Source: Chthonomonadaceae bacterium (GTDB lineage: Bacteria > Armatimonadota > Chthonomonadetes > Chthonomonadales > Chthonomonadaceae). Taken from it: a DNA stretch of 41,494 nucleotides. Location: contig JANXSG010000272.1 of assembly GCA_025352825.1 (NCBI GenBank), positions 1 through 41,494 of the forward strand, in the 5' to 3' direction. The position numbers were made by a program, and so were the translations under genes. Below the pieces are notes generated by a model. That model ran no database searches. It had not been told where the DNA came from and saw only the letters and a list, made by a program, of their open reading frames with translations. This document shows, in pieces, positions 1 through 41,494 of the stretch. Position 1 is the stretch's first letter; the number at the start of each line of letters is the position of its first letter.

Positions 1-313
1 ACCGTTAAAACCCACAAATTCATAAATACCTGCAAATCAATCCCACATCCCACTCTACCCAATATATCGCATAAAAAATAAGGTGTATATTATTGTACGC
101 TTACTTTTTTGGTATATTTACGCCACTATGGAGTGAGTTCGAATCATCATGTTTATGTGCATGAAGACTGCCTAATATTCTACACTTAATATGGGAGAAA
201 GCTGTTTTTGTTTCTTTTAAGAAAGATAATGACATCAAAAACTGATCAGTCGAAGACGGCAGTCGGCAGTAAATCAGCTCGTCGGATATGCGAGTTAATT
301 CTTTACATATTCA
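1..313. other. Intergenic region without a recognised gene
   Basis: AT-rich stretch at the left edge of the window. I see no open reading frame with a ribosome-binding site or recognisable product on either strand, and no RNA gene. It may hold the downstream end of a gene that lies outside the window. The only structure I can support is the promoter and palindrome at its right end, listed separately. Confidence 0.5.
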
Positions 314-342
314 TTGACAAAGACGACCTAATCTTGTAAGAT
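314..342 (+). promoter_or_regulatory. Near-consensus sigma-70 promoter, predicted to give a leaderless mRNA
   Basis: TTGACA at 314-319, a 17-nt spacer, and TAAGAT at 337-342. Transcription starting about 7 nt after the -10 box would begin at or next to the ATG at 350, so the mRNA of the TPR lipoprotein would have almost no 5' leader. No Shine-Dalgarno sequence is visible before the ATG, which agrees with leaderless translation. The start site is inferred, not measured. Confidence 0.6.
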
Positions 343-345
343 TAG
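328..345. promoter_or_regulatory. Perfect palindrome over the -10 box, possible operator
   Basis: CTAATCTT-GT-AAGATTAG is a perfect inverted repeat with 8-bp arms and a 2-bp centre. It covers the -10 element and ends 4 bp before the start codon. A dimeric repressor bound here would block transcription; as RNA it would be only partly transcribed. The binding protein is unknown. Confidence 0.45.
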
Positions 346-349
346 AAGT

Positions 350-2233
350 ATGAATTTGAGCAAAAAATATATTCGATTCGGGCTGATATTCATCCCCTTT
401 ACCTTGTTAGCGTGTTCCCATCCCCCCAAACCCACGATTGTAACCCTCGATCCTGAAAAACAGGTACTGGCAGTCATCGCCAAAAATTCCAGCGATCCTG
501 TGCCGAGGTTAAGTCTTGCAAAGAGATACGCCTCCACCGGCCGTACCCACTCCGCCATACAACAGGCAGAGATAGCAAGAAAATTGGGTGCTGCAACCGA
601 TGAAAATCTTTTCTTTCTGCAGAAGATTTATAGATCTGTGGGTGAAGCAGAAACCGCGGCCGCAGTTCTTGAGAGTGGAACACATGCATCCATGTGCTCG
701 CAATCACTTCGATTTGCTCTGAGTCAGGCATACCTTGATATAGGTGACTTTACAAAAGCTGCCGACATACTTTTGCCAATCGCGAAAAATTCGGAATTAA
801 TTTCACCCACAGTAAAGTTGAACTCAGCCCGCACCCTGCTTATGGCTGGGCGAATTCACGAAGCAGAAAAACTCATTCCACAACCTGATAATAATCCAGA
901 GACACTTGCATTAATCGGTTTTTCGGCTGCGCTCCAGGGAAAAAAGGATGCAGCTGTGCAATATCTTGCGAAAGCATGCCAGCTCAACCCCAGCGACGCC
1001 TTTAATCTCACGCTTTTGGGTAGAGCTCAGCTTACTGCCGGAGATAAAAAGGGCGCGTTAACGTCGTTTCAGGCAGCAGTATCTCTGCAAGACGCACCGC
1101 CTATTGCATTCACCAGCGCTGCAGAACTGATGATACACGCTGGCCAGACGAAAGAAGCATCAGATCTGCTTAGAGCCATTCCACCAGATTTGCAAAAAGA
1201 TCCATCCTACTGGGAAGCACAAGCAGCCCTCTCGAACGAGCTCAAGCAACCAGTTTCGGCTGCTATTTCCGCTGGGTATGCCGCCTTTCATCGTGGTGAT
1301 CCCTGGAAGGCAGAGGTAATCTGGCAGCGCACACTTCCTATAGCTACTGGCGACGATGCTCCCGAACTCTTTGCAGCTGTCTTCAATAGCGCCTATCAAC
1401 GGCAGGACGCCGTAGTCTCCATGAAAATCATGAGCGAGGCAGTAAAGAAGTGGCCTCAAAATGCTTTCTTTGCCCACAAACACGCTGAGCTGCTGCTCGG
1501 GCAGAATATGCTGAAAGAGTCACTGGCGGAGGCGGAGCGCTATCGCTCGTTAGCGCCTCCTCAGGAGCAGGCAACCGTGGCGGAACTTTTCTGCCGGGTT
1601 GCTCTCGATTCTGGGAAGCATGAGCTGCTTGTACGATATGCAAAGCTGGCGAAGGAACTTTCTCCAAGAGATCCTCTTCCCACCCTTCATCTGGCTGAGT
1701 GGCAGCTTAATCAGGGGCGCAGCAAGGAGAATCTCGAAGCCACTCTGAAGTATTATTTAGAAGCGATCAGTATTTCACCGGACAGCGCTGAAGCGAGATC
1801 GCGTGCTGGGATAGTGCTGAACGATCTCAACCGACCAGAGGAAGCGGAAGATCAGCTTCAGAAAGCGCTCAGTATAGACCCGAGAATCCTGGATGGAACA
1901 GCAAACTTTACTCTGGCTCAAATATATCAGAAACAGGGTCGGACTGCTGAAAGTGAGTTCGAACAAGCCGAGTATATTCGGATGCAAAAGTTGAAAGATG
2001 GATGGCTGGCCATGATGAAAGCATTCCGAAAGATCACGTCTGTATCGGAATGGAAACAGTTTGGAGAGCGAGCGCTTCAAAGACACGATAACTGGATTGC
2101 GCTATGTGCCTTTCAGCAAGCAACAAAATATTCTCCTACGGATAAAGCTGCCTGGCGTGGGCTGGCGGCAGTCCAGAAGAGAATGGGGCGATTTGATGAT
2201 TCAGTCAGGTCGATGCAGAAAGCGAATCATTGA
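350..2233 (+). CDS. TPR-repeat lipoprotein
   Basis: 627 aa. The N-terminus is a lipoprotein signal: charged MNLSKK, a hydrophobic stretch, then lipobox LLAC with the acylated Cys at residue 22. The rest is alpha-helical and made of tetratricopeptide-like repeats (alternating A-x-x-Y/L and A-x-x-x-x-P patterns). Clear units include 'A..YLAKACQLNPSDAFNLTLLGRAQL' style repeats near residues 200-235 and 'ALKYYLEAISISPDSAEA' near 470-490. TPR arrays mediate protein-protein contacts, so an envelope-anchored scaffold is likely; the partner is unknown. It is transcribed alone, converging on the methyltransferase downstream. The start at 350 fits both the lipobox and the promoter directly upstream. 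Confidence 0.85.
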   Translation: MNLSKKYIRFGLIFIPFTLLACSHPPKPTIVTLDPEKQVLAVIAKNSSDPVPRLSLAKRYASTGRTHSAIQQAEIARKLGAATDENLFFLQKIYRSVGEAETAAAVLESGTHASMCSQSLRFALSQAYLDIGDFTKAADILLPIAKNSELISPTVKLNSARTLLMAGRIHEAEKLIPQPDNNPETLALIGFSAALQGKKDAAVQYLAKACQLNPSDAFNLTLLGRAQLTAGDKKGALTSFQAAVSLQDAPPIAFTSAAELMIHAGQTKEASDLLRAIPPDLQKDPSYWEAQAALSNELKQPVSAAISAGYAAFHRGDPWKAEVIWQRTLPIATGDDAPELFAAVFNSAYQRQDAVVSMKIMSEAVKKWPQNAFFAHKHAELLLGQNMLKESLAEAERYRSLAPPQEQATVAELFCRVALDSGKHELLVRYAKLAKELSPRDPLPTLHLAEWQLNQGRSKENLEATLKYYLEAISISPDSAEARSRAGIVLNDLNRPEEAEDQLQKALSIDPRILDGTANFTLAQIYQKQGRTAESEFEQAEYIRMQKLKDGWLAMMKAFRKITSVSEWKQFGERALQRHDNWIALCAFQQATKYSPTDKAAWRGLAAVQKRMGRFDDSVRSMQKANH

Positions 2234-2306
2234 CTATCGACCAAACACAATATAGTCTTTGAATACACCCTTTTTTTTGCAAATGCCTTAACTCTATAAA
2301 CTATTA

Positions 2307-3320
2307 TCACCTGCGCTTGAGTGCTGCAAACGGGCTGACAATCATCTTTCCGATACGCCATGAATTAGACTGTTGGATTGCTTCGAGATCATGTGTTAAG
2401 CGTTGTTCGGTATTTCTATGATTCTCAAGCTCACGTTGTAGAATTCGAATGCATTCATGTGTCTCCTGAATCTCATATCGCGCAAAAGAAGCCTCCTCAC
2501 GCGCCTTTGCAATTTCGATATCCGTGTTTGACGGAGCAGTAGACAATTCATGATTTACTTCTATAATGCGCTGATGTTCATTTGCCATTTTTTGCTGAGG
2601 TGTTTTGCGGGCAATCACAGTAAAGCGTGGGCCAGACTTCTCCAGTCTATCCGATATCACTTCCACTCTTTCGAAGCCCACATCCTTAAGCAGTTCGAGC
2701 AGTGAATCCCTATAAAGCCAGCGAGCATAGGGTTCCACTCCTGCGCGATTGTCTTGCCACAAGCCTTCCGTAAAGTAGTGTGCCCTGTAGGACTTTCCTC
2801 CGTGAGTGAGGTCGGATCGTTCGAAAGTAGTATCGTCTCGGCAGTAGTGGGTATCAAGAATCAGATCGTCGGTCACGTCGGCGATCTTGGTGAGATGTGC
2901 CACGGGATCTAGCAGATGGTACAGCACGCCCACATGGAACATGATGTCGAATGTGCCAAAGCTGCAGTCGAGATCACGGGCATCCAGCAGCGCGACCTTT
3001 GCGTTGTGCACATCCTGGACGAACAGATTTATCAAAGAACATACCACATTGTGCGGACGGACATCAAAAGCAGTGACATGTCTGCATATACGCGAGAGCT
3101 GAGCTGTGTGATACCCCTCGTTGCAGCCCACTTCCAATACGGTTTTATCCCTAGAATTAAAACGAGATGCGACCGCCAGCACCCGCGCATCACCCTCTCT
3201 GATGATTTTATTGTTGCGATCTGGATCACCAAGAATACGCCCATCGGGCATCTCCGTACCCACTTCCCACTGAATCACTTTCTGAAAATCCTGAAACTGC
3301 TGTTCTGTAAGTGCTATCAT
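2307..3320 (-). CDS. SAM-dependent methyltransferase, CmoB/DUF1698-like, with C-terminal coiled coil
   Basis: 337 aa. Residues about 40-220 form a class I methyltransferase fold. The SAM-binding motif I is VLEVGCNEGYHTAQLS, followed by acidic 'AFDVRP' (motif II) and 'FDIMFHVGVLYHLLDP', which is characteristic of CmoB-like/DUF1698 enzymes. Residues about 260-325 are heptad-like and end in 'NSWRIGKMIVSP'. That tail is commonly seen on methyltransferases and glycosyltransferases of cell-surface polysaccharide loci ('SWRIT..LR'). The tail argues for modification of a surface glycan rather than tRNA, but the substrate cannot be read from the sequence. The start at 3320 has GCGGAAG just upstream. 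Confidence 0.75.
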   Translation of the reverse strand: MIALTEQQFQDFQKVIQWEVGTEMPDGRILGDPDRNNKIIREGDARVLAVASRFNSRDKTVLEVGCNEGYHTAQLSRICRHVTAFDVRPHNVVCSLINLFVQDVHNAKVALLDARDLDCSFGTFDIMFHVGVLYHLLDPVAHLTKIADVTDDLILDTHYCRDDTTFERSDLTHGGKSYRAHYFTEGLWQDNRAGVEPYARWLYRDSLLELLKDVGFERVEVISDRLEKSGPRFTVIARKTPQQKMANEHQRIIEVNHELSTAPSNTDIEIAKAREEASFARYEIQETHECIRILQRELENHRNTEQRLTHDLEAIQQSNSWRIGKMIVSPFAALKRR

Positions 3321-3589
3321 GCTTCCGCCCTATTGAATCTTTGCGATCACATTTCTGACATATTCTGTATTATATCAAGAAAGCGTGTTTGCGTCAAACA
3401 CAATCACATCCACCGGCATATTCTTAACTAATCGGGAAAGTATACGTATCCACTGGATGTGGTTATAGCAGGAACCAGGATAATAAAAGTGAAGTATCTG
3501 CTGATACACCTTAGCATTCATCAAACTTTGTAAAGGCGTGCGTATAGAATCGATAGTACAGAATAAAAACCTAGAAAAGGATAACAAAT

Positions 3590-4609
3590 ATGAAACCAAT
3601 TGTGCTTTCGCTCCTGACAGAAGAACACATTCCAAAAGTATTCCATAAAGAAGTCTGGGAGAAAATCAATGATACGTATACCGTGAAAAGTGCTCTAGAG
3701 GATCAAGAGGCCGAGGCTATTCTTATAGAGTGCAGCGCGGTTTTGACAGGGTGGGGCACGAACTTCGAGTTTACACCCGAAAGATTAAACAACGCAAAAA
3801 ACCTCAAGATTATTGCACACACCGCCGGAACCATCAAAATGTTCTTCCCAAATCCGGAATCCCGCACTGTGCTTCTAAGCAGAGGGATAACTGTATTTGC
3901 TGGTCTGGAGGGCATGGCGAGAAACGTGGCAGAGGCAACCATAGGTTTGTTAATACTTGCGATGCGACGCTGGCCAGAACTTTCGATTGGAAGCCATGCA
4001 ATCCAGAACAACGTACTAGCCAAAGACAGAAGTGTAATTCCGAGAAACGACCAGTTCCTGACTAAAGCGACTGTCGGATTGGTGGGTCTTTCGACAGTCG
4101 CACGCATGACGATTCCACTCTTAAAAGCATTCGACTGTAGGATTCTCGCCTATGATCCCTTTATCAATGCTCAGAAAGCAGGCCTCTTGGGAGTCGAGTT
4201 AGTAGAATTGAATGATCTGTTTCGAATGAGCGACGCCGTCAGCCTGCACGCTCCGGCAGTACCATCTACCAGGCACATGATAGGAACCGAACAGCTAAGC
4301 CTCTTACGCGATGGTGCGACGCTAATCAACACTGCCAGAGGAATGATCATAGATCATTACTCCCTATATGAAAAATGCCGAACCAGCCGAATAAGTGTTG
4401 CCCTGGACGTAACGGATCCCGAACCTCTGCCTTTAGATTCCCCGCTTCTAAGTCTGCCGAACGTCTATATTTTGCCACACATTGCAGGGCTAGGTTATGC
4501 GGGACTTTTTCAGATGGGAGATCAGGCTTTCGACGCAATCAATAGTGCGATGACCGGGGAAAAGGTTTCGGGCGCAATTCCTATTGAACGATGGGATTTC
4601 AACGCTTAG
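3590..4609 (+). CDS. D-isomer-specific 2-hydroxyacid dehydrogenase family protein
   Basis: 339 aa, the usual length for the family. The NAD-binding Rossmann domain lies at about residues 105-295. Its dinucleotide loop reads GLVGLSTVA rather than canonical GxGxxG, a variant seen in one branch of the family. The catalytic set is present in order: Arg in 'NTARGMI', Glu in 'DVTDPEPL' and His in 'LPHIAG'. These enzymes interconvert 2-oxo acids and D-2-hydroxy acids; the substrate is not predictable here. SD AAGGATA lies 7-9 nt before the ATG. It stands alone between oppositely oriented or separately promoted genes. A catabolic (sugar acid) role is possible, as this branch often sits in sugar-utilisation loci, but nothing nearby proves it. 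Confidence 0.8.
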   Translation: MKPIVLSLLTEEHIPKVFHKEVWEKINDTYTVKSALEDQEAEAILIECSAVLTGWGTNFEFTPERLNNAKNLKIIAHTAGTIKMFFPNPESRTVLLSRGITVFAGLEGMARNVAEATIGLLILAMRRWPELSIGSHAIQNNVLAKDRSVIPRNDQFLTKATVGLVGLSTVARMTIPLLKAFDCRILAYDPFINAQKAGLLGVELVELNDLFRMSDAVSLHAPAVPSTRHMIGTEQLSLLRDGATLINTARGMIIDHYSLYEKCRTSRISVALDVTDPEPLPLDSPLLSLPNVYILPHIAGLGYAGLFQMGDQAFDAINSAMTGEKVSGAIPIERWDFNA

Positions 4610-4722
4610 AAAATTTGACTCGAAAATCACTGTTTGAATTGAATGTTGTCGCAACTCCGGCCACCGTTTTCCAGAATCTGGCTGCAAGCGTGAGAACTAA
4701 GTCTGAGCTTAAATAAATACTG

Positions 4723-4751
4723 TTGACATCTGACCAACCACTTGTTACAAT
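4723..4751 (+). promoter_or_regulatory. Sigma-70 promoter of the PEP-CTERM gene
   Basis: TTGACA at 4723-4728, a 17-nt spacer, then TACAAT at 4746-4751. The predicted leader is about 105 nt, ending in a good SD (AGGAGA) before the ATG at 4863. No riboswitch-like fold was recognised in the leader. Confidence 0.6.
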
Positions 4752-4862
4752 GGAGTTAGGATTGATTTCATAATTGTTGGTTTTCAGACATGAAGTGGGA
4801 TTCTTCAAATGTTATTGATGTAAGCACTCAGGCAGTAATTCTCACCAACACAGGAGAAATAG

Positions 4863-5552
4863 ATGAATAAGTTCGTTAAAGTGGGAGCTTTCGCATTCAC
4901 ATTTTCCATTCTTCCGTACACTGCCTTAGCGCAGACCTGGTCAGAAACAGGAGATGCCGGTAACCTGATAAGTTCCTCGCAGAATACCATAGGAACAGGC
5001 TCTTTAACTACCATCAAAGGTTCACTTACTCCTGCTTTTGATTTCGAAGACATTTACTGCATTACTATCACAGATCCTACAATTTTCTCGGCAACTTCCA
5101 GCTCACCCAATACTCCACTATGGCTGTTTGATATTGCTGGGAATGGGGTCACTTCGCAGGAAGGAATCTATCTGAATACTCCGAGTAAAATCACAGGTTC
5201 ATTTGTTTCGAATTCCGGTATATACCACCTTGCGATAAGTGATCACGACATCCTAGCTTACAACTCAGCATCACAAGATATTTGGAATTCAAATCCCAGA
5301 AGTGTAGAAACCCCTCCCAATGGGACGGGCGCACCTGGCCCATTAGCATCATGGTCACCTTTCGGGGCATCACTGGGACTTGGAAACTATACCATTACCT
5401 TAACCGGGGCTTCCTACGGAAACTGTTCTGTTCCTGAACCAAGCAGTTTAGCATTTTTAAGTGGAGTTGGATTGCCTGGAGCAATGATGCTGCTTCACCG
5501 ACGTCGTCGAAAGAAGACTAATTCATCGAGCAAATTTCAAGAAGTATTGTAG
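4863..5552 (+). CDS. PEP-CTERM sorting-domain protein
   Basis: 229 aa. A cleavable signal peptide occupies about residues 1-25 (ending near ALAQTW). The C-terminus has the full tripartite PEP-CTERM signal: the VPEPSS motif, a hydrophobic stretch 'LAFLSGVGLPGAMMLL', and a basic tail HRRRRKK. Such proteins are exported and then processed by an exosortase, typically ending on the cell surface or in extracellular polymer. The tail after the Arg/Lys cluster is longer than usual (about 13 residues). The mature domain, rich in Ser, Thr, Asn and Gly, matches no family I know. No exosortase is encoded in this window. The gene ends 6 bp before the convergent pseudopilin gene. Confidence 0.85.
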   Translation: MNKFVKVGAFAFTFSILPYTALAQTWSETGDAGNLISSSQNTIGTGSLTTIKGSLTPAFDFEDIYCITITDPTIFSATSSSPNTPLWLFDIAGNGVTSQEGIYLNTPSKITGSFVSNSGIYHLAISDHDILAYNSASQDIWNSNPRSVETPPNGTGAPGPLASWSPFGASLGLGNYTITLTGASYGNCSVPEPSSLAFLSGVGLPGAMMLLHRRRRKKTNSSSKFQEVL

Positions 5553-5558
5553 ATGCTG

Positions 5559-6365
5559 CTATTCACAGGGTGGGTTGGTGGTACATGGCTCAGATACATC
5601 ACCGACACATTCAGGATCGGTCACTATCCCAAACATCATATACATAGGCTTTTTCGATGCTATCGAGTCGGGCGGAAGCCGGAAAGGGCCTTTGTCGATA
5701 ATCCATTGATCTACAAATTTTGTCGAGACGGGGTCAAATCCTTCAGGCGAGAGATTTTTCTTGAGCTTGACAGAATGGGTATGTCCATCTGCAAGTACAA
5801 TATTCATGCCACCGCGATGCCTTCCCTGCGCCGGGGTGTCTAGCCATGCGCTCATAAAACCTTCATAAATAGCAGGCTGATTCGCGGGGTACTGAAGATC
5901 AGAATACGCACGTACATCATGCCTTCGCACCAATCGAGATCTGCATCCACAGGTAAAAAGACCAGGGTTTGGGACATAAGATGCAAAATTTACACTTTGT
6001 GGAAGTGGCGTCCCATATAGCCCAACTACTTTAGCATAGTCGAATGCTTCAGGTTCGGTTGGGCACTGTAGTATGCAGCTCTTCGCGATATAAGGGAACA
6101 ACAGATCGTATATTGAAAATATCTGGCGAGCCTGCGAGATGGTGTCGCCAGTCACATACAGTGTGAGTGCATATGTCTCATCATAGTCTTGCAGATACAT
6201 CGTGCTCGCCGATCCTATCTGCTGCATGTTATTTATGCAGACGGTGCTGCGAGCAAACTCTCTGACTTGGGCGAGAACGGGGAATAGCAGGGATGCAAGA
6301 ATAGAAATGATCCCTATGCAAACAAGAAGTTCAATGAGAGTAAATGCACTTCTAGTTCTAGACAT
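5559..6365 (-). CDS. Type II secretion/pilin-like protein with prepilin N-terminal motif and H-X9-DG domain
   Basis: 268 aa. The N-terminus has the prepilin cleavage/methylation motif: a basic leader MSRTRSA, then FTLIELLVCIGIISILASLLF. The mature region contains 'FPVLAQVREFARSTVCINNMQQIG', 'YLQDYDETY' and near the C-terminus 'HRGGMNIVLADGH', the H-X9-DG motif. This architecture is greatly expanded in Planctomycetota and Armatimonadota, and the FPVLAQVRE form points to the latter. The proteins are thought to be processed by a prepilin peptidase and held at the envelope; their exact role is not settled. GGAG lies 6 nt before the ATG. It is convergent with the PEP-CTERM gene. Confidence 0.85.
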   Translation of the reverse strand: MSRTRSAFTLIELLVCIGIISILASLLFPVLAQVREFARSTVCINNMQQIGSASTMYLQDYDETYALTLYVTGDTISQARQIFSIYDLLFPYIAKSCILQCPTEPEAFDYAKVVGLYGTPLPQSVNFASYVPNPGLFTCGCRSRLVRRHDVRAYSDLQYPANQPAIYEGFMSAWLDTPAQGRHRGGMNIVLADGHTHSVKLKKNLSPEGFDPVSTKFVDQWIIDKGPFRLPPDSIASKKPMYMMFGIVTDPECVGDVSEPCTTNPPCE

Positions 6366-6692
6366 GCCACACTCCGATTCCAGGATAACATCACGAAAAC
6401 ACTATCCAATCACATCTTTGTCGGAATCTATAACCCATCTATCGCTGCTTGGCCTGATATCAATTATTGGATGCTTTTCCTTTCGCCTATACCCCTTGTT
6501 CTGAATAAAAAAAAATTCAAATATAAGAAAATGTGTTCTAGTTATGAATTGTGTTTCTTGGTGCCTTTGAGTCTTGGTGGTTCAATAAAATACATATACA
6601 GAACAAAGTGAGTTCAGATTTGTACAGGGTGACGAATTTAACTACCAAGACCCAAAGTAACCAAGTAAATGCGATAAAACACTAGCAGATTA
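6366..6692. other. Intergenic region holding an inverted-repeat element
   Basis: This AT-rich gap lies between the pseudopilin promoter side and the 3' end of the chimeric gene. No gene was seen. It contains the 'cttggtg' inverted-repeat element at 6557-6665, listed separately. Downstream of 6365 (read leftward) there must be a promoter for the pseudopilin gene, but I could not single out convincing boxes. Confidence 0.5.
6557..6665. repeat. Small inverted-repeat (MITE-like) element, 'CTTGGTG' type
   Basis: Two 26-bp arms, 6557-6582 and 6640-6665, are inverted copies with 21 of 26 positions identical by eye; each contains CTTGGT...TTTG.GTCTTGGT. About 57 bp separates them. The outer right end reaches close to the stop codon of the chimeric gene (6693). 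Similar 'CTTGGTG..CTTGGTGGTT' sequences are scattered in many bacterial genomes as non-coding repeats. No target-site duplication was evident. Confidence 0.6.
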
Positions 6693-7100
6693 TCAGGCGT
6701 CAACCCAGGGAGCTGTAATCCATTCATAGCCGCTGCCCTGTTTCTTGATGTGCCCCAGGCCAGGAAATGGAATATGGTTGCCCAGCACCAGGGTACGATC
6801 TGCGGATGCCCTGTCAAATAGCCGTTTGCGCGCCGCGATAGCCTGCTGAGGGTCAGTATCGAAAGCAACTGTCCATTCTGGGTGTGCGAACATCAACACA
6901 TTATGGTGAGTAGCATCCCCAATGCAAAGCAGCTGATCGTTACCGGAGCCAATCAACTCTTCCGGGTTTGTTCCAGCGCCATCGGCAGATCGACCACGCC
7001 AGTCGTAACTGCCTTCGAAAGCACCGCTTCCGAGTTTGATATGTCCCTTACCATGAATAAGGTCACCCTTCCATTCCGCTTCTGCGGTTCTTGTAGGCAT
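6693..7100 (-). pseudogene. Chimeric ORF: OsmC-like N-terminus joined to the C-terminus of an MBL-fold hydrolase
   Basis: 135 aa in one open frame. Residues 1-50 match the start of OsmC/Ohr-type peroxiredoxins ('TAEAEWKGDL..GKGHI', 'DGAGTNPEELIG'). In OsmC the next segment carries the first redox Cys ('AAHAGC'). Here the sequence switches at about residue 51 (near nt 6950) to 'SGNDQLLCIGDATHH' and 'MFAHPEWTVAFDTDP', then 'FPGLGHI', which is the C-terminal part of a metallo-beta-lactamase-fold hydrolase. The fusion lacks both OsmC cysteines and the HxHxDH metal site of the hydrolase, so neither activity is expected. The simplest reading is a deletion joining two neighbouring stress genes in frame. 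SD AAGGAG sits 7 nt before the ATG at 7100, so it may still be translated. Confidence 0.65.
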
Positions 7101-7123
7101 TACAGTTCTCCTTATAATTAATT

Positions 7124-7138
7124 TCACCGATTCGGTGA
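7124..7138. promoter_or_regulatory. 15-bp palindrome upstream of the chimeric OsmC-like gene
   Basis: TCACCGA-T-TCGGTGA is a perfect inverted repeat with 7-bp arms. It lies 24 bp upstream of the ATG at 7100. Its size and place fit an operator for a dimeric regulator such as the MarR/OhrR type that often controls osmC/ohr genes, but no such regulator is encoded here. Confidence 0.4.
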
Positions 7139-7256
7139 TGCAACCCTTGATAGCCCGGTTAAATTACAATATCTTAACGAATATATTGGGTATGTGGGTT
7201 CCATTCTAGATTATGAATGATAGATATTTACTCGAAAAGATTACGTTGAGGACAGT

Positions 7257-8318
7257 CTACCATGCCCTGCCGTACTGTTCTGGGGGTGTAATCTCCTGCC
7301 CAAGCTCTTTTGCGGCACGCCGTGGCCAGTATGGATCGCGCAGCATTTCTCGCGCGAGAAAAATCATGTCCGCCTGCCCCGTACGTATGATATGATCTGC
7401 CTGTGCTGGAGAAGTGATCATTCCGACAGCGCCTGTTAAAATATCAGCATCCGTCCGAATACGTTCTGCGAACATAGTCTGGTACCCCGGGCCGAGTGGA
7501 ATTTTGACCGAAGGTACATTTCCACCAGAAGATGCATCTATCAGATCGACACCGAGAGGCTTTACCAGTTTCGCTAACTCGATGGACTGCTCGATATCCC
7601 AACCACCCGCAGCCCAGTCGGTTGAAGATATTCGCATAAATAGTGGAAGCCGTTCCGGCCAGTTTCGTCGAACCTCTTCAACTACTTCCAGAACCATGCG
7701 GATTCGATTTACAAAACTCCCCCCATACTCGTCTTCTCGTTGATTTGAAAGTGGAGAGAAAAACTCGTGCAGCAGGTATCCATGCGCGGCGTGAATCTCC
7801 ACCACTTGAAAGCCTGCTGCCAGAGATCTCTGCGCGGCGATGCCGAACTTCTTAATAATCTCTTTAATTTCTTGATTTGCTAGTTCATGCGGTGTCTGAT
7901 ATTCTTTATCAAAAGGAACTGCTGAGGGAGCAACTACGGGACTCCAACCCCCGTCCGCTATCCCAACAGATTTGCCTCCCTTCCAAGCCGATGCCATACT
8001 TGCTTTTCTGCCCGCATGCGCTATCTGAATTCCAGCCGCACCACCCTGGTTCAACATAAATCGGTTGATTCGCTGAAGCTTTTCGACATGTTTATCATCA
8101 TAAATACCCAAATCATCCGGACTGATCCTGCCTATTGCTTCAACAGCGGCAGCCTCTGTTATTACTAATCCGGCGCCGCCTACAGCGCGGCTGCCGAGAT
8201 GCACCAGATGCCAGTCATCTGCCATTCCGTCTACACTGGAGTACTGGCACATGGGGGACACCACAATTCTATTTCGAAAAATGACATCACGAATTTTCAA
8301 TGATTCGAACAGATGCAT
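7257..8318 (-). CDS. NADH:flavin oxidoreductase, old yellow enzyme family (YqjM/NamA-like)
   Basis: 353 aa TIM barrel with FMN. The N-terminus 'LFESLKIRDVIFRNRIVVSPMCQYSS' with Cys in 'PMCQYS' is diagnostic of the thermophilic-like YqjM branch of ene-reductases; that Cys tunes the flavin. 'QIAHAGRKAS' provides the substrate-binding His pair region together with 'EIHAAHGYLLHEFFSPLSN'. 'DADILTGAVGMI' and 'FLAREMLRDPYWPRRAA' form the C-terminal flavin phosphate site. These enzymes reduce activated C=C bonds of electrophiles with NADPH, often as oxidative or electrophile stress defence. SD AAGGAA lies 6-7 nt before the ATG. The C-terminal Trp/Arg region (QYGRAW) is the usual short tail. Confidence 0.9.
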   Translation of the reverse strand: MHLFESLKIRDVIFRNRIVVSPMCQYSSVDGMADDWHLVHLGSRAVGGAGLVITEAAAVEAIGRISPDDLGIYDDKHVEKLQRINRFMLNQGGAAGIQIAHAGRKASMASAWKGGKSVGIADGGWSPVVAPSAVPFDKEYQTPHELANQEIKEIIKKFGIAAQRSLAAGFQVVEIHAAHGYLLHEFFSPLSNQREDEYGGSFVNRIRMVLEVVEEVRRNWPERLPLFMRISSTDWAAGGWDIEQSIELAKLVKPLGVDLIDASSGGNVPSVKIPLGPGYQTMFAERIRTDADILTGAVGMITSPAQADHIIRTGQADMIFLAREMLRDPYWPRRAAKELGQEITPPEQYGRAW

Positions 8319-8744
8319 AATTTTTCCTTAACCTATTTTAAAATTTTCCACCAGTGTAACCAGTTCCATCAAATTCAAGCCGCTTCCTTCTGAAATTTGA
8401 TTTTGTATTCCACATTCCCATGAAAAAGATGCCTGTACTCTATACCCACGAAATTATCCCTGCTCAATATTGGTAATTGCACAGTGGGATATACACGACT
8501 ATTACAGCACTCACCCCCTGCCCCCTCTCTCCCAAAAATAGGAGAGGGAGTGACTTTAGCATGGGATTCTCGATTTCCAGTATAGTTTCAAACTGCAACA
8601 AACTATTATCCGTGCAGTGGAAAATTGAAATTCAAATATCTGATGCTCCCTCTCTCCCGAATCTTCGGGAGAGGGGGTTGGGGGGGTTGAGGGCGTGAAC
8701 GAGTTTTTTCAACTACTTGAGACTTTTGCAATTATCTCATTCGG
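8319..8744. other. Intergenic region with a GC-rich inverted-repeat element
   Basis: No gene is supported. The left part (8319-8500) should contain the promoter of the leftward ene-reductase gene. The right part is occupied by a full-length GC-rich MITE-like element (8509-8694), which separates the ene-reductase from the 3' end of the SRPBCC pair. Confidence 0.5.
8509..8694. repeat. GC-rich MITE-like element, full copy 1
   Basis: About 186 bp bounded by inverted arms: CTCACCCCCTGCCCCCTCTC on the left, and on the right its near complement ending GGGGGGGTTGAGGGC. Each arm also folds on itself (CTCTCCC...GGAGAG on the left, CTCTCCC...GGGAGAG on the right). The centre (about 8552-8645) is AT-rich and non-coding; it shares a 'gact...gcat.gg' start with copies 2 and 4. 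This copy is more diverged than the others. Confidence 0.75.
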
Positions 8745-9257
8745 CTATCCCTTCACATTTGGCTTCAGATAGACTTGGCCGCCAGAGAAAATCTTCGAAA
8801 TCTGTTGCACCCGGTAATCGAATATCTCTTGAAGCTGCTTGCGAATCAAGAGACGGTGCAGAAACGCTCCAAATGGCCCGAATGGAAGTCGGTAACGCAC
8901 ACAATCGTTTAGTAAAACTCCACCATTAGCTGACTCGAAAGTGTGCGTGTGGTGCCAGAGAATGTAGGGGCCGTTCAACTGGGTGTCTACGAAACTCTTA
9001 TCGGGAGACCAGTCTGTGATCAGAGTACGCCAGAAATAGGGAATACCGTACCATCGCAGACGATACGCTATGAGGGTGCCTTCTCTGATCTCATTGGGTT
9101 CAACAGTAAGAATTTCAAAACTTAACCAGTCTGGAGTGATACGAGGCAGATTGTTCGGGTCTTCGAAGAAGGGGAAGACCTCCTTCATATCTCTGGGGAC
9201 CCATTGCTGCCTTGTCAGCATGTATTCGGGTGCGCCCCAAGCCAATAACTTATGCAT
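8745..9257 (-). CDS. SRPBCC-fold (START-like) protein
   Basis: 170 aa. The pattern 'RQQWVPRDMKEVFPFFEDPNN' then 'PRITPDWLSFEIL' is the usual start of the polyketide-cyclase-like SRPBCC family, which forms a hydrophobic ligand pocket. 'HTHTFE' and 'YRLPFGPFGAFLHRLLIRKQL' are conserved late motifs; the last predicts the long C-terminal helix. The ligand is unknown. It follows the second SRPBCC gene by 8 nt and ends the leftward gene set. In other bacteria genes of this family often travel with SDR/DUF2867 and photolyase genes, as here. No strong SD was seen, so coupling to the upstream gene is likely. Confidence 0.75.
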   Translation of the reverse strand: MHKLLAWGAPEYMLTRQQWVPRDMKEVFPFFEDPNNLPRITPDWLSFEILTVEPNEIREGTLIAYRLRWYGIPYFWRTLITDWSPDKSFVDTQLNGPYILWHHTHTFESANGGVLLNDCVRYRLPFGPFGAFLHRLLIRKQLQEIFDYRVQQISKIFSGGQVYLKPNVKG

Positions 9258-9265
9258 TTTGAGCG

Positions 9266-9739
9266 CTATCCTGCTGCCAAAATATTCTTATGCAATTTGC
9301 CTAAGAAATGAATGGTCGCAAACTTACGATATAGAAATGTCATTCGTAAACCAAATGGTGTGAAGAGAAGCCTCGTCAGGATGCCTCGCGCTCCTTCGAA
9401 ATGATCGTATTCGATGTGTTCTGAAATGCGAGTGAATCCTATTCTCTCTTCTGAAAACTTGTGCGTGTGTATCCAGCTTTTCATCGGCCCATGTATTTGT
9501 GTATCTGTGAATCCCAAGAGCGGATCTACTGATGAATGTTGCGCTGTCCATCGGATAGGCAGAGGGCCAAACCATAATGTGAATTCGGAGATCGATCCTT
9601 CCGCCATAGGGTCAATCCGATGAAGCTGCACATAGACTGGCGGAGGTGATAGTCTGCGCAAAGCGCGTGTATCCCTGTGGAATTCCGCCACATCTACCAG
9701 CGGCGAGTGGACGATGAAATTAAAGTCGAAGGTCTTCAT
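9266..9739 (-). CDS. SRPBCC-fold (START-like) protein, second copy
   Basis: 157 aa, related in layout to the next gene downstream. 'FIVHSPLVDVAEFHRDTRALRRLSPPP' is the N-terminal strand-helix, 'WIHTHKF' matches the HTHTF motif of the neighbour, and 'RLLFTPFGLRMTFLYRK' forms the final helix. The two proteins are clearly diverged paralogues, not a recent tandem duplication. A small hydrophobic-ligand-binding or cyclase-like role is possible; no catalytic residues are recognisable. The gene lies 31 nt downstream of the CIA30 gene. Confidence 0.7.
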   Translation of the reverse strand: MKTFDFNFIVHSPLVDVAEFHRDTRALRRLSPPPVYVQLHRIDPMAEGSISEFTLWFGPLPIRWTAQHSSVDPLLGFTDTQIHGPMKSWIHTHKFSEERIGFTRISEHIEYDHFEGARGILTRLLFTPFGLRMTFLYRKFATIHFLGKLHKNILAAG

Positions 9740-9770
9740 ATTATTCTTGTCTTGTGGAATTCAGCTTGGT

Positions 9771-10394
9771 TCACTCCCCATAAAACGCAGCATAACTTAC
9801 AGAAATATCTGCTTCGAACTTTTTCTTAGCGCCGACGATACCAAGACTACGCAGAGTTTTAAGGTCGATTTCGCCATGGATAGATTCCGGTTTAAAGACC
9901 GAGAACGGAATATCTACGCGTGTCCACTTAGCATTGGCTTTGAATTCGGCATCGTAGTACTGCCAGGGCAGGCGGGTAGCTCCGTTTCGGAGATGGATGT
10001 AGTACTTTTCACCATTCCCCTTCACCCACAGTCGTATCCCTTTGTAAGAGGAGGCGTCGATATATTTCCCATTTTCAGCGAGTGCGACCGCAGTCTGAAT
10101 AAACCCGCCGTTATTTTCCAGAGAAACACTGCCTTTCAACCGCATAGCCTTTTTGCCGTCCACAATCTCACGATGAACAGTGGATGTCGAAACACCCCCC
10201 ATTACTCTATCCGTGAAGTTTCGCCAGGGCGTCTTCAAATCAGACATTCCATCCGCACGTGTGAAATCGTCGATAAGCTTTATTCTTTGACTCTTTTCAG
10301 GGGGAGTAAGGCACATTGCGCCGCATCCCGCCAGTATAAAAAGGGCTGAAGAAAAAATAAATGTTTCTATTTTCAAAAGCTCAATCCTCCTCAT
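9771..10394 (-). CDS. CIA30 (NDUFAF1-like) domain lipoprotein
   Basis: 207 aa. A lipoprotein signal ends in lipobox LAGC. The body is a CIA30 domain: 'WRNFTDRVMGGVS' is the family hallmark, followed by 'LKGSVSLENNGGFIQT', 'GIRLWVKGNGE' and 'FKPESIHGEIDLKTLRSLGI'. The eukaryotic relative is a complex I assembly factor; bacterial members are uncharacterised beta-sandwich proteins that often sit near photolyase/SDR genes. Start: the ATG at 10394 is followed at once by AGGAGG, and a TTG nine bases further on (10376) would have that as an ideal SD. The true start may therefore be TTG at 10376, giving 201 aa. Confidence 0.8.
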   Translation of the reverse strand: MRRIELLKIETFIFSSALFILAGCGAMCLTPPEKSQRIKLIDDFTRADGMSDLKTPWRNFTDRVMGGVSTSTVHREIVDGKKAMRLKGSVSLENNGGFIQTAVALAENGKYIDASSYKGIRLWVKGNGEKYYIHLRNGATRLPWQYYDAEFKANAKWTRVDIPFSVFKPESIHGEIDLKTLRSLGIVGAKKKFEADISVSYAAFYGE

Positions 10395-10450
10395 TACAAC
10401 TCATGTCCATGTCTATACACGATATATTGGATTTATTTGATGATCACAGA

Positions 10451-10583
10451 GGAAGATTTTTAGACAGGATTAACAGGATTTACAGGATTAGGTTATCTGA
10501 CACCTAAACATAATACCCACACCGGCATTTTATTACTCCTCATTAATGTTGTAAATCCTGTTAATCCTGTCTAAAAATCTTCC
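10451..10583. repeat. MITE-like element with perfect 34-bp terminal inverted repeats
   Basis: Arms at 10451-10484 and 10550-10583 are perfect inverted copies (34 of 34). They contain the tandem motif ACAGGATTaACAGGATTtACA. About 65 bp of unrelated AT-rich DNA lies between them. It lies between the sigma factor gene and the CIA30 gene, so it splits the leftward gene set and, as RNA, would form a very stable hairpin. 'AGGATTAACAGGATT' repeats are widespread in bacterial genomes. No clear target duplication. Confidence 0.8.
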
Positions 10584-10665
10584 ATGTATTACGCTATATT
10601 TGCTTGGTGTAATCGTTATTGAATACAATCTGAAAGCATATATACTTTGGAAGGCACTAGCATGC

Positions 10666-11226
10666 TTAAGTCGCCAGCATCGTTCTGAGCTGTTTTCTGG
10701 CTCGGTGAACTCGAGAACGGATAGTACCCACCGAACAGTCTAGTCTTTGTGCAGCTTCCTCATAAGACAGTTCGTGTACATCTACTAAAAAAATAGTTCT
10801 TCGGAAAGAATCCGATAGTTTCACGAGAGCGCCTTCCAGCTTTTCGTCCATTATTTCCGACATCAAACTTACTGCGGGATCCTGGCGGCTATCCGGCAGC
10901 TCGTCTGCCAGGCTTGCAGATTCTTTTCCTGGCATCGGCGCATCTAATGATACTTGCGGGGCTCTGCTTCTAGCCCGCATACGATCGATAAACAAATTTG
11001 AGATAATGCGAAACACCCATCGGTCAAATGGACGTTTATGATCGTAGTGATCAAAAGATCGATAAGCCCTGTAGAAAGCGTCTTGTGCCAGATCTTCAGC
11101 ATCTTCCCAGTTCCCACTCATTCTTTTAGCGTAGGCTAGGCACTTCTGATGATGAAGCCTGAATAGTTCTTCAAAACGGGGAGATCCGGAATATACTGAT
11201 GATATCTGATTTTGTGTGTTAACCAT
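10666..11226 (-). CDS. ECF-family RNA polymerase sigma factor
   Basis: 186 aa. Region 2 lies at about residues 15-90: 'FEELFRLHHQKCLAYAKRMSGNWEDAEDLAQDAFYRAYRSF' and the core-binding 'DRWVFRIISNLFIDRMR'. Region 4 is at about 125-180: 'LSDSFRRTIFLVDVHELSYEEAA' followed by the helix-turn-helix 'LDCSVGTIRSRVHRARKQLR'. A start at 11226 is chosen because AGGAGG lies 6 nt upstream; a longer frame to 11307 lacks this. No anti-sigma gene is adjacent, so control may be transcriptional, for example by the CarH-type regulator at 15531. In Streptomyces coelicolor a LitR-controlled ECF sigma (LitS) switches on crt and photolyase genes, which this arrangement resembles. Confidence 0.9.
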   Translation of the reverse strand: MVNTQNQISSVYSGSPRFEELFRLHHQKCLAYAKRMSGNWEDAEDLAQDAFYRAYRSFDHYDHKRPFDRWVFRIISNLFIDRMRARSRAPQVSLDAPMPGKESASLADELPDSRQDPAVSLMSEIMDEKLEGALVKLSDSFRRTIFLVDVHELSYEEAAQRLDCSVGTIRSRVHRARKQLRTMLAT

Positions 11227-11359
11227 CGATTCCCTCCTGATCGAGGAATTGGGGTTCCGCTGAATCTCTACCGTCTTGCGGAGCCAAACTCCAAGATGTA
11301 TGTTCAAATCAATTTAGAAAGTACTCACTGTGATGTACTTCAATGCGTATTTCCCCACG

Positions 11360-11396
11360 AAATGCTTCCATTCCGTGATATTAAATGCTTCCATTC
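11360..11396. repeat. 14-bp direct repeat upstream of the sigma gene
   Basis: AAATGCTTCCATTC occurs at 11360-11373 and 11383-11396 (plus strand), 23 bp apart. The second copy includes the last codons and stop of the FAD oxidoreductase gene, the first lies in the spacer before the sigma gene. It may be a local duplication or a two-site binding region for a regulator of the sigma gene. Confidence 0.5.
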
Positions 11397-12385
11397 ATGG
11401 CTTCAATAATGGCTTTGGCTGCAGATATGCCCGAAATAGCTGCCCCTTCTACTCTTGGGGCGCCAAACGCATCCCCTGCAAACACCAGTCCTTGTAATCC
11501 TGAAGCAGTGAGCGCCGGCGCAGGATAACACTGGATAGGTTTGGCATAACGCCACTTGTGAATTTGAAATTCGACAACAGGGAAATTCAGCCACTCCTCC
11601 GCACTTTTCAGGAGTTGTCCGGTAATTTCCGCATCCTCCCCGTTCCAGTTTGCTTTGCTGAACTCAGGCGAGGCGTGTATCGTAATGCATGGCGTTTGAG
11701 ATATCCCTTTTATCTGATTGTCCGATATCCAATTGATATCCTGGGTCGGATTTTGCAGGCCTCCCGGCTGTGGTACCGAAGACGGATTGGCCAGGAGTAC
11801 CATGAGTGCAATGCAGGGTTCATACCGAATTGTTTCGAGCGAATCTCTCTCCATCTTTGCCAGGCACACATCCCCTGTATCTAGTAATGCCAGCGATTGT
11901 GGAACTGGCGGCGTAAGAATAAGAGAGTCCGATCTGTAAATACTTTTGTTCTCAGTCCGAACAATCCAGTTTCCCTGTCTGAAAACGATCGAAACTGCTC
12001 TTTCATTTACTCTCACATCAATGTCATTAGCAAGGTATTTTGGGATAGTGTTCATTCCTTCACAGCCGATATAGCGCGCATGGCCATCTTCGGTAGCAAG
12101 CTCTACTGAGTCTGCAAATCCCCTGCACCATTCTCGTACTATCCCAAGTTCTTCCCACTTGTCCACGATTTCTCTAAACTCAGGTTGGCGAACCGTGAAA
12201 AACTGTGCACCATGATCACAAAGAGCGTAATCTATGTGGCGTGTCGACATCCGCCCTCCTACTCCTCTTCCCTTATCTAGAACTCTTAGACTCAGCCCAT
12301 GGCTCTTCAAAGTGTTGGCGGCCATCAGGCCGGATATTCCCGCTCCTATGATGGTGCATGACGCCGTATTATTTACTTCATTCAT
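11381..12385 (-). CDS. FAD-dependent NAD(P)-binding oxidoreductase (renalase/amine-oxidase-like)
   Basis: 334 aa. The N-terminal dinucleotide fold reads IIGAGISGLMAANTLKSHG, followed by 'VLDKGRGVGGRMSTR' and 'CDHGAQFFTVRQPEF', all typical of the bacterial renalase-like family. The C-terminal FAD motif is 'LVFAGDAFGAPRVEGAAISGISAA'. The physiological substrate is unknown; renalase-type enzymes oxidise dihydropyridine isomers of NAD(P)H, and members of this family recur in light/singlet-oxygen gene clusters. SD GAGGTGG lies 5-6 nt before the ATG. It sits between the SDR and sigma genes in the leftward set. Confidence 0.85.
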   Translation of the reverse strand: MNEVNNTASCTIIGAGISGLMAANTLKSHGLSLRVLDKGRGVGGRMSTRHIDYALCDHGAQFFTVRQPEFREIVDKWEELGIVREWCRGFADSVELATEDGHARYIGCEGMNTIPKYLANDIDVRVNERAVSIVFRQGNWIVRTENKSIYRSDSLILTPPVPQSLALLDTGDVCLAKMERDSLETIRYEPCIALMVLLANPSSVPQPGGLQNPTQDINWISDNQIKGISQTPCITIHASPEFSKANWNGEDAEITGQLLKSAEEWLNFPVVEFQIHKWRYAKPIQCYPAPALTASGLQGLVFAGDAFGAPRVEGAAISGISAAKAIIEAMNGSI

Positions 12386-12435
12386 AATTCCACCTCGCTA
12401 AATTACTGCTGAGGCATCCGTACCTGTTCTCGGGG

Positions 12436-13908
12436 CTATTCAGCATGCTCAGCCCAGTATACAAGCTTATTGGCCATACCCGAAAAGACGAAATAGTGAA
12501 GGGGCAGAAGTGCATACCAATAGATGTATCCCCATATTGAACCTGGAAAATAGTAGGCTGTCTGCACAAGCGTGTTATTTCCTTCACTCTCCTCTCGGAC
12601 ACAAAACTCCAGCCATGCTCTTCCAGGCACCTTCATTTCAGCACGTAGTAAAAGTCTATTGGGCCGACAGTCTTCAACACGCCAGAAGTCGATAGCATCT
12701 CCAATCACAATCTCTTCGGGATGACGCCTGCCTCTCCGTACCCCAACACCGCCTATGAGTTTATCCAGTGCACCTCTAATTTCCCACAACCAGTTACCGT
12801 AGTACCACCCTACTCTTCCGCCAACTCGTGAGATAGCTCGCTGTAGTCGCCCGACAGAAGCTCTGGTTTTCACTTCTTGCACGTCGCGAATCAATCCATG
12901 GCCACCGGCAGGAAGATGCGACGTATCCAGCAATCGTGGAATTTCACCTCGAACTGCCCCCGTCCAATGAGTGGGGATCTGTAGATCGTCTGTCTCTCGA
13001 AGCGCCTGTTCGACTGAAGCGCGAAAGGAGGTCAGAGGAACCGGCAGAAGCCGCTGAGCATCGTCATTCTCACATATAGTTTCTGAACGCAGACCCTCGA
13101 CTAAAGGTGAAGCAATAGACGAAGGAATGGGAGTGACCATGTTAATCCAGTAGGATGAAAGGCGTGGGGTCAGCACCGGTACAGTGAATATGAACCTTTT
13201 CAAGCCACGAATGTCTGCATACACTTGCATCATATCTCTGTACATTAGTATGTCTGGACCGCCAATATCCAGCACATGCCCCTCTGATTTTTGGCTTGCG
13301 ATTGCTGCAATAAGATAACTCAGTACATCTTCGATAAATATTGGCTGTGTTCGGGTTTTGATCCAGCGTGGACAAACCATTATCGGAAGTTTTTCCGTGA
13401 GATGACGCAACATTTCAAACGACGCACTTCCAGCGCCCACGATCATCGCTGCTCGAAATTCAGTAACTGGTACAGTGCCGGCTCGCAAGAGGTCACCAGT
13501 AAGGTGTCGGCTTTCCAGGTGCGCAGAGGTGAGGCCGTCTTTCTTTCCCAACCCGCCTAGATAGATTATATGCTTTACTCCACACTCTTCTGCCGCCTTG
13601 GCGAAGGCAATCGCGCTCTGTTTTTCACGCTCCAAAAATCCCTTTTGCCCGTCTCCCATAGAATGTATGAGATAAAAGGCGGTATCAACATTTGTGAGCG
13701 AGGCCGTTAGGCTGGCAGGCTGCAATACATCCCCATAAATCACTTCCAGCTGTCCCGATCGTTGGACTTCGCCATTCCAGCGGCCCGTGAGCCTGCGTGG
13801 TTCACGAACCATGCAGCGAACGTTGAATCCCTTGTGCAATAGGAGTGGAACTAACCTACCTCCAACGTATCCCGTCGCACCAGTAACTAGTATTTGTCGT
13901 TCATTCAT
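12436..13908 (-). CDS. NAD(P)-binding SDR-like protein with C-terminal DUF2867 domain
   Basis: 490 aa. Residues 1-300 are an atypical extended SDR: VTGATGYVGGRLVPLLL is the glycine-rich NAD(P) loop, 'LEVIYGDVLQPASLTASLTNVDTAFYLIHSMG' follows, then 'KHIIYLGGLGKK'. Residues about 330-490 match DUF2867, with 'VGWYYGNWLWEIRGALDKLIGGVGVRRGRRHPE' and 'PGSIWGYIYWYALLPLHYFVFSGMANKL'. The latter is hydrophobic and may associate with the membrane. This two-domain protein is common beside photolyase genes; its reaction is unknown. The start at 13908 is 1 nt after the stop of the 108-aa gene, so the two are probably translationally coupled. An upstream extension to 13983 would overlap that gene and is rejected. 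Confidence 0.85.
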   Translation of the reverse strand: MNERQILVTGATGYVGGRLVPLLLHKGFNVRCMVREPRRLTGRWNGEVQRSGQLEVIYGDVLQPASLTASLTNVDTAFYLIHSMGDGQKGFLEREKQSAIAFAKAAEECGVKHIIYLGGLGKKDGLTSAHLESRHLTGDLLRAGTVPVTEFRAAMIVGAGSASFEMLRHLTEKLPIMVCPRWIKTRTQPIFIEDVLSYLIAAIASQKSEGHVLDIGGPDILMYRDMMQVYADIRGLKRFIFTVPVLTPRLSSYWINMVTPIPSSIASPLVEGLRSETICENDDAQRLLPVPLTSFRASVEQALRETDDLQIPTHWTGAVRGEIPRLLDTSHLPAGGHGLIRDVQEVKTRASVGRLQRAISRVGGRVGWYYGNWLWEIRGALDKLIGGVGVRRGRRHPEEIVIGDAIDFWRVEDCRPNRLLLRAEMKVPGRAWLEFCVREESEGNNTLVQTAYYFPGSIWGYIYWYALLPLHYFVFSGMANKLVYWAEHAE

Positions 13909-13909
13909 G

Positions 13910-14236
13910 TTATGTTGTGATCCGGCGCAGTAGTCCGGCTCCATGTATTTCCAAATGTGGCACCCCAAGCAGCGAACTAGCAACTCCCGATTTCACTTGG
14001 TGCCCTAAAACCATAATTACCTTATCTCTGCTCAGTACTGTCAGCGTAAGTCCGTTGTTACTTAAATAGTCTGTTGTACTACGCAGGAAATTGAGATTAC
14101 TTTTGTGGAATAGCTTAGAGGCACGCAGAAAGTCTACAGGATTATCCACCTCCAGGCGAATCGATTCTTGCTCTGCCACCAGTTGTGCTTCCGCACCATT
14201 CACTAATATTTTCAACGTCCCGCGTAATGCAATCAT
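13910..14236 (-). CDS. Hypothetical protein, 108 aa
   Basis: I recognise no family. The protein is soluble, with no signal peptide or membrane span. It starts with a strand-rich segment (ALRGTLKILVNGAEAQL) and has a middle 'DNPVDFLRASKLFHKSNLNFLRS'. It ends 'VIMVLGHQVKSGVASSLLGVPHLEIHGAGLLRRIT', whose Gly/Leu pattern looks like a conserved core. Spacing supports it as real: it follows the 68-aa gene by 22 nt and its stop lies 1 nt before the SDR start. A partner role with the 68-aa protein or the SDR/DUF2867 enzyme is an inference from position. Confidence 0.65.
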   Translation of the reverse strand: MIALRGTLKILVNGAEAQLVAEQESIRLEVDNPVDFLRASKLFHKSNLNFLRSTTDYLSNNGLTLTVLSRDKVIMVLGHQVKSGVASSLLGVPHLEIHGAGLLRRITT

Positions 14237-14258
14237 TTACTTCATCCTGTTCTTTAGA

Positions 14259-14465
14259 CTATGCTTTTGCTTCGTAAGTGCGTACCCGTATGGTGCCATT
14301 TAGCTTCCACAATGCGCTGGGAGCATTTGAACTAGTGTCCCGCGGTACCGATACTTCCATATTGTCGAACTGATATTCTATGGTAGCTCCGTGCCCTGTG
14401 AGAAAGTTGTAGAGTCCTTCCGCCAAATGCGGCCAGGTTGTAATTTCCGATTGTGTATCTGCCAT
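14259..14465 (-). CDS. Small hypothetical protein, 68 aa
   Basis: No family recognised. The chosen start at 14465 has AAGGGG upstream at about 8 nt. The sequence begins MADTQSEITTWPHLAEGLY, continues 'FLTGHGATIEYQFDNMEVSVPR', and ends 'ALWKLNGTIRVRTYEAKA'. It is predicted as one helix followed by beta strands, with no export signal. It lies 22 nt upstream of the 108-aa gene and about 100 nt downstream of the fasciclin gene. The two small genes plausibly form a unit. Confidence 0.65.
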   Translation of the reverse strand: MADTQSEITTWPHLAEGLYNFLTGHGATIEYQFDNMEVSVPRDTSSNAPSALWKLNGTIRVRTYEAKA

Positions 14466-14565
14466 GATGAATCCCCTTCGTGATATGAGAATACAGTAAT
14501 ATATAGTCAAATTTACTGTCAGAATGGCGCCAGTTTCAGGAAGCGTCCGGCGCGGATATTTCCTC

Positions 14566-15084
14566 TTAATGTTTAGGCAGTAAGACGGTGTCTATAACAT
14601 GGATGACCCCATTACTACATTCAATATCTGTCTTGACTACCTTAGCATGGTCGACATGCACTCCATGTTTAGTTTTAATTGTGACAGATTTACCGTTGAC
14701 GGTTTTCACTTTGGTTCCACTTTTAAGTTTGAGCACATCTGCTGCCATTACCTTGCCTGGTACGACGTGGTAGGTGAGGATAGCAGTTAGCTTATCTTTA
14801 TTTTCTGGCTTCAGAAGAGTCTCGATTATTCCCGGTTTTGCCTTTTCCAGCTTTTTAAATGCGGCATCCGTGGGAGCGAATACAGTGAATGGTCCGTCAC
14901 CTTTCAGTGTGTCCACCAATCCGGCAGCTTTCACTGCAGCCACCAGAGTCTTGAATGATCCCGCCGCAACAGCGGTATCGACTATATCTTTAGCCTCTTC
15001 TGCCTTTGCCATTGAGCCGCTCGTTATGACAGCCCCCATCAATCCTAAGAATCCCAGCAGAGCCAATCCTTTTCGAAGTTTCAT
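14566..15084 (-). CDS. Secreted fasciclin-domain protein
   Basis: 172 aa. A signal peptide covers about residues 1-28 ([19 protein letters not shown]..., cleavage near AKAEE). One FAS1 domain fills the rest: '[24 protein letters not shown]', H1 motif '[16 protein letters not shown]', the central '[14 protein letters not shown]' (YH motif), and H2 '[13 protein letters not shown]'. Bacterial FAS1 proteins are periplasmic or surface adhesins of uncertain role. The start at 15084 fits the signal peptide; a longer frame to 15195 only extends into the leader. It is the first gene of the leftward set, behind a strong promoter with ACAA-containing 11-bp repeats, and divergent from carH. Confidence 0.9.
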
Positions 15085-15247
15085 CTGAACTAAATTCCTT
15101 TCGTACGTTCCAATTTTAATGGAGAATTGTGTTTGTGGATACCTGTACTTCATTGTGTAGAACGGACATATACAATATGTTTTGAATTCTACCATTAAAA
15201 ATCATTCTATCGATATTTAACAGCCTTGAAGTATGTACCACCAAATT

Positions 15248-15277
15248 ATTATAACCCTCATGATATAGTATTGTCAA
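15248..15277 (-). promoter_or_regulatory. Strong sigma-70 promoter for the leftward (fasciclin) gene set
   Basis: Read on the minus strand: TTGACA at 15277-15272, an 18-nt spacer, TATAAT at 15253-15248. Both boxes match consensus exactly. The leader to the ATG at 15084 is about 160 nt. Operator-like repeats overlap the -35 box (next entry). Confidence 0.7.
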
Positions 15278-15298
15278 GTGTTTGTATAGATATTGTCG
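15266..15298 (-). promoter_or_regulatory. Three contiguous 11-bp direct repeats, candidate CarH operator
   Basis: On the minus strand three abutting 11-mers share ACAA at the same register: CGACAATATCT (15298-15288), ATACAAACACT (15287-15277), TGACAATACTA (15276-15266). They cover the -35 box. As I recall, the Thermus thermophilus CarH operator is likewise built of 11-bp direct repeats with an ACA core around the -35 element, one per DNA-binding domain of the tetramer. This makes the site a good candidate for CarH repression. It is a prediction from spacing and core only. Confidence 0.5.
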
Positions 15299-15483
15299 AA
15301 CAAATTTTTAAAAAAATTAACAAGCCTCATTTGTTGTATCCCGTCAGCAATTTAAGTGCTCACGCGATGTGAAGCGATCTTTAACACGAATTTTATGATC
15401 ATGATTCCGTAAAAGCAGTATTAAATTATTCATTCATAACTGAATCGATTAATGTTATTTTGAAATAATTGTAATAAAATATC

Positions 15484-15512
15484 TTGACATAACTTAGACG
15501 AGAATGTATAAT
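15484..15512 (+). promoter_or_regulatory. Consensus sigma-70 promoter of carH and the crt operon
   Basis: TTGACA at 15484-15489, exactly 17 nt, TATAAT at 15507-15512. Transcription would start near 15519, leaving a leader of only about 11 nt, with GAGG of the SD near its 5' end. Such a perfect promoter implies strong control by a repressor, probably the encoded CarH itself. Confidence 0.75.
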
Positions 15513-15523
15513 GATTAGACGAG
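15494..15523 (+). promoter_or_regulatory. Direct repeats flanking the -10 box, candidate autoregulatory operator
   Basis: TTAGACGAG occurs at 15494-15502 and 15515-15523, 21 bp apart, with the -10 box between. A GAC core also occurs in the -35 box at 15486, 11 bp before the GAC of the first repeat. Spacing near multiples of 10-11 bp puts the sites on one DNA face, as expected for tetrameric CarH binding. The repeats differ in sequence from the ACAA repeats of the divergent promoter, which weakens the case for a single regulator. Confidence 0.45.
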
Positions 15524-15530
15524 GTCAAAG

Positions 15531-16475
15531 ATGCACACTATCAAATTCGTCGCTCTATATACAGGACTTTCGCAGCACACAATCCGTGCCTGGGAACGGC
15601 GATATTCAGCGCTTACCCCAGCGCGCACCAACACCAATCGACGCTTGTACACTACTGCAGATCTAGAAAAGTTATCACTTCTTCATCGGGCAGTAAATTC
15701 TGGACACAGCATTGGGCAGATAGCTAGTATGACTGTTAAAGGTTTAACAGATATGCTTTCAATAGTTAGTCCTACAAATGCTGCATACAGTCCTGCCATT
15801 TCAATTTCTCCTACTACGAACAAGCTGATCCCGATGAGCGAACATGCAAAACCTTATCTCGATGAATGCCAGCGGGCAGTCGAACGTCTCGATGTGGAGG
15901 GTTTAGAAGATACACTTTCACGTGGGGCGGCGCTGCTCGGATCGGCAGCCCTAATCGACAGTGTTATGATGCCACTTATGCATCGTATTGGGGAACGTTG
16001 GCGTGAAGGGGAAGCGAGGCTTGCTCATGAGCACATGGCTTCCGCAATAGTTCGTACATTCCTGGGGCGTATGTTGGATTCGTACCAGCCAGCAGCACAC
16101 GCCCCTCGCTTAGTGGTTACCACTCCAGCAGGACAGTTCCATGAGCTTGGGGCTCTTGTTGCAGCAGTGACTGCTGCCTCAGAAGGGTGGAGAATTCTCT
16201 ATCTGGGACCAAATCTGCCCGCAGCAGAGATAGCAGGGGCGGTACATCAATCAGGTGCAAGGGCGCTCGCCCTGAGCATAGTCTACCCACCGGATGATCC
16301 GGGAATGGAAAATGAGATGAGTGAGCTTCGAAAGTATGTAGGTAAAGATTTTCCAATCCTGGCAGGCGGGCGTGCTGTATCATCATATAGTGCCATACTT
16401 CATTCAATTCAAGCCATCCCTATTTCAAATACACAGTCTCTACGCAGCGAGCTCGAAGCGCTGCGTTCCCGTTAG
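15531..16475 (+). CDS. carH: MerR-family, B12-binding photoreceptor regulator (CarH/LitR type)
   Basis: 314 aa, the usual CarH size. Residues 1-70 are a MerR helix-turn-helix ('YTGLSQHTIRAWERRY', 'TNRRLYTTADLEKL'). A linker follows to about 105, then a four-helix B12-capping bundle (105-185) and a Rossmann B12-binding domain (190-310). The CarH signature W-x9-EH is present: Trp157, Glu167, His168, which cover the adenosyl group. The lower cobalt ligand is His204 in 'GQFHELG'. In TtCarH light forms a bis-His state using His132, next to the Trp; the equivalent here is Arg158. In the dark AdoCbl-CarH tetramers repress; light breaks them up. It leads a seven-gene operon with 18 nt to the photolyase gene. 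Confidence 0.9.
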   Translation: MHTIKFVALYTGLSQHTIRAWERRYSALTPARTNTNRRLYTTADLEKLSLLHRAVNSGHSIGQIASMTVKGLTDMLSIVSPTNAAYSPAISISPTTNKLIPMSEHAKPYLDECQRAVERLDVEGLEDTLSRGAALLGSAALIDSVMMPLMHRIGERWREGEARLAHEHMASAIVRTFLGRMLDSYQPAAHAPRLVVTTPAGQFHELGALVAAVTAASEGWRILYLGPNLPAAEIAGAVHQSGARALALSIVYPPDDPGMENEMSELRKYVGKDFPILAGGRAVSSYSAILHSIQAIPISNTQSLRSELEALRSR

Positions 16476-16493
16476 TTAAGAACACAAAAACCA

Positions 16494-17936
16494 ATGAACA
16501 CAAATCCAGTTATAGTAATGTTTCGACAAGATTTACGGATACAGGATAATCCTGCACTAAATAACGCTATCGCTAGCACTGCACCGATCCTTCCTCTATA
16601 TATATGGTCGCCGTTTGAAGAAGGTAATTGGCCCCCGGGGGCAGCGTCACGTTGGTGGCTTCATCATTCACTTGAAAGTCTGAACAGATCATTTATGGAT
16701 CGCGGAGGGCGGCTAATCGTCAGGCAGGGGGACACACTTTCCATACTTCGAGAAATAGCTGGAACAATCAATGCCAAATCGATAGTCTGGAATAGCAGAG
16801 TAGAGCCGGCGGGCAGAAATACGGATGCAGCAATTCAGAGAAGTCTGACGAAAGAAGGAATTGAAGTCCATCAATTCAATGGTTCACTACTCTTTGACCC
16901 TGAGCAAATCCAAACTGCCAGCGGTAAGCCTTTCCAGGTATTCACTCCATTCTGGAAAGCTTGCATGGCTTCGATAAATTCAGTGGTTAGTACTCCTACT
17001 CCTGAGTTTAAATTATCTCATTTTTTGACAAATGATTCGGAAAGTATCGCGAATCTTAACCTGCTCCCAAATCATGCGTGGACTCAAGGTCTGGAGTCTA
17101 CGTGGCATCCGGGAGAAACTGCGGCTATTGCGAACATGCATACGTTTATAGACAACGCCTCTGATAGCTACCCAGAGCTTCGCGACCGGCCAGACCTGGA
17201 AGGAGTTTCACGGCTATCTCCGCATCTTCACTTTGGTGAGATTAGCCCGAAGCAGATAGTGAAAGCTGCTATGGAGCACACTAGCAGTTCACTTTTTCCT
17301 GAAATTGAATCTCCTCCGTGGGCCTACATCAGGCAGTTAGGCTGGAGGGAGTTTTCCCAGTATCTGCTATTTCATTTTCCGCATACACAGGATCTTCCTT
17401 TGAGGCCAGAGTTTTCTTCGTTCCCCTGGGAGACTGACACTGCATCGATGAGAGCATGGCAGCAAGGAAAAACCGGATATCCACTTGTGGACGCAGGGAT
17501 GCGCCAGCTATGGAAAACAGGCTGGATGCATAATCGGGTGCGGATGGTAACTGCCTCATTTCTCGTGAAAGATCTTCTTATTCCGTGGCAGTCCGGCGCA
17601 AAATGGTTTTGGGATACTTTGGTAGATGCCGATCTCGCCAATAACACCATGGGTTGGCAATGGACTGCAGGCTGCGGGGCGGATGCAGCACCCTATTTTC
17701 GTATATTCAATCCGGTAAGACAGGGCGAACGCTTCGACACTGAAGGCGATTACGTTCGAAGGTGGGTTCCTGAACTTAGCGGCGTGCCTTCTGAATGGAT
17801 ACAACATCCCTGGGAAGCGCCACTTTCCGTGCTTCAGCAAGCAGGTGTCGTTCTGGGCGAGAACTATCCCGACCGCATAGTCGATCATAACTTTGCTCGA
17901 AATCGTGCCCTGGCAGCCTTAGCAGGCATGAAATAG
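16494..17936 (+). CDS. phrB: Deoxyribodipyrimidine photolyase, class I
   Basis: 480 aa. Repairs UV-induced cyclobutane pyrimidine dimers with blue light and reduced FAD. The N-terminal antenna domain opens with 'VIVMFRQDLRIQDNPAL'. The FAD-binding domain carries 'SRLSPHLHFGEISP', 'RQLGWREFSQYLLFHFP', 'DAGMRQLWKTGWMHNRVRM' and 'NNTMGWQWTAGCGADAAPYF' followed by 'RIFNPVRQGERFD'. The Trp of the last block corresponds to the FAD-proximal Trp of the electron-transfer chain. All expected flavin and DNA-lesion motifs are intact. It lies within the carH operon, which fits light-induced repair. No clear SD was seen, so expression may depend on coupling to carH. Confidence 0.95.
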   Translation: MNTNPVIVMFRQDLRIQDNPALNNAIASTAPILPLYIWSPFEEGNWPPGAASRWWLHHSLESLNRSFMDRGGRLIVRQGDTLSILREIAGTINAKSIVWNSRVEPAGRNTDAAIQRSLTKEGIEVHQFNGSLLFDPEQIQTASGKPFQVFTPFWKACMASINSVVSTPTPEFKLSHFLTNDSESIANLNLLPNHAWTQGLESTWHPGETAAIANMHTFIDNASDSYPELRDRPDLEGVSRLSPHLHFGEISPKQIVKAAMEHTSSSLFPEIESPPWAYIRQLGWREFSQYLLFHFPHTQDLPLRPEFSSFPWETDTASMRAWQQGKTGYPLVDAGMRQLWKTGWMHNRVRMVTASFLVKDLLIPWQSGAKWFWDTLVDADLANNTMGWQWTAGCGADAAPYFRIFNPVRQGERFDTEGDYVRRWVPELSGVPSEWIQHPWEAPLSVLQQAGVVLGENYPDRIVDHNFARNRALAALAGMK

Positions 17937-17948
17937 TACTAATTTAGA

Positions 17949-19601
17949 ATGGAGAACAGAGTTTCCATGCATAGTAATCAGCAGTTTACAGCCTCGTCTG
18001 GAGGCACTCTTGCCGCACCCAGCCTAAAAAATGGCTTTCATGAGTCGGCGGACTACAGTACACAAAAAAATGATCATCGCCGTCATGCAGTCATCATCGG
18101 CGCTGGCCTTGGCGGACTGTCGGCAGCAATACATCTGGTACGCGAAGGCTGGCGTGTGACTGTACTTGAGAAGAACTCTCGATGCGGCGGCCGCATGAAC
18201 CAGATTGAGGAAGAAGGGTTTCGGATTGATATGGGACCAACTCTCCTTATGATGCCAGAAGTGATTGAAGGAATATTCAAAAGCTGTGGACGTAAAATGA
18301 GCGACTATCTTGATATGCGGCGCCTCGATCCTGCCTATCGAGTGCGTTTTTCAGATGGAACCTATTATGACATGCAGAGCAGTATAGAGATTATGCAGAA
18401 GGAAGCAGCACTCCTGTCTCCGGCCGATGCCCAAAATGTTCCCAGGATGTTTGAAGCCATGCAGAAACAATATGAAAATGCTCGTTATAACTTTATTGAA
18501 AAACCCTTCAACGGAGTGGGTTCGCTGTTTCGCCGAGATACCCTGCAAGGGTTGGCAAAAGCGCTCCCTGTAACGAATGTATACCGATTTGTTTCGAAAT
18601 ACATTCAGGATGAACGGCTGAGGCAAGCGTTCACATTCCAAACACTCTATCTTGGTATAAGCCCCATGGACTGCCCTTCCATTTACGCCCTGCTCCCCTA
18701 TATCGAGATGGAGTACGGTGTGTGGTTTCCCATGGGTGGAATTATGTCGGTTGCAGATGCATTGTCAAAACTGCTGTTGGAGATGGGCGGTGATATCTAC
18801 ACCAACACCGCGGTAAATCGAATAATGACAGAAGGACGCCGCGCCTGTGGAATTGTGACAGATAAGTTCCTGGGATCAAAGGACTGCTTCATCGAAGCTG
18901 ATGTGGTGGTTGCGAATGTAGATACTCCCACGGCTTACAGTAAGCTCGTTCCTGCTTCGCTTCGCCGAAAACATACCGACAAGAAGCTGGCAGCAAAGGA
19001 GTACGGCTGCTCGGCACACATGCTCTATTTAGGAGTGCGTGAACTTGAGACTGACTTTAGCCATCATGAAGTACTTCTCTCAAAAGACTATACAGCGACC
19101 TTAAACTCTATCACCAAATCGAAGACAATACCAGACGACCCTGCAATCTACGTATGTATCCCAACCAGAACCGATCCCTCACTTGCACCTCCGGGCCATG
19201 ATGTCGTATATGTGTTGACGCCATGCCCGAACCTGGATGGGCCGGTAGATTGGGACACGGATGGCCCGCTGCTTCGGGAGAAAGTGCTAAATAAACTGGA
19301 ACATGCCGGCCTTCATGGGCTGAAAAGCAAGATCGTTTTTGAGAGGCAGTTCACACCTAAAGATTATGAAAGCCAGTATGGATGTTATCAGGGATCGGCT
19401 TTTAGCATGTCTCCACGATTTTTTCAGTCTTCCTTCTTTCGACCTCAAATGCGTTCTGAAGAGATACAAGGACTCTATTTCGCGGGAGCTGGAACTCATC
19501 CCGGTGGAGGTGTGCCCATTGTATTAACCTCTGGCCGCCTGGCCGCAGAGACGATTAATGCTGACATGGCTCAAATGCCCGAACTGGCGCGGAGTCGCTG
19601 A
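17949..19601 (+). CDS. crtN: Phytoene desaturase-family protein, 4,4'-diapophytoene desaturase (CrtN) candidate
   Basis: 550 aa; about 45 extra N-terminal residues precede the FAD fold and the true start could be the second ATG at 17967. The dinucleotide motif is VIIGAGLGGLSAAIHL, then 'VLEKNSRCGGRMN' and 'DMGPTLLMMPEV'. The C-terminal motif 'SAFSMSPRFFQSSFFRP' with 'LYFAGAGTHPGGGVPIVLTSG' is of the desaturase (CrtI/CrtN) type. It would introduce the conjugated double bonds of the pigment. The C30 assignment rests on the operon (two desaturase-like genes plus aldehyde dehydrogenase, glycosyltransferase, acyltransferase), not on this gene alone. Confidence 0.8.
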   Translation: MENRVSMHSNQQFTASSGGTLAAPSLKNGFHESADYSTQKNDHRRHAVIIGAGLGGLSAAIHLVREGWRVTVLEKNSRCGGRMNQIEEEGFRIDMGPTLLMMPEVIEGIFKSCGRKMSDYLDMRRLDPAYRVRFSDGTYYDMQSSIEIMQKEAALLSPADAQNVPRMFEAMQKQYENARYNFIEKPFNGVGSLFRRDTLQGLAKALPVTNVYRFVSKYIQDERLRQAFTFQTLYLGISPMDCPSIYALLPYIEMEYGVWFPMGGIMSVADALSKLLLEMGGDIYTNTAVNRIMTEGRRACGIVTDKFLGSKDCFIEADVVVANVDTPTAYSKLVPASLRRKHTDKKLAAKEYGCSAHMLYLGVRELETDFSHHEVLLSKDYTATLNSITKSKTIPDDPAIYVCIPTRTDPSLAPPGHDVVYVLTPCPNLDGPVDWDTDGPLLREKVLNKLEHAGLHGLKSKIVFERQFTPKDYESQYGCYQGSAFSMSPRFFQSSFFRPQMRSEEIQGLYFAGAGTHPGGGVPIVLTSGRLAAETINADMAQMPELARSR

Positions 19602-19613
19602 CGGTTGAAGACT

Positions 19614-21161
19614 ATGGAACTCGTATCTCCTAAAATACTGATTTCTTTCAATCCATCCACTGGAGAGAAACTGGCAGAAATCGTACCAGACTCCTCGAAA
19701 GATGTGAGTTTAAAAGTGAAGCGTGCAGATGATGCCCAGGATAATTGGAAAAATCTGCGAATTTCTCAGCGCTTAGAGAGCATACGACGTCTGCACGATA
19801 TACTTTCACGTGAGTCAGAACGCATCGCGAACAACCTATCTGTTGAGACCGGAAGGCCACTGCAGGAGAGTCTGGGTGCAGAGATACTTCCTACTCTGCG
19901 AGGTTTGCAATTTCTATGCAAGTCAGCCCCAGCACTGTTGAAACCAATACGAGCGGGCTCTCACGGAATGTTCGCTTATGCGGAGCCGTACGGCGTCGTG
20001 GCCGTTATTGGGACATGGAACTACCCACTCTATTTGAATATCATAACGATCTGCCAGGCACTAGCTGCCGGGAACACGGTGGTTTGGAAGCCTTCTGAAC
20101 TAGCAATCCACAGCGCGTTGGAGATAGAAAAACTCTTTGAATTGGCGGGATTTCCTGATGGAGTTGTTGAAATAGTATATGGAGACGCTGAGGCTGGAAG
20201 ATTGCTAACACGCGCAGACTGCGATAAGTATGTTTTTACAGGCGGCGTGCAATCGGGGCGAAGTATTCTTGCGGAGCTTGCAAAATCAGGTAAGCCATCG
20301 GTGATGGAGCTATCCGGCAACGACGCGTTCATCGTCTGTATGGATGCTCCCCTAGAGTTAGCGGCGAGATCGGCTGTGTGGGGGAGAGTTTCGAATGCAG
20401 GGCAGTCCTGCATCGCACCGCAGCGGTTCTATGTGGTTCAATCCATTTACGAATCGTTTCTGAATCGGCTTAGGGTACATCTGGAAGCGCTTCGGCTGTG
20501 TGAGTTGACTCCGCTCAGAACGGAGCCAGCACGCCAGCGATGCCACCACCTTGTTCGCGAAGCTGTTGAACACGGGGCACGTCTGCTAGTCGGAGGTGAA
20601 TTCGATACTCAGAAACCTGGCTTTCACTACACTCCGGTTCTGCTTGCAGATTGTAACGATTCTATGTCTGTAATGAAGGAAGATCTCTTCGCGCCAGTTA
20701 TCACTGTGTGCCCTGTTATGAATGAGCATGAAGCTGTGCTGAAAGCAAATTCAAACCCGATGGGGCTGGGAGCGAGTGTCTGGACAAACGATATTGTACA
20801 GGGGAAAAAGCTGGCATCCCAGTTAAAAGTAGGCATGGTCTCAATAAACGATGTTCTCATGGATGCATCTCACCCGGAAGTTTCATTTGGGGGAGTGCGA
20901 TCAAGTGGTTTTGGCAAGCTGCGAGGTGCACAGGGAATAGCAGAATTTGTTGTCCGAAAAGTGGTGGCGGAACATTCGGTAATAGGTTTTAGAAGACACC
21001 TTTTCCCCTACTTTCCTTCTGCGGCAGAGCTTCTTAAATCGGCAGCAACTATTCGCGGTGCTGGTGGGTGGAGATCGGTACCAAATCTGATTCGCTCCGC
21101 AATTGCCTGGCAGCGTCAGTTTAGCGCTTTCAAAAAAAAGACAGGGGAGAATAAACCATGA
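19614..21161 (+). CDS. aldH: Aldehyde dehydrogenase, probable 4,4'-diapolycopenal/diaponeurosporenal dehydrogenase
   Basis: 515 aa from the ATG at 19614; an in-frame TTG at 19605 with GGAG about 11 nt upstream is an alternative start. 'AEPYGVVAVIGTWNYPLYLNI' and 'VVWKPSELAIHSA' form the NAD site, 'VFTGGVQSGRSI' the glycine loop, 'VMELSGND' carries the general-base Glu, and 'NAGQSCIAPQRFYV' the catalytic Cys at about residue 265. The C-terminus is longer than in soluble class 3 ALDHs, with hydrophobic 'HLFPYFPSAAELLKSAATI', possibly for membrane contact. In the carotenoid setting it would oxidise the terminal aldehyde to a carboxylic acid. Its stop overlaps the next start (ATGA). Confidence 0.85.
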   Translation: MELVSPKILISFNPSTGEKLAEIVPDSSKDVSLKVKRADDAQDNWKNLRISQRLESIRRLHDILSRESERIANNLSVETGRPLQESLGAEILPTLRGLQFLCKSAPALLKPIRAGSHGMFAYAEPYGVVAVIGTWNYPLYLNIITICQALAAGNTVVWKPSELAIHSALEIEKLFELAGFPDGVVEIVYGDAEAGRLLTRADCDKYVFTGGVQSGRSILAELAKSGKPSVMELSGNDAFIVCMDAPLELAARSAVWGRVSNAGQSCIAPQRFYVVQSIYESFLNRLRVHLEALRLCELTPLRTEPARQRCHHLVREAVEHGARLLVGGEFDTQKPGFHYTPVLLADCNDSMSVMKEDLFAPVITVCPVMNEHEAVLKANSNPMGLGASVWTNDIVQGKKLASQLKVGMVSINDVLMDASHPEVSFGGVRSSGFGKLRGAQGIAEFVVRKVVAEHSVIGFRRHLFPYFPSAAELLKSAATIRGAGGWRSVPNLIRSAIAWQRQFSAFKKKTGENKP

Positions 21162-22693
21162 AAATAGCTGTAGTTGGTGGTGGCCTCGCGGGCTTGTCGG
21201 CAGCTGTTCGGCTTGCAGGCGAAGGCCATGAAGTCTCCATTTTTGAGAAGAACAGTCATCTCGGCGGCAAAATGAATGTTTGGAAGTCGGAAGGCTACAC
21301 CTTCGATATGGGGCCGACGATTATAACGATGCCTGCTGTCTTGGAGAGACTTTTTACCAGTGTAGGCAGACGCATGGAAGACTACCTGCAGATGGTCTCT
21401 CTCGACCCGCAGTGGCGTACTTTTTTTGCAGATGGCAGCCAGTTCGATCTCTTCAGCTCTCTGGAAGGCATGACAGCAGAGATGAACCGATTCGCGCCGG
21501 ATCAGATGGCTAACTATCTCCAGTTTCTCTCATATGCGCATCGCATGTACGATATCTCGGAGAAATGGTTCTTCTGGAAACCCTGGGGATCGCTTAAGGA
21601 TGTCTTGGGAGCCGGTTCGTTTGGCCCGCAGAGTCTCTCTCTGGCTGCCGCCATCGATCCGATGACCTCGATGCATCAGGCTATTCGCAAACATTTCACC
21701 GATCCCCGGCTGGCTCAGCTTTTCGAGCATTTTGTGCAGTATGTCGGCTCCTCCCCTTTTCTGGCTCCTGCTATTCTCAGCCTGATTCCCTGGGTTCAGA
21801 TTGGGCAGGGATGCTGGTATCCGATAGGTGGAACAGGATCCATTGCGAGAGCGCTGGGGAAGCTGTGTGATGAGCTCGGTGTAGAGGTGCATACAGATAC
21901 GGCCGTTGAGAAGATTGAGATTCGAGGCGGGCGTGCTGCAGGAGTTGTGGTTGAAGGCGGCTCATTTTATGATGCAGACGTTGTGATTGCAAACTCTGAT
22001 ATTGTTCGTACTTTCCGCGATCTGCTGCCATCGGAAGAGTCGGAACAGTATTTACGAAAACATTCCGCTCAGCTCGAGCCAGCCTGTTCTGGGGTAGTGC
22101 TATATCTGGGATGCAGCAAACGATTTCCAAATTTGCTGCATCATGACTTCTTCTTTTCATCAAACTCCGATGAAGAGTTCCGTGATCTTTATGAAAGGCG
22201 AATTCCCCACGCCGACCCTACCATCTATCTCGCCATCCCCTCTCGCACAGATCCTACCGTCGCGCCGCAGGGATGTGAAGCGGTCTACGCGCTTGTTCAC
22301 ACTCCTTATATCTCACCCGAGTTCGACTGGAAGACCGGAGCTCAGACCTATCGTGATATCATCGTAGACAAGATGGAGCGATGCGGAATGGCAGGTCTTA
22401 AGGAATCCATCGTTACAGAACGTATGATTACGCCTCTTGATCTGGAAAGTCTGTACTGGGTGAACAAAGGCGCCATCTACGGCGTAGTAACGAAACGCGG
22501 TCTGACATCTGCCTTCAAGACCGGCAACCGCAGCAAAACAAAAGGCCTCTACTTTGCTGGTGGCAGTGTAAATCCGGGAGCGGGTGTGCCGATGGTGCTC
22601 ATGTCTGGGCAGATCGCGGCACAGTGTGTACTGGAGGATATGGGCACTGGAGATAGAATTAAGAATAATATGAACCAGAATGCCCGCGTATGA
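21158..22693 (+). CDS. crtP: Phytoene desaturase-family protein, diapocarotenoid terminal oxygenase (CrtP) candidate
   Basis: 511 aa. FAD fold: 'IAVVGGGLAGLSAAVRLAGEG', 'IFEKNSHLGGKMN', 'FDMGPTIITMPAV'. The C-terminus reads 'WVNKGAIYGVVTKRGL' and 'LYFAGGSVNPGAGVPMVLMSG'. The GGSVNPG form, instead of GAGTHPG in the first paralogue, is characteristic of CrtP/CrtNb-type enzymes that oxidise the terminal methyl of C30 carotenoids to an aldehyde. This assigns the two desaturase-like genes different jobs. It overlaps its neighbours by 4 bp on both sides, so it is tightly coupled to aldH and the acyltransferase gene. Confidence 0.8.
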   Translation: MKIAVVGGGLAGLSAAVRLAGEGHEVSIFEKNSHLGGKMNVWKSEGYTFDMGPTIITMPAVLERLFTSVGRRMEDYLQMVSLDPQWRTFFADGSQFDLFSSLEGMTAEMNRFAPDQMANYLQFLSYAHRMYDISEKWFFWKPWGSLKDVLGAGSFGPQSLSLAAAIDPMTSMHQAIRKHFTDPRLAQLFEHFVQYVGSSPFLAPAILSLIPWVQIGQGCWYPIGGTGSIARALGKLCDELGVEVHTDTAVEKIEIRGGRAAGVVVEGGSFYDADVVIANSDIVRTFRDLLPSEESEQYLRKHSAQLEPACSGVVLYLGCSKRFPNLLHHDFFFSSNSDEEFRDLYERRIPHADPTIYLAIPSRTDPTVAPQGCEAVYALVHTPYISPEFDWKTGAQTYRDIIVDKMERCGMAGLKESIVTERMITPLDLESLYWVNKGAIYGVVTKRGLTSAFKTGNRSKTKGLYFAGGSVNPGAGVPMVLMSGQIAAQCVLEDMGTGDRIKNNMNQNARV

Positions 22694-23502
22694 TTCCTCC
22701 CAACAAATCGATCTGGGTGCAGCGCGCTTTCCGAGTATACAACCGTCGATTTCTGCGACAGAATTTCCATCGTGTCCACCTGGATGGGGATCTCGCTGCA
22801 TTTCAACGTGACGGAAAGACGCCTCTGCTGCTCTTCACGAATCATAGCAGTTGGTGGGATCTTCTTCTGGGGGTTGCACTGGACGAGATGCTGCCTGATT
22901 GGGATTTCTACGGAGTAATGGATGAGATTCAGCTAAAGCGGTATCGGTTCTTCTCAAAACTTGGGGTTATCGGAGTGGATCGAACCACTCTTGGCGGAGC
23001 AAAAGAGTTTGTGGTTTTTTGCAGACAGTTATTTGAAGGCGAGCAGCGTGCCCTCTTAATTGCACCTCATGGTGATTTCACTTCGAACTCTGGCCGCCCG
23101 ATTCACTTCCAGCCAGGAATTGGGTCGATAGCGCAATCCCTCAATTCATTTAATGCAGCTACCGTTGTGTTCGACTACGAATTTTGGGCGGAGAAAAAAC
23201 CAGAAGCATTCATCTCTGTTCGTCCTCCAGAACATTTTGTGGTAGATGCGAATTTCAACCGGAGGTCTTTCGTCCATGAAATGGAAAAGAAAATGGAGGG
23301 ACACCTGAACTCACTAAATGTTCTTCGCCAGCAGCGAAACCCATTGCTCTTTAAACCCATCCTCACTGCTAAGGGAAGTAGCATCCCTATCTATGATACG
23401 ATTCGTTATCTCTCTGCAAAACTTAAGAGAGAAAAATTCTCCAGCACTCACGGAGACATAGTGACACCTCCCTGGAATGAAACTAAACACCAGGAGAGAT
23501 AA
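22690..23502 (+). CDS. PlsC-type lysophospholipid acyltransferase-like protein (carotenoid acyltransferase candidate)
   Basis: 270 aa. The HX4D acyltransferase motif is in 'LLFTNHSSWWDLLLG' (His and Asp separated by four residues), followed by 'GVIGVDRTTLGGAKEF' and 'LLIAPHGDFTSNSGRPIHFQPG', the equivalent of the EGTR substrate block with an unusual PHGDFT sequence. No obvious multiple membrane spans. In its operon it most likely acylates the sugar of the glycosylated carotenoid (the role of CrtO in Staphylococcus, a different fold family), by analogy with C30 carotenoid clusters in Planctomycetota. It overlaps crtP by 4 bp and precedes the glycosyltransferase by 2 nt. Confidence 0.75.
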   Translation: MIPPNKSIWVQRAFRVYNRRFLRQNFHRVHLDGDLAAFQRDGKTPLLLFTNHSSWWDLLLGVALDEMLPDWDFYGVMDEIQLKRYRFFSKLGVIGVDRTTLGGAKEFVVFCRQLFEGEQRALLIAPHGDFTSNSGRPIHFQPGIGSIAQSLNSFNAATVVFDYEFWAEKKPEAFISVRPPEHFVVDANFNRRSFVHEMEKKMEGHLNSLNVLRQQRNPLLFKPILTAKGSSIPIYDTIRYLSAKLKREKFSSTHGDIVTPPWNETKHQER

Positions 23503-23504
23503 CT

Positions 23505-24617
23505 ATGCTCGCCTATCAACTCGCCACAATGATTGTCCTCTTCGCGTTTTTGAGTTTGGTGCTCCGTAACTTGCGTGATTACCAGAGGCCAACAAAATTC
23601 CTCTCCAAAGGCCCGTTGGTATCAGTCTGTCTTCCTGTACGCAACGAACAAAATAATATCGAAGAATGCCTGGCCGGACTTTTAACTCAAGAGTATAAAA
23701 ACTTTGAGATAGTTGTGCTGGATGACTGCTCGGAAGACAGAACAGCTGAGATTGTTACTCGAATTTCGAATGAAGACGGCCGGGTTCAGCTATTTCACGG
23801 CAAACCCATTGCGTCGGGCTGGGCCGGTAAATGCCATGCCTGCGCTCAGCTGGCAGTTCATGCAAAAGGCGAATATCTTCTGTTCGTGGATGCAGATACC
23901 AGGGCTGAGCCAGCACTTCTAGGCGGGGCGTTAGCAATTGCCATGGATACTAAATGTGCCCTCGTAAGCGCATTCCCCACGCAAATAACGGGCACTTTCT
24001 GGGAGCATGTTGTACTCCCTATGCTTCAGTTTCTCATCGTGACACTGCTTCCTATTCATCAGGTGTGGGAATCGAAAACACCAGCGATGTGTGCTGCGTG
24101 TGGCCAATTCTTACTGTTTAGCCGGGAAGGATACACTAAATCTGGAGGTCATAGAGCCATTCCTGGCTCATTTCACGATGGTCTCCAGCTGGCACGCCGA
24201 GTGAAAACATCTGGAGGGGTAGTTAGGTTGTTCGATGCTTCTCAGCTGATGCGCTGCCGGATGTACGATGGAGGAAGAGCGGTCTGGAATGGATTTACAC
24301 GCAATGCTTATGAGGGACTTGGTTCCTTTGGGGCGCTGATGGTAATGACGGTTCTGCTTACAGGACTATTTCTTATGCCATTCATGTTTATGATAATTGG
24401 CCTGTCGACGCAAGCGAATTGGTCCGCACTATGTGCTATCCAGATCGGAATCATTATATTCATCCGCTCGGTTCAGGCTATTCGTTTTGGGCATTGGAGG
24501 TCCGTTGCGTTGTTTCCACTTTCAGTAATTGCTCTCATTGCGATACAGTGGGGAAGTTTCTGGCAGAGCGTTTTCCGCAAGAATAAAAGCTGGAAAGGGA
24601 GGGAGTATATTGGCTAG
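23505..24617 (+). CDS. crtQ: Family 2 glycosyltransferase, CrtQ-like
   Basis: 370 aa. An N-terminal membrane segment (about residues 3-20) is followed by a GT-A domain: 'LVSVCLPVRNEQNNIEECLAGLL', 'EIVVLDDCSEDRTAEI' (nucleotide-binding DD), 'GKPIASGWAGKCHACAQLA', and DxD 'LLFVDADTRAEP'. Two or three hydrophobic segments close the protein ('LMVMTVLLTGLFLMPFMFMIIGL', 'IQIGIIIFIR', 'VALFPLSVIALIAIQWG'). CrtQ of Staphylococcus glucosylates diaponeurosporenoate at the inner membrane; this protein has the same layout ('GWAGKCHAC' is typical). SD AGGAGA precedes the ATG. It is the last intact gene of the operon. Confidence 0.8.
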   Translation: MLAYQLATMIVLFAFLSLVLRNLRDYQRPTKFLSKGPLVSVCLPVRNEQNNIEECLAGLLTQEYKNFEIVVLDDCSEDRTAEIVTRISNEDGRVQLFHGKPIASGWAGKCHACAQLAVHAKGEYLLFVDADTRAEPALLGGALAIAMDTKCALVSAFPTQITGTFWEHVVLPMLQFLIVTLLPIHQVWESKTPAMCAACGQFLLFSREGYTKSGGHRAIPGSFHDGLQLARRVKTSGGVVRLFDASQLMRCRMYDGGRAVWNGFTRNAYEGLGSFGALMVMTVLLTGLFLMPFMFMIIGLSTQANWSALCAIQIGIIIFIRSVQAIRFGHWRSVALFPLSVIALIAIQWGSFWQSVFRKNKSWKGREYIG

Positions 24618-24650
24618 ATGCAGATATCTGAATCCAAATCAGCAGAATAG

Positions 24651-25075
24651 TCACCGTCGGATGTCGGTCTGTTTAATTCAATGGGAAGCGCTTGGACTGC
24701 AGACTATCTGAAGGTTACCGGTGAGCTGGATGTAGATTTGCGCAGTAACATTGCCGCAGAAGCCCGTGCAAATATAGTATATGAGCGGCTTATCAACTTT
24801 ACGGATGACCCTGGAAGCAAAGATGCTTTGCAGTTTCTTATGACACGTGAAATCACGCACATGAACGCGTTCATGGTCGCTCTGGAAACCATGGGCAAAG
24901 ACCCCCTTACTATCGGGAAAATACCTCCGACAGCAGATCTAGTTCATATCTACTTTACACCTCAACTGGTGAAGGAGCAAATGTTGAAAAGGATTTCAGC
25001 TCACCATGGAACAAAGAACCCGTGCTGAAGATGCAGGAAAATCCGGCGTTAAAGTATCTGAGATCGCACTCTTGA
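24651..25075 (+). pseudogene. Remnant of a manganese catalase (N-terminally truncated and frameshifted)
   Basis: From 24651 to about 24985 one frame reads the C-terminal half of a KatN-type Mn catalase: 'SAWTADYLKVTGELDVDLRS', 'NIAAEARANIVYERLINFTDDPGSKDALQFLMTREITHMNAFMVAL'. Past the stretch around 24985-24995 the matching reading continues in another frame as 'DFSSPWNKEPVLKMQ' and 'ENPALKYL' to a stop at 25075; the GPWN-like block is conserved in Mn catalases. The original frame meets a stop at 25028. The first ~100-130 residues, with half of the dimanganese ligands, are missing; a stop lies just upstream at 24648. No ribosome-binding site. It follows the crt operon directly, so it may once have been part of the same oxidative-stress locus. 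Confidence 0.75.
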
Positions 25076-25284
25076 TTTAATGGGAATCCACAATCAAGAG
25101 GTTTATAAATCGAATAACCGAATAACGATGGTACAAGATGTTTCCAGCACCGACTGTCCTGTCTTCCAAAATTTCAGAAGCAAGGGCCGTTATTTATCTC
25201 CTTATGCTCTGCAAAAGTCGAATTACCACGACTCACTCATGCTATATCTGAATAGTCGAAAGAGTTCGCAGGTATACTGCGTGT

Positions 25285-26145
25285 ATGGAAATGTTTCAAC
25301 TACGTTACTTTCTTTCTGCAGCAAAACTGCTTCACTTCACACATGCAGCTGAAGAGAACATGGTCTCCCAGCCATCATTATCACAGCAGATCGCTAACCT
25401 TGAAATGGAACTCGGTGCGGCGCTTTTCTATCGGGAAGGGAGATCGGTTCGGCTGACTCCTGCTGGCGAGGAGCTGATGCTTCACGCAGTGCGTATACTC
25501 GAGGAGGAGGCGCTTGCTCGTCGCGCTGTCCAGGAGGTGATCGGGTTAAAACGCGGCAGGCTTACGATCTGGACGCTGCCAACTCCCGGGCAGCATCTGC
25601 TGCCGCCTATGCTGGCAGCGTATCGCAGCTCCTACCCCCATATTGAAGTTTTTCTGCGTGAGCAGGTTCCCGCCAGTGCGGTTGCAGAAGCTGTTCAGCA
25701 AGCGAAAGCGGATATTGGCATTGTCCATCTCCCATATAGAGTTCAGGAGCTTTCCGAACGTATTCTGCTTAAGGAAGAGTTAGCATTAGTGGTACCAGAG
25801 TCTCATCCTTTTGCGAATCGTGCAGAGATAGCCCTAAAAGAGGCGGCAGGTGAGGATTTTATATGGGCGCCAGAAGGCTCCACTTCAGAGCATCCACTCT
25901 ATTCGGCATGTCTGGCTGCTGGATTTGCACCACACATTGCATGTGTCAGCGGCAGCGCTCAGGGAATGCAGGCTTTGGTCGCAGCTGGCCTGGGAATAGC
26001 CCTGCTTCCCCGAATGGCGATTCATCCTCCTGAAGGAGTATGTATCGTTGAACTTTCTCCACCTCGCCCCACACGCACACTTGCTGCTATCTGGAGGCAG
26101 GATAGACTGTCCCAAGCGGCGTCAGCATTCCTCGATAGGCTTTGA
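25285..26145 (+). CDS. LysR-family transcriptional regulator
   Basis: 286 aa. The N-terminal winged helix-turn-helix is standard: 'FQLRYFLSAAKLLHFTHAAEENMVSQPSLSQQIANLEMELGAALFYREGRSVRLTPAGEEL'. The effector domain (about residues 90-286) has 'RGRLTIWTLPTPGQHLLPPML' and 'GMQALVAAGLGIALLPRMAI'. It is closest in style to the CynR/OxyR-like branch that recognises small ligands. Two Cys about 11 residues apart in the effector domain do not match the OxyR redox pair context, so peroxide sensing is not claimed. Either ATG at 25285 or 25291 could be the start; no good SD. The usual divergent target gene is absent (the catalase remnant is codirectional upstream), so its target is unclear. Confidence 0.85.
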   Translation: MEMFQLRYFLSAAKLLHFTHAAEENMVSQPSLSQQIANLEMELGAALFYREGRSVRLTPAGEELMLHAVRILEEEALARRAVQEVIGLKRGRLTIWTLPTPGQHLLPPMLAAYRSSYPHIEVFLREQVPASAVAEAVQQAKADIGIVHLPYRVQELSERILLKEELALVVPESHPFANRAEIALKEAAGEDFIWAPEGSTSEHPLYSACLAAGFAPHIACVSGSAQGMQALVAAGLGIALLPRMAIHPPEGVCIVELSPPRPTRTLAAIWRQDRLSQAASAFLDRL

Positions 26146-26317
26146 CGACATTGCACTCCACATTTCCTATACCTCGATTTTTGTTACTTTGGTATCGAAT
26201 GATGTGCTCATATTGCTAAAAGGAGTCATGATAGAGGTAATTGCAAAAATCGGATTTAAATGCATATTTCAGCCCTCACTCCTACCCCATAGGCGTTAGA
26301 ATAAAGATTCTCGCGAT

Positions 26318-26513
26318 GGACTAAAGGGGTGGTGAAAGTAATCGCTCATTCGACTATTTCGGGAAGTTGAAAACTTCCTGCAACAAAAAACAGGCGTCTT
26401 TCAGACGCGATTCCGCCCGCAACGCGGTTGGCCGCATGTCTTCCAGACGTGTACTTCAGTGCCCGGCTATTATTACGGATGGTTTTCGATTACTTTCACA
26501 AGCCCTTTAGCCC
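26318..26513. repeat. 196-bp inverted-repeat element with internal minihairpins
   Basis: Arms of 27 bp at 26318-26344 and 26487-26513 are inverted copies differing at 3 positions; both contain GTGAAAGTAATCG and CTAAAGGG. The interior has short perfect hairpins: CGTCT-TTC-AGACG (about 26394) and GTCT-TCC-AGAC (about 26447). No coding capacity. It resembles a non-autonomous element mobilised in trans. Confidence 0.65.
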
Positions 26514-26556
26514 TTCACAGAAAAAACATTCATAATATCGTTAAAATCCCTTTCCA

Positions 26557-26742
26557 GCCCTCACCCCCCGACCCCCTCTCCCAAAAACAGGAGAGTGGGA
26601 GACAAGGGCATCGGTTTTTCAATTTGATATAGGGTTTTGATCTTACTACATGCGCATATCTCGCGAAATGGCAGTCAGGATACCACAAATTTAAATCTCC
26701 CCCTCTCCTGTTTTTGAGAGTAGGGGGGCAGGGGGTGAGGGC
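26557..26742. repeat. GC-rich MITE-like element, full copy 2
   Basis: 186 bp. The left arm starts GCCCTCACCCCCCGACCCCC, the right arm ends GGGGGCAGGGGGTGAGGGC. Each arm contains the self-complementary core CTCTCC-N8-GGAGAG-like (N8 = CAAAAACA on the left, TGTTTTTG on the right). The AT-rich centre shares 'gcatcggttttt', 'ttttgatctta' and 'aatttaa.ctccccctctcctg' with copy 4 at 40855, so the two are true family members rather than chance GC-rich palindromes. Confidence 0.8.
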
Positions 26743-26810
26743 TGTTATATGTGCATACTTGACTTTTGTAACTACATATGTCTATTTGTAATTATCAGGT
26801 AATCCGCTGC

Positions 26811-29345
26811 CTAACGGGCTTTGGCGGTGATGAAATTGGCTTTTGATGAGGATATTGCACGATGCACAGGTGCGGGCATCGGCACGTTCTTACCTTTCAC
26901 GCTGTGCCATAGGATTCTGTTTAGTGACTGCTCATCGACACGATCATAATCTCGGAAATCCATCTTTTTAGATTCGGATGCACCGTAAGCTGTTGCCGTA
27001 TTCCGTATATCCAGCGCTATACGTGGCCCGGCGAGATTGTACACGGTGAGATCCGGTTTTTCGCCGAAGCTGGCAAAGAGAGGAGTGGCCGCAGCATCGT
27101 ACTGAGTCATGGGCTTTAAGCCTAAAATGAGTTCCATGGTATGCAGCATCGAAGAGGAGGAGTACATCGTACTATCCACCATTCCCCGATGAATGTATGG
27201 GCTAATCACCAGTCCGGCAGTGCGGTGCGAATCGACATGGTCCGGGCCGTTCTGGGCATCATCTTCAATGACAAAGATTGCAAACTGGCTCCAGGAGCTG
27301 CTGTGAGAGACAGCCTCCACGATTTTGCCTAATGCCTGGTCATTCGAAGCCACGCAGCATTTCGGAGTAAATTCACCCGGTTTGGTTCCGTGCGTATGGT
27401 CTTCTCCGAGAGACATCACCATAAACCTGGGAATATTATTCGTGCGTTCATACTCTTTAAACTCTGAGATGAAGACGTCTGCTTCCTCAGTATCGCGCAT
27501 CTCAGCTTTTCCTTTGGCTCTCCCCACTCCGACATACTTTTCACTGCCATGCCCAATCAGCCCTGCCGCGCCCTCAACGCGTTTTTCAGGAGGAGCATCC
27601 GGTCCGGCGGCAGACAGATATTCACCATAGGATCGATAGCTGAGCCCCTTCTTTTTACATGCATCCCAGATATAGCCAGTTGTTGGAATATCCACACTGT
27701 CGCCTCCGCTCAGACTGCCTTTTGCGGAGTAGGAGAGCGGCCATGAGCGTTCGTTGAAATCTGTGCAGTAGGCGGATGTGCTCCATGGATGGCCATCTGC
27801 AGAGACTTCACCGCTGCAGTAAAGATTATCTAGAAGTACAAACTGTTCCGCCAATGCATGGTGATTGGGGGTTACATCTTTACCGAAAAGACAGAGATTC
27901 GGGTCGCCATTCCCTTTGGATTCATCACCGAAAACCTGATCGTAAGTACGATTCTCTTTGATGATGTAGAGCACATACTTAATAGGGCAGGCATATCCGA
28001 CATTTTTGGGGATCACAGAATTCACACTGCTGGAAATATGCTCTAACTGCGAGTCTCGGTAAGGTGAGTTCGCGTTCACCATTTTACTGTACTTGGCTAG
28101 CTGGCTTGCATCTGGTATGGGCAAGAACGACACGGAACCATTGAGCTGATGGCCGATGTATTCGAATCCACCCACGAAGTTCTGATTTATTGGAATTTTC
28201 GCTGGATTGGGCTTAGAACCGATACCCTTTCCAGAGCCGATGAGGAGTTTTTTACCATCCGGACTGACGACCACTGTGGTGGGATACCACCCAGTGGGGA
28301 TAAATCCAAGCGGCCTGCTGTTTCCTGGAATACGCACATCTATCAGCTCGACATTGTTGTTGTCTGCATTAGCAGCGCAGAGCATTTTTCCGTTAGGAGT
28401 GAGAGCAACGGCATCCGGTGTGGTTCCGCCAGGAGATTTTGGTGTGAGAGTAGTCTTGATTGTTTCGATCGTGCTTCCCGTATGGGTATCGAGCACAGAT
28501 ATAGAATCAGAGTTACCGCAGGTGACAAAAATCCGGCCATCTGGCGCCAATACCAGATCGTTCGGATGTTCTCCCGTTTTGTATCTGGTTCGATAGATCG
28601 GCGTATCTGGATTGCTGACATCCAGGGCGGCCACTTCGGAACCACCCCAGTTTGCGATATAGAGTGTTTTCCCGTCAGCGGTGAGGCGGGCAGCTCCTGG
28701 ATGATCCCCAACATTCAATCGAACTGTTGTGTCTCCTGATTCTGTGTTCAGAACATACATATAACCATCGGAGTTGTTGAAAGCAAACAGACGCTTGTTA
28801 TCTGCAGAAAGCACAAGCCCGGCAATGCAGGTGTTTTTGATTTCATTCCCGTTGAGCTTTAACCCTTTTCCTCGAACCCATGAACCACCCTCATTCTGAT
28901 CTATACGATAGATATCGTTGGTGGTATTTGAAATACCGCCTGACACATAAATCGACTTGCCATCCTTTGCCCAGGCGATTCCGCTCCATGATCTTCCCAG
29001 AGAAACGGTGGCAATCTCTGCCTCCTTCTCGATATCGAAAATATGCAGCGCGTTACTGCTCCACCCAGAATTTACAACAGCGTATAGCTTGCCATCTGGG
29101 CTTATCTGGCCGCCAAGCAGCATATCTCCTGTAGGAAGCTGGTGGCCGACCGGACTAATTTTCCAGCCATTGAAGAGCATAGTCGCATTCTGGTCAGTGC
29201 CTGGAGTGCTAATAGAGATTCCTGAAATGGGATGCATTATTCTCGATCTATGCAATATAGCATTGGATGCGTGCGCAAAATACCCGATAAATAGAATGCC
29301 TGCAACGGAGCTTAAAACAGTACTCGGACGGATTTGTTTGATCAT
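26811..29345 (-). CDS. YncE-like beta-propeller fused to a phosphoesterase (AcpA/phospholipase C superfamily) domain
   Basis: 844 aa. The start at 29345 (ATG, GAGG about 10 nt upstream) is preferred to a GTG at 29354. The N-terminal signal/anchor ends near 'GYFAHASNA'. Residues about 60-440 hold YVTN-type propeller repeats ('GQISPDGKLYAVVNSG', 'LSADNKRLFAFNNSDG', 'LTADGKTLYIANWGGSEV', 'LAPDGRIFVTCGNSDS', 'LTPNGKMLCAANADNN'). Residues about 455-800 are the phosphoesterase: 'KENRTYDQVFGD', 'NLYCSGEVSADGHPWS', 'SLGEDHTHGT', 'VIEDDAQNGPDHVDSHR'. The acidic/His metal ligands look intact. Exported hydrolase of a phosphate ester; the substrate is unknown. It lies about 3 kb from the pst genes, but no Pho box was seen before it. 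Confidence 0.85.
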   Translation of the reverse strand: MIKQIRPSTVLSSVAGILFIGYFAHASNAILHRSRIMHPISGISISTPGTDQNATMLFNGWKISPVGHQLPTGDMLLGGQISPDGKLYAVVNSGWSSNALHIFDIEKEAEIATVSLGRSWSGIAWAKDGKSIYVSGGISNTTNDIYRIDQNEGGSWVRGKGLKLNGNEIKNTCIAGLVLSADNKRLFAFNNSDGYMYVLNTESGDTTVRLNVGDHPGAARLTADGKTLYIANWGGSEVAALDVSNPDTPIYRTRYKTGEHPNDLVLAPDGRIFVTCGNSDSISVLDTHTGSTIETIKTTLTPKSPGGTTPDAVALTPNGKMLCAANADNNNVELIDVRIPGNSRPLGFIPTGWYPTTVVVSPDGKKLLIGSGKGIGSKPNPAKIPINQNFVGGFEYIGHQLNGSVSFLPIPDASQLAKYSKMVNANSPYRDSQLEHISSSVNSVIPKNVGYACPIKYVLYIIKENRTYDQVFGDESKGNGDPNLCLFGKDVTPNHHALAEQFVLLDNLYCSGEVSADGHPWSTSAYCTDFNERSWPLSYSAKGSLSGGDSVDIPTTGYIWDACKKKGLSYRSYGEYLSAAGPDAPPEKRVEGAAGLIGHGSEKYVGVGRAKGKAEMRDTEEADVFISEFKEYERTNNIPRFMVMSLGEDHTHGTKPGEFTPKCCVASNDQALGKIVEAVSHSSSWSQFAIFVIEDDAQNGPDHVDSHRTAGLVISPYIHRGMVDSTMYSSSSMLHTMELILGLKPMTQYDAAATPLFASFGEKPDLTVYNLAGPRIALDIRNTATAYGASESKKMDFRDYDRVDEQSLNRILWHSVKGKNVPMPAPVHRAISSSKANFITAKAR

Positions 29346-29682
29346 GGCGGCCACCTCGCTGGTTGAGCTTTCCTGAAGTTGTTACCCAGCATATAGTCTG
29401 ACACAAAATCAACAAGGATTAAACTCCAGGTTTTCTTTAAGAGTAGCGCGTTTTCACGGAAATAACCCGTCAAGCTCTCACCCCCCACCTCTTTTCTGTA
29501 AGCTGCGGGACACGGGGTGAAGCATTGAGGATGCGATCATAACAGGAAATGGTTCCACGGATAAGATAGCGTACCGATTGAGTAATGTGGTCATAGTTCT
29601 AAAGCCTCCTACATGAGGTAAGATAAACAAATGAATTGAACAAATCCTTTTGGTTCTGGCTATGTCAGCTTAGGAGAATAAA
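29346..29682. other. Divergent intergenic region with a degenerate GC-rich repeat
   Basis: Lies between the divergently transcribed YncE-like and propeller-like genes, so both promoters should be here; I could not pick convincing boxes. At about 29475-29520, CTCTCACCCCCCACCTC ... CACGGGGTGA is a decayed copy of the GC-rich repeat family, with its arms largely mutated. No gene seen. Confidence 0.45.
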
Positions 29683-31236
29683 ATGAATTCTAAATCCAGT
29701 AGAATCTTGCTAAAACGCCTTCGAGGCCTCCTTTCTGTAGTTCTATTTTGTGTATGTCTTCAAAACTGCACCGTTGCACAGACGCCGTGGTTAGGGTATG
29801 GCGCAAATGCGCAGCACACCGCCAGAAGTCGATATGCAGCTCAGCATTTAACCAGGATTAAATGGCACACCCCGGTTGATATTGCACCACAAGTCCAGTT
29901 CGGAGATCTGTTAATTCATTACGGATCGCCGATGGTAACTTCACATAACACGATTATAATTCCAGTAAAAACCGGGCAGTATGATGGGTTCAAAATCGAG
30001 GCTCGGAAGACTACAGATGGTTCGCTGCTCTGGACACAAAGCACGTCCTATTCTGTACCGCAGCATAACTGGACTCCCAGTTTCTCGCCCACTATCACCC
30101 TTAAAAATCGGTTGTACTATCCCGAGTCGGCCGGAAGAGTTTCGTATAGAGATAACCTGGATGCTGCTGCACCACTGCATTCCGGTACAATTACTTTTTA
30201 CGGAGATGCAGAATATGCAGCAAATCCAGCTGCATATGACACGAACGTAAAAATAAACACTCCTATCACTTGTGATGCACTGGGAAATATCTATTATGGA
30301 TTTTTCGTGACTGGATCGACACCCATTGGTTTAACGAGCGGTATAGTACGAATAGATCCAAATGGCGTAAAAACCTGGGTCACAGTAACCGGAGCATCGG
30401 GTGATTCCAGCATGACCAAGGTGGTACATAACTGCGCCCCGGCTCTCAGCGTCTCGGGTGGCACATTGTACATCACTGTCAGCAATGGCAGTGGATATGG
30501 ATATGGCACGGGATACCTGCTGGCGCTCAACAGCATCACTTTAAAAACAAAGAATGCCGTGCGCCTCAAAGATCCCAAATCGGGATGGGATGCCGATCTT
30601 TACGATGATGGCACTGCCTCACCGACGGTCGGAACCGATGGGGATGTCTACATAGGAGTTCTTGAAAACCCATTTCCAGAAAATAATGATCGAGGCTGGC
30701 TTCTCCATTTCGACATCACACTTTTCGTTCAGAAAACACCAGGGGGGGTTGGTTGGGACGATACTTGCGCCATCCTCCCTGCCACAATGGTTCCATCCTA
30801 TCATGGTACTTCTAAATATCTTATCATGACAAAATACAACAACTACGCGAGCGTAGGAACAGGCGACGGTATAAATCGAATTGCTATCCTGGACAGCAAA
30901 GGAATGTCGATTGATCCCATCACAGGCGTAAATATACTCCCTGAAGTCATTTCAGTCACCGGACCAACTCCAGATATTAATTATCGGAATAATGGTTTCC
31001 CGAATGCCGTGCGTGAATGGTGCATCAATTCTGCTGCCATCGACCCGATAACAAAATCCGTTATCGCGAACTGTGAAGATGGCGTACTGTACCGTTGGAG
31101 TACTCTGACAAACACAATATCTGAAAGCATTCGATTGACTCCTGGGCTCGGAGAGGCTTATACCCCTACTCTTATTGCACCTGATGGGACAGTATTTGCT
31201 ATCAACGACGCCACTCTATTCGCAGTAGGCCAATAG
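29683..31236 (+). CDS. Secreted beta-propeller-like protein (PQQ-repeat/quinoprotein-like fold)
   Basis: 517 aa. Signal peptide at about residues 1-33: basic MNSKSSRILLKRLRG, then a hydrophobic run and cleavage near TVAQTP. 'LQNC' there is not a proper lipobox. The mature protein opens 'WLGYGANAQHTARSRYAAQHLTRIKWHTPVD', typical of proteins that compare stored readings in a WD/PQQ-like propeller, and repeats blocks such as 'ARKTTDGSLLWTQ', 'DALGNIYYGF', 'VGTDGDVYIGV' and 'IAPDGTVFAIND'. No PQQ-binding catalytic set or haem motif was seen, so an enzyme activity is not claimed. SD AGGAGA lies 5 nt before the ATG. The compact GC-rich hairpin after it could serve as terminator. Confidence 0.7.
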   Translation: MNSKSSRILLKRLRGLLSVVLFCVCLQNCTVAQTPWLGYGANAQHTARSRYAAQHLTRIKWHTPVDIAPQVQFGDLLIHYGSPMVTSHNTIIIPVKTGQYDGFKIEARKTTDGSLLWTQSTSYSVPQHNWTPSFSPTITLKNRLYYPESAGRVSYRDNLDAAAPLHSGTITFYGDAEYAANPAAYDTNVKINTPITCDALGNIYYGFFVTGSTPIGLTSGIVRIDPNGVKTWVTVTGASGDSSMTKVVHNCAPALSVSGGTLYITVSNGSGYGYGTGYLLALNSITLKTKNAVRLKDPKSGWDADLYDDGTASPTVGTDGDVYIGVLENPFPENNDRGWLLHFDITLFVQKTPGGVGWDDTCAILPATMVPSYHGTSKYLIMTKYNNYASVGTGDGINRIAILDSKGMSIDPITGVNILPEVISVTGPTPDINYRNNGFPNAVREWCINSAAIDPITKSVIANCEDGVLYRWSTLTNTISESIRLTPGLGEAYTPTLIAPDGTVFAINDATLFAVGQ

Positions 31237-31290
31237 ATTTCATTGAAGTGTAATCGGAAAAAGATTGAATTGGCTGAACTTAATAGTGCA

Positions 31291-31346
31291 GCCCTCACCC
31301 CCTGCCCCCTCTCCTGTTTTTGGGAGAGGGGGCAGGGGGTGAGGGC
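31291..31346. repeat. Collapsed copy of the GC-rich MITE-like family; perfect 24-bp hairpin
   Basis: A perfect inverted repeat: 24-bp arms (31291-31314 and 31323-31346, starting GCCCTCACCCCCTGCC) around TGTTTTTG. It consists of the outer arms of the ~185-bp element with the centre missing. It lies between the propeller-like gene and chaN-like gene, 13 bp before the latter's start codon, and in RNA would be a very strong hairpin without a following U-run. Confidence 0.85.
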
Positions 31347-31359
31347 GTAAATCTTGAAT

Positions 31360-32283
31360 ATGCGAGTCCATCCACTATCACTTCTTTGCGCTGCTCTCAT
31401 AGTATCAGGCTGGCCAAGTGCTGCTTTTGCTAAAGGCGACTCGGAACGAATAGTTATCAGCCACGGCGAAATGAAAAGCGTTGAGCAGATGCTTGACACG
31501 CTTAGCAAAGCAGATATCGTCGTAATCGGTGAGCAGCACGATCATAAACAGGGACATCGCCTGGAACTGGAGATACTTACAGGTATCTATGCACGCAATA
31601 GATCCGTGGCGTTATCGCTGGAAATGTTTGAGCGTGATGTGCAATTGGTACTCGATGAGTATCTGCAGAATGAGATCAGTACTGCAAGTTTCCTGGCAGC
31701 CTCCAGACCTTGGCCAAACTACAAGAGTGACTATGCGCCCATGATTGAGTTTTGCAAGATGAACAAGATCCCTGTAGTAGCAGCGAATGCTCCTCGGCGA
31801 TATGTAAATATCGTGAGTACAAAAGGGCAGCAGGTCTTACTGGAATTCTCAAAAAAATCGCGTGAACATTTTGCTAAGCTGCCCTACTCCATGGATATTC
31901 CACCAGAATACGATAGAGCGTTGACAGAAATATTTAGCAATCACGATCCCGTTCCTGCAGGAAAATCAGGCGCACAGAGCTCGTCTTCACCCATGCCTCT
32001 GTATATAAAAGAAGGCCAGGCACTTTGGGATGCGACGATGGCGGAATCGATATTGAAGGGGCGAAGCAGAACACATCGGAAACTAATTTTGCAGATCAAT
32101 GGAGCCATGCACAGCGATTCACGCTTTGGCATTGTCGATCGTCTGTCAAAAGCCACCTCGAATTTGAAAATCCTTACCATCTCTATCGCTCCAACAGAAA
32201 ACTATCCCAAAGTCGATTTCGGGAAATACGAAAAGATTGCTGATTTCATGATTTTGACCCCTCTTGAGCAGCAAAGTAAGTAG
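31360..32283 (+). CDS. ChaN-like (DUF399, haem/iron-related) exported protein
   Basis: 307 aa. Signal peptide at about residues 1-24 (LLCAALIVSGWPSAAFAKG). The ChaN family core is clear: 'ADIVVIGEQHDHKQGHRLELEIL' (the GE.HD.. motif), 'VALSLEMFERDVQLVLDEYL', 'RPWPNYKSDYAPMIEFCKMNKIPVVAANAPRR' and 'LILQINGAMHSDSRFGIVDRL'. Campylobacter ChaN binds haem and is iron-regulated; other members are related to TIKI/TraB-type proteases, so function is open. The upstream 56-bp repeat replaces any normal leader: the only SD-like bases (GAGGG) come from the repeat. An in-frame TTG at 31354 is an alternative start. Confidence 0.8.
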   Translation: MRVHPLSLLCAALIVSGWPSAAFAKGDSERIVISHGEMKSVEQMLDTLSKADIVVIGEQHDHKQGHRLELEILTGIYARNRSVALSLEMFERDVQLVLDEYLQNEISTASFLAASRPWPNYKSDYAPMIEFCKMNKIPVVAANAPRRYVNIVSTKGQQVLLEFSKKSREHFAKLPYSMDIPPEYDRALTEIFSNHDPVPAGKSGAQSSSSPMPLYIKEGQALWDATMAESILKGRSRTHRKLILQINGAMHSDSRFGIVDRLSKATSNLKILTISIAPTENYPKVDFGKYEKIADFMILTPLEQQSK

Positions 32284-32339
32284 ATACCCTATGCCATAAC
32301 TCACGATCCTCCACTAAGCACTCCTAATAGTTATTCTTC

Positions 32340-32388
32340 TTAATGTTTTCTTAACATAAAGTTAATCTCCTCTTAATCATTTCTTAAT
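32340..32388 (+). promoter_or_regulatory. Pho box: five direct repeats with 11-bp period
   Basis: TTAAT/TTAAC occurs at 32340, 32351, 32362, 32373 and 32384, each exactly 11 bp from the next, mostly preceded by C (pattern CTTAAY-N5). PhoB/PhoP-type response regulators bind tandem half-sites of this kind with 11-bp spacing before phosphate-starvation genes. A -10-like TACAAT (32399-32404) follows 10 bp later with no good -35, as expected for an activator-dependent promoter. PstS starts at 32470. The regulator pair itself is not in this window. Confidence 0.85.
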
Positions 32389-32469
32389 ATTTAAAAGATA
32401 CAATTATGATACAGGCGTTCGTCAGGCAATTTCCTGGCATATGATTATTTTGGAAGAGGTGTTTACTTT

Positions 32470-33492
32470 ATGAAGAGTTGGAATGCTAAGTTAATATTTT
32501 TCGGATTTTCCTCGGTGTTTAATCTCACGATTTTGATATCTGCTCAGTCGCAGACCATACAAGGCGCAGGAGCCACTTTCCCGGAACCCATCTATAGACA
32601 ATGGTTCGCTCGTTACCAGCAAGCGACCAGGGTCTCAGTAAACTATCAGGCGGTGGGTTCAGGGGCAGGAGTAACTCAGTTAAAGAATAAGACGGTCGAT
32701 TTCGGGGCCAGTGATGCTCCTCTCAGCGCGGAAGAGGAGCGATCCATGCCGGGGTTAGTGGTACATATCCCCACGGTTGGAGGAGCGGTAGTTCTGACTT
32801 ACAACTTGCCGGGGGTGCCAAACGGACTCCACTTTACGCCCGAAATTATCGCAGGTATATTTCTTGGCAAGATTAAGTCCTGGGGCGATGCCTCCTTGAA
32901 AGCAGCTAATCCGGGTATAAACTTGCCACAAACTCCCATTCGATCGGTACACAGGTCGGATGGATCTGGTACTACCTATATCTTCACCCACTACCTCAAA
33001 AAAGTAAGCAGGGAGTGGGCTTCGACAGTTGGTGCTGGAAAATCTGTGAGCTGGCCAGGCGGGCTCAGTGGTAAGGGCAGTTCGGGAGTGGCGGCGGTGG
33101 TGGGGCGAACCCCAGGATCAATTGGATATGTGGAGCTCGCATACGCTATTCAGCAGAGGCTAGCCTTTGGATCAGTGCGTAATAAAGCGGGAATGTTTGT
33201 TGTTCCCAGCGTGGAATCCACTACATTCGCTATTGGCCAGTACACAAATCAGTTAAAAAATGATATCAAAACTCCAACCGTGGATGCAGACGGGGCCAAA
33301 AGTTATCCTATTTGCAGCCTGACTTATATCATTCTTTACAGATCTGGTTCACCTAATGGCAAACAAGCTGCAAAGCTATGGGCATGGTCCATGCAAAACT
33401 CTCAGCAGGAAATGGTTAAAGCGCTGTTCTATGCTCCACTTCCATCCGCTCTGCGAAATATAAATTCGGCAATTTTGAAAACTATTCAGTGA
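32470..33492 (+). CDS. pstS: Phosphate ABC transporter substrate-binding protein
   Basis: 340 aa. Signal peptide about residues 1-28 (cleavage near SAQSQT). The phosphate-binding loop residues are in order: 'IQGAGATFPEPIYRQWF', 'YQAVGSGAGVTQL', 'VDFGASDAPL' (Asp ligand) and 'VHRSDGSGTTYIFTHYL' (Arg-Ser-Asp and Gly-Ser-Gly-Thr). 'GKGSSGVAAVV' and 'GSIGYVELAYA' complete the second lobe. It captures inorganic phosphate outside the membrane for the PstCA-PstB transporter. No lipobox, so a soluble periplasmic protein is likely. SD GAAGAGG. Regulated by the Pho box upstream; 21 nt to the permease gene. Confidence 0.95.
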   Translation: MKSWNAKLIFFGFSSVFNLTILISAQSQTIQGAGATFPEPIYRQWFARYQQATRVSVNYQAVGSGAGVTQLKNKTVDFGASDAPLSAEEERSMPGLVVHIPTVGGAVVLTYNLPGVPNGLHFTPEIIAGIFLGKIKSWGDASLKAANPGINLPQTPIRSVHRSDGSGTTYIFTHYLKKVSREWASTVGAGKSVSWPGGLSGKGSSGVAAVVGRTPGSIGYVELAYAIQQRLAFGSVRNKAGMFVVPSVESTTFAIGQYTNQLKNDIKTPTVDADGAKSYPICSLTYIILYRSGSPNGKQAAKLWAWSMQNSQQEMVKALFYAPLPSALRNINSAILKTIQ

Positions 33493-33513
33493 TTTTCTGC
33501 AAAGTCATAATCA

Positions 33514-35607
33514 ATGTCTCAACTTCTGGATAAAAGACCGGTAAGTCCGGCTATCCCACCCAATAAAAATCTCAATATTTCTAAATCCACACGGTTCAGC
33601 GGCCTCGCAGATCGCACTTTTCAAACAGTGACTCTGCTATTCGCCTTCAGTGCAGTACTGTTAATCATCTCCATAGCAGGTACGCTCTTCTGGATGTCAC
33701 GTGCAGGGATTCATCACATGGGATGGAGCTTTTTCACCACCAAAGTATGGGATCCTGTTCCGCCGGATTCCGATAAACCTCTTGGCTCTCTCTTTGGAGT
33801 ACTCCCGTTTCTCTATGGCACTGTAGTCACGTCGGCGTTAGCCATGCTGATTGCGATTCCTATCGGTCTCGGCGCCGCCATTTTTCTATCAGAACTTGCT
33901 CCTAAATGGCTGAAAGGGCCGATTTCGTTTCTTGTTGAACTGTTGGCGGCAGTTCCCAGTATAGTTTACGGTTTTGCGGCATTGAAGTATCTCGTACCTC
34001 TCTTTCAGCAGCATGTTGAGATATGGCTGAATGCAAGTTTTGGCCAGCTTCCTTTCTTCAGTATGCCAGATACGGGAATTTCTGGACAGGATTTTCTGGT
34101 AGCGGGAACAGTTCTTTCGATAATGATCCTGCCTTTCGTCACTGCTGTCGCCAGAGACGTTCTGAATTCTGTACCAATGGCACAGCGTGAAGCCGCGATA
34201 GCGCTGGGAGCGACACGCTGGGAAGCTATTCGAGGGGTGGTTCTTAAAAATGGAAGCAGCGGAATTATTGGCGCAGGCATGCTCGCTCTGGGAAGAGCCG
34301 TAGGCGAGACCATGGCGGTGACAATCGTGATCGGCAACTCGATGACTATTCCTGCCATGCAGGATTCAACAAGTTTCTCCCTGTTTCGTGCCGGCAACAC
34401 CATGTCTTCCATACTCGCCAATCAGTATGGAAATCAGAATGGTGCGCTGCATCTTTCGTCGCTAACATTTGTCGCATTCACTCTATTCCTGCTTACGATC
34501 ATCATAAACGGACTCGCTCGCTCACTTGTATGGCTGACCAAAGCGAATGTAACAACGGGCAGCGGATCATCATGGCAGACTGTATTCAGAACAGGTATGA
34601 CAACATTAGGTAAATACTTCGCATGGTTATTTTTTGCTGCGCTATTCTGTTACCAGATATGGCGTGATATCTCTTTTCGTGGGATACACGGCCTAACGGG
34701 AGGTGCAGAACTCGCAAGTCTATTTATCGTGTTCTGCATGGTTCTCAACCGGGTGCTGCCTGGCCGAATTCTATTTTTGAAATGGCGTGAAATAAACAGC
34801 GGATTCTCAGTAATCTTATGCTGGCTATCGGCTTTTACCGCCTGTGCTGCTCTCGTTTCAGTACTGTTCATCGTTACAAAGGATGGCTTTTCATCACTTA
34901 ACACCCAGTTTTTCATGAGGCCAAATGCCATTCATCCCGAACAAGGAGGCATGCTGCACGCAATCGTTGGAACATCTCTTTTTCTGGCCATGGCAGCAGT
35001 GCTGAGTATCCCAACTGGCATTATGGGAGGGCTGTTTCTGGCTGAATTCGGAAATAGCAAGCTGGGAAGCGCTGTCAGATTCTCTGCGGATCTACTGAGC
35101 GGGGTTCCGTCTATCGTAATCGGCATATTTGCCTTCACACTAATCGTGTTGCCCACGCACAGTAATTTTGGTATTGCCGGAGGATTTGCACTGGGTGTGA
35201 TGGCCATTCCAACAATTATGCGCACCACAGAGGAACTTGTCCGGCTCGTTCCCTCATCCATGCGTGAAGCATCTCTTGCTTTGGGTGCGACACATCTCCA
35301 AACCGTATGGAAAGTGGTGCTGCCAGCAGCACGCAACGGTATTGTAACGGGAGTTCTTCTTGCTCTCTCACGAATAGCTGGTGAGACAGCACCCCTCCTG
35401 ATAGCGGCGGGATCCAGCAGCCTCTGGCAGACAGATATTCGTGGCCGACTGGCATCTCTCCCTATGCAAATATTTACATTGAGCGATCAGCCAGATCCTC
35501 TATCGGTGAGCCAGTCGTGGGCGGCTTCACTGGTGCTTGTAGCGATGGTGTTTGTATTTAGCCTTCTAGCAAGGGTTGTCACGCGAAATAAAATGCAGTC
35601 GGTTTAA
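33514..35607 (+). CDS. pstCA: Fused phosphate ABC transporter permease, PstC-PstA in one chain
   Basis: 697 aa, about twice one permease. Residues 1-345 are PstC-like: 'LPFLYGTVVTSALAMLIAIPIGLGAAIFLSELAP', 'ELLAAVPSIVYGF', EAA loop 'REAAIALGATRWEAIRGVVL' near residue 226, 'GRAVGETMAVTIVIGNS'. Residues about 365-697 are PstA-like: 'GGMLHAIVGTSLFLAMAAVLSIPTGIMGGLFLAEFG', 'DLLSGVPSIVIGIFAFTLIV', EAA loop 'REASLALGATHLQTVWKVVL' near residue 584, 'SRIAGETAPLLIAAGSS'. Both coupling loops for the ATPase are intact. The linker (about 345-450) contains extra membrane segments ('YFAWLFFAALFCYQIW', 'LASLFIVFCMVLNRV') not typical of either subunit alone. Reading frame is continuous, with no stop or internal SD near the junction. 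Confidence 0.93.
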   Translation: MSQLLDKRPVSPAIPPNKNLNISKSTRFSGLADRTFQTVTLLFAFSAVLLIISIAGTLFWMSRAGIHHMGWSFFTTKVWDPVPPDSDKPLGSLFGVLPFLYGTVVTSALAMLIAIPIGLGAAIFLSELAPKWLKGPISFLVELLAAVPSIVYGFAALKYLVPLFQQHVEIWLNASFGQLPFFSMPDTGISGQDFLVAGTVLSIMILPFVTAVARDVLNSVPMAQREAAIALGATRWEAIRGVVLKNGSSGIIGAGMLALGRAVGETMAVTIVIGNSMTIPAMQDSTSFSLFRAGNTMSSILANQYGNQNGALHLSSLTFVAFTLFLLTIIINGLARSLVWLTKANVTTGSGSSWQTVFRTGMTTLGKYFAWLFFAALFCYQIWRDISFRGIHGLTGGAELASLFIVFCMVLNRVLPGRILFLKWREINSGFSVILCWLSAFTACAALVSVLFIVTKDGFSSLNTQFFMRPNAIHPEQGGMLHAIVGTSLFLAMAAVLSIPTGIMGGLFLAEFGNSKLGSAVRFSADLLSGVPSIVIGIFAFTLIVLPTHSNFGIAGGFALGVMAIPTIMRTTEELVRLVPSSMREASLALGATHLQTVWKVVLPAARNGIVTGVLLALSRIAGETAPLLIAAGSSSLWQTDIRGRLASLPMQIFTLSDQPDPLSVSQSWAASLVLVAMVFVFSLLARVVTRNKMQSV

Positions 35608-35684
35608 AGGCTGCACAAACTGGTTCAAGTATTTCTTGTTAATCGATGTTTACCGATTATCATATGTAAGGAATTAATGTTGAT

Positions 35685-36548
35685 ATGGAACCATTAAGTG
35701 GTGCAACCATCGATTCATCTCAAAAAGTGATGCAAAATACTGTAACCCATTCCGAGATTCAACCACGGAATGGCAGTGGAGCTAAAATACCACTGAGAAC
35801 GCGCATTAAAGCTGCGGATGTAAACTTTTTCTATGGTAAATTCCAGGCGCTGCATCATATTAATTTGAGTGTCATCGAAAATCAGGTGATGGCGCTTATC
35901 GGCCCATCTGGATGTGGAAAATCGACTTTTCTGCGTACCATCAATCGGATGAATGATCTTATCCCTGGTTCCAGATTCGAAGGCAGTATTCAGTTTGATG
36001 GTGCAGAGATTTATGCAAAGGGGATTGATGTTGTTGGCCTTCGAAAACGAATCGGGATGGTGTTTCAGCGGCCCAACCCTTTCCCCATGAGTATCTGGGA
36101 CAACATCGCTTATGGTCCGAAAATACATGGAGAGAGAAACCGTGCAAATTTAGATGAAATTGTTCAGCGCAGCCTCACGCAGGCGGCACTGTGGGATGAA
36201 GTTAAGGATTCTCTCAAAAAATCTGCTTTCGATCTTTCCGGAGGTCAGCAGCAGAGACTTTGTATTGCCCGGGTGTTAGCAGTAGATCCAGAAATCATAC
36301 TAATGGATGAGCCGTGTTCTGCTCTCGATCCGAATTCGACTTTTCGAATTGAACAGCTCATAGATGAGCTAAAGGATAAAATCGGGATTATCGTGGTGAC
36401 ACATAATCTGCAGCAAGCAGCCCGTGTCTCCACTCAAACTGCGTTCTTCCTGAAAGGAGAAATCGTCGAAACTGGGATAACGCATCAAATCTTTACAAAA
36501 CCACTGGACAAGCGCACCGAAGATTACGTTCAGGGTAGATTTGGGTGA
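35685..36548 (+). CDS. pstB: Phosphate ABC transporter ATP-binding protein
   Basis: 287 aa. About 35 extra N-terminal residues come before the domain (starting at '[21 protein letters not shown]'). Walker [10 protein letters not shown] (near residue 73), '[22 protein letters not shown]' (Q loop, with the PstB-typical RPNPFPMS), signature LSGGQQQR, Walker B '[14 protein letters not shown]' and switch '[13 protein letters not shown]' are all intact. It energises the fused PstCA permease. 'CSALDP' with Cys is the PstB hallmark. AAGGA lies about 12 nt upstream of the ATG; the gap to the permease is 77 nt. Confidence 0.95.
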
Positions 36549-36709
36549 TACTTTTGTTGGTATTTTAGCGTCTATTTATAAATGCAGTAAGTGATTTTTC
36601 TCTAGTTTGATCGTTCGTGTGAGAAGCAATTGGGGGAAACGCAATATTCTAGGTTATTTCTCGTCGAGATCGACTTTCTGGTTCCAGATTCCCAGCTGAG
36701 GATAATGAT

Positions 36710-37405
36710 ATGATTAGCACTCGCGCAAATTTCGATATTGAAATACGCGCACTTCAAGAAAAAATACTAGAAATGGCGACTTGCGCCGATACCATGCTGG
36801 GATCTGCTATTGATGCTCTGATTCATGGAGATATCGATCTTGCCACAAGTGTTGTGCGCCAGGATGATACTGTCGATCAGTTCGACCTTGATATCGAACA
36901 GCATTCACTCATGCTTATCGCTACGCAGCAGCCCGTGGCACGGGATTTGAGGATTATTGGCACCGCAATCAAGGTGATTACTGATATTGAACGTATCGCT
37001 GACTATGCAGTGGATATCGCAAAGATCGGAAGAAGGCTTGCCCGGGCTGAAGAGCTATATCGGCCATTGGTGGACATCCCATTGCTCTCTCAGAAGTCTC
37101 GAAGTATGCTGCACGATGCTCTTCAGGCATTTGTTCATCAAGATATGGATCTGGTTGATAAAGTCATCCGTGATGATGATGCTGTCGATGATCTCTACCA
37201 TCAAATGCGTACACAGCTCACAGAACTGATGCAGCGAGAACCAGCGCGCAGTCTACTGGCTTTGAACGTACTATTCGCGGCAAAATATCTAGAACGTGTG
37301 AGTGACCACGTGGTGAACATTGCTGAGAGAGTGAGTTTTATAGAAACGGGCGAACTCAAACAGCACTCTCATCCGAATATACTAGCTTCCGACCAGGCAG
37401 TATGA
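36710..37405 (+). CDS. phoU: Phosphate transport system regulator PhoU
   Basis: 231 aa, normal length. Two repeats of a three-helix PhoU domain: 'ALQEKILEMATCADTMLGSAIDALIHGDIDLATSVVRQDDTVDQFDLDIEQHSLMLIATQQPVARDLRIIGTAIKVITDIERIADYAVDIAK' in the first and 'ALQAFVHQDMDLVDKVIRDDDAVDDL' with 'LLALNVLFAAKYLERVSDHVVNIAERV' in the second. The E/DxxxD metal-binding motifs (DIERIADYA, YLERVSDHVVN) are kept. PhoU links Pst transport to the PhoR kinase and restrains the Pho response. SD GAGGATAA; 161 nt separates it from pstB, in which I see no separate promoter. Confidence 0.95.
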   Translation: MISTRANFDIEIRALQEKILEMATCADTMLGSAIDALIHGDIDLATSVVRQDDTVDQFDLDIEQHSLMLIATQQPVARDLRIIGTAIKVITDIERIADYAVDIAKIGRRLARAEELYRPLVDIPLLSQKSRSMLHDALQAFVHQDMDLVDKVIRDDDAVDDLYHQMRTQLTELMQREPARSLLALNVLFAAKYLERVSDHVVNIAERVSFIETGELKQHSHPNILASDQAV

Positions 37406-37425
37406 TGGGTCTCTTTTTAGTACAC

Positions 37426-37893
37426 CTACTCTACTTCCACTCCCTCCAACAACTTCGCCTCAGCTAGACTGGTCGCTATTCCATCCAGTGGGGCTAATTT
37501 TTCTGCGAGCTGAGGCAGCCGCATCGTCAGCGCCGAGTTTGCCACAATCAAGTCTGCGCCCGCTTCACGCGCAAGCGGTTTGAGTTCGGGCATCTGCACA
37601 TGCGGCATGAAGCATAGTACGGCACTGGAAGGATTCTGCAGTTTTATTGCGCGAACCAGATCACCGGCTGCATATTTCGATGCTCTAAAGTTGATAATGA
37701 CGAGTGCAGTATCTCCTTTCGTTACACTCAATAACGCATCTTCCGCATTACCAACCACTTCAACTTCATAACCCAGTTTTTTCAACGTAGTCTCAATCCG
37801 CACGGAAAAAAACAGATCGTCATCTACCACAAGTACACGTGGGATAGCGCCAACCACTGTGTGAGACGTGTTCAAATAGCTAGTTCTCCTCAT
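37426..37893 (-). CDS. Stand-alone receiver-like domain protein lacking the phosphorylation site
   Basis: 155 aa. The fold is a response-regulator receiver: 'RVLVVDDDLFFSVRIETTLKKLGYEVEVVGNAEDALL' includes the acidic pair (Asp24-26). The normal phospho-acceptor Asp (end of strand 3) is Asn68 in 'ALVIINFRAS', the conserved Thr/Ser of strand 4 is lost ('VLCFMPH') and the Lys of strand 5 is replaced ('LIVANSAL'). It is therefore probably a pseudo-receiver not controlled by phosphorylation. No output domain. It converges on phoU with 20 nt between. As with the CIA30 gene, AGGAG lies just inside the apparent ATG (37893); a TTG at 37875, nine bases after AGGAGA, may be the real start. Confidence 0.75.
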   Translation of the reverse strand: MRRTSYLNTSHTVVGAIPRVLVVDDDLFFSVRIETTLKKLGYEVEVVGNAEDALLSVTKGDTALVIINFRASKYAAGDLVRAIKLQNPSSAVLCFMPHVQMPELKPLAREAGADLIVANSALTMRLPQLAEKLAPLDGIATSLAEAKLLEGVEVE

Positions 37894-37917
37894 TCAAAAA
37901 AATCGATGACGATCAAA

Positions 37918-39645
37918 TTAGTGTTCGTATGCGCCCATGTCTGGACTGGAGTCGCGCAGCTTTCCAACGATGTCCTTGGTCGAATAACCCGGTGCAACAG
38001 TGTTCGCAGCATTTAGACATGGCGAGGTGGGCTGCAAAGTCAGGCTGCCAAGACCAACATTGGTGAATTGAGGGTCTGCATTGATATTGTGTGCACCAGC
38101 GCCGCTCCAGCCTCCCTGGATGTCGCTGTAATTTACTGAGATAGCTGCACTGCCATCATTGAAAATTTGTAAGTATGCAGCAGCGTACTCATATACAATA
38201 GAGTTGTTTATTGTGACAGAGCATGAATTTCCAATATATAGGCCATTTCCCTGATAATCAGCATAATTCTTACTAAAAGAACAGTTTGTTAAGTGAGTTA
38301 ATGTTGTACTGCCATCCAGCCATAAAGCACCTCCTGTATCCGCATTCACACCATTTGCATAGAACACACTATTAACAATTGTACTTTTTCCATTCAAAGA
38401 TGAAAGCGCTCCACCATACGAGCTTGCATTATTCTCCTGAAACACGCATTTAGTAATCATCGAGTTACCGTGATTCATCACACCGCCTCCGCTGCCGTAG
38501 GAAGAGTTGCGGTAAAAGAGACAGCAAGTGATGACAGGAGCTGTATTGGTACCATTTGGCCCGATCAGTATTCCACCGCCCCCGTTTCTAGAGTCATAGT
38601 TATTCGCTACTGCCAAGTTGTTCTCAAAGCTGCAGTTCGTGACTGTGGTATTAGAGAGATCCACACGAATCCCTCCCCCTTCTATTGCAGAATTATTAAC
38701 GAAAATGCAGTTGGAGATAGCCTGTTTCCCACCGGCGGTATTGATTCCTCCGCCTAGATAAGTGGCGTAGTTATCCTCAAACGTGCAATTTGTCACTTTT
38801 CCAAGCGTTCCGTCGAATGTAACACCTCCACCATAATCACTGTAATTATTGTCGAAAACGCAGTTAGAGAAAGTGGGATTACAGGCAGTACCTTGTGCAT
38901 ATACTGCGCCTCCAACAGGGGAATAGTTGGCGTGAAAACTGCAGTTAGATAGCTTGTTCTTATCGAGTTCAGAGCAAACAGCGCCACCATAACTGGAGGC
39001 ATTGTTATACAGAAACGAGCAATTGGTAACGGCTGTGGCGCCTGAGTGGGCAAATATCGCCCCGCCAATATAAGTTGCATTGTTGTGGTAAAAAGTGTTG
39101 TTACTTAGAATTGGCGATGATGTAATACCGCCTTCTTCTACATAACAAGCACCTCCTAACGTGGCACTGTTTTTCTGTAAAAAACAGTTTATGATGGTAG
39201 GTGAACTATGATAGATAGCGATTCCGCCTCCCCTGTCTGCATTGCCATTCTGGATAGTGAAACCATTGATAACCGTCGTTTTGATTTCACCACTCACAAT
39301 GAGAAATATCCTGTTGACCCCCTCACCATCAAGGCAGCAGGATCCTGACCCACCAGCGGATTTTATAATAATGGCTTTGTGCTGTGTATCGATATTTACG
39401 TTTCCTGCGCCCTTATAGATGCCGATACCTACCAGCACAGTATCCCCGTTTATAGCAGCATTTATTCCTGCTTGTATGGTTGGATATAAGCTACTCGGTA
39501 CATTTCTAATGACACCAGCCCACGATATAGTCGATGCACACAGAAACACCATGCCAGCCAGAAGGCAAATGTGATTGTATAAAGGATTGGATGATTTCAA
39601 TGGTTTTTCATTTGAGCAATGAAGAAGTGTCATACTGCCTTTCAT
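37918..39645 (-). CDS. Secreted right-handed parallel beta-helix repeat protein
   Basis: 575 aa from the ATG at 39645 (a shorter start at 39633 is possible). Signal peptide at about residues 27-44 (CLLAGMVFLCASTISWAG). It then has 'VPSSLYPTIQAGINAAINGDTVLVGIGIYKG', the usual start of choice-of-anchor/beta-helix proteins. Residues about 110-500 are some 13-15 coils of the form YGGAxxxxx...xxNCSFxxNxAxx, rich in Asn, Cys, Gly and Ser ('NSATLGGACYVEEGG', 'NNASSYGGAV', 'YSDYGGGVTFDG', 'YATYLGGGINTAGG'). The C-terminus is 'DSSPDMGAYEH', common in this family. Likely a surface polysaccharide-binding or adhesin-like protein; no lyase catalytic residues could be assigned. Confidence 0.85.
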   Translation of the reverse strand: MKGSMTLLHCSNEKPLKSSNPLYNHICLLAGMVFLCASTISWAGVIRNVPSSLYPTIQAGINAAINGDTVLVGIGIYKGAGNVNIDTQHKAIIIKSAGGSGSCCLDGEGVNRIFLIVSGEIKTTVINGFTIQNGNADRGGGIAIYHSSPTIINCFLQKNSATLGGACYVEEGGITSSPILSNNTFYHNNATYIGGAIFAHSGATAVTNCSFLYNNASSYGGAVCSELDKNKLSNCSFHANYSPVGGAVYAQGTACNPTFSNCVFDNNYSDYGGGVTFDGTLGKVTNCTFEDNYATYLGGGINTAGGKQAISNCIFVNNSAIEGGGIRVDLSNTTVTNCSFENNLAVANNYDSRNGGGGILIGPNGTNTAPVITCCLFYRNSSYGSGGGVMNHGNSMITKCVFQENNASSYGGALSSLNGKSTIVNSVFYANGVNADTGGALWLDGSTTLTHLTNCSFSKNYADYQGNGLYIGNSCSVTINNSIVYEYAAAYLQIFNDGSAAISVNYSDIQGGWSGAGAHNINADPQFTNVGLGSLTLQPTSPCLNAANTVAPGYSTKDIVGKLRDSSPDMGAYEH

Positions 39646-39760
39646 AATCAATATTCAGGAAACTGCTTTTAGACGAAAAGCAATATCTATCTCGTTTAAT
39701 GCAAGATTCATGCCAGTTTTACCAGTTAAATGAAAATAAATAAAGGTTCACAACATTTTT

Positions 39761-40489
39761 TTAGGAATGATCATAGTCTTTGAGACGGCGAACCCAGATG
39801 TTGCGATATCTCACCAGATCTCCATGATCCTGCAAGCGAATGGGAGCGTCACCATGCGGAGTGTATCCAGGAATATTACGATGACCAGTAGCTCCCTGCA
39901 AGGCCTTATGATGATGAAGCAAAACACCGTTGTGAAGCACCGTGATGTACGCAGGGCTAATCAAGCTCCCTTCCTCATTCCAATGAGGAACTTCCCAGAG
40001 GATGTCATAGGCCTGCCATTCTCCTGGTCTTCGGCAGGCGTTCACAAGCGGCGGATACTGGCCATAGATTCCACCAGTAGTTCCGTCGGCGTAAGTTGGA
40101 TTATTATAGCAGTCGAGAACCTGTATTTCGTAACGATCCATCAGGAAGACTCCACTGTTACCACGCCCCTGACCATCACCTTTCACCTCAATCGGAGACA
40201 TCCATTCAATATGCAGTTGAATATTCCCGAACGACTCTAATGTGGTGATGTCGCCTGTTTTGGGAACGACTTCCATAGTTCCGTTCTCAATCTTCCACTC
40301 AGCTGCTCCATTTCCCCCGCTCCACGCCGCGAGGCTTGCTCCATTAAACAGCACTATAGCATCTGAAGGAGGCAGATCTCCAAAACTTTCAGTTCCACTT
40401 ACAACCACGGGAGGCTGCGGCCTATTTCCATCATGGACATGATAGCCGCTGTCCGCCAGTATAGGGGTATCGTCATAACCTAGAGCCAT
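39761..40489 (-). CDS. DUF1080 protein (3-keto-disaccharide hydrolase domain)
   Basis: 242 aa. The start at 40489 is chosen because CAGGAGA sits about 10 nt upstream and homologues begin with the same 'ALGYDDTP...VHDGNRPQP' segment; a frame reaching 40609 lacks such support. The DUF1080 concanavalin-like fold is clear: 'DAIVLFNGASLAAWSGG', 'AEWKIENGTMEVVPKTGDITT', 'FGNIQLHIEWMSP', 'GNSGVFLMDRYEIQVLDCY', 'GGIYGQYPPLVNACRRPGEWQAYDILW', 'IRLQDHGDLVRYRNIWVRRL'. These hydrolyse 3-keto-glucosides made by DUF1080-linked dehydrogenases. No signal peptide, so it may act in the cytoplasm. No partner 3-dehydrogenase is in the window. Confidence 0.85.
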   Translation of the reverse strand: MALGYDDTPILADSGYHVHDGNRPQPPVVVSGTESFGDLPPSDAIVLFNGASLAAWSGGNGAAEWKIENGTMEVVPKTGDITTLESFGNIQLHIEWMSPIEVKGDGQGRGNSGVFLMDRYEIQVLDCYNNPTYADGTTGGIYGQYPPLVNACRRPGEWQAYDILWEVPHWNEEGSLISPAYITVLHNGVLLHHHKALQGATGHRNIPGYTPHGDAPIRLQDHGDLVRYRNIWVRRLKDYDHS

Positions 40490-40680
40490 GTAAATTAATC
40501 TCCTGAGATTGGTTATTATCCTGCGCAAGTTAAAGGTCATATCCTGTCGTTTCGACGGATAATAAGGCGACTCCTCTATCTCAACTTGTAGAGGAAACAT
40601 ATCATCCATTAAGCTGATAGGAATGAGAGGTGTGGGAAGAGGTTATCAAGACTACATACGACGCAATCGCAAAGGTATCC

Positions 40681-40793
40681 GATGAAATGGATTTTTCGCG
40701 CTAAGACGCTCCCGAATGTGCTTTGCATACCATCGAATATAGTGTCCGAAGGACAAACAGCCGCAGGCTACAAGCGAAGAAATTCATTTCGTC
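40681..40793. repeat. Imperfect inverted-repeat element with two minihairpins
   Basis: GATGAAATGGATTTTTCGC at 40681 is mirrored, imperfectly, by GCGAAGAAATTCATTTCGTC at 40774-40793. Just inside the right arm are GTCC-GAA-GGAC (40744-40754) and AGCC-GCA-GGCT (40759-40769), hairpins with 3-nt loops as in REP-type sequences. Possibly a decayed or non-autonomous mobile element. Confidence 0.45.
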
Positions 40794-40854
40794 ACATAAA
40801 ATCTACTGTGAAACCCTATTTTTCAGCTTAACCTAACGGCCACTACCCTCTAAA

Positions 40855-41038
40855 CCCTCACCCCCCCGTCCCCCTCTCCCAAAAACAGGAGAGAGGGTGA
40901 CTAAGGCATCGGTTTTTAAAAGTATTTGAATTTTTGATCTTAATATAAGTATAAATCCCACGAAGTGGGAGACTGGAAACCTACGAATTTAAGCTCCCCC
41001 TCTCCTGTTTTTGGGAGAGGGGGTCGGGGGGTGAGGGC
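40855..41038. repeat. GC-rich MITE-like element, full copy 4
   Basis: 184 bp. The left arm runs CCCTCACCCCCCCGTCCCCC, the right arm ends GGGGGTCGGGGGGTGAGGGC. Left inner core CTCTCC-CAAAAACA-GGAGAG and right inner core CTCTCC-TGTTTTTG-GGAGAG are each other's complement. The centre shares 'aaggcatcggttttt', 'tttttgatctta' and 'gaatttaagctccccctctc' with copy 2 at 26557. Confidence 0.8.
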
Positions 41039-41164
41039 GAAATCTGGCTTATTCAGCCGATATTGATTTTAAATGGTATAAATTTCGGTGATACCTTCCC
41101 CTGGACAAGTCTCGGGGAAAAAACGTGGTTGAAACGATGAGTGCAGAAAAGTGAAGGCAAAATC

Positions 41165-41494
41165 TTAAGCCGCTTTGGCTCTTGACTCAAGCTTCTCCAA
41201 AGCAGAAAACTCTTTTGAATCCAAAAGCCCACTCAAATCTAAGAGTATAACAAATCCATCTGCAAGATTGGCGACGCCATGAAGATAGGAATCTTTTCCC
41301 TCTTCATGACAGCTGGATACCATAGGTAAGTTAGTCTCAATCAACGCGTTTTCAATCCATACGACTTGTCGGACTGCCTCAACAACCATCCCAATCAAAA
41401 TGCCATTGATATGTACGATTACAATTCGATTTTCCGATTCGGACGTTTGAGCGGGAAGTTCTAGCCGGGTGCGTAAATCCATAACTGGGATTGC
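41165..41494 (-). CDS. CheW-like chemotaxis coupling protein, partial (5' end outside the window)
   Basis: 110 codons visible, open to the window edge. The gene runs leftward, so the N-terminus is missing. The visible part begins 'AIPVMDLRTRLELP', matching the CheW strand 'G..IPVIDLR.RLGL'. It continues with the second sub-barrel: 'RIVIVHINGILIGMVVEAVRQVVWIENALIETNLP' (typical 'LIVDAV.EVL'), 'YLHGVANLADGFVILLDLSGLLDSKEF' (like 'I.GV..L.DGLV.LLDL.KLL'). CheW couples chemoreceptors to CheA. An ATG at 41482 is internal to the domain and not the start. It could also be a C-terminal CheW module of a larger protein; the rest of the gene is needed to tell. Confidence 0.75.
   Translation of the reverse strand, partial: AIPVMDLRTRLELPAQTSESENRIVIVHINGILIGMVVEAVRQVVWIENALIETNLPMVSSCHEEGKDSYLHGVANLADGFVILLDLSGLLDSKEFSALEKLESRAKAA

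Follow-up and report, generated by a model that had tools for sequence, protein, structure and literature searches.

The gene for a secreted protein with a single fasciclin (FAS1) domain (172 aa; 14566..15084, minus strand; Pfam PF02469, E 1.7e-38) and the gene for a CarH-type B12 light sensor (carH; 15531..16475, plus strand; 314 aa) are divergently oriented in the 41,494-nucleotide stretch of DNA analysed here (the window). The promoter of the former carries three abutting 11-bp direct repeats (15271..15303, minus strand) which, judged from the sequence, almost certainly serve as the binding site for CarH from the neighbouring gene. Known CarH proteins switch carotenoid genes, but the most constant target that we found for CarH in Armatimonadota is the gene for the secreted fasciclin-domain protein. 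It is highly likely that CarH carrying adenosylcobalamin (AdoCbl) occupies this array and a shorter site at the carH promoter (15480-15501) in the dark, thereby blocking both promoters, and that light releases the protein.

Three 11-bp repeats at the fasciclin promoter

The published CarH direct repeat is nnnnTnnACAn (PMC9304148). CarH operators are built from three or four such 11-bp units in tandem, or from fewer units supplemented by pseudo-repeats, and cover the -35 or the -10 of a sigma-70 promoter. In this register, the minus strand reads TTGTTCGACAA (15303-15293), TATCTATACAA (15292-15282), and ACACTTGACAA (15281-15271), and all 12 fixed bases of three such tandem units are matched exactly. 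The cores of the repeats are TCGACA, TATACA, and TTGACA, each of which is followed by A. The original prediction had described three abutting 11-mers that share ACAA in one register and overlap TTGACA, and had likened them to a CarH operator. These 11-mers are present (cgACAAtatct, atACAAacact, and tgACAAtacta, from 15298 to 15266 on the minus strand), and the overlap of the third with the -35 hexamer (15277-15272) was confirmed. The likeness to a CarH operator is borne out by the exact fit to the published repeat, but the predicted register is shifted by 5 bp relative to the published unit; the T located three bases before ACA in the published repeat, which the prediction did not include, is also matched. 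A weak, possible pseudo-repeat with three of the four core bases (TAAAAA; 15304..15314, minus strand) is found upstream of the array, and comparable 'dr' pseudo-repeats have been described at CarH operators (PMC9304148).

The leftward promoter, TTGACA-18-TATAAT (15248..15277, minus strand), and the rightward carH promoter, TTGACA-17-TATAAT (15484..15512, plus strand), both agree with the sigma-70 consensus at 12/12 positions and are the only perfect promoters in 8.6 kb. The third repeat of the array provides the -35 of the leftward promoter. Among the 19 array-bearing fasciclin genes identified (window included; see below), an array repeat serves as the -35 of a promoter with at least 9/12 consensus bases in 12, against the 3.5 expected after shuffling of the downstream bases. 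The -35 coincides with repeat 3 in five of these genes (one being that of the window), with repeat 2 in another five, and with repeat 1 in the remaining two, and this shifting suits a repressor that needs only to cover the promoter.

Classical MerR-type activators act on a dyad inside an over-long spacer of 19-20 bp, and CarH, which carries a MerR-type HTH, might likewise remodel a long-spacer promoter. The spacers observed here, however, are of ordinary length (18 and 17 bp) and are flanked by 12/12 hexamers, so that these promoters should need no activator help. In addition, the sites are direct repeats with no palindrome in the spacer, and the species-dependent use of repeat 1, 2, or 3 as the -35 agrees with blocking, not with an activator that requires a fixed geometry. 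With their spacers and repeat structure, the two sites fall outside the class of classical MerR activator sites, and we consider activation of this kind to be very unlikely.

The -35 consensus TTGACA is itself a match to TnnACA. One of the three repeats is therefore almost to be expected, and the surprise rests on the remaining two. If AT-rich spacers had supplied these as well, the array would be a product of chance. Against this, the exact three-repeat pattern has two matches in the whole 4.87-Mb genome and the reversed control pattern has none, and the period-specific conservation described below already contradicts a chance origin, to which we give practically no credence. By a weight matrix trained on the relatives, with the window left out, 15303-15271 scores 30.0 bits, compared with at most 13.1 bits in 30 shuffles and at most 7.4 bits anywhere else in the window beyond the fasciclin-carH gap. 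When one mismatch was allowed, the genome-wide pattern search yielded 26 sites versus 16 in the control, and further targets are thus indistinguishable from noise at this level. In the genome-wide search for more targets, L058 and L052 scored 14-16 bits. An Rfam search of the window gave no family matches.

The CarH protein of the window contains a MerR HTH, a B12-binding_2 helix bundle, and a B12-binding Rossmann domain, all scoring over the Pfam cut-off, and its best PDB matches are the Thermus CarH structures 3whp and 5c8d. Motif alignment identified a Wx9EH motif (W157...E167-H168) and an axial-type histidine (His204). In Thermus CarH, W131, E141, H142, and H177 are the key residues for AdoCbl (PMC11796333). 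Two positions ahead of the axial His, the window CarH has Q where Thermus CarH has E, a difference that counts against the proposed switch. A cobalamin adenosyltransferase is also encoded in the genome. In three CarH relatives (L074, L075, and L076 in genomes G022, G026, and G023, respectively), ER replaces EH in the Wx9EH motif, and neither a fasciclin gene nor an array adjoins their genes; these are perhaps B12-independent descendants.

Distribution of the array and a second site at carH

CarH relatives were collected from the phylum and from named genomes, and the 400 bp upstream of carH were searched in 29 relatives on the strand reading away from carH. At period 11, at least 11 of the 12 fixed bases were present in 17 of the 29 (12/12 in 7), whereas the control periods of 7-10 and 12-17 gave such an array in 0-1 of the 29. 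The array-bearing relatives include Methylococcales, in which CarH is ~40% identical. Two CarH relatives from Methylobacter (L028 and L030) lack the Trp of Wx9EH (KHRKSGELRPVHEH) and keep two exact upstream repeats.

A search for the window fasciclin protein covered 291 genomes, and carH was searched in the same sample. An array with at least 10/12 fixed bases was found upstream of 19 of 20 fasciclin genes in carH-positive genomes versus 0 of 47 in carH-negative genomes (Fisher 8e-16), the genes compared being not independent, with several sharing a genus, and most of the 47 being more distant and possibly paralogues. At the 11/12 threshold, the numbers are 18 and 0, respectively. Both groups span many genera, g31 and g43 contribute to both, and several fasciclins from carH-less genomes that are 64-69% identical to that of the window, as are some array-bearing ones, are still without an array. 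For this comparison, L101 was counted as carH-positive on the basis of a partial carH at the end of a contig, and L090, an array-bearing locus in a 64%-complete genome in which no carH was detected, was left out. The array thus co-occurs with CarH across species. Conservation in related genomes had been named as a check of the original prediction, and this was strongly passed on both the carH side and the fasciclin side; together with the exact fit to the published repeat, it supports the reading of the array as a candidate CarH operator.

In the window and in many relatives, carH and the fasciclin gene share an intergenic region, and the array might accordingly serve the autoregulation of carH alone, with the fasciclin gene as a bystander. 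Several observations argue against this. The array overlaps the fasciclin promoter, and carH has a conserved two-repeat site of its own. Furthermore, the fasciclin gene lies on a different contig from carH in two genomes (G013, L096 and G005, L109), and the array is kept in both, which separates it from mere closeness to carH. The operator goes with the fasciclin gene even where carH is elsewhere, and a bystander role for the fasciclin gene appears extremely unlikely. Some observations speak against the reading as a CarH operator. In one genome (G119), the fasciclin-carH pair (L108/L077) is without the array despite a recognisable HTH and Wx9EH, and no strong divergent-strand array was found at five carH genes without an adjoining fasciclin gene (those of G022, G023, and G026, and both copies in G034).

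The commonest unit in the relatives is AATnTnGACAA, in which ACA is preceded by G and followed by A. The window repeats differ from it at some less constrained positions, a further point against the CarH reading; this refined unit can be used to find CarH targets. The base before ACA also bears on whether the array is a PHO box or another response-regulator site with an 11-bp period. PhoB/PhoP half sites recur every 11 bp, and the PHO box is composed of TTAACA-like half sites. Several exact matches located away from carH and fasciclin genes, in the same genome and in relatives, are indeed threefold TTAACA and PHO-box-like, so that the bare nnnnTnnACAn pattern alone is not specific. One of these is the other exact match in this genome (G000:C195:2079-2106, L035), which we take to be PHO-box-like and have set aside. 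In contrast, the base preceding ACA is G rather than A in 83% of the fasciclin-array units, and the arrays follow carH presence and are located at both of the divergent carH promoters. As the cores in the window (TCGACA, TATACA, and TTGACA) are not TTAACA-like, the array was not classed as a PHO box, and the chance that it is a response-regulator site of this kind is very slight. Threefold TTAACA at 11-bp spacing, again PHO-box-like, was also observed in L079-L081 (G022, G023, and G026).

A second candidate CarH operator, consisting of two 11-bp repeats on the plus strand (15480..15501), is located at the carH promoter. It reads TTGACA-taact-TAGACG, matches the two-repeat core at 7/8 positions, and lies 47 bp upstream of the carH start codon. 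This site was absent from the original prediction; with 17.5 bits, it is the best site outside the main operator in a two-unit scan. In the 90 bp preceding carH, the two-repeat core with period 11 matches at 7/8 or better in 26 of 43 relatives and at 8/8 in 18, and its distance upstream of carH in the relatives is 34-62 bp. With any other period, none of the 43 relatives reaches 8/8 and at most 8 reach 7/8. The conservation of this sequence element suggests that carH is probably self-regulated via the shorter site, together with the downstream photolyase and carotenoid-type genes. In another genome, a full three-repeat array (G169:C44:25212-25239, L121) is present on the carH promoter, in addition to the fasciclin-facing one.

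Proposed switch and its reach

The AdoCbl dependence, the oligomer, the dark repression, and the release by light are proposed by analogy with known CarH proteins. In the dark, AdoCbl-loaded CarH would form a DNA-binding oligomer, with each 11-bp repeat taking one CarH DNA-binding domain. This oligomer would cover the -35 of the very strong leftward promoter, and the fasciclin gene and any co-transcribed genes would stay off. Light would split the Co-C bond of AdoCbl, upon which the oligomer would fall apart and RNA polymerase could use the leftward promoter; light probably switches the fasciclin gene on. Through the two-repeat operator at 15480-15501, carH and the photolyase and carotenoid-type genes would come under the same CarH switch. 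The model makes a strong prediction, namely that these bacteria, for which there is almost no genetics, produce a secreted protein under the control of light.

Behind the fasciclin gene, the minus strand encodes small proteins of 71 aa (14259..14474) and 108 aa (13910..14236), which, from their ORFs and spacing, may be the second and third genes of a leftward unit. Further possible members, annotated by Pfam, are the genes for an NmrA-like/DUF2867 protein (12436..13911), an FAD-dependent amine oxidoreductase (11381..12385), and an ECF-type sigma factor (10666..11307), the last being linked to the array by position. The gaps from the fasciclin gene to the ECF sigma gene are about 90 bp or less, and 272 bp then precede the CIA30 and SRPBCC genes. 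According to the original prediction, CarH would control all genes from the fasciclin gene to the two SRPBCC-type genes (8745..9739, minus strand). The present data support this claim for the fasciclin gene; the SRPBCC-type genes, which lie beyond the 272-bp gap in the window, may or may not be included. In relatives, an SRPBCC gene immediately follows either the fasciclin gene (L062) or the array itself (L060), and an NmrA-like homologue is found near the fasciclin gene or carH (L061 and L071); these genes therefore belong at least to the same neighbourhood. If the ECF-type sigma factor gene is co-transcribed with the fasciclin gene, light would feed a sigma cascade.

Comparison with known systems and the fasciclin protein

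The Thermus thermophilus CarH operator consists of three tandem 11-bp direct repeats, one of which holds the -35 (PMC9304148, PMC8156234). The system described here shares with it the three abutting nnnnTnnACAn repeats, one of them being the -35, and a CarH with Wx9EH and the axial His. It differs from that of T. thermophilus in its target, a secreted fasciclin gene, in the second, two-repeat candidate operator on carH's own promoter, and in the units of the relatives, which have a G directly preceding ACA and an A following it. In Bacillus megaterium, the CarH operators contain four repeats and lie over the -35 or the -10, and the myxobacterial Pcrt operators are DR/dr mixtures (PMC9304148). 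Repeats accompanied by possible pseudo-repeats, and a site-to-promoter position that varies by species, are common to these systems and the present one. The known targets in B. megaterium and myxobacteria are carotenoid operons, whereas here the -35 moves among repeats 1, 2, and 3 at one homologous gene, providing a natural series in which the operator is displaced along the promoter in 11-bp steps.

A literature search, with most subscription journals outside its scope, found no report joining CarH or LitR with a fasciclin protein. As an operator, the array belongs to an established type, that of CarH, and, within this limited journal coverage, the fasciclin target and the phylum Armatimonadota appear to be new, though not proven so. 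In Armatimonadota, the FAS1 protein could be a core output of CarH that is induced by light, made with the photolyase and carotenoid gene products and photoprotective, perhaps as a carotenoid carrier resembling the algal AstaP or as a light-triggered surface adhesin; we regard this role as speculative and rather unlikely. Among solved structures, the FAS1 protein 1w7d is the closest relative of the window fasciclin, with AstaP entries matching much more weakly. Since this is so and a cyanobacterial AstaP homologue does not bind carotenoids, a carotenoid-binding fasciclin stays a conjecture.

In one relative, an exact three-repeat array (G005:C131:81121-81148; L085 1501-1528) is located directly upstream of a gene for a putatively secreted protein of 211 aa. 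This gene, which is remote from carH and fasciclin genes, is a possible further CarH target.

The class II LitR of Pseudomonas controls light-inducible clusters with genes for photolyase, FAD oxidoreductase, and fatty-acid modifying enzymes (PMC9758184). Class II LitR is an effector of a LOV protein and binds T(G/A)TACA-type sites, whereas the window protein has the B12 light-sensing motif and is accompanied by 11-bp repeats. A likeness to the Pseudomonas light-inducible LitR clusters was seen in the fasciclin operon of one relative (L072), in which an FAD amine oxidase gene, two genes of the cyclopropane-synthase (CMAS) type, and a DUF1295 gene follow the fasciclin gene (3161-9543).
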